From an uncultured bacterium (GTDB lineage Bacteria > Krumholzibacteriota > Krumholzibacteriia > LZORAL124-64-63): a stretch of 64,000 bases of DNA. The stretch spans positions 1-64,000 of the forward strand of contig CALEMW010000139.1 in NCBI GenBank assembly GCA_937910695.1, written 5' to 3'. Under the pieces are notes generated by a model. It ran no database searches, was not told where the DNA came from, and saw only the letters and a program-made list of their open reading frames with translations. Shown piece after piece: positions 1 through 64,000 of this stretch. Made by a program: the position numbers and the translations under genes. Position 1 is the stretch's first letter. Each line of letters starts with the position of its first letter.

Positions 1-18
1 GCCCCCCCCATTGAACGA

Positions 19-41
19 GGCCCCGGGCACAGCCCGGGGCC
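19..41. terminator. Hairpin at window edge, possible terminator
   Basis: A perfect 10-bp inverted repeat (GGCCCCGGGC and its complement) surrounds a 3-nt ACA loop and is flanked by ATTG/CAAT. It may end a gene lying left of the window. No clear T-run follows on either strand, so the role is uncertain. Confidence 0.4.
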
Positions 42-67
42 AATGTTGCCCCAACCCCACGTTCAAG

Positions 68-124
68 GAAAACTGAAGGGCCGTCAGAATCGATGTCAGG
101 CTGTTTCGATTCTGACGGCCCTTC
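68..124 (-). terminator. Rho-independent terminator of the selenoprotein gene
   Basis: A 19-bp inverted repeat (75-93 with 106-124) around a 12-nt loop lies just past the minus-strand stop codon at 134-136. Read on the minus strand it is followed by CAGTTTTCC, giving the usual stem plus U-tract. Confidence 0.8.
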
Positions 125-133
125 TGTTTTCCT

Positions 134-2725
134 CTACTTGAGGAGCGTCATCTCCTTGACACTCCGGAAAGCCCCAGAAGAAAGACGCAGGAAATACGTG
201 CCGCTGCCTACAGGCTGACCGCGGCCGTCGTTGCCGTTCCACTGAATGCTGTGAGTGCCGGCGGGCATGTCCTGGTTCAGCAGGACCTTCACCAGACGAC
301 CACTGACATCGTACACCTGCGCGGTCGTGCGGCCGGGTCGCGGCAGCTCGAAGGCGAATGTGGTCAGCGGGTTGAACGGGTTGGGATAATTGGAGTGCAG
401 TGCATACTGCGCCGGAGTATCGCCTGTGTCGCTGTCTTCGACACCCGTCGACACATCTTCGTTCAGCTCGATGAGCTGATCGATAGGCACACCGGAGAAG
501 TTCTGGACCGTACCGGAGGGCCAGGTGATCACCAAGGACTCGACAGACGTCGCGGTCCCGAGACCGAACTCCACATCCAGGGAGTTCTGGGAGCAGTAAC
601 CCGAACCGGCGGTCACTTCCCTCCTCTGGGTCACTCCGCCTGTGGTGAGTTCGACGATCGTGCCGATGGCCGAAACGTTGGATGTCGTTCCTGTCAGCCG
701 CAGATGCAGCCAGTGGTTTCCGTTATCCAGGTCGTTCTGCATCAGGACGTTCGAACTTCCGGCGTTGACCAGATAGAGATCCAGGTCGCCGTCGCCGTCG
801 GTGTCGCCCCAGGCAGCACCACGGGCCGCGCCGCCGGCTTCGTCGATTCCCAGCGGAATCACGACGAAGACGCCGCCACCCTGATTCAGCAGCAGACGGT
901 CGTACTGTCCGCTCTTGGCCTGGTAGAGATCGAGGTCGCCGTCGTTGTCGTAGTCGGCCCAGGCCACGCCGCGGGTGTTGGCTACGGCCGAAGCCGGCGT
1001 GCCGATGGCGGGCACAAAGGAAGTCCCCGCCATGTTGCGGACCAGGCGGTCCGACGAACCGTCGACGGCCGCATAGAGATCCATGTCGCCGTCGTGGTCG
1101 TAATCCGCCCACGCACAACCTGAACCATTGCCTGGATTGTTGATGGTGCTGTTGGAGAACTCATAGAAGCCGAAGGATCCGGCGTTCTCGAACAGACGAT
1201 CCTGGCCCGAACGGGTCGTGAAGAAGAGGTCGGAGTCGCCGTCGTTGTCGAAATCGACCCAGGTCGGGCAGGCGCTGTTGCCGGCATCGTTGACGCCTCC
1301 GCTGGACTCCAGGAAGAGCCAGTCGAGGCCGAGAGGGCCATAAGCCTTGTACAGGACGTTGGCCGCTCCGGTGTTGCAGAGATAGACGTCGACCATGCCA
1401 TCGAGATTGTAGTCGGCCCAAGCCACGCCGGCACCGGGGCCCGTGTTGCCGATGGTGCCCATGTTGGCGCCGACGAAGGAACCGCCGTCGTTGCGGACCA
1501 GCAGGTTGGCCTCGCCGTTCTTCGACAGGTAGTAGTCGAGGTCGCCGTCGTTGTCGTAGTCGGCCCAGGCGGCCGCCATACCGGCTCCGACGTCGGCGGT
1601 CACGCCCGCGGCGACGTTGGTGAAGGTATGCCCGCCGTCGTTCCGCAACAGCAGATCCGCTTCACCGGTGTTGATGACTTGGATGTCGAGGTCGGAATCG
1701 CCGTCGAAATCGATGATGGCGACGCCGCTGCCCTGACCGTTGTAGCCCAGGCTTCCGGTGGCCAACGCAGTGAAGGGACCACCCACGTAAGTACCGGTGA
1801 ACGTCAACGAGCCGTCCTGAATCATCGTGTCGGTGAAGCTCACGGGGTCGGGAGATTCCCAACCGGGAACGTCGCCGTAAGTGACCGTGTAGTCGCCCTC
1901 GTCGAAAACTGCGAGGATGCGCCCATCGACGCCCACGATGTTGTAGCCGTTGGGGCCGGTCAGGGTCCACTCGGCACCGAGGCCGGCAGGAGCGGTGGCC
2001 ACGGTGATCGTGCCGACATAGTTGGGCACGGCCTTGGTCGCCTGAACCACCTGTTTCTGACCGATGCTGCTCTGAACCCAGACGACGACTTCCACATCGT
2101 CGGGCTTCCAGCCGGGATCGAGGGTGAAGGTCCTGTTGATGGACACGGTTTCACCCGGGGCGGTGATGGTCAGCACTTCGTCGGCCAACATCATCCGCGC
2201 CATGTTGGCGTGGTTGTGCACATCGTCTTCGATGACACAGAAATGCACCACGTTGTTGGTGGTGGTCACCGACTGATCCACGGTGATCTGCACGTTGACC
2301 GAGGCGTCGCTGCCGCTCGCCGCATAGGATGCGATCATCACCAGGGGTGATGGGGTCGCCAGATTGCTCGACACGTGGGGATCGTAGTAGGGGAACATGG
2401 TTCCACTGGAGAGCCCGCCCGATTCCCGGTCCACGCCGTCGAAGCTGGCGGAAGGCGTGCCGGTAAAACCGTAGGTGCCGCTGAACTGGTTGCTACCGAA
2501 CGGAGTCGTGTACGGTGATGTGAGGTACCAGGTGATCTGAACGAACTCGGAGCTGTTGTAAGCCGCTTCAAGACCGATGAAGCCCGCGACCGCGGACGGA
2601 CAGTAGGGTCAGCCATCGGCGGTGAACAATTCACCGAGGACTGTTCGAGGAGCTGCGTAGGACGTGGCGACGAATCCAGTCAGCCCAAGGGCGAGCAGAC
2701 TGAGTACGAGAAGCGACTTCCGCAT
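134..2725 (-). CDS. Secreted selenoprotein: Omp28-like thioredoxin domain (Sec39-P-Y-C42) + FG-GAP repeats + ASPIC/UnbV + FlgD-like sorting domain
   Basis: The frame is open from an ATG at 2725 (SD GGAGG, 7 nt upstream) to the stop at 134, apart from one in-frame TGA at 2609-2611. Reading that TGA as selenocysteine gives 863 residues: signal peptide (MRKSLLVLSLLALGLTGFVA), then LGELFTADG-U-PYCPSA, where U takes the first Cys of a thioredoxin-type CxxC. Next come GFTGTPSASFDG and an Ig-like part ending in VVQATKA, as in Omp28-related proteins. Many DNDGDLD FG-GAP/VCBS repeats follow, then an ASPIC/UnbV domain and a C-terminal FlgD-like domain (NYPNPFNP). A GGUC-capped hairpin sits right after the UGA. 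The protein is probably exported to the surface, where the Sec-Cys pair would do thiol/disulfide chemistry (inference). A conventional caller would start at GTG 2434 and lose the signal peptide and redox motif. selA, selB, selC and selD are not in the window. Confidence 0.85.
2581..2611 (-). promoter_or_regulatory. Sec UGA codon with bacterial SECIS-like hairpin
   Basis: After the UGA (2611-2609) the mRNA can form a 6-bp stem, GUCCGC with GCGGGC (one G-U pair), closed by a GGUC tetraloop. The loop begins 18 nt after the UGA. In E. coli fdhF, whose SECIS apical loop also contains GGUC, it begins 19 nt after the UGA. I see no obvious bulged U as in fdhF, so binding by SelB is inferred from loop sequence and spacing. 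Confidence 0.7.
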
Positions 2726-2737
2726 GGAGGGGCCTCC
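2726..2737 (-). promoter_or_regulatory. Ribosome binding site inside a small inverted repeat
   Basis: The Shine-Dalgarno GGAGG of the selenoprotein gene is followed after CC by its complement CCTCC, directly before the ATG. A GGAG-GCCC-CTCC mini-hairpin could mask it. This is a short motif and may be chance. Confidence 0.35.
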
Positions 2738-2869
2738 GTTCGGATGTTTTAGGTCAGGCGGGGTCTTCTGTAATAATAGCATTATCCGGTAGGACTTCGA
2801 AAGCCCTATCTATCTTCGATATTATGAAAATGATATCCAGAATGGCGGCAGCACCAGTATTGGCAGGCT

Positions 2870-4156
2870 TTACTTGAGAACCCGGACGACCATCCCATAG
2901 CGGAACGGCTCACGCGGCGGGGTCATGTTCCACGACCCGAAGGCGTGACTTCCGTCGGTCCCATAGACGAGCCTATACTCCCCTGCCGGCAGATCCAGAA
3001 CACCGTGATAGCGACGGTTCTTTTCCGCTCCTCCCGCAGGCTCCGTATTGGACCAGTTCATGGCCCAGACGACTTGACCATTGCCGCGATCGAGGATCTT
3101 GCCGCCATCGAACATCGAACGCCGGCTGCCCTCGCCGAGGGCATCGACCTGAATGCGTACGGGATGCTCGAAGGCCACATCGTGGAGCATGTCTGTGTCA
3201 TCCCCGACGCGAAGCCAACGGACAAGAACGGAGGCATCGAGGTCGGGGTCGAAGGTGTCGAGAATCACCAGGGCATTCGCATCGACCGCATCGACGAGCA
3301 GACCCCATTGCCGGGGGTCAGCCGGTGGGCGATCATTCCAGTCATCCCAGGCGTGTGAGGAATCGGTGGCGTAGGATATGCGGTAGGTACCGGGATCAAC
3401 AGGCACTTCCCCACTCCAGTGCGCGTTCTTGACGGCTCCGCCGGCGGCCGAGCATCGGGTCGCATCCATGACCCAGATGGGATCGCCGGTCACAGCGTCT
3501 TCGATCCAGCCCATGTCGAAGAGACCACCGTCGCTGCGCTCGCCGCAGACAGCAATGCGCAGGGTCGTCGGACTCAAGACCCGGACCAGTGATTCGCGGG
3601 TTTCCGCGTCTCCCACGGGCGCCAAGACTACCTGGGCCTCGAGAGGCGGCATGGCATCGATGAGCTGGATCACGCCCCCCGTGGTTTCGAGTCGGAAACT
3701 GCAGCGGGCGGCGTACAGATCCGGATTCTTACCTGGATCGTCGCTGCGAAGGATATCGGCCAGATCGTTGAAGACCCGACTCAGCTCCTTGAAAGGATGG
3801 GACGATCTCCCCCAGTGTCCCCCAGGATAGAGATAGGCCACATAGGCTCCGGCGTCGAGCCTCACCCTGTCATCAGCGCCGATCAGATAGCGTTGTCCTG
3901 CTGCAGGTTTCCAAGCAGACTTGTCCAGGGACCAGACCGTGCGGCCTTGATCGTCGACGATCCAGGCTGAAGCGTAGAGATCATTGCTGAATTTGCCTCT
4001 GATACCCACGGCCTCCACATCGACGTCGCTCACGCGGTCAAGATGAAAGGTCTGCATCTCGAGGACTCTGGCGCGACGGCCGACGAGTTCGACGCTGCCG
4101 GCCGTTGCCGTCGCGGCCGCGATGGTCAACAGTCCGATCATGCAGAACGTTTTCAT
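2870..4156 (-). CDS. Secreted protein of unknown function with internal repeats
   Basis: The start at 4156 (MKTFCMIGLLTIAAATATAG) has GAGGAG 6 nt upstream and begins a clear signal peptide, giving 428 residues. I do not recognise the family. A similar unit recurs: (K/E)N..(W/Y)(S/H)G.(V/L)..(D/P)(P/A)G.YR(I/L).Y.TD(S/G)SHA is seen twice (for example YRLVYGTDGSHAFGSWN near the C-terminus), with a weaker third copy near residues 80-110 (LDAGAYVAYLYPGGHW). Trp and Asp are frequent. The protein is all-beta in appearance and without the FlgD-like sorting domain of its neighbours. It is divergent from the trp operon, with about 230 bp between them. Confidence 0.75.
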   Translation of the reverse strand: MKTFCMIGLLTIAAATATAGSVELVGRRARVLEMQTFHLDRVSDVDVEAVGIRGKFSNDLYASAWIVDDQGRTVWSLDKSAWKPAAGQRYLIGADDRVRLDAGAYVAYLYPGGHWGRSSHPFKELSRVFNDLADILRSDDPGKNPDLYAARCSFRLETTGGVIQLIDAMPPLEAQVVLAPVGDAETRESLVRVLSPTTLRIAVCGERSDGGLFDMGWIEDAVTGDPIWVMDATRCSAAGGAVKNAHWSGEVPVDPGTYRISYATDSSHAWDDWNDRPPADPRQWGLLVDAVDANALVILDTFDPDLDASVLVRWLRVGDDTDMLHDVAFEHPVRIQVDALGEGSRRSMFDGGKILDRGNGQVVWAMNWSNTEPAGGAEKNRRYHGVLDLPAGEYRLVYGTDGSHAFGSWNMTPPREPFRYGMVVRVLK

Positions 4157-4273
4157 TGCGGTCTCCTCATCGGTCACTTCGGTCTCTCAACACGTCGTCC
4201 CCATACGCCCGGAACGGGCAATCGTTGCAACCGGACGGAAGTTACCCTGGAAACCACTGCATGTCGACAGAGC

Positions 4274-4302
4274 TTGACGCTCGACGTGTCTTCGAGTATG
4301 CT
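4274..4302 (+). promoter_or_regulatory. Sigma70-type promoter of the trp operon
   Basis: TTGACG (4274-4279) and TATGCT (4297-4302) are separated by exactly 17 nt, 81 bp before the leader peptide start. Transcription would begin near 4309. No obvious TrpR operator palindrome overlaps it; regulation seems to rest on the attenuator downstream. Confidence 0.75.
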
Positions 4303-4383
4303 CATTCACGGTTCGAGTCAATTCACGGCTTCCCGACAACCCGCGAGGTGGTCGGACAGGCCCGAGAGAACGAGGCGACTACG

Positions 4384-4476
4384 ATGGACACGATCCGCAC
4401 CAGCTGGCAGTGGTGTTGGCGATGGTCGAAAGACCACCGCCGGTTGGATGTGTCCGCCACTCGAATCGCGATCTGA
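4384..4476 (+). CDS. trpL: trp operon leader peptide (W-x-W-x-W-x-W)
   Basis: This is a 30-residue ORF with a GAGG motif 8 nt before its ATG. It lies between a sigma70-like promoter and trpE. Residues 7-14 read SWQWCWRW, four Trp codons in seven, followed by a basic stretch (KDHRR). This is the layout of a ribosome-mediated attenuation sensor: when charged tRNA-Trp is short, ribosomes stall on the TGG codons and the downstream terminator does not form. The stop codon is 22 nt before the terminator stem. The peptide itself has no expected function. Confidence 0.88.
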   Translation: MDTIRTSWQWCWRWSKDHRRLDVSATRIAI

Positions 4477-4501
4477 CTCAGATCACAAGCGAGACCCGGC
4501 G
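4438..4501 (+). promoter_or_regulatory. Candidate antiterminator pairing of the trp leader
   Basis: CGCCGG at 4438-4443 is complementary to CCGGCG at 4496-4501, which overlaps the first bases of the terminator stem (4499-4510). Pairing of these segments would compete with the terminator. Six base pairs is weak evidence; a folding calculation could find a better alternative. Confidence 0.35.
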
Positions 4502-4536
4502 ACCCTCCATCCGACGATGGGGGGTCGCTTCGTTCT
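4499..4536 (+). terminator. trp attenuator (intrinsic terminator)
   Basis: A 12-bp stem (4499-4510 with 4517-4528, one G-U pair) with a 6-nt CCGACG loop is followed by TTCGTTCT. It lies between the leader peptide and trpE, the position expected for an attenuator. Confidence 0.82.
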
Positions 4537-4582
4537 ATGCCGTTCACAGGGCTCCGCCCGTTCAACCGATCACGAGGTTACG

Positions 4583-6046
4583 ATGACGCAGCCGACGCTC
4601 CAGGATTTCCGCACCGCAACCGCCGCCGGCCGGCGCCCGCCGCTGCGGCTGTGCATTCCCGCCGATCTTGAGACGCCGGTTTCCGCCTATCTCAAGCTCC
4701 GCGACCACGGCGCCTGCTTCCTGCTCGAGAGTGTGGAGCAGGGCGTGCAGAGAGGCCGCTATTCGTTCATCGGACTCGGGCCCTGCCTCGAGATCCGTCA
4801 ATGCGACGATGTGGTGACCACGACATCCCCCGACGGCGATGTGACGACGGCTCCGGTGTCCGACGATCTGTTCACTGCGGTGCGCGAGGCGCTGGCGGCG
4901 ACCGCCGCCGGCCTGCCCCGCGACGTGCCGGGCCCCTTCGGGGGCGCGGTCGGCTATATCGGCTACGACATCGTGCGTCATTTCGAACCCGTACCCATTC
5001 CGGACGGCGACGCCGAAGACGATTACCGCTTCCTCATTCCGGTCACCATGGCGGTCTTCGACCACGTGAAGTCGGAGATCGAGCTGCTCGTCCTGCCCAC
5101 CGACGGAAGCGACGAGTCCTACGCCAAGGCCGAAGCTAGACTCCAGGAACTCCTTGCGGCCCTCGATACACCCCTGCGCCATACCGAACGCCGCGGCTCT
5201 GGCACTGCCGAACCGGCGGCCAAGGGCAACGTGACCGATGAAGAATACCAAGCCATGGTCCGGCGCGCCCAGGAGCACATCGCAGCCGGCGACGCTTTCC
5301 AGATCGTCCTGTCCCAGCGCCTGACGGGTGAGACCTCCGTCGCCCCGTTCCAGATCTACCGTTCGCTGCGGATCCTCAATCCCTCACCCTACCTCTACTT
5401 CCTCGACTTCGGGGACAGCCAGGTTATCGGCTCCTCGCCCGAGCTGCTCGTGAGCAAGGAGGGCGACATCGTCGCAGTCAACCCCATCGCCGGAACACGT
5501 CCTCGCGGCGAAGACGCCGCCCGGGACCAAGCGCTTGTCGGCGAACTGCTCGCAGACGAAAAGGAGCGGGCCGAACACGTCATGCTCGTCGACCTGGGAC
5601 GAAACGATCTGGGCCGCGTGTGCGAAATCGGATCGGTGACCACGACATCGTTCATGGTCGTCGAGAAATACTCCCACGTCATGCACATCGTCTCCCGAGT
5701 GGAAGGGCGTTTACGCGGAGGACTCGACGCCTACGACCTGCTGCGGGCCACCTTCCCTGCCGGCACGGTGTCCGGCGCCCCGAAGATCCGGGCCATGCAA
5801 CTCATTTCGGAGATCGAGGGACAGCGCCGGGGCGCATATGCCGGCGCTGTCGGCTACTTCGGCGCCCACGGAGACATGGACCTCTGCATCGGCATCCGCA
5901 CGCTCTTCATGCAAGGCGGACACTACCATCTGCAGGCCGGGGCGGGAATCGTCGCCGATTCCGATCCGGCCAGCGAGTACCAAGAGACTCTGAACAAGAT
6001 CCGCGCGCTGGCCAAGGCCGTCGCGATCGCCGAGGAAGGGCTGTAG
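4583..6046 (+). CDS. trpE: Anthranilate synthase component I
   Basis: TrpE converts chorismate to anthranilate using ammonia from TrpG, the committed step of tryptophan synthesis. The 487-residue protein starts at ATG 4583, 5-8 nt after GAGG; the longer upstream frame would run through the leader peptide region and attenuator and is not credible. The chorismate-binding half is clear: LSQRL, FSSPELLV-like GSSPELLV, NPIAGTRPRG, LVDLGRNDLGRV, FPAGTVSGAPKIRAMQLI and the C-terminal GAGIVADSDPASEYQET. The N-terminal part (LLESVEQG, RYSFIG) carries the ESxxxxxRYS-type tryptophan feedback region. trpG begins 2 nt after its stop. Confidence 0.97.
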   Translation: MTQPTLQDFRTATAAGRRPPLRLCIPADLETPVSAYLKLRDHGACFLLESVEQGVQRGRYSFIGLGPCLEIRQCDDVVTTTSPDGDVTTAPVSDDLFTAVREALAATAAGLPRDVPGPFGGAVGYIGYDIVRHFEPVPIPDGDAEDDYRFLIPVTMAVFDHVKSEIELLVLPTDGSDESYAKAEARLQELLAALDTPLRHTERRGSGTAEPAAKGNVTDEEYQAMVRRAQEHIAAGDAFQIVLSQRLTGETSVAPFQIYRSLRILNPSPYLYFLDFGDSQVIGSSPELLVSKEGDIVAVNPIAGTRPRGEDAARDQALVGELLADEKERAEHVMLVDLGRNDLGRVCEIGSVTTTSFMVVEKYSHVMHIVSRVEGRLRGGLDAYDLLRATFPAGTVSGAPKIRAMQLISEIEGQRRGAYAGAVGYFGAHGDMDLCIGIRTLFMQGGHYHLQAGAGIVADSDPASEYQETLNKIRALAKAVAIAEEGL

Positions 6047-6047
6047 C

Positions 6048-6638
6048 ATGCATCTTCTCATCGATAACTACGACTCGTTCACCTACAACATCGTGCAGGC
6101 CCTCGGGGAGCTCGGCGCCGTCGTACGGGTCGAACGCAACGACGCCCTGACCGCGGCCGAAGCCGAGGCCCTGAATCCAGAGTCGCTCATCGTGTCGCCG
6201 GGACCAGGCACTCCGGACGATGCAGGCATCTCCGTTGATCTGATCCGCCGTCTGACGGGCCGCGTACCGATCCTGGGCATCTGCCTCGGGCACCAATCCA
6301 TCGTGGCGGCCAGCGGCGGCGCCATCACCCGTGCCGACCGCGTCATGCACGGCAAGACGTCCCACGTGTACCACGACGGGCGGACCATCTACGACGGGCT
6401 GTCGAACCCCTTCGTGGCCACGCGCTACCACTCGCTGCTGGTGCGCGAAGACGACCTGCCCGACGACCTCGAAGTGGCGTCCTACACGTCAGCGGGAGAA
6501 ATCATGGGCGTGCGTCATCGCTCGGCGTTCGTCGAGGGCGTCCAGTTCCACCCCGAGTCGATCCTCTCGGTGGAGGGGAAGGACCTTTTGGCCAACTTCC
6601 TGCGCCGCGTCGCAGCCGTCCCCGGAGGAGTCCGATGA
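6048..6638 (+). CDS. trpG: Anthranilate synthase component II (glutamine amidotransferase)
   Basis: This 196-residue class I glutamine amidotransferase supplies ammonia to TrpE. It begins with the standard LLIDNYDSFTYNIVQ, has the oxyanion-hole segment SPGPGTPDDAG, the nucleophile Cys in GICLGHQ, and the His/Glu of the triad in GVQFHPES. It is a free subunit, not fused to TrpE or TrpD. Its stop overlaps the trpD start by 4 nt (ATGA). Confidence 0.96.
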   Translation: MHLLIDNYDSFTYNIVQALGELGAVVRVERNDALTAAEAEALNPESLIVSPGPGTPDDAGISVDLIRRLTGRVPILGICLGHQSIVAASGGAITRADRVMHGKTSHVYHDGRTIYDGLSNPFVATRYHSLLVREDDLPDDLEVASYTSAGEIMGVRHRSAFVEGVQFHPESILSVEGKDLLANFLRRVAAVPGGVR

Positions 6639-7663
6639 TCCGTGAAGCCATCGAGCACGTGCTCGCCGGCAACGACCTCGACCGCTCAACGGCACGGGCC
6701 GTCATGGACCGCCTGATGTCTGGAGAGGTATCTCCGGTACGGATCGCCGCCCTGTTGACGGCGCTGCGCGCCAAAGGTGAAAGCGTTGCGGAGATCACAG
6801 GCTTCGCCGAGGCCATGCGCGGCCGCGCCGAACGTGTGACCCTCAAGCGCGGCGACGCCGTCGACACCTGCGGCACCGGTGGCGACGGCGGCGGCACTTT
6901 CAATATTTCCACGGCAGCGGCTTTCGTGGCGGCGGGCGCTGGAGCCGCGGTGGCCAAGCACGGCAACCGGGCCGTCTCGAGCCGCAGCGGCAGCGCCGAC
7001 GTCCTCGAGGCCCTGGGCGTGAACCTGAACATCTCCCCCGTCCGCGCCGGTGCGCTGATCGACGAGATCGGTCTGGGCTTTCTCTTCGCCCCGGCTCACC
7101 ATCCGGCCATGAAGCACGTGGCGCCGGTGCGGCGGGAACTCGGACTCAGGACTGTCTTCAACGTCCTCGGCCCACTCACCAATCCGGCGGGTGTGAAGCG
7201 GCAGGTCATCGGCGTGTTCGCCGGCGGCCTCTGTGAGCCTCTGGCGCGTGTGTTGGCCGAACTGGGTGCCGAGCGTGCGTTTGTGGTGCACGGTCAGGAC
7301 GGACTGGACGAAGTCTCGCTCACGTCGCCGACCCTTGTAGCCGAACTGAGGGACGGCGAGGTCAAGCTCTCCACGTTCCAACCTGAAGACATGGGCCTGA
7401 CACTCTGTTCCGCCGCCGATTTGACCGGCGGGACGCCGGAACAGAATGCCACGATCCTCACGGCGATCCTCGACGGAGAGAAGGGGCCGCGCACCGACGC
7501 CGTGCTGCTCAACGCGGCCTTCGCCCTGACAGCAGCCGGCGTGGTGGACGGTGTGGCGGACGGACTGAATGCTGCCAGGGACGCCGTGGCCGATGGCCGC
7601 GCCGCTTGCGTGCTCTCCGCACTGCGTGAGGCTACGAACAACGATACGGAGGTCGGTTCATGA
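6635..7663 (+). CDS. trpD: Anthranilate phosphoribosyltransferase
   Basis: TrpD transfers phosphoribose from PRPP to anthranilate. The 342-residue protein shows the PRPP-binding glycine-rich loop DTCGTGGDGGGTFNIST, KHGNRAVSSRSGSADVLEALG, FLFAPAHHPAMKHV and FNVLGPLTNPA, all typical of the family and at normal length. GGAGGAG precedes the ATG, and both ends overlap their neighbours by ATGA, pointing to translational coupling. Confidence 0.97.
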   Translation: MIREAIEHVLAGNDLDRSTARAVMDRLMSGEVSPVRIAALLTALRAKGESVAEITGFAEAMRGRAERVTLKRGDAVDTCGTGGDGGGTFNISTAAAFVAAGAGAAVAKHGNRAVSSRSGSADVLEALGVNLNISPVRAGALIDEIGLGFLFAPAHHPAMKHVAPVRRELGLRTVFNVLGPLTNPAGVKRQVIGVFAGGLCEPLARVLAELGAERAFVVHGQDGLDEVSLTSPTLVAELRDGEVKLSTFQPEDMGLTLCSAADLTGGTPEQNATILTAILDGEKGPRTDAVLLNAAFALTAAGVVDGVADGLNAARDAVADGRAACVLSALREATNNDTEVGS

Positions 7664-8430
7664 CGGGATTTCTCGCCGCGGTAGTGGACGATAAGATCCG
7701 CGAAATCGCCGAGCTCACGGCGTACGAACACAGCGCTGCGTTCACCCGGACCGGATCGCCTCCTCGAGGCTTCGCCGCTGCGGTCGCCGACGGTGGCATC
7801 ATCGCCGAACTGAAGCGGCGATCCCCGACGGTCGCATCCTTCCCCCGCGGCGACGACCCGTTGGCCCAGGCGCTGACCTATGCGGCCCACGGTGCTGCTG
7901 CGGTCTCCATCGTCACCGACACGCCGCGCTTCGGCATGGTGCTTGCCGAAGTCGCGACCGTCCGGGATGCAATCGCGCTGCCGGTGCTGGTGAAGGACTT
8001 CCTGATCGATGTGGTGCAGGTGCGGGCCGCCTGGGCCGCCGGCGCCGATGCTGTGCTGCTGATCGCCCGCATCGTCGACGATGCCCGCCTCGCCGAACTC
8101 CATGCCGAGGCGAAGGCCCTGGGGCTCGACGCCCTGGTCGAGTGCCACGACGAAGCCGACCTGGAGAAGGCTCGGCGCCTGGGCGCGCCGCTGGTGGGCA
8201 TCAACAGCCGCGACCTCGACACCCTGCACATGTCCGCTGGCGGCATGGAGCGGATGATCGCCCTGAAACCCGAAGGCTGCCTGATGGTGGCCGAAAGCGG
8301 TATGACCTGCCGCGACGACATAGAGACCATGGCGGCCCTGGGCGCCGACGCCTTCCTGATCGGCAGCGCTCTTCTTGCGGCCGACGACCCCGGACACCTG
8401 CTCGACCAACTGAGGGGAGCGACACGATGA
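7660..8430 (+). CDS. trpC: Indole-3-glycerol phosphate synthase
   Basis: TrpC closes CdRP to indole-3-glycerol phosphate. This 256-residue TIM barrel shows IIAELKRRSPT (catalytic Glu/Lys region), SIVTDTPRFG, LPVLVKDFLID (catalytic Lys), DAVLLIARI, VECHDEADL, GINSRDLDTL, MVAESGM and FLIGSALL. It is monofunctional, with TrpF encoded separately just after it (4-nt overlap). Catalytic Lys is in VKDF. Confidence 0.96.
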   Translation: MTGFLAAVVDDKIREIAELTAYEHSAAFTRTGSPPRGFAAAVADGGIIAELKRRSPTVASFPRGDDPLAQALTYAAHGAAAVSIVTDTPRFGMVLAEVATVRDAIALPVLVKDFLIDVVQVRAAWAAGADAVLLIARIVDDARLAELHAEAKALGLDALVECHDEADLEKARRLGAPLVGINSRDLDTLHMSAGGMERMIALKPEGCLMVAESGMTCRDDIETMAALGADAFLIGSALLAADDPGHLLDQLRGATR

Positions 8431-9047
8431 CGGACGTGAAAGTGAAGATCTGCGGTGTGACGACGGAAGCCGACGCCAGGGCCTGTGCGGAAGCGGGAGC
8501 CGACTTCATCGGCTTGATCTTCGCGGCCAGCGATCGACGTGTGGCCCGAGATCGGGCCGTGGCCATCCGCCAAGCCGTGCCAGACGCCAAGCTCGTCGGC
8601 GTGTTCGCCGGCCACGATGCGGTGCAGATCGCCGAGATCTCACGCCTCGCTGGACTCGACCTGCTGCAGTTGCACGGAGGCGAGCCCCTGCCTTTGCGCA
8701 CGACGGTGAAGGAACGCACGGGTCTGCCCGTGGCCAGAGTCGTCCATGCCGAGACCATCCTCGAGCCGGGTTCACCCTTCGCCGACGACAGCCTGCTCTA
8801 TGACCTGCCCAAGGGCCGCCCTCACACCGACAACGACCTGCAGGCCTTGTGGCAAGCCGCCCGCCTCGGCGCCGAAGCGCACCAGCAGGTGTTCCTGGCC
8901 GGTGGCCTGAACCCCGACAACGTGGCTGCGGCCATCGCTGCGGTGCGGCCTTTCGCCGTGGACGTGAGCCGCGGCGTCGAGAGCGCTCCCGGGGTCAAGG
9001 ATCTCGAACTGGTACGCCGCTTCCTGGCGGAGGTGCGCGGTGCCTGA
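8427..9047 (+). CDS. trpF: Phosphoribosylanthranilate isomerase
   Basis: TrpF performs the Amadori rearrangement of PRA to CdRP. The 206-residue barrel starts at ATG 8427 inside the trpC stop (ATGA). It shows VKICGVT with the catalytic Cys, [39 protein letters not shown], and [16 protein letters not shown] with the catalytic Asp and phosphate site. Length is normal. The 3' end overlaps trpB by 8 nt. Confidence 0.95.
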
Positions 9048-10224
9048 AACACCCCTCCACCGCCCGGGCCGCTTCGGCCCCTACGGAGGGCAGTACGTGC
9101 CCGAGACCGTGATGCCCTGCCTGCGCGAGCTCGAAGCGGCCTATGCCGCCGCCCGCGCCGATCCCGGTTTCGAGGCCGAGCTCCAGGCCCTCCTATGCAA
9201 CTACAGCGGTCGGCCCACCCCCCTCGATCTGGCCGGCAATCTTTCGCGCGATATAGGAACTGAAGCCCGCATCTACCTGAAAAGGGAGGACTTGAACCAT
9301 ACGGGCGCCCACAAGATCAACAACTGCCTGGGCCAGGTGCTGCTGGCCGTACGCATGGGCAAGTCACGCATCGTGGCCGAGACCGGAGCGGGCCAGCACG
9401 GCGTGGCGACCGCCACGGTGTGCGCCCGGTTCGGGATCGGTTGCGTGGTCTACATGGGACAGGAGGACATGCGCCGTCAGCGGCCCAACGTGGAACGTAT
9501 GGAACTGCTGGGCGCAGAAGTAAGAGAAGTGACCGCTGGTTCACGCACTTTGAAGGACGCCACCAGCGAGGCCATCCGTGACTGGGTCACCAACGTCGCC
9601 GACACCCATTACATCATCGGCTCGACCGTCGGCCCCCACCCCTATCCCCTGATCGTCCGCGACTTCCAGTCGGTGATCGGACGAGAAGCCCGGGCGCAGA
9701 TCCTCGAGCACGAGGGACGCCTGCCCACCGATGTGGTGGCCTGCGTGGGCGGGGGCTCCAACGCGGCCGGTATTTTCGCCGGTTTCGTGGACGACGCCGA
9801 CGTGCGCCTGCACGGCGTGGAGGCCGCCGGCTCCGACGCCGGCCACTCTCTCGCCCTTGGCCTCGGTCGTCCCGGAGTGCTCCACGGGTCGTACAGCTAC
9901 CTCGTCCAGGACGACGATGGTCAGGTGCTCGAAGCTCATTCGATCGCCGCCGGTCTCGACTACCCGGGCGTGGGCCCCGAGCACAGCTACTTCAAGGACC
10001 AGGGGCGCGTGCACTACGACCGCGTGGGCGACGCCGACGCCCTGGTCGCCTTCGCCGACCTCTGCCGGCTAGAAGGCATCATCCCCGCCCTGGAGTCGAG
10101 CCATGCTCTGGCCTATTTGCGCCGCTTGCTCGCAGCCGACGGACCCGGCGGCGACCTAGTCGTCGTCAATCTGTCCGGTCGCGGCGACAAGGACATGCAC
10201 ACCGTCATGGAGGCCGCCCGATGA
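9040..10224 (+). CDS. trpB: Tryptophan synthase beta subunit
   Basis: TrpB condenses indole with serine using PLP. The 394-residue protein starts at GTG 9040. Visible motifs are [16 protein letters not shown], the PLP-lysine stretch [29 protein letters not shown], the phosphate-cupping [10 protein letters not shown], and [12 protein letters not shown] at the C-terminus. This is a TrpB1-type enzyme expected to pair with TrpA, which follows with a 4-nt overlap. Confidence 0.97.
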
Positions 10225-11036
10225 AGCTCGCTGCTCACACCGACCGGATCCGGGCGGCGGGCCGTAAGGCCCTGGTGCCGTACTTCACCGCAGGCTATCC
10301 CGACGATGCAACCTTCCTGGACCTCCTTGCGACGGCCGCCGATACCGGCTGCGAAGTCGTCGAGATCGGCGTGCCGTTCTCCGACCCGGTGGCCGACGGT
10401 CCGGTGATCCAACAGACGGGACATGCAGCCTTGGCCGCCGGCGTGACCCTCCGCCGCACCCTCGAGCTGGCCGCCGCTCACCACGCGACTCACGGCACCG
10501 CCCTTGTGATCATGAGCTACCTGAACCCGATCCTGACGATGGGTGTCGATGCATTCGCGGACGCCGCCGCGGCGGCCGGAGTGTCGGGAGTCATCCTACC
10601 CGACGTGCCCCACGAGGAGTCCGCACCCCTGCGGGCGCCCCTGAGTCGCCGCGGTCTGAACCTCGTGGATCTCGTCGCCCCGACCAGCGGCGCCGAGCGC
10701 CTCGAGGTCATCGCGGGCGGCAGCGAGGGGTTCCTCTACCTTGTTTCGCTGACAGGAGTGACCGGCAGCGCCCTGAACACAGACGGCGGCCTGCTCGAGT
10801 TCATCGCCGACGTCCGGCGCCGCACCACGACGCCCTGCTACGTGGGCTTCGGAGTGAGCACACCCGAGCATGCCCGCGCCCTGGCACCGGTCTGCGACGG
10901 CGTGGTCGTGGGCAGCGCTCTGATGCGCCTGGTCCGTGACGCTGCAGGACCCGACGCCGCCCTTGGAGCGGCCCGTCGCTTCCTCACGACAATGAACGAA
11001 GCCCTGAACGAATGTCCCGAAGGGAACGCACCATGA
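10221..11036 (+). CDS. trpA: Tryptophan synthase alpha subunit
   Basis: TrpA cleaves indole-3-glycerol phosphate and channels indole to TrpB. The 271-residue protein shows the conserved [25 protein letters not shown] (catalytic Glu and Asp), [36 protein letters not shown] and [11 protein letters not shown]. Length is normal. Its last codons overlap the DAHP synthase start (ATGA), so aromatic precursor supply is encoded in the same transcript. Confidence 0.96.
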
Positions 11037-12067
11037 TCATCGTCATGAAGTCCTCCGCCACCGTGGTCCAGATCGGCCAGGTCATCCGCGCCGTAGAAGA
11101 GCTGGGCTTTCAGCCGCGGCCCTCCCATGGCGCCGACGGCACCGTGATCGGCGTGGTGGGGGTCGGAGACATCACCAAAATCGAGACCCTCGGCACCCTG
11201 GCCGGCGTAGCGGAGATCACCAGCGTGTCGACGCCGTTCAAGCTCTCGGCAAAAGCTTACCAGGCCTCGCCGACGATCATCGAGCTCGGCCACTCACGCC
11301 TCGGCGGCGACGAGTTCGTCGTGATGGCCGGCCCCTGCTCGGTGGAATCTCACGACCAGCTCTTCGACGCGGCCCGCGCGGTACGCTCCGCCGGCGCCAC
11401 GGTGCTGCGCGGCGGCGCCTTCAAACCGCGCACCTCCCCCTACAGTTTCATGGGCATGGGTGAAGAAGGGCTGCGCCTGATGCTCGCCGCCAAGATCGAG
11501 CTGGGCATGGACATCGTGACCGAAGCGATGTCCCCCGACCAGGTGGACCTGGTGTCGCGCTATGCCGACATCATCCAGATCGGCGCCCGCAACATGCAGA
11601 ACTACGCCCTGCTCGAAGCGGTCGGGAAGATCCGCAAGCCGGTGATGCTCAAGCGGGGCATGATGTCGACGGTCGAGGAGCTGCTGCTCGCGGCGGAGTA
11701 CATCCTGAGCAACGGCAACCGTCAGGTGATCCTCTGCGAGCGCGGTATCCGCACCTTCGAAAACGCCACCCGCAACACCTGCGACATCTCCGCGGTGCCG
11801 GTGCTGAAGGACAAGACCCACCTGCCCGTGATCGTAGATCCCAGCCATGCCGTGGGAGTGCGCGAGTACATCCCCGCGGTGGCCCGAGCGGCCCTGGCCG
11901 CGGGCGCCGACGGCATTATCGTCGAGGTGCACTGCAACCCGGCCGAAGCCCTTTCGGACGGACCCCAGGCCCTGCTTCCGGATATGTTCAGAGATCTGAT
12001 GGAGAGTCTGCGGCCGATCGCTGCGGCGGTGGGACGGCGCATGGCCCCCATCCCCGAAGGGGAATAG
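11033..12067 (+). CDS. aroF: 3-deoxy-7-phosphoheptulonate (DAHP) synthase with N-terminal ferredoxin-like domain
   Basis: The enzyme joins PEP and erythrose-4-phosphate, the first shikimate-pathway step. The 344-residue protein starts at ATG 11033 ([17 protein letters not shown]), inside the trpA stop; an upstream in-frame ATG at 11012 is inside trpA and less likely. Residues 1-70 look like the small regulatory ferredoxin-like domain of Thermotoga-type enzymes; the barrel shows VMAGPCSVES, LRGGAFKPRTSPYSF, IGARNMQNY, VMLKRGM, LCERGIRTFE, VIVDPSHA and EVHCNPAEALSDGPQAL. Placement as the last trp gene suggests co-control by tryptophan starvation (inference). The symbol is by family; aroG-type naming is equally possible. 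Confidence 0.93.
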   Translation: MIIVMKSSATVVQIGQVIRAVEELGFQPRPSHGADGTVIGVVGVGDITKIETLGTLAGVAEITSVSTPFKLSAKAYQASPTIIELGHSRLGGDEFVVMAGPCSVESHDQLFDAARAVRSAGATVLRGGAFKPRTSPYSFMGMGEEGLRLMLAAKIELGMDIVTEAMSPDQVDLVSRYADIIQIGARNMQNYALLEAVGKIRKPVMLKRGMMSTVEELLLAAEYILSNGNRQVILCERGIRTFENATRNTCDISAVPVLKDKTHLPVIVDPSHAVGVREYIPAVARAALAAGADGIIVEVHCNPAEALSDGPQALLPDMFRDLMESLRPIAAAVGRRMAPIPEGE

Positions 12068-12086
12068 AGGCCATGCTCCGAGTCAG

Positions 12087-15000
12087 CTAGCGGCTCTTGT
12101 CAGGATAATTGGGTCTTCGAGGCAGTCGCCAGCTATCTCCTTCTTTATCTAGACGTTCCAGGAGATGGCTCACGGCCTTCTCGAGCTGGGCGTCCTTGCC
12201 GGCCACCACGTCGGCGGGCATGTTCTGGATCACGATGTCCGGATCAACGCCGTGGCCTTCGATGATCCAGGTGCCGTCCATGCCGATAGGTCCGAACTGG
12301 GGCGGTGTCGTGCCGCCGCCGTCGACCATGTCCTGATGAGGCTCGATACCGACCGCCCCTCCCCAGGTCCTCATGCCGATCAGGGTCGCCAGCTTTTTAG
12401 CCTTGATGGCGTAGGCGAAGTATTCGCCGTTGGAGCCCGTGTCTTCGTTGATCAGCACGACGATGGGGCCGTGGAAGACCCGCTCCGGATTACGGCCCAT
12501 CTTGCCTTCGCGGGGCTGGTTCAGGGCCCAGATCTGGCGCTCGAGCCGGTCGATGATCTGATCGCCCACGAAACCCCCGCCGTTGTAGCGCTCGTCGATG
12601 ATCAGGGCCTCTTTCTCGCACTGGGGATAGAAGGCCTTGCCGAACTCGATGAGTCCGTTGGTCATCATGTCCGGCAGGTGCATGTAGCCGATGCGGCCGC
12701 GGCCCGCCTTCTCGACGGCCTCGCGGTTGCCCTCGACCCAGTCGCGGTAGCGGATGCCGCCCTCGAAACCGATGGTGCGGACGCGGCAGGTCTTGGCGCC
12801 CTTCTCTCCCGGCATGGCGTTGAGCGTGAGCGTGACCCACTTTCCGGCCTTGTCCTGGAAGTGACGGTAGGGGTTGTCGGCGGTCGTGACCTCCACGCCA
12901 TCGACGGCCACCAACAGGTCGCCCTCTTCGGCCGTACTGCCCGGAGCCGCCAGCGGGGAACGCTGACCGGGATCCCAACTCACACCGTTCATGATATCGG
13001 CGATGCGATAGTACTTCTGCTTGCCGCCGGCCACGAGGTCACAGCCCAGCAGACCGGTGCGGTCACGGTCGCCGCCGTCTGCGAAGTCACCGCCGAAGAT
13101 GTAGGTGTGGCCGATGTTGAGCTCGGAGATCATCTCGCCGATCAGGTAGTTCAGGTCGCCGCGGGTGCCGCAGTCGGGCACGAAGCGGCGGTATTTGTCG
13201 CGCACGCCCTGCCAGTCGACGCCGTGCATCCCCGGGTCGTAGAACCAGTCGCGCTGGATGCGCCAGGCCTCGTCGTAGATCTGCAGGAACTCGGCCTTGC
13301 GGTCCACGCGAAGGCTCACCGCCGAGACTTCGACGCGCCCCTCGCCCACCGAGGACGGTGCGCCGGCGTCGACCACGCCCACGGTCGTGCCGCTGCGGTA
13401 GGCCAGCTTCGTGCCGTCTGGCGAGAGATGGTAGTTGGTGATGCCGTCCATCTGGGATGCGGCCTCCGCGTCGGCCACGACGTACTGCATCAGCTCGTAG
13501 GGCGTGGTGGTGCCGTCGTTCACCGTTTCGTACTTCAGGAATCCGTACTCGTTCTTCTTCAGGTAGAGAAAGCCGCCGTCGACGGCCTCGAGGCGGAAGT
13601 ACGCGCCGGCGGTCACGCCTTCGCAGGCCAGCACGCGGTCGCCGATGTCGTCGAGTTCGATGACCGTCGGCACATCGGAGTCCACGTCCTTCTTGTCCTC
13701 GCCTTCGTCATCTTCCTTCGCTTCGACCAACACGTCGTGCTCCGCAAAGGGCGATTCCGCATCGGCACGCAGCAGCACCAGGTAGGGCCTGGTCATGTCC
13801 AGGAACACATGGTTCTGATCCTGCCGGCCCATGATCGGCTCGAAGGTGCGGTTCGAAAGGAAGAAGAGATAGTCGCCCTCGGTCGAGAAGGACGGGCTCC
13901 AGTCGTTGTGCCAGTCGTCGGTCAGACGGGTCGTCTCGCCGCTGTCGAGAGAGTAGAGATGGATCGACTCGTTCATGTTGTGGCCCTGGCTCGTGTAGGC
14001 GATCCAGTGCGAACAAGGGGACCACACATAATCCTGGATGCCCCACCTCTCCCAGGCGTCGTCGTACTCGCTCTGGGCGATGACTTGTTTGCGGCCGCCG
14101 TCCACGGTCACCAGGTTCAGGCGCAGGAACTTGTCGGCGAAGATCAGGTGCTTCGAATCCGGGGACCAGACCGGGGGTAGCAGGAGGCCCGTGCCGCCGC
14201 GGGTGAGCTGTTTGGTTTCGCCGCCTTTCTGATCGGTGAGCCAGATCTCCTGCTCGCCTGTGCGGTCGCTGATGAATGCGATCCAAGCGCCGTCAGGTGA
14301 CCAGACTGCATCTTTCTCTCGCGAACCCGACGCGTGGGTAAGATCGAGGGCGTCGCCTTCGTCGGCGGGCAGATTGAGGATCTCGCCGCGGGCCTCGAGC
14401 AGGACGCGTTCGCCTGCAGGAGAGAGGCGGAACGACCCGGTCTGCGGTGCGGCCTCGACGAAGTCCTCGCGGAAGCGCGGGCGATCGGAGCGGATCGTGA
14501 TGTCCAGGGGCGTGCTGACACGGGTCCCCAAGTCGAGCACGTGGAGCTGCGCGGCGTTCTGATAGATCACGCGGCCGCCGTCTCCCATGGACGGATACTT
14601 CACGTCGTAGTCGGTATGGCGGGTCAGGCGCCGGACGCCGCTGCCGTCCGTATTCATGAGGTAGAGGTTGAGCTTGCCGTCTTCACGGTCGCTGTTGAAG
14701 ACGACGGACTCGCCGTGCCACATCGGGAAGTTGTCGCTGCCCGGCCAGTCTGTGAGCTTCACGATGGAGCCGTCGTTCAGATCGGCCAGCCAAACATCCT
14801 GGGCCATGCCGCCCTGGTAGCGTTTCCAGGTGCGGGCCTCGCGGGAGATGCGGTTGTAGACGACCTTCGATCCGTCGGGCGACACGGAGGCCAGCCCTCC
14901 CCGGTCCAGGGGCAGACGTTCAGGCAGACCGCCGTGGACCGACACCAGATAGGTCTCGAATTCGCGGTTCGGCCACACGCGGTTGGAACGGAACAGGACT

Positions 15001-15359
15001 CGCTCGCCGTCGGGGTGCCAGTCGAGAACCTGATCGCCGGCGGGGTGCCAGGTCAGACGACGGGGTTCGCCGCCACGCACGTCCATCACGTAAACGTCGT
15101 TGCCGCCGTCGTAGGAAGCGGTGAAAGCCAGCTGCGTGCCGTCGGGGCTGAACTTGGCGTTGGCCTCGTTGCCGGGATGGCTCGTGATCCGACGGGCGTC
15201 GCCGCCGCCGGTGTCGGCCAACCAGAGGTCGCCCTCGTAGGTGAAGACCACCATGTCGCCGTGGAGATCGGCGAACCTCATCAGGTGGGTGATCTCCGAC
15301 GCACCGGCGGCGTTCGCCATGGCCAGTGCGCAAAGTCCGAGCAGCAGCATGCGTTTCAC
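12087..15359 (-). CDS. Tricorn-type protease
   Basis: This very large protease of 1090 residues is thought to degrade oligopeptides released by larger proteases. I chose GTG 15359 because AGAGAGG lies 6 nt upstream and a signal peptide follows (KRMLLLGLCALAMANAAGA), suggesting a periplasmic rather than cytosolic form. The N-terminal half holds beta-propeller blades (FSPDGTQLAFTAS, WHPDGERVLFRSN, WSPDGAWIAFISDRTG). The C-terminal part has a C1-like helical region, a PDZ domain (EEGDLLVAVDGVEV) and an S41-type catalytic domain with the nucleophile Ser976 in GSNGEYFAYA. Two acidic segments near residue 550 (EDDEGEDKKDVDSD) form a loop. It is convergent with the trp operon, 19 bp away. Confidence 0.92.
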   Translation of the reverse strand: MKRMLLLGLCALAMANAAGASEITHLMRFADLHGDMVVFTYEGDLWLADTGGGDARRITSHPGNEANAKFSPDGTQLAFTASYDGGNDVYVMDVRGGEPRRLTWHPAGDQVLDWHPDGERVLFRSNRVWPNREFETYLVSVHGGLPERLPLDRGGLASVSPDGSKVVYNRISREARTWKRYQGGMAQDVWLADLNDGSIVKLTDWPGSDNFPMWHGESVVFNSDREDGKLNLYLMNTDGSGVRRLTRHTDYDVKYPSMGDGGRVIYQNAAQLHVLDLGTRVSTPLDITIRSDRPRFREDFVEAAPQTGSFRLSPAGERVLLEARGEILNLPADEGDALDLTHASGSREKDAVWSPDGAWIAFISDRTGEQEIWLTDQKGGETKQLTRGGTGLLLPPVWSPDSKHLIFADKFLRLNLVTVDGGRKQVIAQSEYDDAWERWGIQDYVWSPCSHWIAYTSQGHNMNESIHLYSLDSGETTRLTDDWHNDWSPSFSTEGDYLFFLSNRTFEPIMGRQDQNHVFLDMTRPYLVLLRADAESPFAEHDVLVEAKEDDEGEDKKDVDSDVPTVIELDDIGDRVLACEGVTAGAYFRLEAVDGGFLYLKKNEYGFLKYETVNDGTTTPYELMQYVVADAEAASQMDGITNYHLSPDGTKLAYRSGTTVGVVDAGAPSSVGEGRVEVSAVSLRVDRKAEFLQIYDEAWRIQRDWFYDPGMHGVDWQGVRDKYRRFVPDCGTRGDLNYLIGEMISELNIGHTYIFGGDFADGGDRDRTGLLGCDLVAGGKQKYYRIADIMNGVSWDPGQRSPLAAPGSTAEEGDLLVAVDGVEVTTADNPYRHFQDKAGKWVTLTLNAMPGEKGAKTCRVRTIGFEGGIRYRDWVEGNREAVEKAGRGRIGYMHLPDMMTNGLIEFGKAFYPQCEKEALIIDERYNGGGFVGDQIIDRLERQIWALNQPREGKMGRNPERVFHGPIVVLINEDTGSNGEYFAYAIKAKKLATLIGMRTWGGAVGIEPHQDMVDGGGTTPPQFGPIGMDGTWIIEGHGVDPDIVIQNMPADVVAGKDAQLEKAVSHLLERLDKEGDSWRLPRRPNYPDKSR

Positions 15360-15509
15360 GTTCAGCCTCTCTTTCACGATGTGGGCCCGACACAAGAATG
15401 CGCGGGATCGTAGCAGATCCCGCAACGGTCCTCTACGGCGGGAAGGACGCGCTGTTGCAGGCGGAGTGAGGGCCGCTTATCATGCGGGTGACCCATTCAG
15501 GAGGATTCC

Positions 15510-16397
15510 TTGCACCATACTGTTCGAGCCGTGGCCGTTGCCGTCGCCGCAGCGTGCCTGATCTGCCATGCTCCGGCCGTTGTCGGTGCGGAAGCGCCTT
15601 TGCGCCTCGCAGTCAGCGTGCCGCCTCTGGCCTGGTTCGCCGAGCGCCTGGCGGGCCCCTACGCCCTGATCACCACGGCCCTCCCTCCGGGTTCCTCCCC
15701 CGCCTCCTATGACCCCACGCCACGGCAGGCCATGGTCCTGCTCGAAGTCGACCTCTTCGTCGCGGTGGGCGTGCCGATGGAGTCGGCCCTGCTGCCCGCC
15801 CTGAGGCGTAGCGACGGCGGACCACGGATCTGCGATCTCGGCGCGGCGGTCGACCGTCTGCCCGCCCCTGAGCATCACGGTCATGATCACGGCGACCTCG
15901 ACCCCCACACCTGGCTCAGCCCCAGCCGAGCAGCGGTCATGGCCGACGCGCTGGCCAGCGCCATCATCGAGCTGCGGCCCGACCAGGCCGAAGCCGTCGC
16001 CGCACGCCTCGCGATGGTCCACGAAGAGCTCGATGCTCTGGCGAACTTCGCCAAGGAGCAGCTCGACGGACCTCGGCGACCCCTGCTCGTCCAGCATCCC
16101 GCTTACGGATATCTCGCCGCCGACTACGACCTGGACGTGCTCACCATCGAACGCGCGGGCATGGCCCCGACCCCGGCTCACCTCGGCCGCGTGCTGCAGG
16201 AGGCCCGCGACCGCGGTGCCACCGCCCTGGTCGTCCAGCCTCAGTTCGCCGACGGGCAGGTGCTGAAGGCCGCCCGGGCCCTCGGACTCGATATCGTCGA
16301 ACTCGACCCGCTGGCCGCCGACTATCCCGATGCGATGCGTCGGTTGATCGCCGCCGTCGCCAAGCTCACAGCACCATCAGCGGAGCACAAACCGTGA
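15510..16397 (+). CDS. znuA: Zinc ABC transporter substrate-binding protein
   Basis: This is the periplasmic metal-binding protein of a ZnuABC importer. The only start that fits AGGAGG (5 nt away) and a complete signal peptide is TTG at 15510; 295 residues. The cluster A-1/TroA fold is recognisable from VPPLAWFAERL, the His-rich loop EHHGHDHGDLDPHTWLSP, and LVQHPAYGYLAADY. The His loop is the usual mark of zinc rather than manganese specificity. It overlaps znuC by 4 nt. No clear Zur palindrome was identified upstream. Confidence 0.92.
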   Translation: MHHTVRAVAVAVAAACLICHAPAVVGAEAPLRLAVSVPPLAWFAERLAGPYALITTALPPGSSPASYDPTPRQAMVLLEVDLFVAVGVPMESALLPALRRSDGGPRICDLGAAVDRLPAPEHHGHDHGDLDPHTWLSPSRAAVMADALASAIIELRPDQAEAVAARLAMVHEELDALANFAKEQLDGPRRPLLVQHPAYGYLAADYDLDVLTIERAGMAPTPAHLGRVLQEARDRGATALVVQPQFADGQVLKAARALGLDIVELDPLAADYPDAMRRLIAAVAKLTAPSAEHKP

Positions 16398-17188
16398 GCG
16401 CGCCCTGCATCGTCCGCGCCGACGCCCTCGGCCACGCTTACGATGGGCCTTCCGTACTCCAAGACGTGACCTTCGAACTCTGCGAAGGGGATTTCGCTGC
16501 GGTGGTCGGCCCCAACGGAGGCGGCAAGAGCACCCTGGCGCGGATCATCGTCGGGCTCATCACACCGCGACGTGGTCGAGTCGAGGTCTTCGGCTCCTCG
16601 CCGCGCCGAGCCAGCCTGGATATCGGTTACATGCCCCAACACACCAGCCTCGACCCCCTGTTTCCCATCACAGCCGGCGAGGTCGTGCTCATGGGACGGC
16701 TGGGACGAGGAAGTCGCCTCGGGCCGTGGGGCTCCCGTGACCGTGATGTGGCGACGGCTGCGCTGCGAGACGTCGGTCTGCCCGACATCGCCGAGCGACG
16801 TCTCGACGAACTGTCCGGCGGCCAGCGTCGCCGCGTGCTGTTGGCCCGCGCCCTGGCCACCGAACCGCGTCTGCTGGTCCTCGACGAGCCCACCGCCGGT
16901 CTCGATCCGTCGGTGCAGGACGAGTTCTACGCCCTGCTCCGCGAACTGAACCGCAACCTCACGATCCTGATGGTCTCTCACGACACGAGTCTCGTCTCGC
17001 GCTCGGTGACCCGCGTGTTCTGCGTGAACGGCACCCTGGCCGAGCACTGCCTGACAGAAGTGCCCGATGACTGGCGCGAGCTGTTCTACGGCCCCCGTCA
17101 GGTGCGCCTCGTGCGGCACGACCACGACCATACCCACGACCACGATCACGGCCACGATCACGGTGCGGGGAGCTCGTCCCATGACTGA
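16394..17188 (+). CDS. znuC: Zinc ABC transporter ATP-binding protein with His-rich tail
   Basis: The 264-residue ATPase starts at GTG 16394. It has Walker A GPNGGGKST, the Q-loop around MPQHTSL, signature LSGGQRRR, Walker B LLVLDEPTAGLD and the switch His in MVSHDTS. The last 25 residues are an alternating His/Asp tail (DHDHTHDHDHGHDHG) that could bind zinc and sense cytosolic metal; many ZnuC homologues end without it. Its coding end overlaps znuB by 8 nt. Confidence 0.95.
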   Translation: MSAPCIVRADALGHAYDGPSVLQDVTFELCEGDFAAVVGPNGGGKSTLARIIVGLITPRRGRVEVFGSSPRRASLDIGYMPQHTSLDPLFPITAGEVVLMGRLGRGSRLGPWGSRDRDVATAALRDVGLPDIAERRLDELSGGQRRRVLLARALATEPRLLVLDEPTAGLDPSVQDEFYALLRELNRNLTILMVSHDTSLVSRSVTRVFCVNGTLAEHCLTEVPDDWRELFYGPRQVRLVRHDHDHTHDHDHGHDHGAGSSSHD

Positions 17189-18038
17189 GTTCATCCAGGC
17201 CCTCGAGGCGTTCCCTTTTCTCCGCCTGGCCCTCGGCGCCGGTCTGCTGGCCAGCGTGAGCTGCGGCGTCGTGGGCACCTTCGTGGTCACCCGACGCATG
17301 ACCGTCGTGGCCGGCAGCCTGGCCCACTCGGTGCTCGGCGGCATCGGCGCCGCCCACTATCTGCATGTGGTCCGCGGTTGGACCTGGCTGCACCCTCTGC
17401 ACGGGGCCCTGTTCGCGGCCCTGCTCGCGGCGATGATCATCGGCTGGGTCCGCGACCGTGGGCGCGAGCGCGAAGACACTGTCATTTCAGCGTTGTGGGC
17501 GGTGGGCATGGCCACCGGCGTGCTCTTCCTGTTCCGCACTCCAGGATATCAAGCCGATCTGATGACGTACCTGTTCGGCAACATCGTCGTGGTGGATCCC
17601 GGTGAATTGCGTTTGCTTGTGGGGGTCGACGTGATCGTGCTGGCGGTCGTCGTCGCCTTCTGGAATCCGTTGCTGGCTGTGAGCTACGACGAGGAATTCG
17701 CGCGGCTGCGGGGCGTGAACGTGCCGGCGGTCACCACCCTGTTGCTGGCCTTGACCGGTCTGGCCATCGTCACGTTGGTCGCCATGGTCGGCGTGGTGAT
17801 GGTCATCGCCCTGGTCACCCTGCCCGCGGCGACGGCGGGCCGCTTCACCAGACGCCTCTCCCACACGATGGTCGCCGCAGTGATCCTGACCGCCCTGCTC
17901 ACGACCGGCGGCCTGGCGCTCAGCTTCCAGGCCGATCTACCGACGGGCGCCACGACGATCATGCTCACGGCAAGCGTCTACGCCCTGGCCCATCTGGTGT
18001 CCGCGGGCCGAGACCGCGTCCGACGCCGACGTCCCTGA
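17181..18038 (+). CDS. znuB: Zinc ABC transporter permease
   Basis: This is an ABC-3 family permease of 285 residues with about eight hydrophobic segments. The start ATG 17181 follows GGGGAGC at the znuC 3' end. Family features include GVVGTFVVTRRM near the N-terminus, GGIGAAHYL, and the conserved YDEEFARLRGVN followed by LVTLPAATAGR. It forms the membrane channel for the ZnuA/ZnuC pair. The stop is 20 bp before the next gene. Confidence 0.94.
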   Translation: MTEFIQALEAFPFLRLALGAGLLASVSCGVVGTFVVTRRMTVVAGSLAHSVLGGIGAAHYLHVVRGWTWLHPLHGALFAALLAAMIIGWVRDRGREREDTVISALWAVGMATGVLFLFRTPGYQADLMTYLFGNIVVVDPGELRLLVGVDVIVLAVVVAFWNPLLAVSYDEEFARLRGVNVPAVTTLLLALTGLAIVTLVAMVGVVMVIALVTLPAATAGRFTRRLSHTMVAAVILTALLTTGGLALSFQADLPTGATTIMLTASVYALAHLVSAGRDRVRRRRP

Positions 18039-18058
18039 CCCGAGGACCGCACCCGACG

Positions 18059-19132
18059 ATGACGCACTTCTGGACGGCCCTGATCGAAACACTCATCGAA
18101 GCTGCTCCCTGGCTCCTGGGAGGCTTCGCCTTGAGCGGCGTGCTGCACGAGTTGCTGGACGCCCGACCCGGGTTGATGGATCCCCTCAAGAAACCCGGCG
18201 CCCGTTCGGTGATCATGGCCACGCTGATCGGTCTGCCTCTGCCTTTGTGCTCCTGCAGCGTGCTGCCCACCGCCCTGACGCTCCGCCGCAGCGGCGCCAG
18301 CCGTGGCGCCACCGCCTCGTTCCTGATCACGGTGCCGGAAACCGACGTGGTGTCGATGGGACTGACCTGGGCCCTGCTCGGCCCGGTCATGGCGATCTGG
18401 CGACCCATCGCCTCGCTGATCACCGGTCTGGTGACAGGACTGGCCGTCGATGCTGCGGATCCGGGCGACGATGTTCCGGCAACCAAGCCCTCACCAACTC
18501 CTCTGGCGATGGCGACGCCCCCGGCGAGCTGCTGCACCGAGCCGGCACCGGAACCCGCGTGCTGCTGCAGCACACCGACACCGACGCCCCGACCCTTCTG
18601 GATCCGCGCCCTGCGCTACGGCTTTGTGAAGTTCTTCGACGACATCGCTCCCACCCTCAGCCTCGGCCTGCTGGTAGGCGCAGCTCTCACAGCCTGGCTC
18701 CCCCTGCTCGACGTAGCGTCGATCACCGGCTCGCGGTTGATCACCTACGCCGTAATGCTCGGTCTGGGCATCCCCATGTATGTATGCGCTGCGAGCAGCA
18801 CGCCGGTGGCGGCCGGTCTGATCGCCGCCGGGGTGAGCCCGGGTGCTGCGCTGGTCTTCCTGCTCGCCGGCCCGGCCACCAACTCCGCTTCGCTGCTGCT
18901 GCTGCGCCGTGAGTTGGGCGGACGTGCGTTCGTCGTCTACCTCGGGGGCATCATGGTGTTGAGTACGGCCATGGGGCTGCTGTTCGACGCCTGGATCGGC
19001 GGTGCGGCCGTCGTGCTGGGCGGAGGCGCCGCCCATGTCCACAGCTCCCATGGCTGGCCCGCCGTCGTTGCCGCCGTCGTCTTCGTTTCGTTGTTGCTGT
19101 CGGCCCTGTGGCGGACCAAGGTCCGTCGCTGA
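18059..19132 (+). CDS. SO_0444-type Cu/Zn efflux permease (DUF318/YraQ superfamily) with Cys-rich loop
   Basis: A 357-residue polytopic membrane protein whose first half shows the family pattern LPLPLCSCSVLPTALTLR, with the CSC motif expected to handle soft metals. A cytosolic or periplasmic linker at residues 155-185 contains SCCTEPAPEPACCCS, a Cys cluster that could chelate metal. The second half repeats the permease unit (GIPMYVCAASSTPVAAGLI, LAGPATNS). It probably moves Zn or Cu outward, which is opposite to the ZnuABC system encoded 20 bp upstream, so the cluster may be a balanced homeostasis unit (inference). Confidence 0.85.
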   Translation: MTHFWTALIETLIEAAPWLLGGFALSGVLHELLDARPGLMDPLKKPGARSVIMATLIGLPLPLCSCSVLPTALTLRRSGASRGATASFLITVPETDVVSMGLTWALLGPVMAIWRPIASLITGLVTGLAVDAADPGDDVPATKPSPTPLAMATPPASCCTEPAPEPACCCSTPTPTPRPFWIRALRYGFVKFFDDIAPTLSLGLLVGAALTAWLPLLDVASITGSRLITYAVMLGLGIPMYVCAASSTPVAAGLIAAGVSPGAALVFLLAGPATNSASLLLLRRELGGRAFVVYLGGIMVLSTAMGLLFDAWIGGAAVVLGGGAAHVHSSHGWPAVVAAVVFVSLLLSALWRTKVRR

Positions 19133-19159
19133 CTCCACCCCTCTCAAAGGATTCGAATC

Positions 19160-20158
19160 ATGGAATACCGCTTCCTCGGCAAGTCCGGCCTGAAAGTCTC
19201 CGCTCTCTCCTTCGGCGCCTGGGTCACCTTCGGGGATCAGATGAATGTCGATGCTGCATATGCTTGCATGAAAGAGGCTTACGACGCCGGCTGCAACTTC
19301 TTCGACAACGCCGAAGTCTACGCCGACGGCCAGGCCGAAACCATCATGGGCGAGGTGCTGCGCAAGGGCGGCTGGACCCGATCCGATCTGGTCCTGTCGA
19401 CCAAGATCTTCTGGGGCGGCAAAGGTCCCAACGACCGCGGGCTCTCCCGCAAGCATATCCTCGAGGGCACCGACAAGGCCCTCGGCCGGCTGGGCGTCGA
19501 CTACGTGGACCTGCTCTTCTGCCACCGTCCCGACATCCACACGCCCCTGGAGGAGACGGTCCGCGCCATGCACCACGTCGTGACCCAGGGCAAGGCCTTG
19601 TACTGGGGCACGAGCGAGTGGAGCGCGGCTCAGATCCGTCAAGCCTACGACATCGCCCGCCGCGAGCATCTGATCCCGCCGTCCATGGAGCAGCCCCAGT
19701 ACAATATGTTCGTGCGCGACCGTGTGGAGAAGGAGTACGCGGCCCTCTACGACGAGATCGGCCTCGGCACGACGATCTGGTCGCCTCTGGCCAGCGGCAT
19801 CCTCACCGGCAAGTACAACGACGGCATTCCCGAGGGTTCGCGCATGTCTCTGGAGAACTACCAGTGGTTGTTGCCTCAGCTGCAGAGCGACGAAGGACGA
19901 CGCAAGATCGAAGTCGTCAAGGCCCTCGCACCGGTCGCCGCCGACCTGGGCTGCACCATGCCCCAGTTGGCGTTGGCCTGGTGCCTGACCAACGACGACG
20001 TGAGCACGGTGATCACCGGCGCCTCGCGGCCCGAACAGGTGACCGAGAACATGAAGTCGTTGACGATAGCGGAACAGCTCACGCCGGACGTGCTCGAGAC
20101 GATCGAGGGGATCCTGGGCAACCGCCCGACGGCGGAGCAGGATTGGCGACAGTCCTGA
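19160..20158 (+). CDS. Aldo/keto reductase, voltage-gated K+ channel beta-subunit-like
   Basis: A 332-residue NADPH-dependent oxidoreductase of the AKR superfamily. It begins [19 protein letters not shown], has [13 protein letters not shown] (catalytic Asp and Tyr), STKIFWGG (catalytic Lys), [10 protein letters not shown] with the catalytic His, [18 protein letters not shown], and the NADP site TGASRPEQV. These match the Kv-beta/AKR6-like subfamily. An AAAGGA precedes the ATG. The substrate is unknown. It lies 27 bp after the permease and ends convergent with the next gene. Confidence 0.93.
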
Positions 20159-20173
20159 TCAGCTGCGACGATC

Positions 20174-22321
20174 TCAGCGGACCAGCAGAAGGGGACGGCT
20201 CAAAACGTCGTCCCCGGCCTGCAGACGCGCGAGGTAGGCGCCCGAAGCGGCTTCGCCGCCACGGTCGTTCCGACCGTCCCAGTGCAGCGCATGGCTTCCG
20301 ATCGGGAGATCACCTGCCGTGAGGCGGCGTATAAGACGCCCCCGCAGGTCGTGGATCTCGATCTGAACACGGGACGGGACCGTCAGGACAAACCGGAATT
20401 CACAGCCGGGGTTGGCGGGGTTGGGACTCGGCGACAGGAACTCGGTTAAGGCGGGAGGTGAGGCAACGATGCCGGGCCGCTCGTTCGACACGATGTGATC
20501 GTTCTTCAGCACCAACACGCCGCCGAAGCCGTTGGCCAGATAGATCCGCCGTTGGTCGTAGACGGCTGCGGACGCCGACCCGGTGCCGTACCAGCCGTCC
20601 TCGAAGGGAGCGGCGGGGTCGGTCAGGTCGAGCAGACGAAGACCATGGTCCCCCGCCGCCACCACCGCGTAACCCTCGTTCACGGCCACGTGCAATGCAC
20701 CCGGCAATGAGACGGTGAGCACCTCCACCGGATCTGCAGGATCGACCAGGGAAATCACGAGCAGACCTTCAGCCCCCGCCGCCACGTAGACGTATCCGTC
20801 GTTTACGGCCAGTCCGGACGGCGTTCCCGGCAGGTCGAGCAGACCGAGGGGCATCATCGATCCCGGCGACGAGGATTCCACGACCAGCAGACCATCGCTG
20901 TGGTCCAGCAGGATCATCAGATCCCCGTAAGGTGCCATGGCGAAGAGATCCGAACCGACGGCGAGATGGCCCGTCTCCACGGGCGCCCCAGGGTCGGTCG
21001 GGTCGTAGACGTGCAGACCGCCATCGCCGTCGGCCAGCCAGACGAGTCCCCGATGCACCACCACGGCGCGGGCCAGACCGTCGGTGTCGACGGTGGTCAG
21101 GGAATCGGGGGCTGCAGGATCGGCGATATTGAGGACGCTCATACCGTCCCGCTCCCGCGCCACGAACAGCAGGTCGCCCATGGCTGCAACATCGCAGGCT
21201 CGGTCCAGGGTCACGGCCGCCAGCTCCACCGGTGAGGCGTCGGCGCCGTCGCTCAGCAGGCGCAGGCCCACGTCGCGATCGACGATCGCGAGCACATCGT
21301 CGGTGTGGACGATGCGGGAGGCGTCGGCGCGTGAGGCCGCGGTCGCGATCAGCACCGGTGAGTCGGCAACGGCGACATCGATGACCCGCATGCCCAGCCA
21401 GGAATCAGCCAGCATGGCGAAGTCGCCGGACAGGGCCACGTCGCCGGCGTACCCACCCGTTTCGAGCGATCCCACTTCGACCATCGCCCCGAAGTCGGTG
21501 GTGTCGATCACGCGCAATCCGCCTCCGGCCGCAGCTACATAGGCCAGACCGTCGGCCACTGTCACGCCCATCGACCATCCCGCGGCGATGGACAGGCGTC
21601 CCACGTCGAGGATGTTGTAGGGGTCGTGAACATCGATCACCAGGAGGCCCAAGGCTCCCTGGGCCAGATAGGCGTAGCCCCCGAACACCTGGATGTCGAA
21701 GACGTCGCCCGAGTCGCCGTACCAGTCGGTGAAGGCGGGATGGCGGGCGTCGGCCACGTCATAGACGAAAAGGTCGCCGCCGTTGTCTCCCACGTACACG
21801 TGGTCGCCCCATTTGGCGATGGTCGTACGGCGGGCGAAGCTCGCAGGGCCATAAACGCTTTCCGGGGAAGACGGATCATCCAGATCGATCACCCGCAGGG
21901 CCACGCTGTCTTCGGCCACGAACACATAGCGCCCGCCCGGAACTACGCCGTTGACGGAATGGCCGCCGCTCCAGGAACCCAAGACGCGCGGTGCCGAAAT
22001 GTCGGCCACGGAAATCACATGCAGGCCTGCGGCGCCGCAGGCGACATAGGCGAAGGTGTCGGCCAAGGCGACGTCGAGGACGATACCCGGCAGGGCGACT
22101 TTGCCGACGGTGCGAATGCTCCCGCCTCCGTCAACGGTCATGAGTTCCAGGGCGGAGCCGTTGCCGACCGCGAGGGTGCCGCCGTCGACGGCCAGGGCCC
22201 GGCAGGGCCCGTTGGACCAGCGTCCCACCAGCGACACGTTTTCGGAGGATTGGGCGAATGCTCCCGACGCCGAGAGGATCAGGCAATACGCGACAAAGAG
22301 ATGGCGGCTGAGTTTGTTCAT
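20174..22321 (-). CDS. Secreted LVIVD-repeat beta-propeller with FlgD-like C-terminal domain
   Basis: The chosen start, 22321, gives the signal peptide MNKLSRHLFVAYCLILSASG and 715 residues. The body is a long series of LVIVD-type repeats (for example AYVACGAAGLHVISVAD and AYLAQGALGLLVIDVHD) with the pattern YVA.G..GL.VIDV.DP..P. The end has SPNPANPGCEF and IHDLRGRLIRRL, an FlgD-Ig/T9SS-like sorting domain. A surface or secreted role such as adhesion or binding is likely, but no ligand is known. It is convergent with the aldo/keto reductase. Confidence 0.88.
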   Translation of the reverse strand: MNKLSRHLFVAYCLILSASGAFAQSSENVSLVGRWSNGPCRALAVDGGTLAVGNGSALELMTVDGGGSIRTVGKVALPGIVLDVALADTFAYVACGAAGLHVISVADISAPRVLGSWSGGHSVNGVVPGGRYVFVAEDSVALRVIDLDDPSSPESVYGPASFARRTTIAKWGDHVYVGDNGGDLFVYDVADARHPAFTDWYGDSGDVFDIQVFGGYAYLAQGALGLLVIDVHDPYNILDVGRLSIAAGWSMGVTVADGLAYVAAAGGGLRVIDTTDFGAMVEVGSLETGGYAGDVALSGDFAMLADSWLGMRVIDVAVADSPVLIATAASRADASRIVHTDDVLAIVDRDVGLRLLSDGADASPVELAAVTLDRACDVAAMGDLLFVARERDGMSVLNIADPAAPDSLTTVDTDGLARAVVVHRGLVWLADGDGGLHVYDPTDPGAPVETGHLAVGSDLFAMAPYGDLMILLDHSDGLLVVESSSPGSMMPLGLLDLPGTPSGLAVNDGYVYVAAGAEGLLVISLVDPADPVEVLTVSLPGALHVAVNEGYAVVAAGDHGLRLLDLTDPAAPFEDGWYGTGSASAAVYDQRRIYLANGFGGVLVLKNDHIVSNERPGIVASPPALTEFLSPSPNPANPGCEFRFVLTVPSRVQIEIHDLRGRLIRRLTAGDLPIGSHALHWDGRNDRGGEAASGAYLARLQAGDDVLSRPLLLVR

Positions 22322-22462
22322 GACCCTCGACTCCTTCAAGGGGGCCCTCACCAGAGGGGCGGGCATCCCAGCCCGCCCCGTCAACCTAGCATGATCGGTT
22401 CTCGGGAACCAATCACTCGGATTCGGAAGAAAGTAAAAGAAGTTCCTGGAGGGGCCGGAGGT

Positions 22463-23089
22463 TCAGAACTCGCCGAGGATCCGTGCTCGGGATACCGCGA
22501 CGGGATCGCCGGCGCCGAGGGCTTCGACTCGCCAGAGAGTGGCCCCCGGCACGGCCGCCATCCAGCTCGTCCGCCCCGCGGTCCGGTGGCGGGCTATTTC
22601 GGTTAGATTCTCATCCAGCAGAATCACCAGATAGTCGTCAGCCCCGTCTACGGCATCCCAGGACAGGCTCCAGGATCCTTGGTCCGGTGAAGTCGAGCGG
22701 AGGGTCATCACCTCGGTCCCGGCGCCGCCGCGCAGAACGGGTTCGGCCTCTGGGTGATCCCCCACCTGGAAAAAACGTGGAACGACGAGGCTCAGCACGA
22801 GTACGGCGGCGAGGGCGAGCATGCCCGTTGTGAAATTCGATGAGGGGAAGCTCAGAATCGTCCTTGGCCGCGGAGTGCTTCCGATCCCCTCCTGAAGGCG
22901 TTGGCCTAGAACACGCTCGGCCTCATCCGCATCGGCCCCCGCAGGTTCGTCGGCAGCCATGAAGGCCCGGTACGCCTCCAGGCGCGCCAGGCACCGCGCG
23001 CAGGCGTCGAGATGATCGCGGCGGGGATCGCCAACAGGCTGGGCTGCGACGGCGGGCAGCTCGGTGATAGGAATGCAGGTGTTCATCAT
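22463..23089 (-). CDS. Anti-sigma factor with zinc-binding HxxxCxxC motif
   Basis: A 208-residue single-pass membrane protein. The N-terminal cytosolic part has HLDACARC (His-x3-Cys-x2-Cys) at about residues 26-33, the zinc anti-sigma signature. A transmembrane segment follows (LALAAVLVLSLVVPRFF) and then an extracytoplasmic domain (SLSWDAVDGADDYLVILLDE), resembling a fibronectin/Ig-like sensor domain. It starts inside the stop of the ECF sigma gene (4-nt overlap), which supports a sigma/anti-sigma pair. The signal it senses is unknown. Confidence 0.85.
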   Translation of the reverse strand: MMNTCIPITELPAVAAQPVGDPRRDHLDACARCLARLEAYRAFMAADEPAGADADEAERVLGQRLQEGIGSTPRPRTILSFPSSNFTTGMLALAAVLVLSLVVPRFFQVGDHPEAEPVLRGGAGTEVMTLRSTSPDQGSWSLSWDAVDGADDYLVILLDENLTEIARHRTAGRTSWMAAVPGATLWRVEALGAGDPVAVSRARILGEF

Positions 23090-23688
23090 GATCCCTCAGC
23101 TCCTTCTCTGTATCGGCGCTCCTCGAGAGCGCGGACCAGTTTTCTCCGGGCCCGTTGGAGAACCGCCCTAGCTCCAGAGGCTTCGTCGAGGGAGAGCATT
23201 GCGGTGATATCGTCCACCGGCAGTTTTTCGAAGCACCGGAGCCAGAGGGCCGAACGTTCGACGGGTTCGAGGCGGTCGTCGATCAAGCCCAGCAGCGCCT
23301 CCTCGTCCATGCGATCCAACAGCTCGACATCGGGACCGGGTCGAGGCGTAGCCCCGGCGTCTGGATCGGCCAGGTCGTCCAGCACCAGCGACGGGCGGCG
23401 CAATTCGCTCAGGCAGCGGTTGCGGGCGATGGCGAAAATCCAGGACCCGAACTCGGCACGCTGGTCGAAAGTCGCGAGGGATCCGTAAGCCTTCATCAGG
23501 ACCTCCTGGGCCATGTCCAGCGCCCGCTCGTGGTCGCGCACGTAGCGATAGCACCAGAGGTAGACCCGACGCTGGTAGCGCGCGAGCAGATCCGAGGCGG
23601 CATGGCGGCCGGCGTCCCCATCGGGATCGTCGAGAGCGCACCGCAGCAGATCGCGGTCGTCGGGTTCGGGGGTGGTCCTGGGCGTCAT
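23086..23688 (-). CDS. ECF-type RNA polymerase sigma factor
   Basis: This sigma-70 family regulator shows region 2 (YQRRVYLWCYRYVRDHERALDMAQ, then FGSWIFAIARNRCLSELRR) and region 4 (LLGLIDDRLEPVERSALWLRCF, with a helix-turn-helix around ITAMLSLDEASGARAVLQRA). I chose ATG 23688 (MTPRTTPEPDD), giving 200 residues; 42 upstream codons are open but do not resemble the family. It is coupled to the downstream anti-sigma gene. Likely targets are the neighbouring secreted proteins (inference). Confidence 0.93.
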   Translation of the reverse strand: MTPRTTPEPDDRDLLRCALDDPDGDAGRHAASDLLARYQRRVYLWCYRYVRDHERALDMAQEVLMKAYGSLATFDQRAEFGSWIFAIARNRCLSELRRPSLVLDDLADPDAGATPRPGPDVELLDRMDEEALLGLIDDRLEPVERSALWLRCFEKLPVDDITAMLSLDEASGARAVLQRARRKLVRALEERRYREGAEGS

Positions 23689-23817
23689 GGTGTCGGGAGT
23701 CGATCCGTCGGTTCGGGTATCGCGATGGCAGGGAATTCCCATCCATGATACCAGAACCTGGTTCGAAGCGGGAGACGCCAAACCCCCGAATGGCGCCTCC
23801 CGCCTCTCCCTCACCTG

Positions 23818-26406
23818 CTACTTGAGCATGACCATCTTGTGCATTACGTCGTGGCCGCCGGACCGCATTTTGGCCACGAACACGCCACTGGCAGCCCTGC
23901 GGCCGGCATCGTCGTTGCCGTCCCAGGCCACGGCATGGCTTCCCGACGGCAGCGTCCCGTCGACGAGGCGACGGACCAGACTGCCCTTGGCGTCATAGAT
24001 ATCGAGCCGCACGGCCCCCGCCGAGGGGAGCACAAAGGCGATCTCGGTCGACGGATTGAACGGGTTGGGATGGATACCCGAGATGGCCATGACGGACGGA
24101 GCGTCACCGTCGTCCACCGGCGTCCCGCCGCGGCCGGCGCGGATGCGGTAGGAGCCCACCAGCGGCGCAGAGGAGACATTCGCCTTGAAGACGACCAGGC
24201 CGTACCAGCCTCCCTCGGTGATGTCGACGGAGAACCACTCGCCCACACCCGGCCCGTTGTCGAAGGCGGCTGCCCCGGACATGTGATTGTAGCGTCCTGT
24301 GTAGGCGACGTTGTGGGGCAGCAGTTCGAACCCCCAGTCCACGCTGCCGGAGATGTTGTCCAGCTGGAAGGCATAGACATCGGGTTCGAGCCACATGTCG
24401 TAGATGTTCAGCATCTCGCCGTCGGCCAGCAGGATCGGCCCGATAGGCGTGAGGGACGGATCGCTCACGACGGTCGATTGCCGTACGTCGAGGCTGTAGT
24501 CCGGCGACCCCGAGTACCTGGTCACACCCAGGTCCACGTCGATGGCCCCGACGATATTGCGGTTCACCACGACGAAGTCCGTCTCCCCCCCCACCAGAGC
24601 TGAACCGGCCTGGTAAGTGTCGAACCCGTTCTTGGGGCCGGTCGAGGCGTCGTGGAGCTGCAGGTCGTAGTCGTCGGATAAATCGTGGTTCACCGCCACG
24701 GCGCTCCACCAGCCGCTGTCGGGCGCCAGGCGGTAGCCGTCGCAATTCCAGAGGAACGGTTCGCCGCTGGTGATCGTCTCTGCGCCGCCGAGATAATTGC
24801 TGACCGACGTGAAGTAGATCTGGGTGCCGTAGCCGAGGGTCATCGGTGCCCAGCAGTACTGTTCCCCCCAGACGTTGTTCGCCTCGGATACTTCGAACAC
24901 CGTGTCGGTGGGATCGATTTCGAGGGTCCAGGTATGACGGCCGCCCGGTACGGTCACCGGGCCGCGGTTGGTCATCGTGACGACCCCGCCTTGCGGGATC
25001 GCTCCGATCGCCGAATAGAGGAATGAATTGCCCGGCGAGTTGGTCAAGCCGTCCCGGTAGATGACAGTCGAGACGCCTCCGGCGGTCGTCGGTCCTTCGT
25101 TGATCACGGCGATGTTGAAGTAGGTCGAAGGCGCCCATCCTGACAGGAGGGCGGGCAGCGGCACCGATGGCGGCGTTCCATCCGCAGCCGGCCGGGGGGT
25201 CAGCGGTGAATGCCAAGTCGCAAGCTGCATCGGCGCATAATCGATGGCCTGGCTCTTGACCGACAGCAGGAAGTCGACCGGCCCGGTCCCATCGACGGGA
25301 TCGCGATAGACGACCACCGCATAATCGCCGGGAACCGCGAAGTCGTACAAGTAGCGCAGGGTGCCGTCGCTGGCCGATCCATTGATGACCGCGGCATCCA
25401 GCAGGCCGCCCACGGTGAATGCCGGGTCGAAGACGGCCAGCCGTAAATCCGAGCCGGGCGCGGCGTCGCACGTCATCAGCAGCGGCCCGGTCGCGCCGGG
25501 CAGGATGGTCATCTCCCAGATCTTAAGGAACTGGTTGGTGACCATGGTCGTGGGATAGTCGTCGTCGATGTTCAGGAACCAGTTGTGCACTTCCTGGATC
25601 AGGAAGTCTCCGGTCCCGGCGTAAGTTTCCACACCCACGTGGTAGTCCACGACGCCGACCTGGTGCCTGTTGGCCATGACGAAGTCGAGGTGTCCAGCAC
25701 CGACGGCCGAGCCGGCCACCTGCGTTTCGAACGCGTAGTCCCAGATGGGGGTCGGTTCGAACATCCGCAGATCGTAGTCGGCCGCAGGGTCCACGGCGTG
25801 CAGGGCGGCCGCGGTCCAGCCCAGATTCGAGGTGATGGCGAATCCGTCGCAGTTGAAACCCGTCGCCGGCGCCGCGAGCGTCTCCCAGCCTCCCGTGGGT
25901 GCCGGGGGCTGGCTGCGCAGCACCGTTTCCGAGCTGCCGAGCACATAGGGCGTCCAGACGAACTGGCGGCCCCAATCGTTGTCGGTCTCGTCGGCTTCGG
26001 TCATGAGGTTGGTCGAATCGATCCTGACCGACATCAGGTGACGCCCGCCCCGCACCGTGATCGGCCCGCGGTCCGACGCCACGAAGTTCTGACCGACAAG
26101 AATGGGAAAGTTGAACCACACGTAGCTCGACTGGACACCATCCAGATCAAGAGCCACGAATTGGCCGATATCGGTGTTGACATCACCGTTGTTGATGCCG
26201 GCAACGTTCCAGTAGGTGGCCGCAGCGTTGCCTTCGAGTTCAGGCGAGAGCCAGACATGCGGCGGCGTATGGAACGAGGCCCGCGGAACGACGGGGTACG
26301 ACCATGTACCATACTGGTACCACGTCAAGTTGGGCAGGGCCGCCGCCGGGCCGGCGAGTGCCAGCAGCAGGACGACGCCCAGGAGCATGATGGTGAGACG
26401 TTTCAT
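23818..26406 (-). CDS. Secreted protein with two CARDB-like domains and FlgD-like sorting domain
   Basis: The start 26406 gives a signal peptide (MKRLTIMLLGVVLLLALAG) and 862 residues. Two CARDB-like Ig modules are seen: one with TYWNVAGINNGDVNTD and RIDSTNLMTEADETDN, another with YFNIAVINEGPTTAGG and LEIDPTDTVFEVSEANN. Between and after them are beta-rich repeats containing YDLRM/YDLQL and VVNRN motifs. The C-terminus has IHPNPFNPSTEI and IYDAKGSLVRRLVDG, an FlgD-like sorting domain. It probably acts at the cell surface. It lies just upstream of the sigma factor stretch, in the same direction. Confidence 0.85.
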   Translation of the reverse strand: MKRLTIMLLGVVLLLALAGPAAALPNLTWYQYGTWSYPVVPRASFHTPPHVWLSPELEGNAAATYWNVAGINNGDVNTDIGQFVALDLDGVQSSYVWFNFPILVGQNFVASDRGPITVRGGRHLMSVRIDSTNLMTEADETDNDWGRQFVWTPYVLGSSETVLRSQPPAPTGGWETLAAPATGFNCDGFAITSNLGWTAAALHAVDPAADYDLRMFEPTPIWDYAFETQVAGSAVGAGHLDFVMANRHQVGVVDYHVGVETYAGTGDFLIQEVHNWFLNIDDDYPTTMVTNQFLKIWEMTILPGATGPLLMTCDAAPGSDLRLAVFDPAFTVGGLLDAAVINGSASDGTLRYLYDFAVPGDYAVVVYRDPVDGTGPVDFLLSVKSQAIDYAPMQLATWHSPLTPRPAADGTPPSVPLPALLSGWAPSTYFNIAVINEGPTTAGGVSTVIYRDGLTNSPGNSFLYSAIGAIPQGGVVTMTNRGPVTVPGGRHTWTLEIDPTDTVFEVSEANNVWGEQYCWAPMTLGYGTQIYFTSVSNYLGGAETITSGEPFLWNCDGYRLAPDSGWWSAVAVNHDLSDDYDLQLHDASTGPKNGFDTYQAGSALVGGETDFVVVNRNIVGAIDVDLGVTRYSGSPDYSLDVRQSTVVSDPSLTPIGPILLADGEMLNIYDMWLEPDVYAFQLDNISGSVDWGFELLPHNVAYTGRYNHMSGAAAFDNGPGVGEWFSVDITEGGWYGLVVFKANVSSAPLVGSYRIRAGRGGTPVDDGDAPSVMAISGIHPNPFNPSTEIAFVLPSAGAVRLDIYDAKGSLVRRLVDGTLPSGSHAVAWDGNDDAGRRAASGVFVAKMRSGGHDVMHKMVMLK

Positions 26407-26416
26407 GACCGCCCCC

Positions 26417-26827
26417 TCATCGTCCGCCGGCGGTCGCCGGCTCGCGCACCACAGGGACACCGGAGGTGCGCGGTGCGGTCATGGCTTCGAGGAGCGACTC
26501 GAGCTTGGCCACATGCTCGGTGCGGCCCTCGGCCACGGCATAACGTAGCTGGATGCGGAATGTCTCGAGCCGCGCCTCGTCCTTGAGGCGGGTTACTTCA
26601 CGCTGGATCGCCATGACCTCGTCGACACTCGAGGCATGGGCCAGGCCGCGGGTCAGCTCCGCGACGGCGGCCTGCGACGCCTCCATCGCAGCTGTGATCT
26701 CCGTCATCATCGGCGAAAGAGGACGGGACGGTAAGGCAGACGGAGCAGCGCTGTTCTCTTGCGGCGCGGCCGAAACCACCGCAGAAGCAACGAAGAGGAT
26801 CACAAGGACGATCTGGATGGTCTTCAT
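26417..26827 (-). CDS. Small secreted helical protein of unknown function
   Basis: A 136-residue protein with a signal peptide (MKTIQIVLVILFVASAVVSA) when started at ATG 26827, which places GGGGGA at a workable distance; ATG 26833 is too close to it. The mature part is Pro-rich for about 20 residues, then helical and charged (VMAIQREVTRLKDEARLETFRIQLRYA), with coiled-coil character. It resembles no family I can name. It lies 10 bp before the CARDB protein gene and after the CHAT gene on the same strand. Confidence 0.75.
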   Translation of the reverse strand: MKTIQIVLVILFVASAVVSAAPQENSAAPSALPSRPLSPMMTEITAAMEASQAAVAELTRGLAHASSVDEVMAIQREVTRLKDEARLETFRIQLRYAVAEGRTEHVAKLESLLEAMTAPRTSGVPVVREPATAGGR

Positions 26828-26935
26828 GGACATTCCCCCGGAAAGAATGAGACCTGACGGACGCGGCGTGGTCCGTTCTCGCCAGGGATGGGACGCATCC
26901 GGGGGAAGAGAATCACAGAGCAGGGAAAATACTTC

Positions 26936-29665
26936 CTACGGGAATAACCGTCGTCGACGTATCAGCAGGATTCCGACAGCCAAGCCCACGATCACCACAC
27001 CGGCCGATGTGGCACGGTGCCGTTTGGGTCGAAGATCGATCGTCACGTCTCCGTCCCCGACAGCCACGAAAGCCGACCAATAGAACGGATGGGCAGTTGC
27101 GGGGTCCTTTCTCAGGCCCTCGCCAGCTGCAGCGAGTGCTTCGGCCACGGTTCGCCCCGACGCCAGGGCACGATAGAACCCTTCCATGAAGGCGTAGGCG
27201 GCTTGATCCTCGACGGGCCAGAGCGTGGCGACCACGACCGGTGAGCCCGCCGCCAAAAACGCGCTCGACAGGCCCAACACTCCCTCACCAGAGAGAATCC
27301 GTCCGCCGGCTGTTTCGCAGGCTGAGAGCACGACCAGGTCGGCGGCGTAATCCGAGACGGCTATCACATCTGCGCGCAAGGTCGCATGCGGCTCGCCATC
27401 GCCGCCCGGCCCCAGATCGATCTCCGACCACCAGGGCCGCCGGTCATCGGCGCGGGCGTGGGTGGCCAGATGGAGCACCGAGCGTCCTCGCAATTCCTCG
27501 GCGTCGAGGGGTGGCGATAGGAGGCCTGCGACATGCAGATCGACATGCTCGTAACGGGCGGCCAGCGACCTGGCTTCGCTCACGGCGCCGGGCAACGGCC
27601 GTCCGTCCCCCATCTGCTCGGAAGCGAATGCCAGGATACCCTCACCACGGGAGCGGTCGTCATCATCGACTCGCAGGCCGGCCAGGATCGTTGCCGAGGG
27701 GCATCGGCTCCATACCGATCCTGCTGTCGAAAGTGCTTCGTAGGGCACGAGGTTGAGCGCCCCGTCGGGAATGACCACGAGCTTGTGGCTCGCAGCGATT
27801 CGCGGAGCAGCCTCTCCGAACAGCTCCCCGGCCATGGTGACCCCGATCGTGGAGACGGCTTCGCCGTGCCCGTCGCGGGGCCACGTCGACATCACATCCC
27901 TCAGGATACGGGCCTTGGCCTCGAGTTCGTCCCCCGCCGCCAACCGCACGACCTCGACGCCGTCGCCACCGACGACGAACAGATAGGATTCTTCGTCGCC
28001 GAGATAGTAGTCGAGCAGGAGCTCCCCTTCGGCCAGCACCTGGGTCTGCAGTTCAGCCGCGGTCGTCGGCTTCCGCGCCGGGCGCTGGGTGTCGACACCT
28101 CGGCGGTCCCGGATCCGCTCGGCCATGGTCCTGGCCTTGAAGACCTGGACAGCGTCGAAGGCGGCCGCGATGCCCTCGGTGGGATCCCGATGTCCCAACA
28201 TGATGCCCGCCAGGTCCGCGGCGATGCGGCCGCCCGCCGCGCTTCGCTGCTCCCGCCAAGCGGGATCGCGCGGCGCATCGCGGACATCCTCCCAGACCAG
28301 CGCCGCATCGCGGAGCGAGGCCAGGGCTTCGGCGTCGCGGCCGAGCCGGTGTTCGGCGGCGGCCCGCAGTTCGAGGGCCTCGAAGAGATGGCGGACGAGC
28401 GTCTGGGATCGGGCCTGTTCGGCGACTCGGGTGAGGGTCGCGACCGAACGCTCGTCCCTACCAGCCTGGAATTCAGCCCGACCGAGTGCGAGGCTCAAAT
28501 TGACGGCCGTCTGGCCCCCCGTCCTGCTGCCCCAGCGTCGTGTGCCGTCTTCAAGAACAGCCAGAGCGGCTTCGAGGCTGTCTTCGGAGGCGAGGGACGT
28601 CGCCAGACCCATCAGGCACTCGCATCGGTCCTCGATATCAAGGACCTCCGAGTCGGAGACCAGAGCTTCGCGCACGATCTGCTTCGCTTCCCGGTTGCGG
28701 CCCTGCAGGCGTCGCAGCCTCGCCCTGCGGATCTTGACGGCGGGTTCTCGGTCACGGAACCCCCCATCCCGGCACACGGATTGGAGATCGTCGAGCAGAG
28801 CCTCCGCTTCCTTGTACCTTCCGAGCTCGATCAAACAGTCCACTTCATTGCCGCCGGTGATCACCGCATCCTGTCGCTGCGCAAGAGCGATCTGAAGCTC
28901 ATAGGCGCGTTCGTAGTGGCGCTGGGCCAGCCCCGGATCGCCCGTGGCGTATTCCAGCGCTCCAAGGTTGTTCTCGGCCAGGGCCTCAACCGCCTCATAG
29001 CCGACATCGCGGGCCAGGCCCACCACCCGATTGAGACAGAACACCGCATCGCTGGTGCGGCCGGCATCCTGAAGGGCCACTGCCAGACCGTTGAGGGCCC
29101 ACACCTCGGGCTGCACCTCTCCGCGTTCGTGAAAGAGATCCGCGGCGCGGCGGTAATCCCGTTCGGCATCCGTATAGAGACCGTTGCGCGTCGCCAGGAA
29201 TGCGAGGCCCACAAGGCTCCAGGCTTCGTGCCGGGTATCGTCGGTTGCAAGAGCGAGATCCCGGAGCTTCCGGTAGATCGCACGAGCCTCGTCTTGCCGC
29301 CCCTGCTGCTCGACGGCGAGGCCAAGCCAGCGCAAGGCGTCGCACCAGCCCAGCGTATCTTGACGAGCGGCTGCAAGATCGGCTGCCTCGGCCAACAGCG
29401 GTTCGCCTTCGCGAGGGCGCCCGTACGAGGCATGCAAACGGCCCAGCTTCGCGACCAGGGGCTGGAGAAAAGAGGAATCGGATTCGGCTCGGGCTTCCAG
29501 GAGCAGCGGGGCGATGATCGCCTCGACTTCATCGACGCGGTGTTCAACATGGAGAGTATCGAGGCGGGCGAGGAAAGCAGTACGGTCGGATAGTGACGAT
29601 GCCTGGGTGATGGCGGCGATCATGAGGAACGTCGCGAACACCGGGAGAATGATCACTGAACGCAT
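26936..29665 (-). CDS. Membrane-anchored TPR-CHAT peptidase
   Basis: A 909-residue protein with an N-terminal signal or anchor (MRSVIILPVFATFLMIAA), about twelve TPR-like helical pairs over residues 40-480, and a C-terminal CHAT (caspase-like) domain. The catalytic dyad is visible: His736 in VLHLATHARAD and Cys783 in VLSACETAGG, followed by VVATLWPVEDQAA. A transmembrane helix near the end (SAGVVIVGLAVGILLIRRRR) would anchor the CHAT domain outside the cytosol. Regulation and substrate are unknown; TPRs usually mediate protein contact. GTG 29668 is an alternative start. Confidence 0.92.
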   Translation of the reverse strand: MRSVIILPVFATFLMIAAITQASSLSDRTAFLARLDTLHVEHRVDEVEAIIAPLLLEARAESDSSFLQPLVAKLGRLHASYGRPREGEPLLAEAADLAAARQDTLGWCDALRWLGLAVEQQGRQDEARAIYRKLRDLALATDDTRHEAWSLVGLAFLATRNGLYTDAERDYRRAADLFHERGEVQPEVWALNGLAVALQDAGRTSDAVFCLNRVVGLARDVGYEAVEALAENNLGALEYATGDPGLAQRHYERAYELQIALAQRQDAVITGGNEVDCLIELGRYKEAEALLDDLQSVCRDGGFRDREPAVKIRRARLRRLQGRNREAKQIVREALVSDSEVLDIEDRCECLMGLATSLASEDSLEAALAVLEDGTRRWGSRTGGQTAVNLSLALGRAEFQAGRDERSVATLTRVAEQARSQTLVRHLFEALELRAAAEHRLGRDAEALASLRDAALVWEDVRDAPRDPAWREQRSAAGGRIAADLAGIMLGHRDPTEGIAAAFDAVQVFKARTMAERIRDRRGVDTQRPARKPTTAAELQTQVLAEGELLLDYYLGDEESYLFVVGGDGVEVVRLAAGDELEAKARILRDVMSTWPRDGHGEAVSTIGVTMAGELFGEAAPRIAASHKLVVIPDGALNLVPYEALSTAGSVWSRCPSATILAGLRVDDDDRSRGEGILAFASEQMGDGRPLPGAVSEARSLAARYEHVDLHVAGLLSPPLDAEELRGRSVLHLATHARADDRRPWWSEIDLGPGGDGEPHATLRADVIAVSDYAADLVVLSACETAGGRILSGEGVLGLSSAFLAAGSPVVVATLWPVEDQAAYAFMEGFYRALASGRTVAEALAAAGEGLRKDPATAHPFYWSAFVAVGDGDVTIDLRPKRHRATSAGVVIVGLAVGILLIRRRRLFP

Positions 29666-29884
29666 CACCGTCTACAACCAACCCTTCAGACACAATGTGA
29701 AACTCACAGCTGGAATCGACAGCCACTCCACACCGCAGATTACCACGCGTCTTGAGGATTCACCAACGTCGCACACCCCACAAAGCTCTGGCGTCCCTGG
29801 CCCTCATCTCTGATCATAGTCGGGAACCCACGCGACGGCCGCCCGTACTGCCCCGGCCACCCCATCCTTGAACCGGAGGACGAC

Positions 29885-32581
29885 ATGCGTGCCCTCGCCT
29901 CTCTGCTGCTGCTCAGCTTCGCGCTGGCCGCCGCCGCCACAGCGGCTCCTCTTATCACCGAGACCTATACGCTGCCCAACGGCCTGACGGTGATCCTGCA
30001 CCCCGACCCGTCGCAACCCATGGTGACGATAAACACGTGGTTCCACGTCGGCTCCAAGGATGAGGACCCCGGCCGCACCGGTTTCGCCCACCTGTTCGAG
30101 CACCTGATGTTCATGGGCACCGACCGCGTGCCGGACAATCAGTTCGATATGCTCATGGAACGAGGCGGCGGCGCCAACAACGCCTCGACCGGCACCGACC
30201 GCACCAACTACTACTCCTGGGGCCCGCGCTCGCTGCTGCCGACTCTGATGTGGCTCGACGCCGACCGACTCGACGCGCTGAGCGCTGCGATGACCGAAAA
30301 GAAAGTCGACCTGCAGCGCGACGTCGTGCGCAACGAGCGCCGGCAGAACGTGGAGAACCAGCCCTACGGCATCGCCGAGCTGATCCTGCCCGAAGCCCTG
30401 TACCCGGCCCACCACCCCTATCAGCACTCGATCATCGGCAGCCACGAGGACCTCGAGGCCGCCACCGCCGCCGACGTGAAGGCCTTCTTCGACACCTACT
30501 ACGTGCCGGGCAACGCCAGTCTGGTCGTGGCCGGCGACTTCGATCCCGCCGTGGCCAAGGAGCTGGTGGCGAGCACCTTCGGCGCCGTCGCGGCCCGACC
30601 GCTGCCCGAACACAAGACCGCCGAACCGGTGACCCTCGCCCGCGAGGTCAGCCGCATGGCCGTCGACCGCGTGAACTTCCCGCGCCTGTACCTGGTGTGG
30701 CACTCACCGGCCGCCTACCAGGACGGCGACGCAGACATGGAGATGATCGCGTCGCTGCTGGCCGCCGGCCAGACCGGCCGCCTGTACGAACGCCTGGTGC
30801 TCCAGGACAAACTGTCTCAGAACATCGACGTCTACCAGTACAGCAAGGAGCTCGGCAGCGAGTTCCACATCGAGGCCACGGCATCCGAGGGCGCCGACCT
30901 CGAGCAGATCAAACGGGTCGTTCTCGAAGAGATCGACCGCCTGCAGACCGACGGCCCCACCGAGGCCGAGCTGGACCGCGTCAAGGCGTCCACCGAGTCA
31001 GGTTTCCTGCGCCAGAAGGAGAGCCTGACCCGCCGCGCCAACCTGCTCAACGCTTTCCGCAAGGCCTACGGCGAAGCCGACAGCTTCGATCGCGAGCTCG
31101 CTCGCCAGCTATCCCCGACCTCCGAGTCGGTCCGCCTGTGGAGCCGCAAGATCCTGGGCGAAGGCCGCGTCGATCTGCGCATTCTGCCCGAAGACGCCGC
31201 GGTGGCCGGAGCCGACCTGAACCAGAGGCCAGAGAACCTGCCCGACCGCCCGGCCGAGCCGGCCGTCGCCACCAGGCTCGAACTGAAGAACGGCCGCCCC
31301 CTGTACGTGGTCAGCCGTCCCGGCAGCGGATTGTTCAGCGGCCAGATCATCGTCGACGGCGGCGAGCGGCTCATGGACTCGGATCAAGCCGGCCTGGCCT
31401 CGCTGTGCGCCACCATGCTCACCAAGGGTGCCGGCGACCGCGACGCCGCGGCCTTTGCCGACGCTGTAGCCTCGCTCGGAGCACGGATCGGGGTCCGCAG
31501 CAGCACCGAGAACTTATCGGTCCAGGTATCGGGCCTGACCTCACGCCTGGATGAGACACTTGCCTTGCTGGGTGATGCGTTGATCCGTCCCAAAATCACT
31601 GCCGAGGATTTTGCCCGCGAGAAGGATCTGGCCTTGGCTGGCATCCTGTCCCGGGGCGAGAGCGCCAACCGCGTCGCCCAGACCGTGATGCGTCTGAGCC
31701 TCTTCGGCCGCGACGATCCCCGCGGCCTCCCCGGAGACGGCTTCGCCGAAACGGTGGCGTCGCTGACCCGCGACGATGTGACTGCCTCGTTGACGCTCCT
31801 GATGAATCCCGAACACGCCGCCTACGTGTTCGTGGGCGACTTCGAGCCGGCTCAGATCAAGAAAGCCCTGGACCGCCACCTGAATGGTTGGAAGGGCAAG
31901 GGCGACGCCGTCGTAACATCATCGACTCCATTGACCGAACCCAAACCCGGCATGCTGCTGGTCGACCGCCCCGACGCACCGCAGACCGTCATCATGCTCG
32001 CCCGCCCGATTCCGGGACCGGACGACGCCGAACGCGTCACCCGCGAGTGCCTGAACACGCTCTTCGGCAGCTCGTTCACCAGCCGCCTCATGCAGAATAT
32101 CCGCGAGGAGCACGGCTACTCCTACGGCGCACGCTCAGCCTTCATCGAAAGCGGCGACCAATGGCTGCTGACGGCTTCGTCCGGTGTGCAGACCCGCGTC
32201 ACGGGACCGGCCCTGAGCGAATTCAAGAAGGAGTTCGACGGTCTGAGCAACGGCGACGTCACCCCGGAGGAAACCGAGAAGGCTGTGCGCACCGTACGCT
32301 TCGAACTGGAGAACGCGGGAGCGACCACCGGCGAGATGGCCAACCTGGTCACCGGCCTGCTCAAGGCCAACCGCCCCGTCGACGCTGTGCGTCGTGATCT
32401 TACGGCGTTGGCTGGGGTCGATCAAGCCGCCCTCAACGCCGTAGCGGCTTCGGGTCTGTACACCTGGGATGATCTGCTGATCGTTCTGGTAGGCGACAAG
32501 GAGCAGGTGTTGCCGCAGTTGGAGGAGGCGGGGTTCGGGGCGCCGGTTGTTGTGGATGGCGAGGGCAAGCCGATCCAGTAA
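29885..32581 (+). CDS. M16 zinc metallopeptidase, double-domain, secreted
   Basis: This 898-residue pitrilysin-type peptidase has a signal peptide (MRALASLLLLSFALAAAATA). The first M16 unit carries the inverted zinc motif HLFEH at residues 69-73 and a downstream Glu in VVRNERRQNVENQ. The second unit (from about residue 450; LFSGQIIVDGG, MLTKGAGDRDAA) lacks the motif, as usual for the non-catalytic half. GGAGGACG lies just before the ATG. It probably cuts peptides in the periplasm. The about 220 bp between it and the divergent CHAT gene hold no feature I can name. Confidence 0.94.
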   Translation: MRALASLLLLSFALAAAATAAPLITETYTLPNGLTVILHPDPSQPMVTINTWFHVGSKDEDPGRTGFAHLFEHLMFMGTDRVPDNQFDMLMERGGGANNASTGTDRTNYYSWGPRSLLPTLMWLDADRLDALSAAMTEKKVDLQRDVVRNERRQNVENQPYGIAELILPEALYPAHHPYQHSIIGSHEDLEAATAADVKAFFDTYYVPGNASLVVAGDFDPAVAKELVASTFGAVAARPLPEHKTAEPVTLAREVSRMAVDRVNFPRLYLVWHSPAAYQDGDADMEMIASLLAAGQTGRLYERLVLQDKLSQNIDVYQYSKELGSEFHIEATASEGADLEQIKRVVLEEIDRLQTDGPTEAELDRVKASTESGFLRQKESLTRRANLLNAFRKAYGEADSFDRELARQLSPTSESVRLWSRKILGEGRVDLRILPEDAAVAGADLNQRPENLPDRPAEPAVATRLELKNGRPLYVVSRPGSGLFSGQIIVDGGERLMDSDQAGLASLCATMLTKGAGDRDAAAFADAVASLGARIGVRSSTENLSVQVSGLTSRLDETLALLGDALIRPKITAEDFAREKDLALAGILSRGESANRVAQTVMRLSLFGRDDPRGLPGDGFAETVASLTRDDVTASLTLLMNPEHAAYVFVGDFEPAQIKKALDRHLNGWKGKGDAVVTSSTPLTEPKPGMLLVDRPDAPQTVIMLARPIPGPDDAERVTRECLNTLFGSSFTSRLMQNIREEHGYSYGARSAFIESGDQWLLTASSGVQTRVTGPALSEFKKEFDGLSNGDVTPEETEKAVRTVRFELENAGATTGEMANLVTGLLKANRPVDAVRRDLTALAGVDQAALNAVAASGLYTWDDLLIVLVGDKEQVLPQLEEAGFGAPVVVDGEGKPIQ

Positions 32582-32605
32582 ATGCCCACTATGGCTTGGA
32601 AAACC

Positions 32606-32636
32606 GAGGGGTTTCTGCGGTACGCAGAAGCCCCTC
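32606..32636 (+). terminator. Terminator of the M16 gene (possibly bidirectional)
   Basis: A 14-bp stem with one G-U pair and a GTA loop lies 25 bp after the M16 stop. On the minus strand it is followed by GGTTTTCC, so it may also back up termination of tRNA-Lys. Confidence 0.65.
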
Positions 32637-32649
32637 ATACATGAAACGA

Positions 32650-32677
32650 CAAAGAGGTCACAGCATCCGCTGTAACC
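32650..32677 (-). terminator. Terminator of tRNA-Lys
   Basis: On the minus strand, a 9-bp stem (GGTTACAGC with GCTGTGACC) and GGAT loop are followed by TCTTTGTCG, 13 bp after the tRNA 3' end. Confidence 0.6.
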
Positions 32678-32689
32678 CCTAGTCATAGT

Positions 32690-32765
32690 TGGTACGCCAC
32701 CAGGGACTTGAACCCCGAACCGTCTGATTAAGAGTCAGATGCTCTGCCAGTTGAGCTAGTGGCGC
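32690..32765 (-). tRNA. tRNA-Lys (anticodon CTT)
   Basis: A 76-nt cloverleaf: acceptor GCGCCAC with GTGGCGT, discriminator A and encoded CCA; anticodon stem TCTGA/TCAGA around loop CTCTTAA; T-loop TTCAAGT. The CCA end is present in the gene. Confidence 0.95.
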
Positions 32766-32825
32766 CCCGTATCCGGAATGTGGTGCAACCGCAAGAGGCG
32801 TGTTATCCTCTCCCGCCGGCCCCGC

Positions 32826-32854
32826 AAACTAGCACCGAGGTTGGGGTCTGTCAA
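32826..32854 (-). promoter_or_regulatory. Promoter of tRNA-Lys
   Basis: On the minus strand, TTGACA and TAGTTT are separated by 17 nt, about 60 bp before the tRNA. The same two hexamers with the same spacing precede tRNA-Leu. Confidence 0.75.
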
Positions 32855-32906
32855 GGTTTCCACCCCGTTTTCGGCCGCGGCCGACATTTCCGTGAGGATC
32901 ATCCCC

Positions 32907-33554
32907 ATGCTCGATCTCCCAGCCCGCAAGAAACGCGTCGGTCACGTCGTGCGCATCCTGACCGAGCGCTACCACGACGCCAAATGCAGTCTCGATCACG
33001 ACGGCCCCTTCCAGCTGCTCATCGCCACCATCCTGAGCGCCCAATGTACAGACGTTCGAGTCAACATGGTCACTCCGGACCTTTTCGCCTCATTCCCCGA
33101 CGCCCGGGCCTTCGCCGAAGCACCCGTCGAGGAGATCGAAGAGGCGATCCGCTCCACCGGCTTTTTCCGCCAGAAAGCCAAGTCCATCAAGAGCTGCAGC
33201 ACCGACATCATCGAAAAACACGGCGGCGAACTGCCCACGACCATCGACGATTTCGTGAAGCTGGCCGGCGTGGGCCGCAAGACGGCCAACGTGGTGCTCG
33301 GTGTGGCCATGGGAAAGCCCGACGGCGTGGTGGTCGACACCCACGTGGGGCGCATCGCGGTGAAACTGGGATTGACGGAACACGGCCCCAAGGACGCCGT
33401 GAAGATCGAGCGGGACTTGAACGCATGCGTACCGAAGAAGGACTGGGTGGGGATCGGCCATCTGCTGATCGATCATGGACGCGCGGTGTGCAGGGCCCGC
33501 AAACCCGACTGCGACGCCTGTCCCCTCTACCGGCACTGCGAGGCGCGGGCCTGA
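32907..33554 (+). CDS. nth: Endonuclease III (DNA glycosylase/AP lyase)
   Basis: Removes oxidised pyrimidines in base excision repair. The 215-residue protein starts at ATG 32907 after GAGG. It shows LLIATILSAQCTD, the helix-hairpin-helix LAGVGRKTANVV with the catalytic Lys, VDTHVGR with the catalytic Asp, and a C-terminal iron-sulfur motif C-x6-C-x2-C-x5-C (CRARKPDCDACPLYRHC). It lies opposite to tRNA-Lys and its stop abuts the next minus-strand gene. Confidence 0.96.
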   Translation: MLDLPARKKRVGHVVRILTERYHDAKCSLDHDGPFQLLIATILSAQCTDVRVNMVTPDLFASFPDARAFAEAPVEEIEEAIRSTGFFRQKAKSIKSCSTDIIEKHGGELPTTIDDFVKLAGVGRKTANVVLGVAMGKPDGVVVDTHVGRIAVKLGLTEHGPKDAVKIERDLNACVPKKDWVGIGHLLIDHGRAVCRARKPDCDACPLYRHCEARA

Positions 33555-35816
33555 TCAACGAATCAGCGAAACCTTGCGGGTGTCGGCGCCGTCTTCGGTG
33601 CTGAGTCGAACGAGGTAGAGGCCGGCCGGCATTTCGCGCCCGTCGTCACCGCAACCGTGCCAGTCGACTTCGTGGTGACCGACCGACAAAACTCCCTCAG
33701 ACAGTGTCGCCACCAAAGCGCCTGCCACGTCGTGAACGGTCACCAACGCACGGCCTGGCCGGGCCAGCTCGAACGCCACCCTCACACTCGGGTTGAAGGG
33801 ATTCGGGCGGGGCGCCGACAGGCTGCTCCGCTGAGGAATCTGCAGGCCTTCATCCGAGGGCGGTGGGTCGTCGTTGCCCACGCCTCCTTCACAGTGATTG
33901 CGCAGCAGCTCCACGCCGCGTGGACCCGCTCCCGCCACAAGGACAGCTGAAGTCGTTGCCACGCCGCCGCCAGCCCCCGGTCCGACCATCCCCGCCCAAC
34001 GCGGCGCTTCGAGCATGCTGACATCGATGGCGATCAGGTCCCCTGCCGACGCATAGAGCATATCGCCGTCCAGCAACAGGCTGCTGCAGAGGCCCGGCAA
34101 AGCCACCGAAGTATGGAGATCGAGCTGTCCCGGGACTTCGAGATCCCCCGTCAGGACATAACCATCGCCGCCGATGATCAGACGCGTCCCGTCGAGTGCT
34201 AGACTCGTTGCCGAGACGCTCGTGTTCCATGTGTCGACGAGGACAGGCACCATCGAGGCGTCGTAGATGTAGTAGTCGAGGATCCCATCCATGGACATGA
34301 CCACGGCATTGCCGTCCACGCCTATGCAACGGGGCGCCTCCGGCAACGGCTGAAACAGGGCCACCTGCGGGTCGGCCGGATCGGCGGCGTAGACGAGCTG
34401 GGTATGATCGCCCACGCCCAGAACATTGGTCCCCTCGACGAAGACCTGCACGTAGTTCCCCCGCACGAACAACGCCCGGGGATCTCCGCCCAGGTTGACG
34501 ATGCTCCCCAGCACAGGAGCGGCAGGATCGCTGATATCCACCAGGGCGAGTTTGCCTCGGTTCTGTCCTGAGCTGTACGAGATCACCGCGGCGAGATCGC
34601 CCCCAAGAGCCAGACCACGGGGCTCATACTGGATGTCCAGTCCTGCCAGACGGACCGGAGCCTCGGGATCGGAGACGTCGAGGAGCCAGAGACGTCCGGT
34701 GGGACTGCCGCCTGCGGTTCGGGTGTCGAGGAGGGCCCCGGCGAGATCGCCGTCGGTGAAGACGGCCATCACATCGTCGTGGATCGTCTCAGGTACCACC
34801 ACGCCTGCCGGCGCCACGGGGCGCGGATCATCCAGAGCAAGAACGGCGAACCCTTCTTCCTCACGCGCCAGATAGGACCATGATCCATCGGCCTCCACGT
34901 CGCCGCCGGTCATCGCCGACGAACCGATCAGGTCGAAGGTGCCGAACGCGATATCGAAGACTTCATAACCGATCGCGTCGTCGGTGCTGTCGCCGAGCAG
35001 GTGGAGGCGTGTGCCCTCGATCGCCACCTCGGTCCAGGCCCCGGGGTCGTAATGGGATAGGGCCAGCTGTGCGTCGCCGGTGATGTCGATCGACACGAGC
35101 ACGCCGTTGCCGGCGAGCCAGGCCCGATCGGCGCTCAGGGCTACGTCCCTGACCAAGCCGCCGCCGTGCCAGGTGTCGACCGATGTCGGGACAGCGGGGG
35201 CGGATAGATTGAAGATGCGCAGGTTGGGACTCAAGGGTCCGGCAAGGGCCAGGGTCTGGTCTCTCAGGTCCAGCGCTGCCGTCTGATCGGACACCGTTTG
35301 ACTGTCGGTGATCAGCGGTGCATCGGGATTGGTGACATCGACGGTGATCAGCATCCGGGCTGCGCCGCCGATGTCGGTATCGCAGAGGATGTAGATGTGG
35401 GATGCCCCCCCCACCATGTCCACCGTCCAGCCCGGCAACGTGAGACCGCCGGCTTCGCGGGGCGATGAAGGCGCACCCATATCGAGACAGAGCAGGGAAC
35501 TGTCGTCGGCACGCGCCATGACCGCCGTACTCCCCGAACCCGCCACACGCCACTGTCCCGCTCCGAGCACATGCTCGACGATGAACCAGGGAATCTCCGG
35601 ATTGGTCAGATCGTAGACGGTGAGCCCCACGTCCGCGACACCCAACAACACGTACGGACCCATGCGGCTCATGTCGTCCACAGCCCCGGCCCCGGCCCGG
35701 GTGGCGACGAGGCGGAGCGAGCGGCCGTGATCGACACAGTCGACCACCGCTGTGCTGATGGAGGCGGAGACCAGCGAGGCGATCAGCAGGAACGGGGCGG
35801 CGATACGGGCGGTCAT
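33555..35816 (-). CDS. Secreted LVIVD-repeat protein with FlgD-like C-terminal domain
   Basis: A 753-residue protein with a signal peptide (MTARIAAPFLLIASLVSASI) and many LVIVD-like repeats (VLLGVADVGLTVYDLTNPEIP, LWLLDVSDPEAPVRLAGL, KLALVDISDPAAPVLGS), interspersed with longer beta stretches. The C-terminal region has RPNPFNPSVRV and VHDVAGALVATLSEG, the FlgD-like sorting domain. Similar in plan to the next gene but not closely alike in sequence. It lies 46 bp downstream of it, same strand. Ligand unknown. Confidence 0.88.
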   Translation of the reverse strand: MTARIAAPFLLIASLVSASISTAVVDCVDHGRSLRLVATRAGAGAVDDMSRMGPYVLLGVADVGLTVYDLTNPEIPWFIVEHVLGAGQWRVAGSGSTAVMARADDSSLLCLDMGAPSSPREAGGLTLPGWTVDMVGGASHIYILCDTDIGGAARMLITVDVTNPDAPLITDSQTVSDQTAALDLRDQTLALAGPLSPNLRIFNLSAPAVPTSVDTWHGGGLVRDVALSADRAWLAGNGVLVSIDITGDAQLALSHYDPGAWTEVAIEGTRLHLLGDSTDDAIGYEVFDIAFGTFDLIGSSAMTGGDVEADGSWSYLAREEEGFAVLALDDPRPVAPAGVVVPETIHDDVMAVFTDGDLAGALLDTRTAGGSPTGRLWLLDVSDPEAPVRLAGLDIQYEPRGLALGGDLAAVISYSSGQNRGKLALVDISDPAAPVLGSIVNLGGDPRALFVRGNYVQVFVEGTNVLGVGDHTQLVYAADPADPQVALFQPLPEAPRCIGVDGNAVVMSMDGILDYYIYDASMVPVLVDTWNTSVSATSLALDGTRLIIGGDGYVLTGDLEVPGQLDLHTSVALPGLCSSLLLDGDMLYASAGDLIAIDVSMLEAPRWAGMVGPGAGGGVATTSAVLVAGAGPRGVELLRNHCEGGVGNDDPPPSDEGLQIPQRSSLSAPRPNPFNPSVRVAFELARPGRALVTVHDVAGALVATLSEGVLSVGHHEVDWHGCGDDGREMPAGLYLVRLSTEDGADTRKVSLIR

Positions 35817-35862
35817 AACAACTCCCGGGCGTTATGGAATCTGATCTCGTTCAAGCTGGGGA

Positions 35863-38034
35863 TCAACGGATCAGGAGGACTTTTCTAACATCCCGGCTGT
35901 CATCACGGCGCAGACTCACCATATAGGCTCCGGTGGCCTGGGCGCGTCCCGAATCATCCGTGCCGTTCCAGATCACGGCATGGTGACCGGCATTGCTCTG
36001 GCCTTCGGCAAGAGTCGCAACGCGACGTCCGCTCAGATCGTGGATCGTCACGAGTACCGATTCCGGACGCTCTTGATCCCAGGAGACGGTGGTGTGGGGA
36101 TTGAACGGATTGGGAGCGACGCGGAGGGAGCGAACAGGCGGCGGCGTAGCCTCAGCGAAAGCCTGGTTCTCGAGAGGAGCCGCAGTCCCGCAGTCGGGAG
36201 CATAGGCAAACCAGCCGCCGCCCTTGGTCGCCACGAGCAGCCTTTCCGGACTTGCGTCCAGAGCCGCAACCCTGGCGGGCGGGCGGAATGAACCCAGCAG
36301 AATAGGAGAATGGGAGATGTCGAAGATGTGGATCATGCCGTCAGCCAAGGTGAACACGTGGTCGCCGGAGAAGGTGGCGTCGACCACCGCCCGATTCGTG
36401 GCGACCCGGCCCTTATACACGGGGGAATAAGGGTCCGCCACGTTGTACAGGTCGATACCCCAGGTGCTCATGACCATGCCCAACAGATCGCCTTCGCGGA
36501 TGAGCTTCGTCGACGGGGCCCGTCCCGGCAGCGTGGCCAGGAAATACGGCGCGGTGGGGTCGCTCACATCGACCATTCTGCATCCACTGACACCGGTCAT
36601 CACGTAGAGCACGTCACCGATCTTCATCATGTCGATACAGTCGAAGACGGTCGTCAGCTGCATTGAACCGATCTGCTTTGGATGTACAGGGTCGCCCATG
36701 TCGAACACAGCCAGCGTTGGTCGGCCGGTGAACCCGGGAACGCTTTGGTACAAGTAGTAGCCGAGCCCATCGATCACCGACATCAGGAACGACGGGCCGG
36801 GGTTACCCACCAGATCGCGCAAACGGAACATGCCCAGCTTCCGGGGTGCGGACGGGTCGCTCAATTCCGTCACCAGCACGCCTTCGCGGCGTTCCTGATA
36901 GTGCATTCCGGCGTCGTAGGAATCCCAGCCGCGGTAGAAGTTCACCGAGTAGCCGTCGCTCAACAGTTCGGGAACGTCGGGGGTCTCGAGATTCCACACG
37001 CCGTTGCCGGCGAAGAGCATGCCGTCGTGGATGGCGGTCGGACCGAAGTCGGTGCGCACCGGCCTGGCGGCGGCGAGGACGGGATACCAGGGCAGATCCA
37101 GGTCCACGGCCTCCCAGCCGAAACCGGTGACCAGCCCCACGGCCGGCGTCGTGGGCAGCACGATGTCGAAAGGCGTCACCGAACCAGTGAGGTAGGGAGA
37201 CGTAGGGTCGGCGACGTTGTAGACCTTGTCGCCGACGATCAGCTGTTGGTCGAAAAGGGCCATGGGATCGTTGGCGGCGAATCGGGTCACGATCGTTGGC
37301 GCGGTGGGGTCGCTGACGTCGATCACGCTGATCATGTCGCCGTTGCTGTTCACATCGCCTGCCATGAGGTATTGCCCAACAGCGATCAGATCGCCTGAGA
37401 ACAGCACTTCGAGTTCGAACGGGATGCGGCTGACCTTATGCGTATCGGTGATGTCGTAGGCAAGCAGGTCGCCGGACTGATTGGTGCACCAGAGCACGTT
37501 GGCCAGCCTGGTCATGGACTGGATGGGGCCGGGCATGGTCCAACGGGCCACGATTTCATCGCCCCCCCCCGCCACGTCGATCAACAGAGAACCAGCACCC
37601 CCGCTCGCGAACAGGCGCCCGCCGTCGAGTAGCAGCGTGCGGAAGGTCGTGCCGGGTTCGAGGATATTGGTGATGGTCGGGGTTTCGGGATCGGAGATGT
37701 CGAGAACACGCAGTCCATGTTCCGTGGCCAGGTAGAGGCGGTCCTTGAAAACATCCACGTCGTAGAAATACACCGAAGACGACATCGTCGCGACGATGGT
37801 GACATCGGGCAAAGCAGCCAGATCCAAAATCTTCATACCGTCCTCGTCGAGGACGAATGCCGTCTCGCCGCGGGTTGCGGCACGTGTCGGTGTAGCAAAG
37901 CCGGGATGATCCCAGAGGCGGGGAACGTCATAGGGATCGAGGGCATCGTATTCGATGCACGACTGAGCGCGTACCAATGTGACGGCGGCACACAGGCACA
38001 TCAAAACACGTACGGCGATGCGAGTAGATCTCAA
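35863..38034 (-). CDS. Secreted LVIVD-repeat protein with FlgD-like C-terminal domain (paralogue A)
   Basis: A 723-residue protein with a signal peptide (MRSTRIAVRVLMCLCAAVTLVRA in sense, cleaved before QSCIEYD). Repeats show HGLRVLDISDPETPTI and MISVIDVSDPTAPTIV. It ends with APNPFNPHTTVSWDQ and IHDLSGRRVATLAEG. Start-to-end similarity to the plus-strand gene at 39480 is evident: both open with a (I/V)(E/D)Y...P..LW..PG motif after the signal peptide, both have a DCGT sequence before the sorting domain, and both end in VRKV(L/V)L(I/V)R. AAGGAGG lies upstream of the ATG. Confidence 0.88.
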   Translation of the reverse strand: MRSTRIAVRVLMCLCAAVTLVRAQSCIEYDALDPYDVPRLWDHPGFATPTRAATRGETAFVLDEDGMKILDLAALPDVTIVATMSSSVYFYDVDVFKDRLYLATEHGLRVLDISDPETPTITNILEPGTTFRTLLLDGGRLFASGGAGSLLIDVAGGGDEIVARWTMPGPIQSMTRLANVLWCTNQSGDLLAYDITDTHKVSRIPFELEVLFSGDLIAVGQYLMAGDVNSNGDMISVIDVSDPTAPTIVTRFAANDPMALFDQQLIVGDKVYNVADPTSPYLTGSVTPFDIVLPTTPAVGLVTGFGWEAVDLDLPWYPVLAAARPVRTDFGPTAIHDGMLFAGNGVWNLETPDVPELLSDGYSVNFYRGWDSYDAGMHYQERREGVLVTELSDPSAPRKLGMFRLRDLVGNPGPSFLMSVIDGLGYYLYQSVPGFTGRPTLAVFDMGDPVHPKQIGSMQLTTVFDCIDMMKIGDVLYVMTGVSGCRMVDVSDPTAPYFLATLPGRAPSTKLIREGDLLGMVMSTWGIDLYNVADPYSPVYKGRVATNRAVVDATFSGDHVFTLADGMIHIFDISHSPILLGSFRPPARVAALDASPERLLVATKGGGWFAYAPDCGTAAPLENQAFAEATPPPVRSLRVAPNPFNPHTTVSWDQERPESVLVTIHDLSGRRVATLAEGQSNAGHHAVIWNGTDDSGRAQATGAYMVSLRRDDSRDVRKVLLIR

Positions 38035-38117
38035 GGAGGACCGCTCCCGGTGACGGTGCAGGTCGATCAGCTACCATTAAATGTACAGCGAATCAGTACT
38101 GATTGTCCATATCTACA

Positions 38118-38146
38118 ACAAAAAGAGACGCCCCGAGGGGCGCCTC
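38118..38146 (-). terminator. Terminator of ssb
   Basis: On the minus strand, GAGGCGCCC and GGGCGTCTC (one G-U pair) flank a CTCG tetraloop and are followed by TTTTTGTTG. It lies 23 bp after the ssb stop. Confidence 0.85.
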
Positions 38147-38168
38147 TTCGTAATTCACCGCTGTCCGA

Positions 38169-38642
38169 CTAGAAGGGCAGATCGTCGTCATCACCGGGCA
38201 TGGGAGCCTCGGGGAAGGGATCTTGGGCCGGTCCACCCTGCTGGGCGGCCTTTTTAGGGGCCTGCTGGGCCGGACTCGCAGGGGCGCCGCCGCCACCGCC
38301 CTGGCTGTCGCCGGCGCGGCCGAGCATCTGCATCTCGCGAGCCACGATCTCGGTGGTGTAGCGCTTCTGGCCCTGCTGGTCTTCCCACTCGCGGGTCTGC
38401 AGGCGACCTTCGATGTACACCTGCTTGCCCTTCTGCAGATACTGGCCGCAGATCTCGCCGAGGCGGCCCCAGGCCACCACGCGATGCCATTCGGTGCGCT
38501 CCTGCTTGTTGCCCTCGCGGTCGGTCCACTGGTCTGTGGTCGCGACGGTGAAGTTGGTCACCGCGGTGTTGCTCTGGGTGTACCGCATTTCCGGATCCTT
38601 GCCGAGGTTCCCGACGATGATCGCCTTGTTGACGCTGGCCAT
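38169..38642 (-). CDS. ssb: Single-stranded DNA-binding protein
   Basis: A 157-residue SSB: the OB-fold starts [18 protein letters not shown] and includes [20 protein letters not shown] and [15 protein letters not shown] Gly/Pro/Gln-rich linker follows, then the acidic C-terminal tip DDDDLPF that recruits repair and replication partners. Length and layout are normal. AGGAGG lies before the ATG. It is alone, without rpsF or rpsR next to it. Confidence 0.97.
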
Positions 38643-38769
38643 GTGTACGTTCCTCCTGGTTATCGAGGCGGACGGGCCGCCGTTGCGGGAGATCTTCGAC
38701 CGAAACCACGGTGCGATGCGGTGGGCGCATTCTAGGGCATCTCCGCCCCCGACGCCACCCCCGGACGCG

Positions 38770-38793
38770 AAAAACGGCCCCAGTGCGGGACCG
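38770..38793 (-). terminator. Terminator of tRNA-His
   Basis: On the minus strand, CGGTCCC and GGGGCCG (one G-U pair) with a GCACT loop are followed by TTTTTCGCG, 31 bp after the tRNA-His 3' end and before ssb. Confidence 0.7.
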
Positions 38794-38823
38794 CGCGCGC
38801 CCCTCCGTGAAGGAGGGAAAAGG

Positions 38824-38900
38824 TGGGGTGGATGATGGGATTCGAACCCACGACCACCTGGACCACAACCAGGGGCTCTGCCAACTGAGCTACATCCACC
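38824..38900 (-). tRNA. tRNA-His (anticodon GTG)
   Basis: 77-nt cloverleaf with acceptor GTGGATG/CATCCAC, anticodon stem CCTGG/CCAGG and loop TTGTGGT. The extra G at position -1 (38900) faces C73, the tRNA-His identity element. CCA is encoded. Confidence 0.95.
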
Positions 38901-38913
38901 ACCGAGGTCTTTT

Positions 38914-38990
38914 TGGCGCGCCTGGCAGGATTCGAACCTGCGACCGCCGGATTAGAAGTCCGGTGCTCTATCCAGCTGAGCTACAGGCGC
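38914..38990 (-). tRNA. tRNA-Arg (anticodon TCT)
   Basis: 77-nt cloverleaf with acceptor GCGCCTG/CAGGCGC, discriminator G, encoded CCA, anticodon stem CCGGA/TCCGG and loop CTTCTAA. It lies 13 bp upstream of tRNA-His and is probably co-transcribed with it. Confidence 0.95.
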
Positions 38991-39027
38991 GACTTCCCAG
39001 GCGCCCGCGCAGGGGCGCGGAGAGGGA

Positions 39028-39056
39028 ATAATGGGGCACGTTGTGTACCCTGTCAA
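39028..39056 (-). promoter_or_regulatory. Promoter of the tRNA-Arg/tRNA-His unit
   Basis: On the minus strand, TTGACA (39056-39051) and CATTAT (39033-39028) are separated by 17 nt, 38 bp before the tRNA-Arg gene. Confidence 0.7.
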
Positions 39057-39338
39057 GCCGCGTCGGGACTCAGATGCAGTTGAGAACAGTGGACTTGGTT
39101 TCCTGCGGGCGCCCGGTTGCGTCGGTGCCGCCAGTTTCGGTTGCTGGGGCGGGGACTGCATGGGGCGGGCCTGGGGTGTCGAATATGTAACTGTTTCCCG
39201 GATACGGGATTGTCAGTGATACAGCACCGTGCCTGCAGAGGATGAGTCGCTGGGGGTTGTCGACCGGGCGGGCGTCGTCGCTCGGCGACGACAGCTGGAC
39301 CCGCCCTTCGTGGGGCTTCGGGTTTGATCCCTGAGGCT

Positions 39339-39364
39339 CCCCGTGCGTGGATCCACGCATGGGG
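39339..39364. repeat. 26-nt palindrome (13-bp arms)
   Basis: CCCCGTGCGTGGA followed by TCCACGCATGGGG pairs throughout, with one G-T pair, around the GGATCC centre. There is no U-tract on either side, so a plain terminator is unlikely; a protein-binding site or part of a structured RNA fits as well. Confidence 0.6.
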
Positions 39365-39479
39365 GGCATGATTCATCAATCTCCCGTGGCGGAGTCCCTA
39401 TGTTCCTTGACCCGGCTTGAAACGGTCCCGTAGATTCACAACGATGACGAAACCATACGCATTGCTATGAGGTGGCCAT

Positions 39480-41717
39480 ATGAAGACGCTGGGGTGGATG
39501 ACGGGAATCATCCTGATCATCGGGGTGCTTGGTACGGGTGGGCTGGCGGCGGCGCAGGACTGCGTGGATTATTCAGGAATCGCACCGCTCGACCCTCCTC
39601 TACTCTGGTCTGTTCCTGGATATTCCGCGCCGTCCAGTGTCGCCTCCGTGGGTGACTGGGCCTACGCCGTCGACAGGGAAGGAATCAAGATCCTGGATCT
39701 GCGGGATGAGAACGATGTCAAGATCCATGGCCATATCTTGGAACCGAGACGTCTTTACGCGATCAGATCCATCGGCGACCGGATCTTCGTGACGGCCAGC
39801 GGCGGCGTCCGGGTCTGGGATGTGAGCGACCCCGGATCACCGACTCCTCTGCCATCGCTCGAAGCTCCCTGGAGCCTGTCGGACCTCACTGTTGAAGGCC
39901 CACTTCTCTACGGCATCGACGGTAACGAAATCGTCCGCATCGATGCATCGCAAACGCCGCCCGTGGAGGCCGGCCGTTGGACATGTCTCTACGGCGCACA
40001 AGCCATGGCCGTCTCAGATTCGATCGCCTGGATCAGCTACATGGATGATGTGTGCGCCTACGACCTGCGTGAGGGCGGAGCCGGAGCCGAGATCCCCACA
40101 GGCCTCGAAACGTACAACACGCAGTACGGTCACTCGTTGAACTTCATCAAGGGCAGGATGCTGGTCGTTCATTACTCGAGTATGGGGAGCGATTGGACGG
40201 ACATCTACGATGTCTCGAATCCCGGAGAACCCCTCCTCGTCGGCTGGGTCAACGGCGACACCCGACCTCATGTCATCGACGACCTCATGTTCATCGATAC
40301 CGATGTCTATGACATCACCTCCATCGACGATCCTATCGATGTCGGCGATGTGCCCCACCACTACGCCCGGTGCGGCAGCAGGAGCCTCGTCGGCATCAGC
40401 AACGGATTCGGACTCGAGTCCGTCGACATTATGGACCCGGGCTTCCCGATCATCGATTCGAAACCACCACTGGTGTCGAGCGATATCATGATCCGCGAAT
40501 ACCCCGGCCTTCTCCGTTCCCGCACAGGGTTATGGACATTGGAAGCGACCGGCCCGCCGTCCCCGGTCCCGACGGACCTCCCCAACGGCAGTTTGTCCTG
40601 CACACGCCACGACGAAACCATCGACGGAACTCGCTTCTACATGGCGTCCTATGATTCGATCTTCATCCACGATCTCACCACACCCCACTCGTGCCCCCGC
40701 ATCGGATCATTCTCCCTCTACGACCTCTTCTTCGATAATCCCCGTCTGGTGGGGTTCGGTGTCCATGCCGGGATCGCCTACATGGGCGTTCAGCAGGGCC
40801 AGCTGGCCCAGAGCAAGCTCTACACCATCGACGTCTCGAATCCCTCCACACCTATCATTCTCGATGAGCTGACCCTCCCCAACTTTTTTTCCGTACGCGG
40901 GACTCAGGTCGTTGGCCACACCCTCTATCTGGCCACCCAGCTCATGGGCTTACGTAAGATCGACATCACGAACCCGGCGGACATGGTGTACCTCGAGCAG
41001 GACTCGGGGGCCGCCGAGTGCGTCGATTTGCGTTTGTTCGGCGACACCCTCGCCATGATCATGGACCCGGGCGGCACGTGGCTCTACGACGTGTCCGATC
41101 CCAGCCTGCCCTTGGAGCGACACATCCTCGACGCCGACGGCCACTCCCATGACACCGTCGTGTACGGAGACCGCGCCTACATGGTCGATCGTCCCGACAC
41201 ACGATGCGATCCGTCGTATGCCCCTCCTCCTGGCGACCGGATCAAGATCTTCGATCTTTCCGGAACGACTCCGCTCCTGCTCGGTCGCGTGGCCGTCCCC
41301 GGACGTCCCGCCTCGATCTTCGCCACCAACGACCAGCTCGTCATTGCGACCTACAACGGCGGCTGGTACGGCCTCCCTCTGGACTGCGGCACCGTCGCGA
41401 TCGAACCGCCCCCGCCCGCCGATCCCGGCGCCGTGCCCACGTCGCTGCGCCTGCTGCCGGCGGTGCCGAATCCCTTCAATCCGCGGACGACGATCTCGTG
41501 GGACCAAGCTAGTCCCGGCCCCGTGACCGTCGACGTATACGATTTGGCCGGACGGCATATCGCCTCGCTAGTCGACGGACAGCGAAGGGTCGGGCGGCAT
41601 GCTGTAACCTGGGACGGCAGGAACAGTGCAGGACGGGCACAAGCTGCTGGAACATACATGATCTCCGTGCGGCATGTGGACGAGCGGAAGGTGAGGAAAG
41701 TGGTGCTAGTGAGGTAA
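39480..41717 (+). CDS. Secreted LVIVD-repeat protein with FlgD-like C-terminal domain (paralogue B)
   Basis: A 745-residue protein with signal peptide MKTLGWMTGIILIIGVLGTG and ATG 39480 preceded by GAGGTGG. Repeats include KLYTIDVSNPSTPIILDEL and VRVWDVSDPGSPTPLPSL. The tail shows VPNPFNPRTTISWDQ and VYDLAGRHIASLVDG, then VRKVVLVR. It is a clear paralogue of the minus-strand gene at 35863, in inverted orientation on the other side of ssb and two tRNAs. The function of either copy is unknown. Confidence 0.88.
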   Translation: MKTLGWMTGIILIIGVLGTGGLAAAQDCVDYSGIAPLDPPLLWSVPGYSAPSSVASVGDWAYAVDREGIKILDLRDENDVKIHGHILEPRRLYAIRSIGDRIFVTASGGVRVWDVSDPGSPTPLPSLEAPWSLSDLTVEGPLLYGIDGNEIVRIDASQTPPVEAGRWTCLYGAQAMAVSDSIAWISYMDDVCAYDLREGGAGAEIPTGLETYNTQYGHSLNFIKGRMLVVHYSSMGSDWTDIYDVSNPGEPLLVGWVNGDTRPHVIDDLMFIDTDVYDITSIDDPIDVGDVPHHYARCGSRSLVGISNGFGLESVDIMDPGFPIIDSKPPLVSSDIMIREYPGLLRSRTGLWTLEATGPPSPVPTDLPNGSLSCTRHDETIDGTRFYMASYDSIFIHDLTTPHSCPRIGSFSLYDLFFDNPRLVGFGVHAGIAYMGVQQGQLAQSKLYTIDVSNPSTPIILDELTLPNFFSVRGTQVVGHTLYLATQLMGLRKIDITNPADMVYLEQDSGAAECVDLRLFGDTLAMIMDPGGTWLYDVSDPSLPLERHILDADGHSHDTVVYGDRAYMVDRPDTRCDPSYAPPPGDRIKIFDLSGTTPLLLGRVAVPGRPASIFATNDQLVIATYNGGWYGLPLDCGTVAIEPPPPADPGAVPTSLRLLPAVPNPFNPRTTISWDQASPGPVTVDVYDLAGRHIASLVDGQRRVGRHAVTWDGRNSAGRAQAAGTYMISVRHVDERKVRKVVLVR

Positions 41718-41932
41718 ACCTGAAGATGGCTTAGCCACCCGACATCACATAGCAACTGTAGCTGTTGTGCCCCATGTCATTGACTCTGCAATATCGATGG
41801 GATAGAATCCGCATACGATCGTATCCTGGCACGATAAAGAAATCCTTGAGCCACAATTTGAATCATATCTGACTCCCGCAACCAGGATGCCGCGGATTGG
41901 CCGAACCCACCTCAAGACGGGAGATTTCTATC

Positions 41933-44119
41933 ATGACGACGATACGAACCAGTCTCATCTCCTTCTTCCTTATCGGTATTCTCTTGGGAACATTCGGTGG
42001 ATGCGATTCCGATGATGTCACCTACATTTCGCTGCCGAACCCGACAGTGACATATCGCCTGACCGGACGCGTATTGGACCATGCATACGGCCTGCCCCTG
42101 GCCGGTGCCTCGTACGCGATTCTCGGATCCGATCACTCTGGAACGTGCGATGACCTTGGTGTCTTCCAGGTCGACGATCTGACAGAAGGAACCTACCAAA
42201 TCATACTGTCCTCGCCAGGATACGCCACGGTGAGGACGAACATTCATCTATCCGCAGCAGTAAAGCGTATCGAAGCAGTGGTTGATTTTCAACTCGTGAC
42301 CACTTCGGGCTCCGTCGTGTTAAAGGTATACGGAGAGCCCGATGGCGTCCCGCTGCAGGGGGTCACTATTTCGGTATCCGATGTTCGTATGAGCGCCTAC
42401 GGCAATACCTACGAATTCGATCCCGCGTCATACACTGCGTCCGGCGTGACGGACTCGACCGGATCAGTGACGCTGACGGGTATCCCGAACGCCCTAGTAA
42501 CCTTTTCCGCCGCCCCTCACGATATCGACGACGACGGGGTGATGGACTACGGGAATGCTGACATCGACTTCGATCTTCGTGAATTCGTCGCTCCTCCCGA
42601 TCCCATCATGATGCCCCTGCTGGGCGCCACCGAACCGATCTTGATGCAGTCCAACATCCCGAATAATGGATATAGTCTCGTTGGAAGCTCCAACGTTTGG
42701 ATCCTTTTCTCCCATGAAATCGATCCTGCAACCGTCTTCGTCGAGATCACATTGGAGCAGGATAACCCCCCATACGAACCGATCCCTGTCACGGCTGAGT
42801 GGACCTCACCGATTCGCCTGCAGTGTTCGCCTGTGGTGGAACTCAACAACGACGCAATGGACTACGAGCTTGTCATTACCATCACATCGGACGATGGCTG
42901 GATCTATCTATTATCACGCAGATTCTATTGGATCACGGGCTCTTTGAATCTGGACGGGGACTGCGATGAGACTGTGACGGAACTGACCTTGGACCCCATC
43001 CAGCCCCCCTTCGACTATGACACACGCTCTTTCTCACTCTCTTGGCCTGCAGTCACCTGCTCCAGCGGCTATAATCTCTACGCCCGTGACGACAGGAATA
43101 ATCAGGATTGGGTCCTGCTGCTCACCGACTCTACGGACTACGAATGGGGAGTTGTCGAAACGACCTGTTTGCTTCCTGAGTTCTTTGACCGATATCAAGT
43201 CGATGGCTTGCTAACACCCCTCGCGGGCATCAACGTCTCGTTCTGCATCGTACCTGTCGACGCTACAAATCCAGCCCCCGGCTCACCACACGCTGTGCTC
43301 CAGGTCGCAGATGGGACCGCTCCATCAATCCAGAGGGTTGAGGTGACCGGTGGAGCATTCAACGACACGAGTGAAATGACGCCATTGCAGATCAGTCTGT
43401 TATTCTCGGAATTCGTTGCAGTGGACTCACCTGATCCCATCCTATTCATCGCCGAACTCGGCGGTGACCCCGGCTTCGCACTCGATCCGATGGAGGCCAC
43501 CTGGTCCTGGGACAACGGCCGTCACTCCGGAACATTCCTTTTCATGATTCCACCCGGAGTCGACGCCTCGGGAGACGAAGTGACGATGATGCTCGACAAC
43601 CTGATCGACCTCAGCGGCAACTCGACCGGAACCTTGGCAACCGAGGCAATCACCCTCTCAGCGTACAACGGCGTATTCGATTTCGAGTTTGGAAGTCAGG
43701 GCTGGACGACCGTCGGCGACGGTTGGGAACAGGGTGTGCCATCCAATGGACCTCAAACCGGATTCAACAGCATGCAATGCTGGGGAGTCGCTCTTTCAGG
43801 TACTTATGGCAACAGTTGGAATGGAAGCCTGTTCTCTCCAGAAGTTCTTGTCTGTGGCGACACACCTTCGTTGAGCTTCTATTGCTGGTATTCCCTCTAC
43901 TCCTATGGCGATTATGTATTATTGCGTGTGATTGACGAGGACGGAAGAGTTCACGAACTGGACTCCTTTACGTCCAGTTACGAAAACTGGATGCAACGGT
44001 CCTACCCGCTGTTGTCCTTCGTAGGGCAGAGGATCCAAGTTCAGTTCCAGTTCACATCCGATTCCTCTTTAGCTCGCTCTGGCTTCTTTCTCGACGATGT
44101 CCACATTGGCTGCGAATAA
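41933..44119 (+). CDS. Lipoprotein with carboxypeptidase-regulatory-like and MAM/immune-inhibitor-like domains
   Basis: Start 41933 gives the lipoprotein signal MTTIRTSLISFFLIGILLG, lipobox GTFGGC, and 728 residues. Near residues 40-100 a carboxypeptidase-regulatory-like fold is visible (LTGRVLDHAYGLPLAGASYA, LTEGTYQIILSSPGYA), followed by a second one (VVLKVYGEPDGVPLQGV). The middle is Ig-like (IPNNGYSLVGSSNVWILFS). The C-terminus (FEFGSQGWTTVGDGWEQG, SLSFYCWYSLYSYGD, FFLDDVHIGC) resembles the MAM-like domain of immune inhibitor A peptidases, but no catalytic site is seen. It has no FlgD-like domain, consistent with lipid anchoring. Its bases are visibly richer in A+T than those of its neighbours. 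Confidence 0.8.
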   Translation: MTTIRTSLISFFLIGILLGTFGGCDSDDVTYISLPNPTVTYRLTGRVLDHAYGLPLAGASYAILGSDHSGTCDDLGVFQVDDLTEGTYQIILSSPGYATVRTNIHLSAAVKRIEAVVDFQLVTTSGSVVLKVYGEPDGVPLQGVTISVSDVRMSAYGNTYEFDPASYTASGVTDSTGSVTLTGIPNALVTFSAAPHDIDDDGVMDYGNADIDFDLREFVAPPDPIMMPLLGATEPILMQSNIPNNGYSLVGSSNVWILFSHEIDPATVFVEITLEQDNPPYEPIPVTAEWTSPIRLQCSPVVELNNDAMDYELVITITSDDGWIYLLSRRFYWITGSLNLDGDCDETVTELTLDPIQPPFDYDTRSFSLSWPAVTCSSGYNLYARDDRNNQDWVLLLTDSTDYEWGVVETTCLLPEFFDRYQVDGLLTPLAGINVSFCIVPVDATNPAPGSPHAVLQVADGTAPSIQRVEVTGGAFNDTSEMTPLQISLLFSEFVAVDSPDPILFIAELGGDPGFALDPMEATWSWDNGRHSGTFLFMIPPGVDASGDEVTMMLDNLIDLSGNSTGTLATEAITLSAYNGVFDFEFGSQGWTTVGDGWEQGVPSNGPQTGFNSMQCWGVALSGTYGNSWNGSLFSPEVLVCGDTPSLSFYCWYSLYSYGDYVLLRVIDEDGRVHELDSFTSSYENWMQRSYPLLSFVGQRIQVQFQFTSDSSLARSGFFLDDVHIGCE

Positions 44120-44192
44120 GCCGAACCCGACGTCTGGTTTATGTTCCTCTCCACCCAATAAGTCGTTTGCACTGATAACCAAGGGCGACCCA

Positions 44193-44230
44193 AACAAAAA
44201 CAAGGAGCCACGCCATCAGCGCAACCCCTT
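44193..44230 (-). terminator. Terminator of tRNA-Pro
   Basis: On the minus strand a 12-bp stem with several G-U pairs and a TGAT loop is followed by TTGTTTTTGTTT, just past the tRNA-Pro 3' end. Confidence 0.6.
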
Positions 44231-44238
44231 GAATCTAT

Positions 44239-44315
44239 TGGTCGGGGCGAAAGGATTCGAACCTTCGACCCCCTGCTCCCAAAGCAGGTGCGCTACCGGG
44301 CTGCGCCACGCCCCG
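44239..44315 (-). tRNA. tRNA-Pro (anticodon TGG)
   Basis: 77-nt cloverleaf with acceptor CGGGGCG/CGCCCCG, discriminator A, encoded CCA, anticodon stem CCTGC/GCAGG and loop TTTGGGA. No convincing promoter was seen just upstream; it may be read partly from the rdgB operon past a terminator. Confidence 0.95.
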
Positions 44316-44334
44316 ACCTGATTTCGATGTCCTC

Positions 44335-44357
44335 AGAAAAGTCCAGACGTCTGGACT
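44335..44357 (-). terminator. Terminator of the smpB-rdgB operon
   Basis: The perfect palindrome AGTCCAGACGTCTGGACT (7-bp arms, ACGT loop) is followed on the minus strand by TTTTCT, 50 bp after the rdgB stop. Confidence 0.75.
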
Positions 44358-44407
44358 GACCGACCACGATCGCGTCCGGACCCCGGCGAGTCAACCCCGC
44401 CGACCGT

Positions 44408-45442
44408 TCAGCCGTCGTAGATCGCCGCGACTCCGCCGAGCAACCGCCTCATCGCCCGTCCACGGTGGCTCAACGCATTCTTCTCCTCCGCCCCCATCTC
44501 CGCCAGCGTCCGGTCGCTACCGCAGGGACGGAACACCGGATCGTACCCGAAGCCACGCATGCCCCGCGGCGCGCGCACGATCTCCCCTAGCACCTTGCCG
44601 CGGCACGACAGCTCCCGCCACACCGGGGCGTTGATGGCGTGGCCGCGGGAGCCGGCAGGCATGCCCGTCGGGGCGAAGCGGGTCGGCGGCACCGCGTCGT
44701 CAGGGCCGTCGGCGGTCCAGATGCGCGGATCGGGCAGGCGCAGATCCCCGGGCGCGGCATCGCCGGGCCGCCCACCGTGACGAACCGGGGTGGTCAGATC
44801 CTCGAGCACATGCGCGAGTCGAGCGGTGTCCACACCGGCCGTGGCTCCGGGCTCGGACATGCGGGCCACATACTCGTCCCATACCGCGCGACGATCCATC
44901 AACTCGTTCCAGAAGGCCTCTTCCTCGAGAGGATCGGCCAGGTGGATCGTCCGGCGGTACGGATCGTGGAGCCAGCGCGTCGCCACGCCGGGCGCTGCGG
45001 CGGCGGTGCGGCCGTCGGCGGGGCGCGGATCGATCCACACCGCGGCGGTCTCGAACCAGGCGTCGCGCTGGTCGTCCGGCACGTCGCGCATCAGCTCGCT
45101 CAGCAGGCGGCAGTTGTCGTCGTAGCTGCAATCGGGCCCGGCGAAACGGGCGGCGAACACGTCGGGCAGGCCGTTCAGGGCCTGCACGCTCAGCGAGGTG
45201 TCGTCGGCCACGGCGATCTCGCCGGTGAACGCGGCGGTGGCCAAGGCCTTGCGCGTGGCGTTGCCGAGGATCGTGGTGCCGTCCTCGATGATCTCCGGCA
45301 GCCCCTCGTAGTCGCCGGCCGAGCGCACCTCGAAGGGCAGGCCTGTGCAGAGCTCGCGCAGTTCGCGCAGCTTGTCCGCGTTGCGGCTGGCGATGACAAC
45401 GATGCGGCGTTCACTCACTCGTTCGGTCACTCGTTCGCTCAC
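44408..45442 (-). CDS. rdgB: XTP/dITP diphosphatase (RdgB/HAM1) with large insertion
   Basis: It hydrolyses non-canonical purine nucleoside triphosphates (ITP, XTP, dITP) to keep them out of nucleic acids. Family marks are [18 protein letters not shown] at the N-terminus, [43 protein letters not shown], and [14 protein letters not shown] and ALSHRGRAM near the C-terminus. The protein is 344 residues against about 200 for the family: residues about 139-278, between AAVWIDP and [13 protein letters not shown], are an insertion rich in Ala, Pro, Asp and Trp with no recognisable domain. GTG start at 45442 overlaps the rph stop (GTGA). Last gene of its operon. Confidence 0.9.
45407..45442 (-). repeat. 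Three 12-nt tandem repeats at the start of rdgB
   Basis: The first 36 nt of rdgB are three imperfect copies of GTGAGCGAACGA, encoding the repeated residues V/M-S/T-E-R. Each copy begins with GTG and could serve as a start codon, so the true N-terminus is ambiguous. Confidence 0.75.
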
Positions 45443-46158
45443 ACCGTCGCCTCCAGGGCCCGCTTCTGCAGATCCACCAGCCGGGCGATGCCGTCGGTGG
45501 CGAGGTCCACCATGCCGTTCAGCTCCTCGCGGCTGAAGGGCGTGTGCTCGGCTGTGCCCTGGATCTCGATCAGCCCGCCGCCTTCGGCCATGACGATGTT
45601 CATGTCGGTGCCCGCGCGGGAGTCTTCGGCGTAGTCGAGGTCGATGACCACCTCGCCGTCGACCACGCCCAGGCTCACCGCACCCACCAGTCCGTTCATG
45701 GGATGGCGTTTGAGATTCAGCCGCGCCAAGGCGTCGTAGAGAGCCACCGAGGCGCCGTTGATCGAGGCGCAGCGGGTGCCGCCGTCGGCCTGGATCACGT
45801 CGCAGTCGACGGTGATGGTCAGCTCGCCGATGGCGTTCAGGTCGGTCACCGCCCGCAGGCTGCGACCCACCAGGCGCTGGATCTCCATGGTGCGGCCGCC
45901 TTGGCCGTTGGCGTTGGTGGCTTCGCGGCGGGTGCGTTCGCCGGTGGCGCGGGGCAGCATGCCGTACTCGGCGGTGACCCAGCCCTGGCCGCTGCCGCGC
46001 AGCCAGCCGGGAACACCGTGGCTGATCGAAGCGGTGCAGATGACCTTCGTGTTGCCCATTTCCACGAGCACCGAGCCCTCGGCGTGGGGCAGATAGTCGC
46101 GGGTCATGCGGACCGGCCGCAGCTGCGTCGGAGTGCGGTCGTTGGCGCGCTTGGTCAC
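45439..46158 (-). CDS. rph: Ribonuclease PH
   Basis: A phosphate-dependent 3'-5' exoribonuclease that trims tRNA 3' ends. The 239-residue protein starts at GTG 46158 ([19 protein letters not shown]), preceded by AGGAAG; the longer frame beyond it is not family-like. It shows [50 protein letters not shown] and [17 protein letters not shown]. It overlaps murI and rdgB by 4 nt each. Confidence 0.96.
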
Positions 46159-46991
46159 AGGTCTTCCTTTCGTGCGAGATGCTCGTCCCAGTGGGCTTCG
46201 TTCAGGTTCACGGTATGGACTTCGTCGATGGGGCGGCCGAGGAAGCGTGCTCCGACCTCCCGGAATTTCCAGGGCAGATCGCTGAGCCAGAACTCCATCG
46301 TGCCGGTGTCGCCGTCGGCGGCGCGGGCCAAGCCTCTCGCATGCAGTTCGGCTTCGGCTGCGGCCGCCAGGGCTTCGGCTGAATCGACCAGACGCACGTC
46401 GGGGCCCATGTACTCGCCGATCACGTCCTTCAACAGCGGATAGTGAGTGCAGCCGAGGATCAAGGTATCGACCTCGCCCCTTAACGGCTCGAGGTACTCG
46501 GCAACGACCCGGCGGGTGATGTCGTGGTCGACCATCCCCTCCTCCACCAGCGGCACGAACAGCGGGCAAGGCAGCGCCGCCACCCGCTCGGGGCCAATTT
46601 CAGCGGCCAACTGCTGCTGATAGCGCTCGCTGGTCACCGTGCCCAGCGTGGCGATCACCCCCACGCGGCCACCACGGGTCTGGGCCAGGGCAGTCTGCAC
46701 GCCGGGTTCGATCACGCCGAGCACGGGCACCGGCAGGCATTCCTGCAGGTGGTCGATGGCGAACGCCGAGGCCGTGTTGCAGGCCACGACGATCATCTTC
46801 ACGCCGCGGCTCATCAGAAACGCGGCGTCCTGTTCGGCGAACAGGCGCACCGTGCGCGCACCTTTGGTGCCGTAGGGCACCCGGGCGGTGTCGCCGAAGT
46901 ACAGCAGGTCCTCGGCCGGCAGGCGATCATGTAGGGCACGCAGGACTGTCAGTCCGCCCATACCCGAGTCGAAGACGCCGATGGGTCCCAC
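46155..46991 (-). CDS. murI: Glutamate racemase
   Basis: Makes D-glutamate for peptidoglycan. The 278-residue protein begins at GTG 46991 ([16 protein letters not shown]), directly after the stop of the GerMN gene. Both catalytic cysteines are present: VACNTASA and [11 protein letters not shown]. Other marks are [11 protein letters not shown] and LGVIEPGV. It sits in a cell-wall and RNA-maintenance operon. Confidence 0.96.
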
Positions 46992-47594
46992 TCAGCGCCA
47001 CCTCCCCAACACGAACGGTGCGTCGGTGCGTACGTGGCCGGCGAGAGTGGTCGTCTGGGAGCCGTCGATCAAGAGAGAACAGGTACGGAGTTCGGGAAAA
47101 TTGAAAGCCAGGGTCCGTAGCAACGAGCGCAGAGTGGCCAGCTCGCTCGCTGTGCCGCCGGGATGTCCGGTGACGAGATCCGCCGTAAGATCGAGCACGA
47201 CGTGGCCCGTCTCCCGGTTCAGGAATACCGATCGCACCGCAGTACCCTCAGGGATCGTTCGCACAGCGCCGGAAGGCGGCATGGCATCGCACAGCGCTGT
47301 GAGAACATCGAAGATCTCGTCTTCGATCCGGTCGCGGGTGGGGACAGCCAGTTCCTCGGTCACGGAGTCCGATCCATCTCTGGCCACATGATAGATAACC
47401 ACACCGCGGCTGCCGGTCCAATCCCGTACCGTGTCGGTGTCGGCGCCTGCGAGCACCGGGAGTTGCTCGACGTCGCCGCGGCTGAGGTACCAGCCCATAA
47501 AAGCCGCAGCTGCACCCAAAGCAGCCACCAGTACCGCCAGTGTCACCCAGAAGCCCTTGCCCGCCTGGCGGCGAGGTCGCCCGCTGGTGCTCAT
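46992..47594 (-). CDS. GerMN-domain membrane protein
   Basis: A 200-residue protein with a transmembrane anchor at residues 15-35 (WVTLAVLVAALGAAAAFMGW) and an extracytoplasmic GerMN-like domain: PEGTAVRSVFLNRETGHVVLDL, then TASELATLRSLLRTLAFNFPE and SLLIDGSQTTTLAGHV, where the final glycine-containing stretch is typical. GerMN proteins occur in spore-formers and also beside cell-wall genes in non-spore-formers; here its partner is the amidase, whose stop overlaps its ATG. Probably acts with it on peptidoglycan (inference). Confidence 0.82.
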   Translation of the reverse strand: MSTSGRPRRQAGKGFWVTLAVLVAALGAAAAFMGWYLSRGDVEQLPVLAGADTDTVRDWTGSRGVVIYHVARDGSDSVTEELAVPTRDRIEDEIFDVLTALCDAMPPSGAVRTIPEGTAVRSVFLNRETGHVVLDLTADLVTGHPGGTASELATLRSLLRTLAFNFPELRTCSLLIDGSQTTTLAGHVRTDAPFVLGRWR

Positions 47595-49084
47595 CGCTCA
47601 CCTCCGAGCGATGCAGAGTATGCTGCGATGTCCTTCACCGCGGCGGCGATGGCCGCGGCCAGGCGTCGACGGTCGCGGCGATCCTCAAGACGATCTGTAT
47701 CGTCCCCGTTGGTCAGATATCCCAGTTCCAATACCACGGCGGGCATGTCCACGCCCATCAGCCAGGGCAAGTCGGCCTGCCCGACGCCGCGCACGGGTAT
47801 ATCGAACTGCTCGGCGACGCGGGTCGTCACATGTTCGGCAAGATCGGCGCTGCCGGCCAGATGCTGCTGCTGCACGAGGGTCCAGGGCACGAATGCCGTC
47901 GGGTCTTGGTCGACGCCGCCGGCGGCCTCCAAGAACCAGGCCTCGAAGCCCTGGATCCGGGAGTCGAACCAGGCATTGGCGTGAAGGGAGATGAACAGAT
48001 CACCGCCGACGAGGTTCGCCCGTTCAGCACGCTCGTCGGGCTCGATGCCCCGGGCGTCCTCACGGGTCAGTACGACGGTGAAGCCGGCGTCCTTGAGCTC
48101 GTCGCGCAGATCGTGGGCGACCCTCAGCACCACATCGTCCTCTTGGATGCCGCCGCGGCCACGGACGCCATGGTCATCACCACCATGGCCGGGATCGATG
48201 ACGATGACCTCCACATGCCGCTCACCGCGGAGCTGGTCCGGCTCCGCCATGGTCACTTCGCCGCGGACCTGGAGATCCGGCAGGGTGCCGGCCTCCTCTT
48301 CCAGAACCAGGACGATGGTGCGGCCATCGTCTTCGGCGTGGGAACGGGTGCGAGACACCAGGGAGCTGACTGTCACGATCACTTCGGCATTGTCACCGGT
48401 CTGACGCGAATTCACACGTTGAACCAGACCACGGGGCTGATCGCGGCGCACGGCGCGGGTATCCACGACTCCACCGTAGATCTTCAACGAGAGGGTGCCG
48501 TCGGCGCCATGCTCGAGTCGCCACCCCAGGGGCACCCGGCACTGCAGACGCACCTGTGTCGATCGGGCCGCCGTGCGCACGTCGAGGCCTTCGATGTTGG
48601 GACGCACCCCCCCCACGATCAGATGCAGTTGGTCCTGATCCCAAGCGAACAACTCAGAGGTCAACGGGGCCAGCATGTCGACGACGAAGGTCATCGGGAC
48701 CCAGAGATCACCGTCCAAGGCGCGGGGCGGGACAGGCAGCAGGCGCTCTTCATCGTCGATACGCACCAAGCGACTGTCGGCCGTCAGGGTGCAGCGATGA
48801 ACTCCCAGCCGCAGCTGCAGACGACGTTCCCCTTCATCCCAAAGACGCCCGGCACGAAAAACACGCTCGATGGCCGCTGCCGGCAGGTGGACCAGATCGG
48901 TGCCGGTGGCAAGACGACGGCCTTCGAGGGTCACGGACTTGCGGTCCTGCCCGGGGAACGAAATCCTCACGTCGACGGATTCGGCGTTTTGATTCAGGCT
49001 CGCCTCCGGTGGCGACATCTGAGCGAATGTCGGACCGACCGAGGCGAGGAGCGTCAAGAGGGTGATCAGGAATCGAGTCGCCAT
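47591..49084 (-). CDS. N-acetylmuramoyl-L-alanine amidase with AMIN domain
   Basis: A 497-residue secreted enzyme (signal peptide MATRFLITLLTLLASVGPTFA) that cleaves the lactyl-Ala bond of peptidoglycan. The middle holds AMIN-like beta-sheets and copper-amine-oxidase-N-like segments (DGDLWVPMTFVVDMLAP). The Amidase_3 domain from about residue 290 has the zinc ligands in VIDPGHGGDDHG, the Glu in GGIQEDDVVLRVA, and SLHANAW, then VLELGYLTN with the catalytic Glu. Resembles AmiC-type daughter-cell separation enzymes. It overlaps gerMN by 4 nt; smpB ends 2 bp upstream. Confidence 0.92.
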   Translation of the reverse strand: MATRFLITLLTLLASVGPTFAQMSPPEASLNQNAESVDVRISFPGQDRKSVTLEGRRLATGTDLVHLPAAAIERVFRAGRLWDEGERRLQLRLGVHRCTLTADSRLVRIDDEERLLPVPPRALDGDLWVPMTFVVDMLAPLTSELFAWDQDQLHLIVGGVRPNIEGLDVRTAARSTQVRLQCRVPLGWRLEHGADGTLSLKIYGGVVDTRAVRRDQPRGLVQRVNSRQTGDNAEVIVTVSSLVSRTRSHAEDDGRTIVLVLEEEAGTLPDLQVRGEVTMAEPDQLRGERHVEVIVIDPGHGGDDHGVRGRGGIQEDDVVLRVAHDLRDELKDAGFTVVLTREDARGIEPDERAERANLVGGDLFISLHANAWFDSRIQGFEAWFLEAAGGVDQDPTAFVPWTLVQQQHLAGSADLAEHVTTRVAEQFDIPVRGVGQADLPWLMGVDMPAVVLELGYLTNGDDTDRLEDRRDRRRLAAAIAAAVKDIAAYSASLGGER

Positions 49085-49086
49085 GA

Positions 49087-49563
49087 TCAGTGCCGTCCCA
49101 TCTCGCGCCGGATCTTCATTTCCACATCGCGCTTGGCCTTGTCATGGCGCTTGTCGTAGAGCTTCTTGCCCCGGCCCAGACCCAGCTCGACCTTGGCGAG
49201 GCCGTTTTTGAAGTAAAGCTTCAGGGGAACGAGGGTCAGGCCCTTCTCTTCGAGTCGAGGCCGGATCTTCCGGAGTTCGCGCCGGTTGAGCAGCAGCTTT
49301 CGGCGGCGAAACGGCTCGTGGTTCATCACATTGGCCATTTCATAGGGGCCGATGTGGACCTTCATGAGCCAGGCCTCCCCTTGCTTGATCTCAGCATAGG
49401 AATCGCCCAGGTTGCAACGACCTGCGCGCAGAGCCTTGACTTCGGAACCGAGCAGAACGAGACCGGCTTCCCAGCTGTCGAGAATCTCGAACTCGTGGAA
49501 GGCCTTTCTATTCTTAGCGATGATCTTCAGACCACTTTCGTCGCTTTTCTTGCTCTTGGCCAC
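49087..49563 (-). CDS. smpB: SsrA-binding protein SmpB
   Basis: Binds tmRNA and rescues stalled ribosomes. The 158-residue protein starts at GTG 49563. Family motifs: IAKNRKAFHEFEI-like KNRKAFHEFEILD, AGLVLLGSEVKALR, YAEIKQGEAWLMKVHI, LLNRRELRKI, LVPLKLYFKNGLAKVELGL, and the basic tail GKKLYDKRHDKAKRD. First gene of the six-gene minus-strand operon. The tmRNA gene itself is not seen in the window. Confidence 0.97.
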   Translation of the reverse strand: MAKSKKSDESGLKIIAKNRKAFHEFEILDSWEAGLVLLGSEVKALRAGRCNLGDSYAEIKQGEAWLMKVHIGPYEMANVMNHEPFRRRKLLLNRRELRKIRPRLEEKGLTLVPLKLYFKNGLAKVELGLGRGKKLYDKRHDKAKRDVEMKIRREMGRH

Positions 49564-49661
49564 TGCGACCTACCTTCTCTCCCTCATAGGGAATCCGCAC
49601 CGGGGAGGCGAAACTAGCACCCGCCCCGAGGGGGGCGAAAGAAAAAATGCCTGCAGGGGAG

Positions 49662-49690
49662 TTGACAGCCCCCCCGCAACCCCCTAGTTT
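49662..49690 (+). promoter_or_regulatory. Promoter of tRNA-Leu
   Basis: TTGACA (49662-49667) and TAGTTT (49685-49690) with 17-nt spacing, 55 bp before the tRNA. Hexamers and spacing equal those of the tRNA-Lys promoter at 32826-32854. Confidence 0.78.
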
Positions 49691-49745
49691 TGGTCGCCGC
49701 GGAGCAAAGGGCCTTTGTCCACAGCTCCTGCGATGGAAAGTGACA

Positions 49746-49833
49746 GCCCGGGTGGCGGAATTGGTAGACGCGCTACGTTCAGGTCGTAGTAAGGTTTATC
49801 CTTGTGGGAGTTCGAGTCTCCCCCCGGGCACCA
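49746..49833 (+). tRNA. tRNA-Leu (anticodon CAG)
   Basis: 88-nt class II tRNA with acceptor GCCCGGG/CCCGGGC, discriminator A, encoded CCA, anticodon loop TTCAGGT and a long variable arm (about 15 nt around AAGGTTTATCCTT). Confidence 0.95.
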
Positions 49834-49844
49834 CACTTCGGAAG

Positions 49845-49867
49845 AGGCACCGCAAGGTGCCTTTTTT
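49845..49867 (+). terminator. Terminator of tRNA-Leu
   Basis: AGGCACC and GGTGCCT with GCAA loop, followed by a T-run, 12 bp after the tRNA. Confidence 0.88.
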
Positions 49868-49989
49868 CGTGCCCCAGCCATCATCCCACCATCAAGTCAT
49901 GACGTCATCTGCCGATATCCGGAGGGAACCCGTAGTTTTTCGGGCCCTGGTTCGGGAACGGATTCCCGGACGCTTCGGATGGAGACGCC

Positions 49990-51216
49990 ATGCGCTGGAT
50001 CGAAATCGACATCACCCGTCCCGACGAAACCGCAGGCGAACTGCTGCAGGCGGCCCGCGACCGTCAGGACGAACTGCCCCGCCTGCAGGCTGACCTTGGA
50101 TTGGACAGTCCCATGGTCGCACGCTTCCTTGAGGAGCAGGGACAGTTGCTGTTCAAGGCGGTTCAGTCCGGTTCGCCGGAGGCGTTCGCCGTCGACTTCG
50201 ACGGCCCCCACGGCTACCACCTGATCGTCGACCAAGCCGATCTCACCCTACCCTGGAACTGCCTCCACAACGGCCTACGCTTCCTGCTGGAGGACGCACC
50301 CGTCTGCGCATCGCCTTGGAGCCTCGAGGACACAGGCACGGCCCAGCCGCATCCATGGCTGAACCGATGGCGTCAGACCCGCTTCACCGAAGGTGTCCTC
50401 GGCGAAGCCGACGCCGCCGAAGTGGCCCGACACTATCGTCCCGAAGATTCCTCCGAACCCGAGATCCTGTTCGTCAACGGGCGCGTCGATGGTCCCGGTC
50501 GGGCTCGCGCCAGGGAAGAATCCGCTCAACTCGACAACGCGCTCGAGAAGACTTGTGACGGAATCCGACTCGCTCGTCTCGACACCCCCGAGCATCCGCC
50601 CACACCATCCGGTCTCGTGCGGCGGGGACGGTCTTATCAAGCGTTTCATTACAGTGACGTCACACACCGGGAACCGATCCGCCCCGAGTCCGACCACATC
50701 GACATCGATCCCTGGACAGGTGACGGCGGCCACCCCGGCGGCGATCTCGAAGTGGTGGGAGTGGATCCCGTAACTTCGATCCTCGACGAAGTCAGTGACC
50801 GCTCAGCACGGGATCTGCCACCCTCCTGGGCTCCCCGACCCGCTGCCGAAGCAGTGGCCTTGGCCTCACCGGCATGGGAGTTCGAAGACGGCCCCCTGCG
50901 CCCCGAAGATCTGCAACGGCACCATGCCGCACCGCTATTCGTCTTCTCGAACAGCTGGCTGAGTCTGCCTGGTCTCGGCTCCCGTTTCCTGCAGGCAGGC
51001 ACCTCGACGTTCGTGGGCACCCAGGCCCTCGTCGCCAACCGCGACGCCCGCAGCCACTGCGCCGACATCTACCAGGCCCTGTCCGCCGGACTCGGCGTGG
51101 CAGAGGCGGTTCGTGAGGCTGCGCTCGGGGCTCGCGAACGACTCGGCCCCGATCATCCGCTGTGGTTGAGCTACGGCGTGATCGGGATGGGACCGCTGGC
51201 GCTTCAGTACCTCTGA
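49990..51216 (+). CDS. Degenerate CHAT-like protein
   Basis: A 408-residue cytosolic protein without signal peptide. The C-terminal half follows the CHAT fold: a His segment SYQAFHYSDVTHRE, later PLFVFSNSWLS, then GLGSRFLQAGTSTFVGTQALV as in active CHAT peptidases. At the place where the family has SAC (nucleophile Cys) there is SNS, so the Cys is probably replaced by Ser and the enzyme may be inactive or a binding domain; the His spacing also differs. The N-terminal half (residues 1-150) is unassigned. Its 3' end overlaps the opposite-strand LpdD-like gene by 13 bp. It precedes the phosphatase and TPR genes on the same strand. Confidence 0.75.
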   Translation: MRWIEIDITRPDETAGELLQAARDRQDELPRLQADLGLDSPMVARFLEEQGQLLFKAVQSGSPEAFAVDFDGPHGYHLIVDQADLTLPWNCLHNGLRFLLEDAPVCASPWSLEDTGTAQPHPWLNRWRQTRFTEGVLGEADAAEVARHYRPEDSSEPEILFVNGRVDGPGRARAREESAQLDNALEKTCDGIRLARLDTPEHPPTPSGLVRRGRSYQAFHYSDVTHREPIRPESDHIDIDPWTGDGGHPGGDLEVVGVDPVTSILDEVSDRSARDLPPSWAPRPAAEAVALASPAWEFEDGPLRPEDLQRHHAAPLFVFSNSWLSLPGLGSRFLQAGTSTFVGTQALVANRDARSHCADIYQALSAGLGVAEAVREAALGARERLGPDHPLWLSYGVIGMGPLALQYL

Positions 51217-51572
51217 TCGACAACGTCGTCGGGCGTCCAGAGCGCGAAGGCTTCGCGGGCATGGGCTACGATCTGCTCGATCTCAGCCGGAGTCGCATCC
51301 TCGACATGGATTCCCACGATCATCACACAGGTCCGGCCACTGAGGGCCGCCATCAGGGCGGCGCCTTCTTCCGCCAAAGGTCCTTCCTTGTGACCCGGCG
51401 CGACGATGGCGTCGGCCAGTGCCTCCCCGCCAGTCCCGGCGGCCCGGCCGGCCACAGCCACGGCCCCGACATGAGCCTCGCCTCCGGTCAAGAAGGCCGC
51501 CAGATCACGTCCGAGATTCTCGACGCGCAACACGACAGCCGTTCTGCCTTCACCGACGCTGATGGTCCCCAT
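51204..51572 (-). CDS. LpdD-like (prenylated-flavin chaperone family) protein
   Basis: A 122-residue protein starting at ATG 51572 (GGGAG 4 nt upstream). It matches the LpdD-domain pattern: LAAFLTGGEAHVGAVAVA, PGHKEGPLAEEGAALMAAL, VMIVGIHVEDATPAEIEQI. In other organisms this family assists maturation of UbiD-type decarboxylases by handling prenylated FMN. No UbiD homologue is present in the window. It runs opposite to the flanking CHAT-like and phosphatase genes, overlapping the former by 13 bp. Confidence 0.8.
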   Translation of the reverse strand: MGTISVGEGRTAVVLRVENLGRDLAAFLTGGEAHVGAVAVAGRAAGTGGEALADAIVAPGHKEGPLAEEGAALMAALSGRTCVMIVGIHVEDATPAEIEQIVAHAREAFALWTPDDVVDQRY

Positions 51573-51754
51573 GACGCTCCCTCTGCTCCCGCCGCCCGTC
51601 CTCGCCGATCTGATGAATCCCGACCTTCGATGCAACCCACGACACAAACGTGCGTTTCCCTTGTGTTCACGAAACCGATGGGGCACAGTCTATCAGAGGC
51701 GATCCCGAAACGCCTCAGCTCGATCACTCGAGTCCATCAGCCTTCAGGAGCAAC

Positions 51755-54415
51755 ATGGCCGCCGACGCATCCCGCGTGGCAACGACCATGAGCAGCGTCC
51801 GTGAGCCGGTGACCCACTGGTTTCACATCGTTGCTGCGCTCTGCACTCTGGCTTTGTGTCTGTTTGCGGGCTTCGATGCCGGTACGATCCGTCCCAACGA
51901 CGGGACCGTCTGGCTCCTCGGCCGCCAGGACGTAACCATCCTCGAGGTCCCCAACCGCTCCGACGGCGCCCCCACCCTTCTGCTGCCGGGCGACGTGATC
52001 CGAGGCATCGGCAAAACCCTCGTCAATTCACCCCAAGAAGCCGCCAAGGCCCTTGGCAGCCAGGAGATCGGCGCAGTCGTTCCCTACATGATCGAGCGCT
52101 CCGGCGATCTCAAGACAATTCCAGTCCAACTCACCTCGTTCCGGACAGCCGACCGGTTCTTCCTATACTATGGCGTGCTGGCCGCCGTGTACTGGGTCAT
52201 CGGCCTGATGATCTATCTGAGGGGACGCCGCTTCCTGTCGGCGCGTCTCTTCTTCCGTCTCTGCATGCTATTCGCCATCTTCTTCATGACTAATCTCAGT
52301 CGTTCGAGTTATTTCTGGGGCGACATCATCACCCAGAACGCAGGAGCCCTCGCCCGTTTCCTGCTGCCGGCGATCTTCCTGCACTTCTTCCTGATTTTCC
52401 CTGACAAGAAACTGACAATCACCCGCTTTCCGGTGATCGAGCCCCTGCTCTACGTCCTGCCTGTCGTCTTCTACGTGCAGTTCACCCTTGATCAGTTTTT
52501 CGGCTCCCATGCGCCACGGATCTACAGCACCCGATGGCTGATCCTGGGATCCTATTTCTCATCGGGCGTCGTGGCTCTGATCCACAGCTATATAGCGGTG
52601 CGTGATCCTATCCAGCGCCAGAGGATGAGAATCCTGACCCTGGGGACCCTTGCGGGCATCATGCCCTTCCTGGTGTTCACGGTGCTCCTCGGTGGTCGTG
52701 TGGGGTCAGAGATCGCGTTTTTGGGCATCGCACCGATGATCCTGGTACCGGTGGCCTTCGCCTACAGCATCGCCCGCTATCGCGTGATGCAGATCGAGGT
52801 GCTGCTCCGACGCAGCCTGCTCTACACCACGTTGACGGGCGGCCTGCTGATCCTGTACTTGGGACTCGTACTGGCCCTGGGGGCCGTGCTTCTGCACCTG
52901 AGCGGTCAGACGAGCCAGGTGGCCACCATCGCGGCAACCCTGCTGGCCGCAGCGGCTCTCTGGCCGCTGCGGACCCAGGTCCAGGGACATCTCGATCGTC
53001 GGTTCTTCCGCAGTAAGGGCAACCTGGCATCCGCGCTCCAGGAATTCGGCCAAGACATACCCAGGCTCATCAAGTTCGAGACCCTGATCGATCGGATCGG
53101 GCGGCGGCTCTGCGTACTGCTCGACGTACCGAAGGTGGCGGTGTACCGCCCCCACGAAGACAGCCGCAATGCATCGTGGGTCCTGGCCGGCTCTGCCAGC
53201 ACATCCGAGGATGCGCCGCTCAACCCCTGTCCCGAGATCCTTGACTTGCAGGCCACGGCCCGTCGTCTGGCCCAGTTCAACGAACCCTACTGGGTGGAAC
53301 GATCGAGTACCCGGCTGTCGATGAAGTCTGCAGCCACGCGCGAGCAGGCCGAATTACTCCAACGCCTGGACGAGCGAGACCTGTTGGCCGATCGCGGATT
53401 CGCCCTGCTGGTCCCCATGCTTGCCCAGGATCACCTTGTGGGCGTGTTCGCTCTTCCCGCCAAACGTGGCGGTGACGACTATCAAATCCAGGATCTCGAA
53501 CTGCTGACGATGGTCTCGGGGCAGGTCGCCCTGCAGATGGAGAACAGCCGCCTCTATGAACAGGAATTGAAGAAACAGAAACTGGAAGAGCAACTCTCCC
53601 TCGCACGATCCATCCAGAGTCGGCTGCTGCCGGGGCGCATACCCGACGTGTCCGGTGTGGACCTCGCCGCCACGAACATCACCAGCGCCGAGGTCAGCGG
53701 CGACTACTACGACACCATCCCCATGCCCGACGGCCGGCTGGCCATCATCATCAGCGACGTGAGCGGCAAGGGCGTTCCCGCCAGTCTGCTGGCTTCGAGC
53801 CTGCAAGCTTCGCTGCGAGCCCATTGTGTGGGTTCGGACTCCCCGGCCCAAATCCTCACTCGGGTCAATCTCTACCTGCACGAGAGCACGGACCCGTCTC
53901 ATTTTGCGACGCTGTTCCTGGCGGTCTACGACCCCGTCGAGCGTTCTTTGAACTACTGCTCCGGCGGCCATAACCCGCCGATCCTCCGTCGCAGCGACGG
54001 CCGTATCGAACTGCTGGAAAAAGGAGGCATGCCCATCGGCGCCTTCGACTTCAGCACCTACGAAGAAGAAAAGATCCTGTTCGACGATGGCGACATGCTG
54101 TTTCTCTATACCGACGGACTGACCGAATCCCTGAGCCCTGAAGGAGAGGAATTCGGCACCGAGCGGGTCGAGCAGCTGCTGGACACATACCACGAACTCG
54201 AAGCTACCGATCTGCTTACATCCATGCATGACCAGCTCCGCTCGTTCTTGCATCGTGACCAGGCCGACGACGATGTCACGCTGATGGTCCTGAAGATTCT
54301 GCAGACCCGGGCGGCCAACTCATCCCTCCTTGCCAACCTGCGCAACAATACCCATACAGATCCGTACGGAATCCAGACCCCTGTCACGGGGGCGGAACGG
54401 GAGAATGCACCATGA
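51755..54415 (+). CDS. Membrane SpoIIE-type PP2C phosphatase with PDZ-like and GAF domains
   Basis: An 886-residue signalling protein; ATG 51755 follows AGGAG. Order: a first transmembrane helix (FHIVAALCTLALCLFAGF), a PDZ-like domain (LLPGDVIRGIGKTLVNSP), about seven further membrane helices (residues 145-400), a GAF domain around residues 440-610, a short coiled coil (LYEQELKKQKLEEQLSLARS), and a SpoIIE phosphatase with SAEVSGDYYDTIPM, IIISDVSGKGVPASLLAS, YCSGGHNPPIL and MLFLYTDGLTES. It would dephosphorylate an anti-anti-sigma (STAS)-type partner, none of which is encoded nearby. The stop overlaps the next gene by ATGA. Confidence 0.92.
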   Translation: MAADASRVATTMSSVREPVTHWFHIVAALCTLALCLFAGFDAGTIRPNDGTVWLLGRQDVTILEVPNRSDGAPTLLLPGDVIRGIGKTLVNSPQEAAKALGSQEIGAVVPYMIERSGDLKTIPVQLTSFRTADRFFLYYGVLAAVYWVIGLMIYLRGRRFLSARLFFRLCMLFAIFFMTNLSRSSYFWGDIITQNAGALARFLLPAIFLHFFLIFPDKKLTITRFPVIEPLLYVLPVVFYVQFTLDQFFGSHAPRIYSTRWLILGSYFSSGVVALIHSYIAVRDPIQRQRMRILTLGTLAGIMPFLVFTVLLGGRVGSEIAFLGIAPMILVPVAFAYSIARYRVMQIEVLLRRSLLYTTLTGGLLILYLGLVLALGAVLLHLSGQTSQVATIAATLLAAAALWPLRTQVQGHLDRRFFRSKGNLASALQEFGQDIPRLIKFETLIDRIGRRLCVLLDVPKVAVYRPHEDSRNASWVLAGSASTSEDAPLNPCPEILDLQATARRLAQFNEPYWVERSSTRLSMKSAATREQAELLQRLDERDLLADRGFALLVPMLAQDHLVGVFALPAKRGGDDYQIQDLELLTMVSGQVALQMENSRLYEQELKKQKLEEQLSLARSIQSRLLPGRIPDVSGVDLAATNITSAEVSGDYYDTIPMPDGRLAIIISDVSGKGVPASLLASSLQASLRAHCVGSDSPAQILTRVNLYLHESTDPSHFATLFLAVYDPVERSLNYCSGGHNPPILRRSDGRIELLEKGGMPIGAFDFSTYEEEKILFDDGDMLFLYTDGLTESLSPEGEEFGTERVEQLLDTYHELEATDLLTSMHDQLRSFLHRDQADDDVTLMVLKILQTRAANSSLLANLRNNTHTDPYGIQTPVTGAERENAP

Positions 54416-55890
54416 AAAGATCGCTGATCATCGCGCCCCTGCTCGTTGTGATCCTCGCCGCGGCCATCCTGTTTCTCGGAGGGCCCTCCCGAGAATTCAC
54501 AACGACGTCGTCGGATGCCTACGATCTCTTCCGCGACGGATACGCCCAGACGAACTCTTTTCAGTTCGCTTCGGCTGAGTCGTCGCTCACGCGGGCCGTC
54601 GAAATCGATCCTGATTTCGCCATGGCCCGAGCACTGCTCGCCGGCGTCTTGAAGCGCACCTTCCGTGCGGATGAAGCCGACGAACAGATCGCCATCGCCG
54701 ACAGCCTGGTGCAGAGCCTCTCCAACGATGTTGAGCGCGCCAAAGTCCAACTCACCCTCTGCGGCATGAGTGACGGGAACAAAGCCCGCCGCGACTCGCT
54801 GCTCGCCTACCTGGTCGCCGAGGAACCGGACAATCTGCTGGTGCTCAGTGCCCAGGCAACCAACGCTTTTGATAACAATCCCGAAACTTCCGAGGCCATT
54901 TTCCAAAAGATCCTCGCAATCGAACCGAATTACGCTCCCGCCTACAACATGCTCGGATACCTTTCTGCCAACACGGGGCGCTATGCCGAAGCCGAGAGCT
55001 ATCTGAGGAAGTATGTATTCCTGGCTCCTGATCTGGCCAATCCCCACGACTCCCTCGGCGACGTGTTGTCCTGGGTCGGCGAATACGACGAAGCCGAACA
55101 CGAGTACCTCACAGCCCTGAAGATCGACCCCCAGTTCCACTACTCTTTGATCAACCTGGGGCGTCTGTATCTCGACCAGGGCCGCCTCACCAAGGGGCAA
55201 GGAATTCTCGAAAAGGTCCGCCCCTTCGTCTCCGACACACCGGAAGAGCAGCGCATCGACCGCATCCTGATCCGGTCCTTCTATACCTGGGAAATCCATG
55301 ATCGATCACAAGCAGGCATCGCGTCGTACATCGAGCGGAACCCTGAAGAATTCTCGACCGGTTTCTACAAGGCCCTGCTGATGGCCATCCGCGGTGACTC
55401 CGCCGCAGGACGGATCCAGATGGACGCCTTCATGTCCAGCGCCCGCGAAGACGGCGCCAAGTACGAAAACGAACGCATCACCCGCCAGATCGAGTCGCTG
55501 GCCTATCAATACGATGCGATGGAAGCGACCTTCCGCGACGATCATGCCGCGGCCATCATCGCCTGGACCAGGTTCATGGACATGCGCAAGGAAGACACCC
55601 CCCTCCACGAGCAATGGTGGGTCCACTGGCGGCTCGGCCAGAGCCAGCTGGCCATGGGTGACGGTGCGGCGGCCCTGATGAGCGCCCGCGCCGCCATCGA
55701 CCCCAATCCCAATCGGATCCATCCGTTGATGCTTCTGGCCCTCGCCGCTCTCGACCAGGGTGAACGCGGCCTCGCCCACGATGCAACCATGAAGCTCGAG
55801 CCCCTGATCGCCAGAGCCGACAAGGACCTGCCTGTTCAGACGGCTTTCCTCGAACTCAAAGCCAAACTGGACATCCTCGCGGTCCGTTGA
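54412..55890 (+). CDS. TPR-repeat secreted or membrane-anchored protein
   Basis: A 492-residue protein with an N-terminal signal or anchor (MKRSLIIAPLLVVILAAAIL), then TPRs: AESSLTRAVEIDPDFAMARAL, AIFQKILAIEPNYAPAYNML, YAEAESYLRKYVFLAPDLANPHDSL-like units and AEHEYLTALKIDPQFHYSL. The second half continues with less regular helical repeats. It is translationally coupled to the SpoIIE phosphatase, suggesting that it is part of the same pathway as a sensor or scaffold (inference). Confidence 0.85.
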   Translation: MKRSLIIAPLLVVILAAAILFLGGPSREFTTTSSDAYDLFRDGYAQTNSFQFASAESSLTRAVEIDPDFAMARALLAGVLKRTFRADEADEQIAIADSLVQSLSNDVERAKVQLTLCGMSDGNKARRDSLLAYLVAEEPDNLLVLSAQATNAFDNNPETSEAIFQKILAIEPNYAPAYNMLGYLSANTGRYAEAESYLRKYVFLAPDLANPHDSLGDVLSWVGEYDEAEHEYLTALKIDPQFHYSLINLGRLYLDQGRLTKGQGILEKVRPFVSDTPEEQRIDRILIRSFYTWEIHDRSQAGIASYIERNPEEFSTGFYKALLMAIRGDSAAGRIQMDAFMSSAREDGAKYENERITRQIESLAYQYDAMEATFRDDHAAAIIAWTRFMDMRKEDTPLHEQWWVHWRLGQSQLAMGDGAAALMSARAAIDPNPNRIHPLMLLALAALDQGERGLAHDATMKLEPLIARADKDLPVQTAFLELKAKLDILAVR

Positions 55891-55907
55891 CCCACGTGCC
55901 TCCGACA

Positions 55908-55945
55908 CCGAAGCGCCCGGTCCCTCTTGGGACCGGGCGCTTCGG
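55908..55945. terminator. Strong bidirectional hairpin between convergent genes
   Basis: A perfect 17-bp stem (55908-55924 with 55929-55945) and TCTT loop between two converging genes. T-runs are poor, but stability and position fit a shared terminator. Confidence 0.7.
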
Positions 55946-55965
55946 CGTAGAACTTCGAGTGTGCC

Positions 55966-57036
55966 CTATACTTCGTTGAAGAAATAGGGTCTCAGGCACT
56001 GGATGATCTTGTCGTAAGTGTCCGGATACAGAGCCCATTCGGCTGCGGCTACGGAACTCAGCAGACTATTGCCGTCCTGGGGCGTAAAGCAGAACCCCGT
56101 GATCTCCTTGCCGTTCTCCGAAACATGGAGTCCGTTGTAGGGAATCACCGTCTGGTTGAGAATACGCCCGTAGAATCCGTGATCCCGCCCGAAGGAGAAA
56201 ATCGAGTTGGCTGTTCTCTTGTGGGTCATGGCGATGCGGTCGTTTGCCTCACAACGCTGTAAGAGTTCTTCGAGAGTGACCGGGACTTCAATCTTCAGGC
56301 TGAACTGCAGGGCGTGCATGAGGTTGGTATTCAGCTTGATGGCCGAAGAGAACAGATTGAGATCGTGACCCATGGTGTTGAAAAGGTGCCAGGCATCGCG
56401 TGCGTGATGCGTGCCGAACTTGGCATCGCCGTGGGATCCGATCTCCGGGCTGGGCAGGAAATTGGTGTCCTGGCTGATGTCGTTGGAGCGGCGGATGCAG
56501 ACGAAGCGCCCCTCGATCAGATTGTCGGGCCCCTCATCGCCGAACCCGAGCGTCTTGATGATGACCGACAGGTTGTGGGTATTGCAGCTGACGACCTGAA
56601 GATACTTGTCCTTGCCGAGTTCGAGGACCTCGTCGTTGATGCCGCGGGCGTATTGCTTGCCGAAACCGAACTCGCTTCCCTGAGCTATGAAGATGTCGGT
56701 GGTCTCTTCGTACTTGGTGTACCACCTGGATTTCATCTCGTTGCCCATGGGCGTGCAGTCGATGACCACACTGGCCTTGTCCAGGGCCTCTTCCGTTTCC
56801 ATTTCGGCGCGGATGTCCATGTCGCGGAATCCATCGATCCGATCGCTGTCGGCCACCATCTTGGCGCCGCGACGGATCAGGTCCTGCACCTTGCTGCGGT
56901 CGGTGAGCAGAGGCGTGTTCTTGTGGAACATGACGTCGTCGATGCCGAGTTGGTCCTTGAAATGGCAGATCAGGCCGATCAGGGGCTCACCGATGGTTCC
57001 GGTCCCGAGCACCAGAACGTTCTTCGTGCCGTGCAT
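55966..57036 (-). CDS. Archaeal-type (type II) glyceraldehyde-3-phosphate dehydrogenase-like enzyme
   Basis: A 356-residue NAD(P)-dependent dehydrogenase; ATG 57036 has AGGAGG 5 nt upstream. The Rossmann motif LVLGTGTIGEPLI is followed by TDRSKVQDLIRRGAKMV, as in archaeal GAPDH. The probable catalytic Cys151 is in VVSCNTHNLSV (archaeal form SCNTT.L) and GTHHARD carries the His pair. The bacterial type I motif SCTTNCL is absent. It may act in glycolysis or gluconeogenesis. An alternative is a related aldehyde dehydrogenase of unknown substrate. Confidence 0.75.
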   Translation of the reverse strand: MHGTKNVLVLGTGTIGEPLIGLICHFKDQLGIDDVMFHKNTPLLTDRSKVQDLIRRGAKMVADSDRIDGFRDMDIRAEMETEEALDKASVVIDCTPMGNEMKSRWYTKYEETTDIFIAQGSEFGFGKQYARGINDEVLELGKDKYLQVVSCNTHNLSVIIKTLGFGDEGPDNLIEGRFVCIRRSNDISQDTNFLPSPEIGSHGDAKFGTHHARDAWHLFNTMGHDLNLFSSAIKLNTNLMHALQFSLKIEVPVTLEELLQRCEANDRIAMTHKRTANSIFSFGRDHGFYGRILNQTVIPYNGLHVSENGKEITGFCFTPQDGNSLLSSVAAAEWALYPDTYDKIIQCLRPYFFNEV

Positions 57037-57151
57037 GGATCCTCCTGGGGGGTGGGGGCTCGATCGCGCGCAGGCGCAACTCTGCGACGCAAGCGCGACC
57101 ACTCTATCACGAGGTCGGAGCACCCGCCACCGCGAATCCCCCCGACATTCG

Positions 57152-58573
57152 TTATTCGTGCGGAAGTTTTTCCCTGGCGCTGACGAAGAACTTCTCAACG
57201 GGATAATGTCCGAAATTGCTCACCCTGCTCGTGTACACACAGGCCACATCACGGATCTGAGCACCAAAGCGGCTGGCGGCCCGGCCCTCACGAAACAGCG
57301 AGCCCCAGAAAGGGTTGGTGACAGCTGCGATACGCCTCTGCAGGACGGAGCGACGGCCGAGGCTGGCCTGGTAATACTGTTCGAGGGCTTCGATGGTGGC
57401 GGGGGTCGCCCTGCCGTCCGCCGCGAGATCGCGTTCACGACTGAGGTCCTCGAGAGAATCTTCGATTTCGCGGAGCTCACGGATGGCGTCGCCGACCCTG
57501 GCCGCGCCCTTGATCTCACGTTCCACTTCGGGAACGATCATGGCCGTGCGCCAACCCACGCTCTTCTTGCTGCGCAGGATATCGCCGTAGGTATGGTCGC
57601 CGAAGTACAGGATGGCGTCGCCGAGGACTCCCAGTTTCGATTCGAGAAAGAAAGCGTCGCCGCCGGTGAAACAGATCCCGTCGGTGTTGTCCAGGCCAGG
57701 CAGTCCCTTGCGCGGCAATGGGCGCCCCTTCCCCTTGGTCAGGAAGAAGGCCGGTTTCTGCGACGTACAGATGACCAGATCGAAAATACCGGTCCACTCC
57801 CCCTGAGGACTGTCGAGGATGTGGCTCATGACCGCGGCGGTGTACTCTGGCTCCGAGTTTGTGAGCAGGAAAAGCTTCTTGTCCTCTTCTTTGAGGCGCC
57901 GCAAGGTGGTCTCGAGGGATTCATCGCGCACGAAGTACCGGGGTATGTCGGCCATGATCCTCGACTTGAGGGAGCCGTCGCGGTGGATGGTGTCGATGGC
58001 CTCGCGGATGTCGTCGAAGAGCTGACGATAGCTTGCCGTGATCAGCTCGGGATGACGGTCCTTCAAAGCGATCAATTCCGTATATAGGGAGCCTTCTGGC
58101 AGATCGAAGAGGGTGTCGACGACGCGGTAACGTGAAGCGCCGAGTCTGATGCGTCCGCGCTTGTAGGCGGTTCGTCGTTCGTCACGATGCAAGAGACGCC
58201 CGCCGTGGCGGACGCGGGCGACGTAGCCGTAGGCGTCGATCTTCAGAATATTGCCGAGTCGCTTGTCCACAACGAGTCCACGCACCACGGACTCGCGGTC
58301 GTAGGCCACCTCGCGGACAAGTTCGGGATAGCCCTGTGCAAGCAACAGATCCACCGCCATGCCGAAGCAGAGCTGCTCGAATTCCGCGGAATCGTACAAT
58401 GCGAGTGTGTGGTCCATGTCGAAGCCGATGGCCGCGATGGACTCCATGCGCAGATTGCGGTTGGTGAACACACGCTGGTGATCGGGAAGCGGATCGCCCC
58501 AGGAATCGGGAGCGTGATCGGTGCTGTTTTGGACTTCGGAAGCGCGGGCTTCGTCGGCATCGTTCGGGACCAT
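57152..58573 (-). CDS. HAD-superfamily (IG) 5'-nucleotidase
   Basis: A 473-residue protein of the purine 5'-nucleotidase type (PF05761-like). The HAD nucleophile motif is IGFDMDHTLALYDS, motif II is FLLTNSEPEYT, and motif III/IV follows in VLGDAILYFGDHTYGDILRS. It likely hydrolyses IMP/GMP. ATG 58573 is preceded by GGAGG. The next gene, a glycosyltransferase on the same strand, ends 11 bp upstream. The C-terminal region (EQYYQASLGRRSVL, FREGRAASRFG) is typical of the family. Confidence 0.92.
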   Translation of the reverse strand: MVPNDADEARASEVQNSTDHAPDSWGDPLPDHQRVFTNRNLRMESIAAIGFDMDHTLALYDSAEFEQLCFGMAVDLLLAQGYPELVREVAYDRESVVRGLVVDKRLGNILKIDAYGYVARVRHGGRLLHRDERRTAYKRGRIRLGASRYRVVDTLFDLPEGSLYTELIALKDRHPELITASYRQLFDDIREAIDTIHRDGSLKSRIMADIPRYFVRDESLETTLRRLKEEDKKLFLLTNSEPEYTAAVMSHILDSPQGEWTGIFDLVICTSQKPAFFLTKGKGRPLPRKGLPGLDNTDGICFTGGDAFFLESKLGVLGDAILYFGDHTYGDILRSKKSVGWRTAMIVPEVEREIKGAARVGDAIRELREIEDSLEDLSRERDLAADGRATPATIEALEQYYQASLGRRSVLQRRIAAVTNPFWGSLFREGRAASRFGAQIRDVACVYTSRVSNFGHYPVEKFFVSAREKLPHE

Positions 58574-58584
58574 GGTTCCTCCGG

Positions 58585-59997
58585 TCAGGACGTGGGCTCC
58601 ATCACCGACAGGACCAGGTCGTCCAGCCACGGCCGGCCGCTCTGGAATGCGGGGTGCTCCGGGAAGAGTTCCCGGGCCCTGCGCCGCCAGCTGCGGGCGT
58701 TGTCGGTGAAGCCCAGGATCTCAAGGATCTCCCCGCCGCGCAACCACGCGTCGAGGTTCCTGTCGTCGAGGGTCACCGCACGTAGGTAATAGCCCAAGGC
58801 CCGCCGGTCTTCACCCGCACGGCGCACGCACTCGGCTTTTCCGGACCAGCCGTGGGAGTACCGCTGATCGAGTTCGAGAGACCGGGTGTAATGAACGAGA
58901 GCGCCGTCGATGTCCTGGTCGAGCAGGCGGAGCGACGCGAGATAACGATGCGGCAGTAGCCAGCGCCAGCGCTCGTCCACGTCGCGTGTGTCTTTGGGAG
59001 CGCTGGCCAAACAGTCGCCGAGGTCCTTCTCGGCCAGCTTGCGCAGACTGGCGACCGTCACACACGTCAGGCCATGATCGTCGCCGCGTTCAAGATGCTG
59101 GGCGATGGCCACGGCGCGCCGGAACAGCAAGTACGTGCTGTCGGGGAATATCTCCAGGCCGCTCCAGACGGTGTCGAGCGCCTTCTGGGTCTGGCCGACG
59201 GCGATGTAGCAGGCACTCAGCAGCCCTGCAAGGTGTGGCCCGTATGACAGGTCCATCACAGCATTGGCCGACATGCCTTCGACGATATGCCAGGCCTTGG
59301 CCATCTGGGCAGTCGATATGGCCAAGCCGGGAGCCGGCAGAACTTCGCCGTCGAGCCGGGAAAGCGACTCCGAGGCCAAGCAGTAGGCGAAGTAGGGTTC
59401 GTAGGGGTACTCGCGGCAGGCGTCTCGCAACAGGCGTCGGTTCCGCTCAATGCGAACGGTGGCCCGACCGTGGTCGGCCGAGGCGTGAACGACGCGCAGC
59501 CGGGACGGAGCAACATCGAGTTCGCGAGCCGCGGACCAGTTCTCCAGGGCGACGTCGATGGTCTCGTGGATGGGATAGCAGTAGCGTACATAGGGATGGT
59601 TGCGGTACACGCGGGTCTGGACATCGGTCTTCTCTTGCCCCGTCTCGGACATTTCGACCACGTTGACCTTGTAGCCTGACACGGCATCTTCTGCTAGCAT
59701 CTTCTGGAACTCGACCGGGCGGACAGGTTGCAGACGTTCGTCCGCATCGAGGATCAGGACCCAATCGCAGGAAGCTTCGTCCAGCACGCTGTTACGCGCC
59801 GCAGCGAAGTCGTCGTCCCACGGGACATCGATCACCTTGGCTCCGTAGCCTTCAGCGATCAGTCGCGTGTTGTCGTCGGAGCCGGTGTCGCCCACGATGA
59901 TCTCATCCACCACCGCGAGAGCCGACTTGATAGCCTGCCCGATGGACGCTTCTTCGTTCCTGGCGATCATGCAGAGACTGACGGTTTTACGTTTCAT
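58585..59997 (-). CDS. Family 2 glycosyltransferase with C-terminal TPR repeats
   Basis: A 470-residue protein: GT2 domain at residues 1-230 (VSLCMIARNEEASIGQAI, VDEIIVGDTGSDDNT, WVLILDADERL with the DxD-type acidic motif), then helical TPR-like repeats (ALVHYTRSLELDQRYSHGWSG, ALGYYLRAVTLDDRNLDAWLR). No membrane helix. Such SunS/TPR-GT2 enzymes modify peptides, proteins or glycans; substrate unknown. It is upstream of the nucleotidase on the same strand. Confidence 0.9.
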   Translation of the reverse strand: MKRKTVSLCMIARNEEASIGQAIKSALAVVDEIIVGDTGSDDNTRLIAEGYGAKVIDVPWDDDFAAARNSVLDEASCDWVLILDADERLQPVRPVEFQKMLAEDAVSGYKVNVVEMSETGQEKTDVQTRVYRNHPYVRYCYPIHETIDVALENWSAARELDVAPSRLRVVHASADHGRATVRIERNRRLLRDACREYPYEPYFAYCLASESLSRLDGEVLPAPGLAISTAQMAKAWHIVEGMSANAVMDLSYGPHLAGLLSACYIAVGQTQKALDTVWSGLEIFPDSTYLLFRRAVAIAQHLERGDDHGLTCVTVASLRKLAEKDLGDCLASAPKDTRDVDERWRWLLPHRYLASLRLLDQDIDGALVHYTRSLELDQRYSHGWSGKAECVRRAGEDRRALGYYLRAVTLDDRNLDAWLRGGEILEILGFTDNARSWRRRARELFPEHPAFQSGRPWLDDLVLSVMEPTS

Positions 59998-60207
59998 ACG
60001 ATAGCCACACCTGTCATGCTCGTTGGTTCCACGTCGGCTTCTGTATCATCCCCCAACGCATTCATCGGCCGGTGGTCCAGGGAGTTGAGGATGTTTCTCC
60101 ATCTTTTCCGGGGCTCGAGTAGGGTCTTGCCAAAAGCGTCGAGTATCCGCATCATGGGCCATCGACGGACGGGTTTGCAGTCAATCACCATTCATCAATT
60201 AGGCCCT

Positions 60208-60762
60208 ATGAATCACCGGCTGGACACGTTTCTGCGCCCCGCGAACCGCAGCCCGCTCCACGCGGCGGGCAGCCTCGACCGTATGCCCGTCACCGCTCTG
60301 TTGGACAACGTGCGGAGCGTGGGCAATGTCGGCTCTATTTTCCGCACCGCCGACGCTGTCGGAATGGGCGGACTGATCCTCTGCGGCATGACCGCCACGC
60401 CCCCAAGGCAGGACATGGAAAAAACCGCCCTCGGAGCCACCGAAAGCGTTCCTTGGGACTATTGGCGCAACACGGCCGAGGCCGTCGCCGCCGTCAAGGA
60501 ACTCGGTGTGACCGTGGCCGCTCTCGAGCAGACCGACGACGCCGTGACCATCGACGACTGGCCCGCTCCTTTTCCCTGCTGCTTGATCGTGGGACACGAG
60601 GTCGAGGGCGTGAAGTCGGACATCCTCGACCTGGCGGATGTCAGTGTGGAGATCCCCATGTGGGGCACGAAGCGATCGATGAATGTGGCGGTGAGCTTCG
60701 GCGTGGCGGCCTTCGCCTTGCGCCGCATCTGGCTGGCCGGGAACCGGGACGGTTCACCGTGA
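60208..60762 (+). CDS. SpoU/TrmH-family RNA 2'-O-methyltransferase
   Basis: A 184-residue SPOUT methyltransferase using S-adenosylmethionine. Motif 1 is DNVRSVGNVGSIFRTADAVG, motif 2 is LIVGHEVEGV, motif 3 is EIPMWGTKRSMNVAVSFGVA. Target RNA (tRNA or rRNA) cannot be told. Start ATG 60208 has only a weak AGG upstream; ATG 60154 is an alternative. Its stop overlaps the next gene by 4 nt (GTGA). Confidence 0.92.
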   Translation: MNHRLDTFLRPANRSPLHAAGSLDRMPVTALLDNVRSVGNVGSIFRTADAVGMGGLILCGMTATPPRQDMEKTALGATESVPWDYWRNTAEAVAAVKELGVTVAALEQTDDAVTIDDWPAPFPCCLIVGHEVEGVKSDILDLADVSVEIPMWGTKRSMNVAVSFGVAAFALRRIWLAGNRDGSP

Positions 60763-61334
60763 CGTGGCATTCCCCTTGGAGCAATCCTCATTGGGTGTGC
60801 ACCATCGCCGCGGCCCGCGGATGGCTGCGAGCCGCGACGGGGTCGGATCACGATTTGGTCCACACACTCGTCTCCGACCAGAACTCACGAGTCGAGGCCT
60901 GGTTGTCGGCACTCGAGCACCCTTGCCGCGACGTGCTGCTGATCCTTCCCCGCTGCGTCAAACGACGTTGCTGCAACGTGGGTCCGGACGGCTCTCTCGA
61001 CGGTTGCCGCAGCTGTGAAGCCTGCGCTCTGGGCGAGTTGGCCCGGCTCGCCGAACACCACGGCATCCGTGCCATCGTGGCGTTCCGCAGTCACATCGCC
61101 TACGCCGCCGCCCGCCGAGACCGCCCCGACCTGATCATCGCCACCGCCTGCGAGGATCGCTTGGTCAAGGCCATGGCCAGCGTACCGGACATTCCCGCCT
61201 TCCTCGCTCCTTTGACCGGAATGGAACGCATGTGCGTGAACGCGGAGCTGGACATCGCCTGGATCGGCGCCCGCCTGGCCGCCGCCGCGGAGGGATCTCG
61301 TGAGCAGAACACCGGCTGTGACGTCACGATCTGA
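60759..61334 (+). CDS. DUF116 cysteine-rich protein
   Basis: A 191-residue protein starting at GTG 60759. The Cys pattern LPRCVKRRCCNV then GCRSCEACALGELA, and later ATACEDRLVKAM and RMCVNAELD, match the uncharacterised DUF116 family, thought to bind a metal or iron-sulfur cluster. There is no membrane segment. It lies between a methyltransferase and a UbiA-type prenyltransferase, overlapping the latter by 35 nt. Confidence 0.85.
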   Translation: MTWHSPWSNPHWVCTIAAARGWLRAATGSDHDLVHTLVSDQNSRVEAWLSALEHPCRDVLLILPRCVKRRCCNVGPDGSLDGCRSCEACALGELARLAEHHGIRAIVAFRSHIAYAAARRDRPDLIIATACEDRLVKAMASVPDIPAFLAPLTGMERMCVNAELDIAWIGARLAAAAEGSREQNTGCDVTI

Positions 61335-62250
61335 GCAGATCCGCTGCTGGCGCGACCAGCTCCGGCTGACCCGTCCCCGGCAGTGGCCGATCCTGAGCGT
61401 CCAGCTCGCCGTAGGCGTTCTTTGCGCCCCGGCTGTACGATCGGCGATCACCGCCGACGCAGATCTTTCCTGGGTTTCTCTGGGAGCGGCATGGTTCGCC
61501 TGGGTCGTCGGCCTCAATGGCGGTACCCTCGCCTTCAACAGCGCCTACGATCGTGATGTCGAGGACGTCGCCTACCTCTCCGCCCCCCCTGAGCCGCCCC
61601 CCGGGACAGCCCGCAACGCCCTGTTGCTGATGACCGTCGGAACCGTGCTGGGCCTCGCTGCCGGAACGCTTTTCGCCATGATCACAGCTGTCTGCGTCCT
61701 GCTTTCGGTTCTCTACTCACATCCTCGGACGCGACTCAAGGGGGTGCCGGGAGCCGATCTTGCGGTCAATGCCCTGGGATACGGTGTTGGCACGACTTTA
61801 GCCGGGCTCGTCGCCGGCGCCCATGCCGCCGGTGCCTCCACGGCTCCTGACCCCGGCGGATGGTGGTTGTCCTGCGGCTTCGGGCTGCTCTTCGGGTCGT
61901 TCTATCCGATGACTCAGCTCTACCAGATCGAAGCCGACCGTGAACGCGGCGACCGGACCTTGGCATCGGCCCTCGGAGTCCGCTCCTCTCTCGCCCTCGC
62001 GTCGGCCTTGGGTCTTGGAGCTGCGTTCTGCCTGTCCCGAGCATTCACGTCATGGGGAGAGTCTCTGGCGGCACCGGCGGCAAGCGGAATCGTCTGGGTC
62101 GTGTTCTGCTCAATCTGGTGGGTGAAAAGCGGGGGGATGTCCCCTGGGGATCATCAAAGGTGGATGTACAGAGGACTGGGCGTTTGGGCCCTTGTCGATG
62201 TCGTCCTGTTGATCGGAGCGCTGAGCCGTCCTCTGGGTCTTTCTGCCTGA
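61300..62250 (+). CDS. UbiA-family prenyltransferase
   Basis: A 316-residue membrane enzyme starting at GTG 61300, with about eight hydrophobic helices. The prenyl-diphosphate binding motifs are NSAYDRDVED in loop 2-3 and YQIEADRERGDRTLASALG in loop 6-7. It attaches an isoprenoid to an aromatic or other acceptor; which one is not determinable. Members of this family serve in menaquinone, heme O and lipid synthesis. It is convergent with the adenosine deaminase, 4 bp apart. Confidence 0.92.
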   Translation: MSRTPAVTSRSEQIRCWRDQLRLTRPRQWPILSVQLAVGVLCAPAVRSAITADADLSWVSLGAAWFAWVVGLNGGTLAFNSAYDRDVEDVAYLSAPPEPPPGTARNALLLMTVGTVLGLAAGTLFAMITAVCVLLSVLYSHPRTRLKGVPGADLAVNALGYGVGTTLAGLVAGAHAAGASTAPDPGGWWLSCGFGLLFGSFYPMTQLYQIEADRERGDRTLASALGVRSSLALASALGLGAAFCLSRAFTSWGESLAAPAASGIVWVVFCSIWWVKSGGMSPGDHQRWMYRGLGVWALVDVVLLIGALSRPLGLSA

Positions 62251-62254
62251 GCTT

Positions 62255-63415
62255 CTAAGCCACGCGCCAGCGTCTGGACACCAATCCCGCCGGCGTCACG
62301 CCGAGAGCCACGAATTCGTCCAGCACGCGGTTGACCATCTTGGCCTTCTCCGCCTGGGGCAGGAATGCACTCTTGAATCCGTCGAGCACGATCTTGGTGA
62401 GCTGGGGCGTCGTGAGATCGTAGTGGTCCACCGCCAGCTCCAGTTCCCGTGTGACGGTCGTTCCCGACACCAGCCGGTTGTCGGTGTTGAGGGTGACCCG
62501 GAGGCCTTCCTCGAGGAAACGACGGATGGGATGATCCTGCCATTCGCGGATGGCGCAGGTCTGGATGTTGCTCGCCAGGCACATCTCCACCGGAATCCGC
62601 CGGTCGTTCACCCACTGCATCAACGCGGGGTCTTCTGCCAGATGGGTGCCGTGACCGATGCGGTTGGCGCCGCAATGGTGGATCGCCTGGTGGATCGATT
62701 CGGGACCGAAGGCTTCGCCGGCGTGGATGGTCACCGGCAGGTTGTGGTTCAGCACGTGGTAGAAAGCCTTCAAGTGGTCCTTGGCCGGGAAATCCTTCTC
62801 GGCGCCGGCCAGGTCGAAAGCCACAACGCCCCGCCCTTTCCAGCGCACGGCCAGTTCGGCCAGCTCCACCGATGACTCCGGTGAGATGTGACGGATGCCG
62901 CAGATGATCTGACCGGTGACGATGCCGTAGCGACGTCGGGCCGCGGCGAGTCCCAGCTGCACGGCGGCGACGATCTCGTCGAGAGACAGCCCGCGCACCG
63001 TGTGCAGCATGGGTGAGTAACGGACTTCCATGTACCGCACGTTCTCACGATGCGCATCTTCTGCCAGCTCAAACGCGATGCGCGTGATGTCCTCGCGGTG
63101 CTGCATGAGCTGGAGAGTGATGTCGAAGACCTTGAGGTAATCCTCGAGGCTTTCACACTTCTCGCTGACTTGGCAGACGGCACGTACGTCGTCATCGTTG
63201 GCGAAAGCGAAAGGCAAACTGTGGCGGGCGGAGAGTTCGCGGACCGTCGAGGTGCGCAGCGAACCGTCGAGGTGGACATGGAGGTCGGTTTTGGGCAAGG
63301 CCCGTAAGAGGGCGCGATCAGGAATCTGCTGGCGATCTGCGCTCGGGCTCACGGACGACACCTCCGGATAGAAAGAATCCTGAGCCGAGCCCGAAGGCCG
63401 GCTCAGGATGCTCAT
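62255..63415 (-). CDS. add: Adenosine deaminase
   Basis: A 386-residue purine salvage enzyme converting adenosine to inosine. Zinc ligands: TDLHVHLDGS (HxH), VTIHAGE (His and catalytic Glu), IGHGTHLAED, and LNTDNRLVSG. The last motif has NTDN in place of NTDD, as in the actinobacterial-type adenosine deaminase subgroup. About 35 extra N-terminal residues precede the fold. A related deaminase such as aminodeoxyfutalosine or adenine deaminase is possible but less likely. Confidence 0.88.
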   Translation of the reverse strand: MSILSRPSGSAQDSFYPEVSSVSPSADRQQIPDRALLRALPKTDLHVHLDGSLRTSTVRELSARHSLPFAFANDDDVRAVCQVSEKCESLEDYLKVFDITLQLMQHREDITRIAFELAEDAHRENVRYMEVRYSPMLHTVRGLSLDEIVAAVQLGLAAARRRYGIVTGQIICGIRHISPESSVELAELAVRWKGRGVVAFDLAGAEKDFPAKDHLKAFYHVLNHNLPVTIHAGEAFGPESIHQAIHHCGANRIGHGTHLAEDPALMQWVNDRRIPVEMCLASNIQTCAIREWQDHPIRRFLEEGLRVTLNTDNRLVSGTTVTRELELAVDHYDLTTPQLTKIVLDGFKSAFLPQAEKAKMVNRVLDEFVALGVTPAGLVSRRWRVA

Positions 63416-63667
63416 GTCGATGAGGGCGCATATCCGTTATCAGGGCAAAGGCGACTCGGTCCCGATGCCGGTATGCGCTCCGCAGTCGCGAGTCAGCTTC
63501 TGCATTGGACCGCATCGACTCTTTGCTACAAGCTTACGCCTGAGGCATATTATGATACGTGATCCTGAGGCTGAGGGCAACCCCCGGCTACCATTGGACA
63601 AGACTTGGCAGGAGCAGTATATTCCATGCGCACTTTCAGATCCTTCCTTGCGAAAGGGGCGCAGTCC

Positions 63668-64000
63668 ATGCGTTTCGAGCTGCGTAGTTTCCTTCTGACC
63701 GCCTTGGTGGCGGCCTTCGCCGTGTGTGGTGTCCTACCGGTTCTGGCCCAGGACGCCCCACCTCCGCCTGTGGATCCCTCGGCGATCACAGCCCCGGATG
63801 GTGAAGAAGCTCCCGCCCCTGAGGATGCCGGCGAGCTGGAGGCCCAGAGGCGTCACCCGGGTCTCTTCGGAGTGGCTGTGGGGGTTCAGCACCTCATCCC
63901 CATCAACATCCTCAAAGAAGGGCTCTACGACATCAACGACCTGACCGCGTCAGGCCTGGGCTTCGGCGGTGGTTTTCGCCTGTACATCATGGACAGCATG
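63668..64000 (+). CDS. Exported protein, N-terminal part only (runs off the window)
   Basis: Open to the right edge. ATG 63668 gives a signal peptide (RFELRSFLLTALVAAFAVCG) with AAAGGGG upstream; ATG 63626 is an in-frame alternative. After a Pro-rich linker the sequence GVAVGVQHLIPINIL and GLGFGGGFRLYI suggests the first strands of an outer membrane beta-barrel. Family not certain. Confidence 0.65.
   Translation, partial: MRFELRSFLLTALVAAFAVCGVLPVLAQDAPPPPVDPSAITAPDGEEAPAPEDAGELEAQRRHPGLFGVAVGVQHLIPINILKEGLYDINDLTASGLGFGGGFRLYIMDSM

Follow-up and report, generated by a model that had tools for sequence, protein, structure and literature searches.

A predicted surface selenoprotein of Krumholzibacteriia combining a divergent Omp28-like thioredoxin domain with an FG-GAP/ASPIC propeller

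The window, i.e., the whole stretch of 64,000 nucleotides analysed here, carries on its minus strand a gene of 863 codons with one internal TGA. Read together, sequence, structural models and analogy make it highly probable that this gene encodes an exported selenocysteine (Sec) protein, a selenium version of the thioredoxin-active protein HBP35 equipped with a propeller scaffold and a type IX-like surface tag. Selenoproteins of the Omp28 kind are themselves known; what appears to be new is a divergent Omp28-like Sec subfamily in which the domain is fused to an FG-GAP/ASPIC propeller. The gene belongs to a well-conserved selenoprotein branch, documented here in an uncultured phylum, and its domain fusion was unseen in the other Omp28 relatives examined.

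A long reading frame with a single in-frame TGA

The gene and its associated signals are as follows:

134 to 2725, minus strand: selenoprotein gene of 863 codons, with start codon ATG at 2725-2723, stop codon TAG at 136-134 and a single inner TGA read as Sec; architecture and TGA are common to the homologues
2733 to 2737, minus strand: Shine-Dalgarno sequence GGAGG, 7 nt 5' of the ATG; similar sequences also lie 5' of most homologues
2651 to 2725, minus strand: putative signal peptide, residues 1-25 (end approximate), read from the sequence; the hydrophobic N-terminus is kept in homologues and forms a low-confidence helix in the full-length model
2609 to 2611, minus strand: UGA codon 39, predicted Sec, residue 1 of the motif UPYC
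2582 to 2597, minus strand: candidate bacterial SECIS (bSECIS) stem-loop GUCCGC-GGUC-GCGGGC, starting 11 nt after the UGA, with 17 nt from UGA to loop and with covariation
65 to 134, minus strand: rho-independent-type terminator hairpin directly 3' of the stop codon; 80-nt fold of -48.2 kcal/mol, 19-bp core stem followed by a T-rich tail

Translation of the minus strand showed exactly one in-frame stop in the frame, the TGA at 2611-2609, surrounded by the residues GELFTADG-U-PYCPSAVAGF. The TGA, the Shine-Dalgarno sequence and the signal peptide had been proposed by an earlier sequence-only reading, and all three were recovered when the strand was read again. The long open frame that this reading described after the TGA was also found, with 824 open codons instead of the 821 counted at the time. 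As it had anticipated, a standard caller truncates the gene: ORF calling with table 11 yields only 134-2434, from a GTG, and both the signal peptide and the active site are lost. At the terminator site, a consensus scan returned a shorter stem only, on the plus strand.

The TGA is conserved and pairs with cysteine in relatives

To assess the distribution of the gene, its N-terminal 236 residues were compared with 80 genomes of the phylum. Besides the window gene, this search returned 28 genes at 39-51% identity, all from the same family of Krumholzibacteriia, so that carriers make up 29 of the 38 genomes examined of that family. Each of the 29 genes, which are of the UPYC, UPFC or UTYC type, contains a single TGA in the matched region, and in the codon test the TGA occupied the column of codon 39 in all 25 aligned homologues. 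Sixteen homologue loci taken with their surroundings (L160-L175) match over essentially all 863 residues and keep the whole architecture. Full-length identity is 41-48% in 15 other genomes, each with the same lone internal TGA; the named relatives are metagenome-assembled genomes. One orthologue, from Candidatus Krumholzibacteriia isolate BB39 (L020), has the same sequence as that of a genome of the same family (G051).

A long frame interrupted early on by a lone stop resembles a gene with a point mutation, and this one is located at the extreme beginning of its contig; an error of sequencing or assembly, or a pseudogene in decay, could be imagined on these grounds. Yet 29 independent genomes, with genes at 39-51% identity, all have the identical TGA, and the 820 codons downstream are open and conserved. 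Because of this conservation, we rejected a broken gene or a read error, whose probability we regard as negligible.

In the more distant, Cys-form relatives, Cys stands exactly in the column of Sec39: the motif is CGPC in L131, L132, L133 and L145, the last from the same genome as the window gene. More widely among relatives, the Sec forms UPYC, UGYC, UTYC, UVPC and UPSC and the Cys forms CGPC, CGYC, CNPC and CIPC alternate across genomes. The sequence-only reading had pointed to homologues lacking a Cys at this residue as evidence against Sec; the homologues were found to carry either Cys or Sec there. In a tree of 82 domains, built without the curated NF045500 seed sequences, at least six changes of Sec/Cys label are forced (starred branches), and the window gene groups with its 28 orthologues in a single Sec-only clade (support 100/99). 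Within this clade UxxC is fully invariant, no member lacks Sec, and the active site is also conserved on its cis-Pro side.

Selenocysteine machinery and a SECIS-type hairpin

Absence of the Sec machinery had likewise been named as decisive against the selenoprotein, and all four components were found by profile search in the genome that carries it: selA (442 bits, C233) and selD (359 bits, C232), both over their curated cut-offs, selB (336 bits against a cut-off of 242, C106) and tRNA-Sec, i.e., selC (68 bits against 47, C217), which ARAGORN also called as tRNA-SeC with anticodon tca. Of the 29 genomes carrying the selenoprotein gene, 24 have a detectable tRNA-Sec; it was not detected in the other five (G038, given as 100% complete, G045, G051, G055 and G062), presumably owing to fragmentary genomes.

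A bacterial SECIS-type hairpin, a feature that the sequence-only reading had proposed to look for, follows the UGA. It has 6 bp and a GGUC loop, folds at -9.0 kcal/mol for 16 nt and lies within all the published bSECIS limits (PMC13188914). Across 22 homologues, pairing was kept in 98.4% of cells, compared with 24-64% in slid controls, and three of the six stem pairs showed compensatory changes (UA/CG/GC, UG/AU/CG and CG/UA). The covariation score was reached by none of 500 shuffles; it rests on a short stem that is partly locked by the protein sequence. Codons 44-46 are among those with the lowest synonymous variability (ranks 1, 7 and 8 of 82 comparable columns). A stem-loop score restricted to bSECIS geometry beat synonymous shuffles in several genomes (p = 0.018 for the window), these per-sequence p-values being modest and not independent. 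Minimum free energy over the whole tested segment did not discriminate from synonymous shuffles (p 0.35 for the window sequence), which leaves the bSECIS-restricted score and the covariation as the discriminating tests. L101 and L103-L106 have a weaker stem, displaced by one base, and the same bSECIS rule gave no good stem at this place in L110.

The UGA could in principle be read as another amino acid, through a reassigned code or ordinary readthrough; leaky UGA readthrough exists, and the support for Sec comes from sequence. Against this, TGA also serves as the terminator of homologues L163, L165 and L167, relatives have Cys at the site and not Trp or Gly, the genome has the complete Sec machinery, and the UGA is followed by a covarying SECIS. 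On these points we rejected code reassignment, and decoding as another residue is very improbable. The machinery, the conserved TGA, the Sec/Cys pairing and the SECIS together strongly support the selenocysteine reading. Under this reading, the ribosome would meet the UGA at codon 39, SelB with Sec-tRNA would be recruited by the GGUC-loop hairpin 11 nt downstream and insert Sec, and translation would run on to codon 863.

A thioredoxin-like head on a propeller with a sorting domain

The domains of the predicted protein are as follows:

2351 to 2650, minus strand: thioredoxin-fold domain, residues 26-125 (boundary approximate), with UxxC at 39-42 and a cis-Pro-type TP at 90-91; AlphaFold2 pLDDT 94.4; profile matches to 1fo5 and 1nho
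2027 to 2491, minus strand: Pfam Omp28 match (PF11551), residues 79-233, covering the end of the thioredoxin fold and a beta-sandwich
671 to 1777, minus strand: FG-GAP repeat region, predicted beta-propeller, residues ~317-685; PF13517, 5e-36; all-beta repeats in the model
470 to 670, minus strand: UnbV_ASPIC domain, residues 686-752; PF07593, 2.5e-22
179 to 358, minus strand: C-terminal FlgD-Ig/type IX-like sorting domain, residues 790-849; PF13860, 1.5e-9; also matched by TIGR04183

Pfam thus gave the order Omp28, FG-GAP_3, UnbV_ASPIC and FlgD_ig, the first of these being marginal, with a score of 35.1 bits for a gathering cut-off of 34.9. The UxxC thioredoxin, the Omp28-like region, the FG-GAP propeller and the sorting domain had all been read from the sequence beforehand, and they are borne out by Pfam, AlphaFold2 and TIGR04183.

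For residues 24-245, the AlphaFold2 model (pLDDT 94.4) shows a beta-sandwich placed after a thioredoxin fold, whose elements come in the thioredoxin order beta-alpha-beta-alpha-beta-beta-alpha (E6-12, H19-32, E38-44, H52-61, E69-72, E76-79 and H88-99), the motif lying where helix 1 begins. A family profile matched the small archaeal-type thioredoxins 1fo5 and 1nho across both the UPYC/CPYC-type motif and the cis-Pro GTP segment; in this profile alignment the GTP motif falls on the thioredoxin cis-Pro, in sequence register only. A single-sequence search of the PDB gave nothing useful, the structural matches coming from profile and fold searches. In the remainder of the protein, the Asp-rich DxDxDG loops of the FG-GAP region are kept in 16 of 16 full-length homologues. 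Confidence in the full-length model is moderate (pLDDT 83, pTM 0.68), and the placement of the head relative to the propeller is not readable from it.

Relation to HBP35, Omp28 and known Omp28-type selenoproteins

The top match to a solved structure in the fold search was HBP35 of Porphyromonas gingivalis (PDB 5y1a, E 1.8e-11, TM 0.77), followed by the Omp28 protein of the same species (PDB 2r2c). The motif is in register with HBP35, positions 4-39 of the profile aligning with 36-75 of the 5y1a chain. The thioredoxin activity of HBP35 requires C48 and C51 (PMC2907840), and the protein is a type IX cargo that reaches the surface via its C-terminal domain (PMC3120885). In both proteins, a beta-sandwich comes after the thioredoxin fold, and the C-terminus carries a type IX sorting domain. 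HBP35, however, has 344 residues, Cys-x-x-Cys and no propeller, whereas the window protein has Sec-x-x-Cys, and the two share ~18% identity. The beta-sandwich also resembles PF11551 and the P. gingivalis Omp28. The Omp28 lipoprotein model NF033782 fits poorly (18.9 bits for a cut-off of 150), and no lipobox was seen in the signal sequence.

The sequence-only reading had called the selenoprotein new-looking and knew of no described Sec form of an Omp28-like protein with FG-GAP and FlgD-like domains; the Sec form of an Omp28-like protein as such was already described. NCBIfam model NF045500, "Omp28-related selenoprotein", corresponds to GOS_C, which was found in 2008 by Zhang and Gladyshev with 74 Sec sequences and a Trx-like fold (PMC2398784); a 2026 review lists the model for "hypothetical protein GOS_C" (PMC13188914, Table 1). 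The window protein shares with this family the Trx-like fold, the UxxC motif with Sec first, a bacterial SECIS after the UGA and the existence of Cys homologues. NF045500 is moreover its best Sec-specific model (E 2.8e-13, residues 19-232), and one could regard the protein as an ordinary GOS_C member with extra domains and nothing new. Its score of 50 bits is nevertheless far from the curated cut-off of 200, a level attained in none of the 80 genomes of the class; the last 110 positions of the model (267-377) are unmatched, the window protein is fused to the FG-GAP/ASPIC propeller and sorting domain, and its clade is separate and Sec-only. We therefore find it doubtful, while granting it some weight, that the protein is simply an ordinary member of GOS_C. 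The curated Omp28_seleno model in fact misses large related groups.

The separate subfamily that we favor is also set apart by its architecture. No FG-GAP run was seen in any other Omp28 relative examined, whether of the Sec or the Cys form; these relatives include the genome's own two Cys paralogues, C220 and C143. As far as we could look, the FG-GAP/ASPIC fusion is confined to this clade. The tail of the protein has a different set of relatives: for residues 315-863, alignments at up to 45% were obtained with FG-GAP/UnbV_ASPIC proteins of Krumholzibacteria, Eisenbacteria and others. These match mainly the propeller and tail and not the selenocysteine domain, the exceptions being the orthologue L020 and a protein of Gemmatimonadota (L072). 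Literature searches on Omp28 or FG-GAP together with selenoproteins returned nothing relevant, and we found the fusion described nowhere.

The Cys-form paralogues mentioned above differ in length and motif: C143 (L207:15-3062) has CTGC and 1016 codons, and C220 (L145) has CGPC and ~690 codons.

Predicted export and function

The C-terminal domain scores 31.8 bits with TIGR04183, over the cut-off of 23. A homologue of the SprA-type translocon is present in the same genome (C22, 472 bits summed, cut-off 200), as are ~90 C-terminal TIGR04183-type sorting domains, here outside Bacteroidota. From the sorting domain and SprA, we infer a type IX-like export to the cell surface.

The protein is most likely a surface-displayed selenium thiol-disulfide oxidoreductase resembling HBP35. 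We propose this function because of the fold match to HBP35, the activity of HBP35 and its nature as type IX cargo, the sorting domain, the ~90 such domains in the genome and SprA. Once the signal peptide had been cleaved off, Sec39-Pro-Tyr-Cys42 would lie in the thioredoxin fold at the N-terminus. For the substrate and redox direction that we infer, the Sec39 selenolate would attack a substrate disulfide (or a sulfenic acid or peroxide), and Cys42 would resolve the selenenyl-sulfide. The FG-GAP/ASPIC propeller probably serves as a scaffold that binds Ca or as a platform for ligand binding, and the C-terminal domain would act as a type IX-like sorting tag bringing the protein to the cell surface.

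The main role of the selenoprotein could instead be binding, of heme, metal or a surface ligand, or in adhesion, via the propeller and beta-sandwich, UxxC being only a regulatory or folding element. FG-GAP/ASPIC domains are known chiefly in adhesion or secreted proteins, and about two thirds of the protein lies outside the redox domain. HBP35 itself binds hemin outside its thioredoxin domain, through residues 135-344 (PMC2907840). The full invariance of UxxC, the retention of costly Sec in all members and the conserved cis-Pro side argue against it, and we consider a primarily binding role unlikely.

On a wider reading, the protein would represent an undescribed, obligately selenium-dependent family of large cell-surface redox proteins, with Sec and never Cys in its known members, whose thioredoxin head on an FG-GAP/ASPIC propeller would face extracellular substrates after type IX export; such a branch of extracellular selenoenzymes would be special to one family of Krumholzibacteriia. 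We see the chances for and against this wider proposal as evenly balanced. A testable prediction follows from the findings on this protein: a type IX-like route would carry selenium-based disulfide chemistry out to the cell surface.

Genomic neighbourhood and other selenoproteins

We then considered the genes located near the selenoprotein gene. An ORF of 435 codons without Pfam match (2870-4177, minus strand) lies just upstream on the same strand, and trp genes lie beyond it. Homologues of this ORF were found near the selenoprotein gene only in genus g14 (L169 and L172), and the trp genes did not recur at homologue loci. An operon or partner-gene reading was rejected on this basis, no partner gene being conserved beside the selenoprotein gene across the homologue loci. 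A crude scan of the window for further TGA-interrupted coding frames found nothing convincing beyond the selenoprotein gene.

A second group of Sec-containing Omp28 proteins, of ~670-700 aa and without propeller, was observed in the same family of genomes (L141, L142, L143, L146, L147, L153 and others). Its motifs are UGYC, UTYC, USYC and UPYC, after SATW or FTST. This group falls under the NF045500 cut-off and apparently has no named model; the same bSECIS rule gave no convincing SECIS for it. The Gemmatimonadota protein (bin29, L072:5907-8261) is also an unusual fusion: a Sec-form Omp28 with the motif UVPC, it has a dockerin type I domain in place of the propeller, along with FlgD_ig.

A literature search found no paper on selenoproteins or selenocysteine in Krumholzibacteri(ota). 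Detection of tRNA-Sec in 69 of the 80 genomes makes the use of selenocysteine nearly universal in this phylum. In the genome of the window, SelD is itself a selenoprotein (C232:2992-3912, L018), with the TGA at the catalytic position (RFAKSAG-U-AAKLSPEG).
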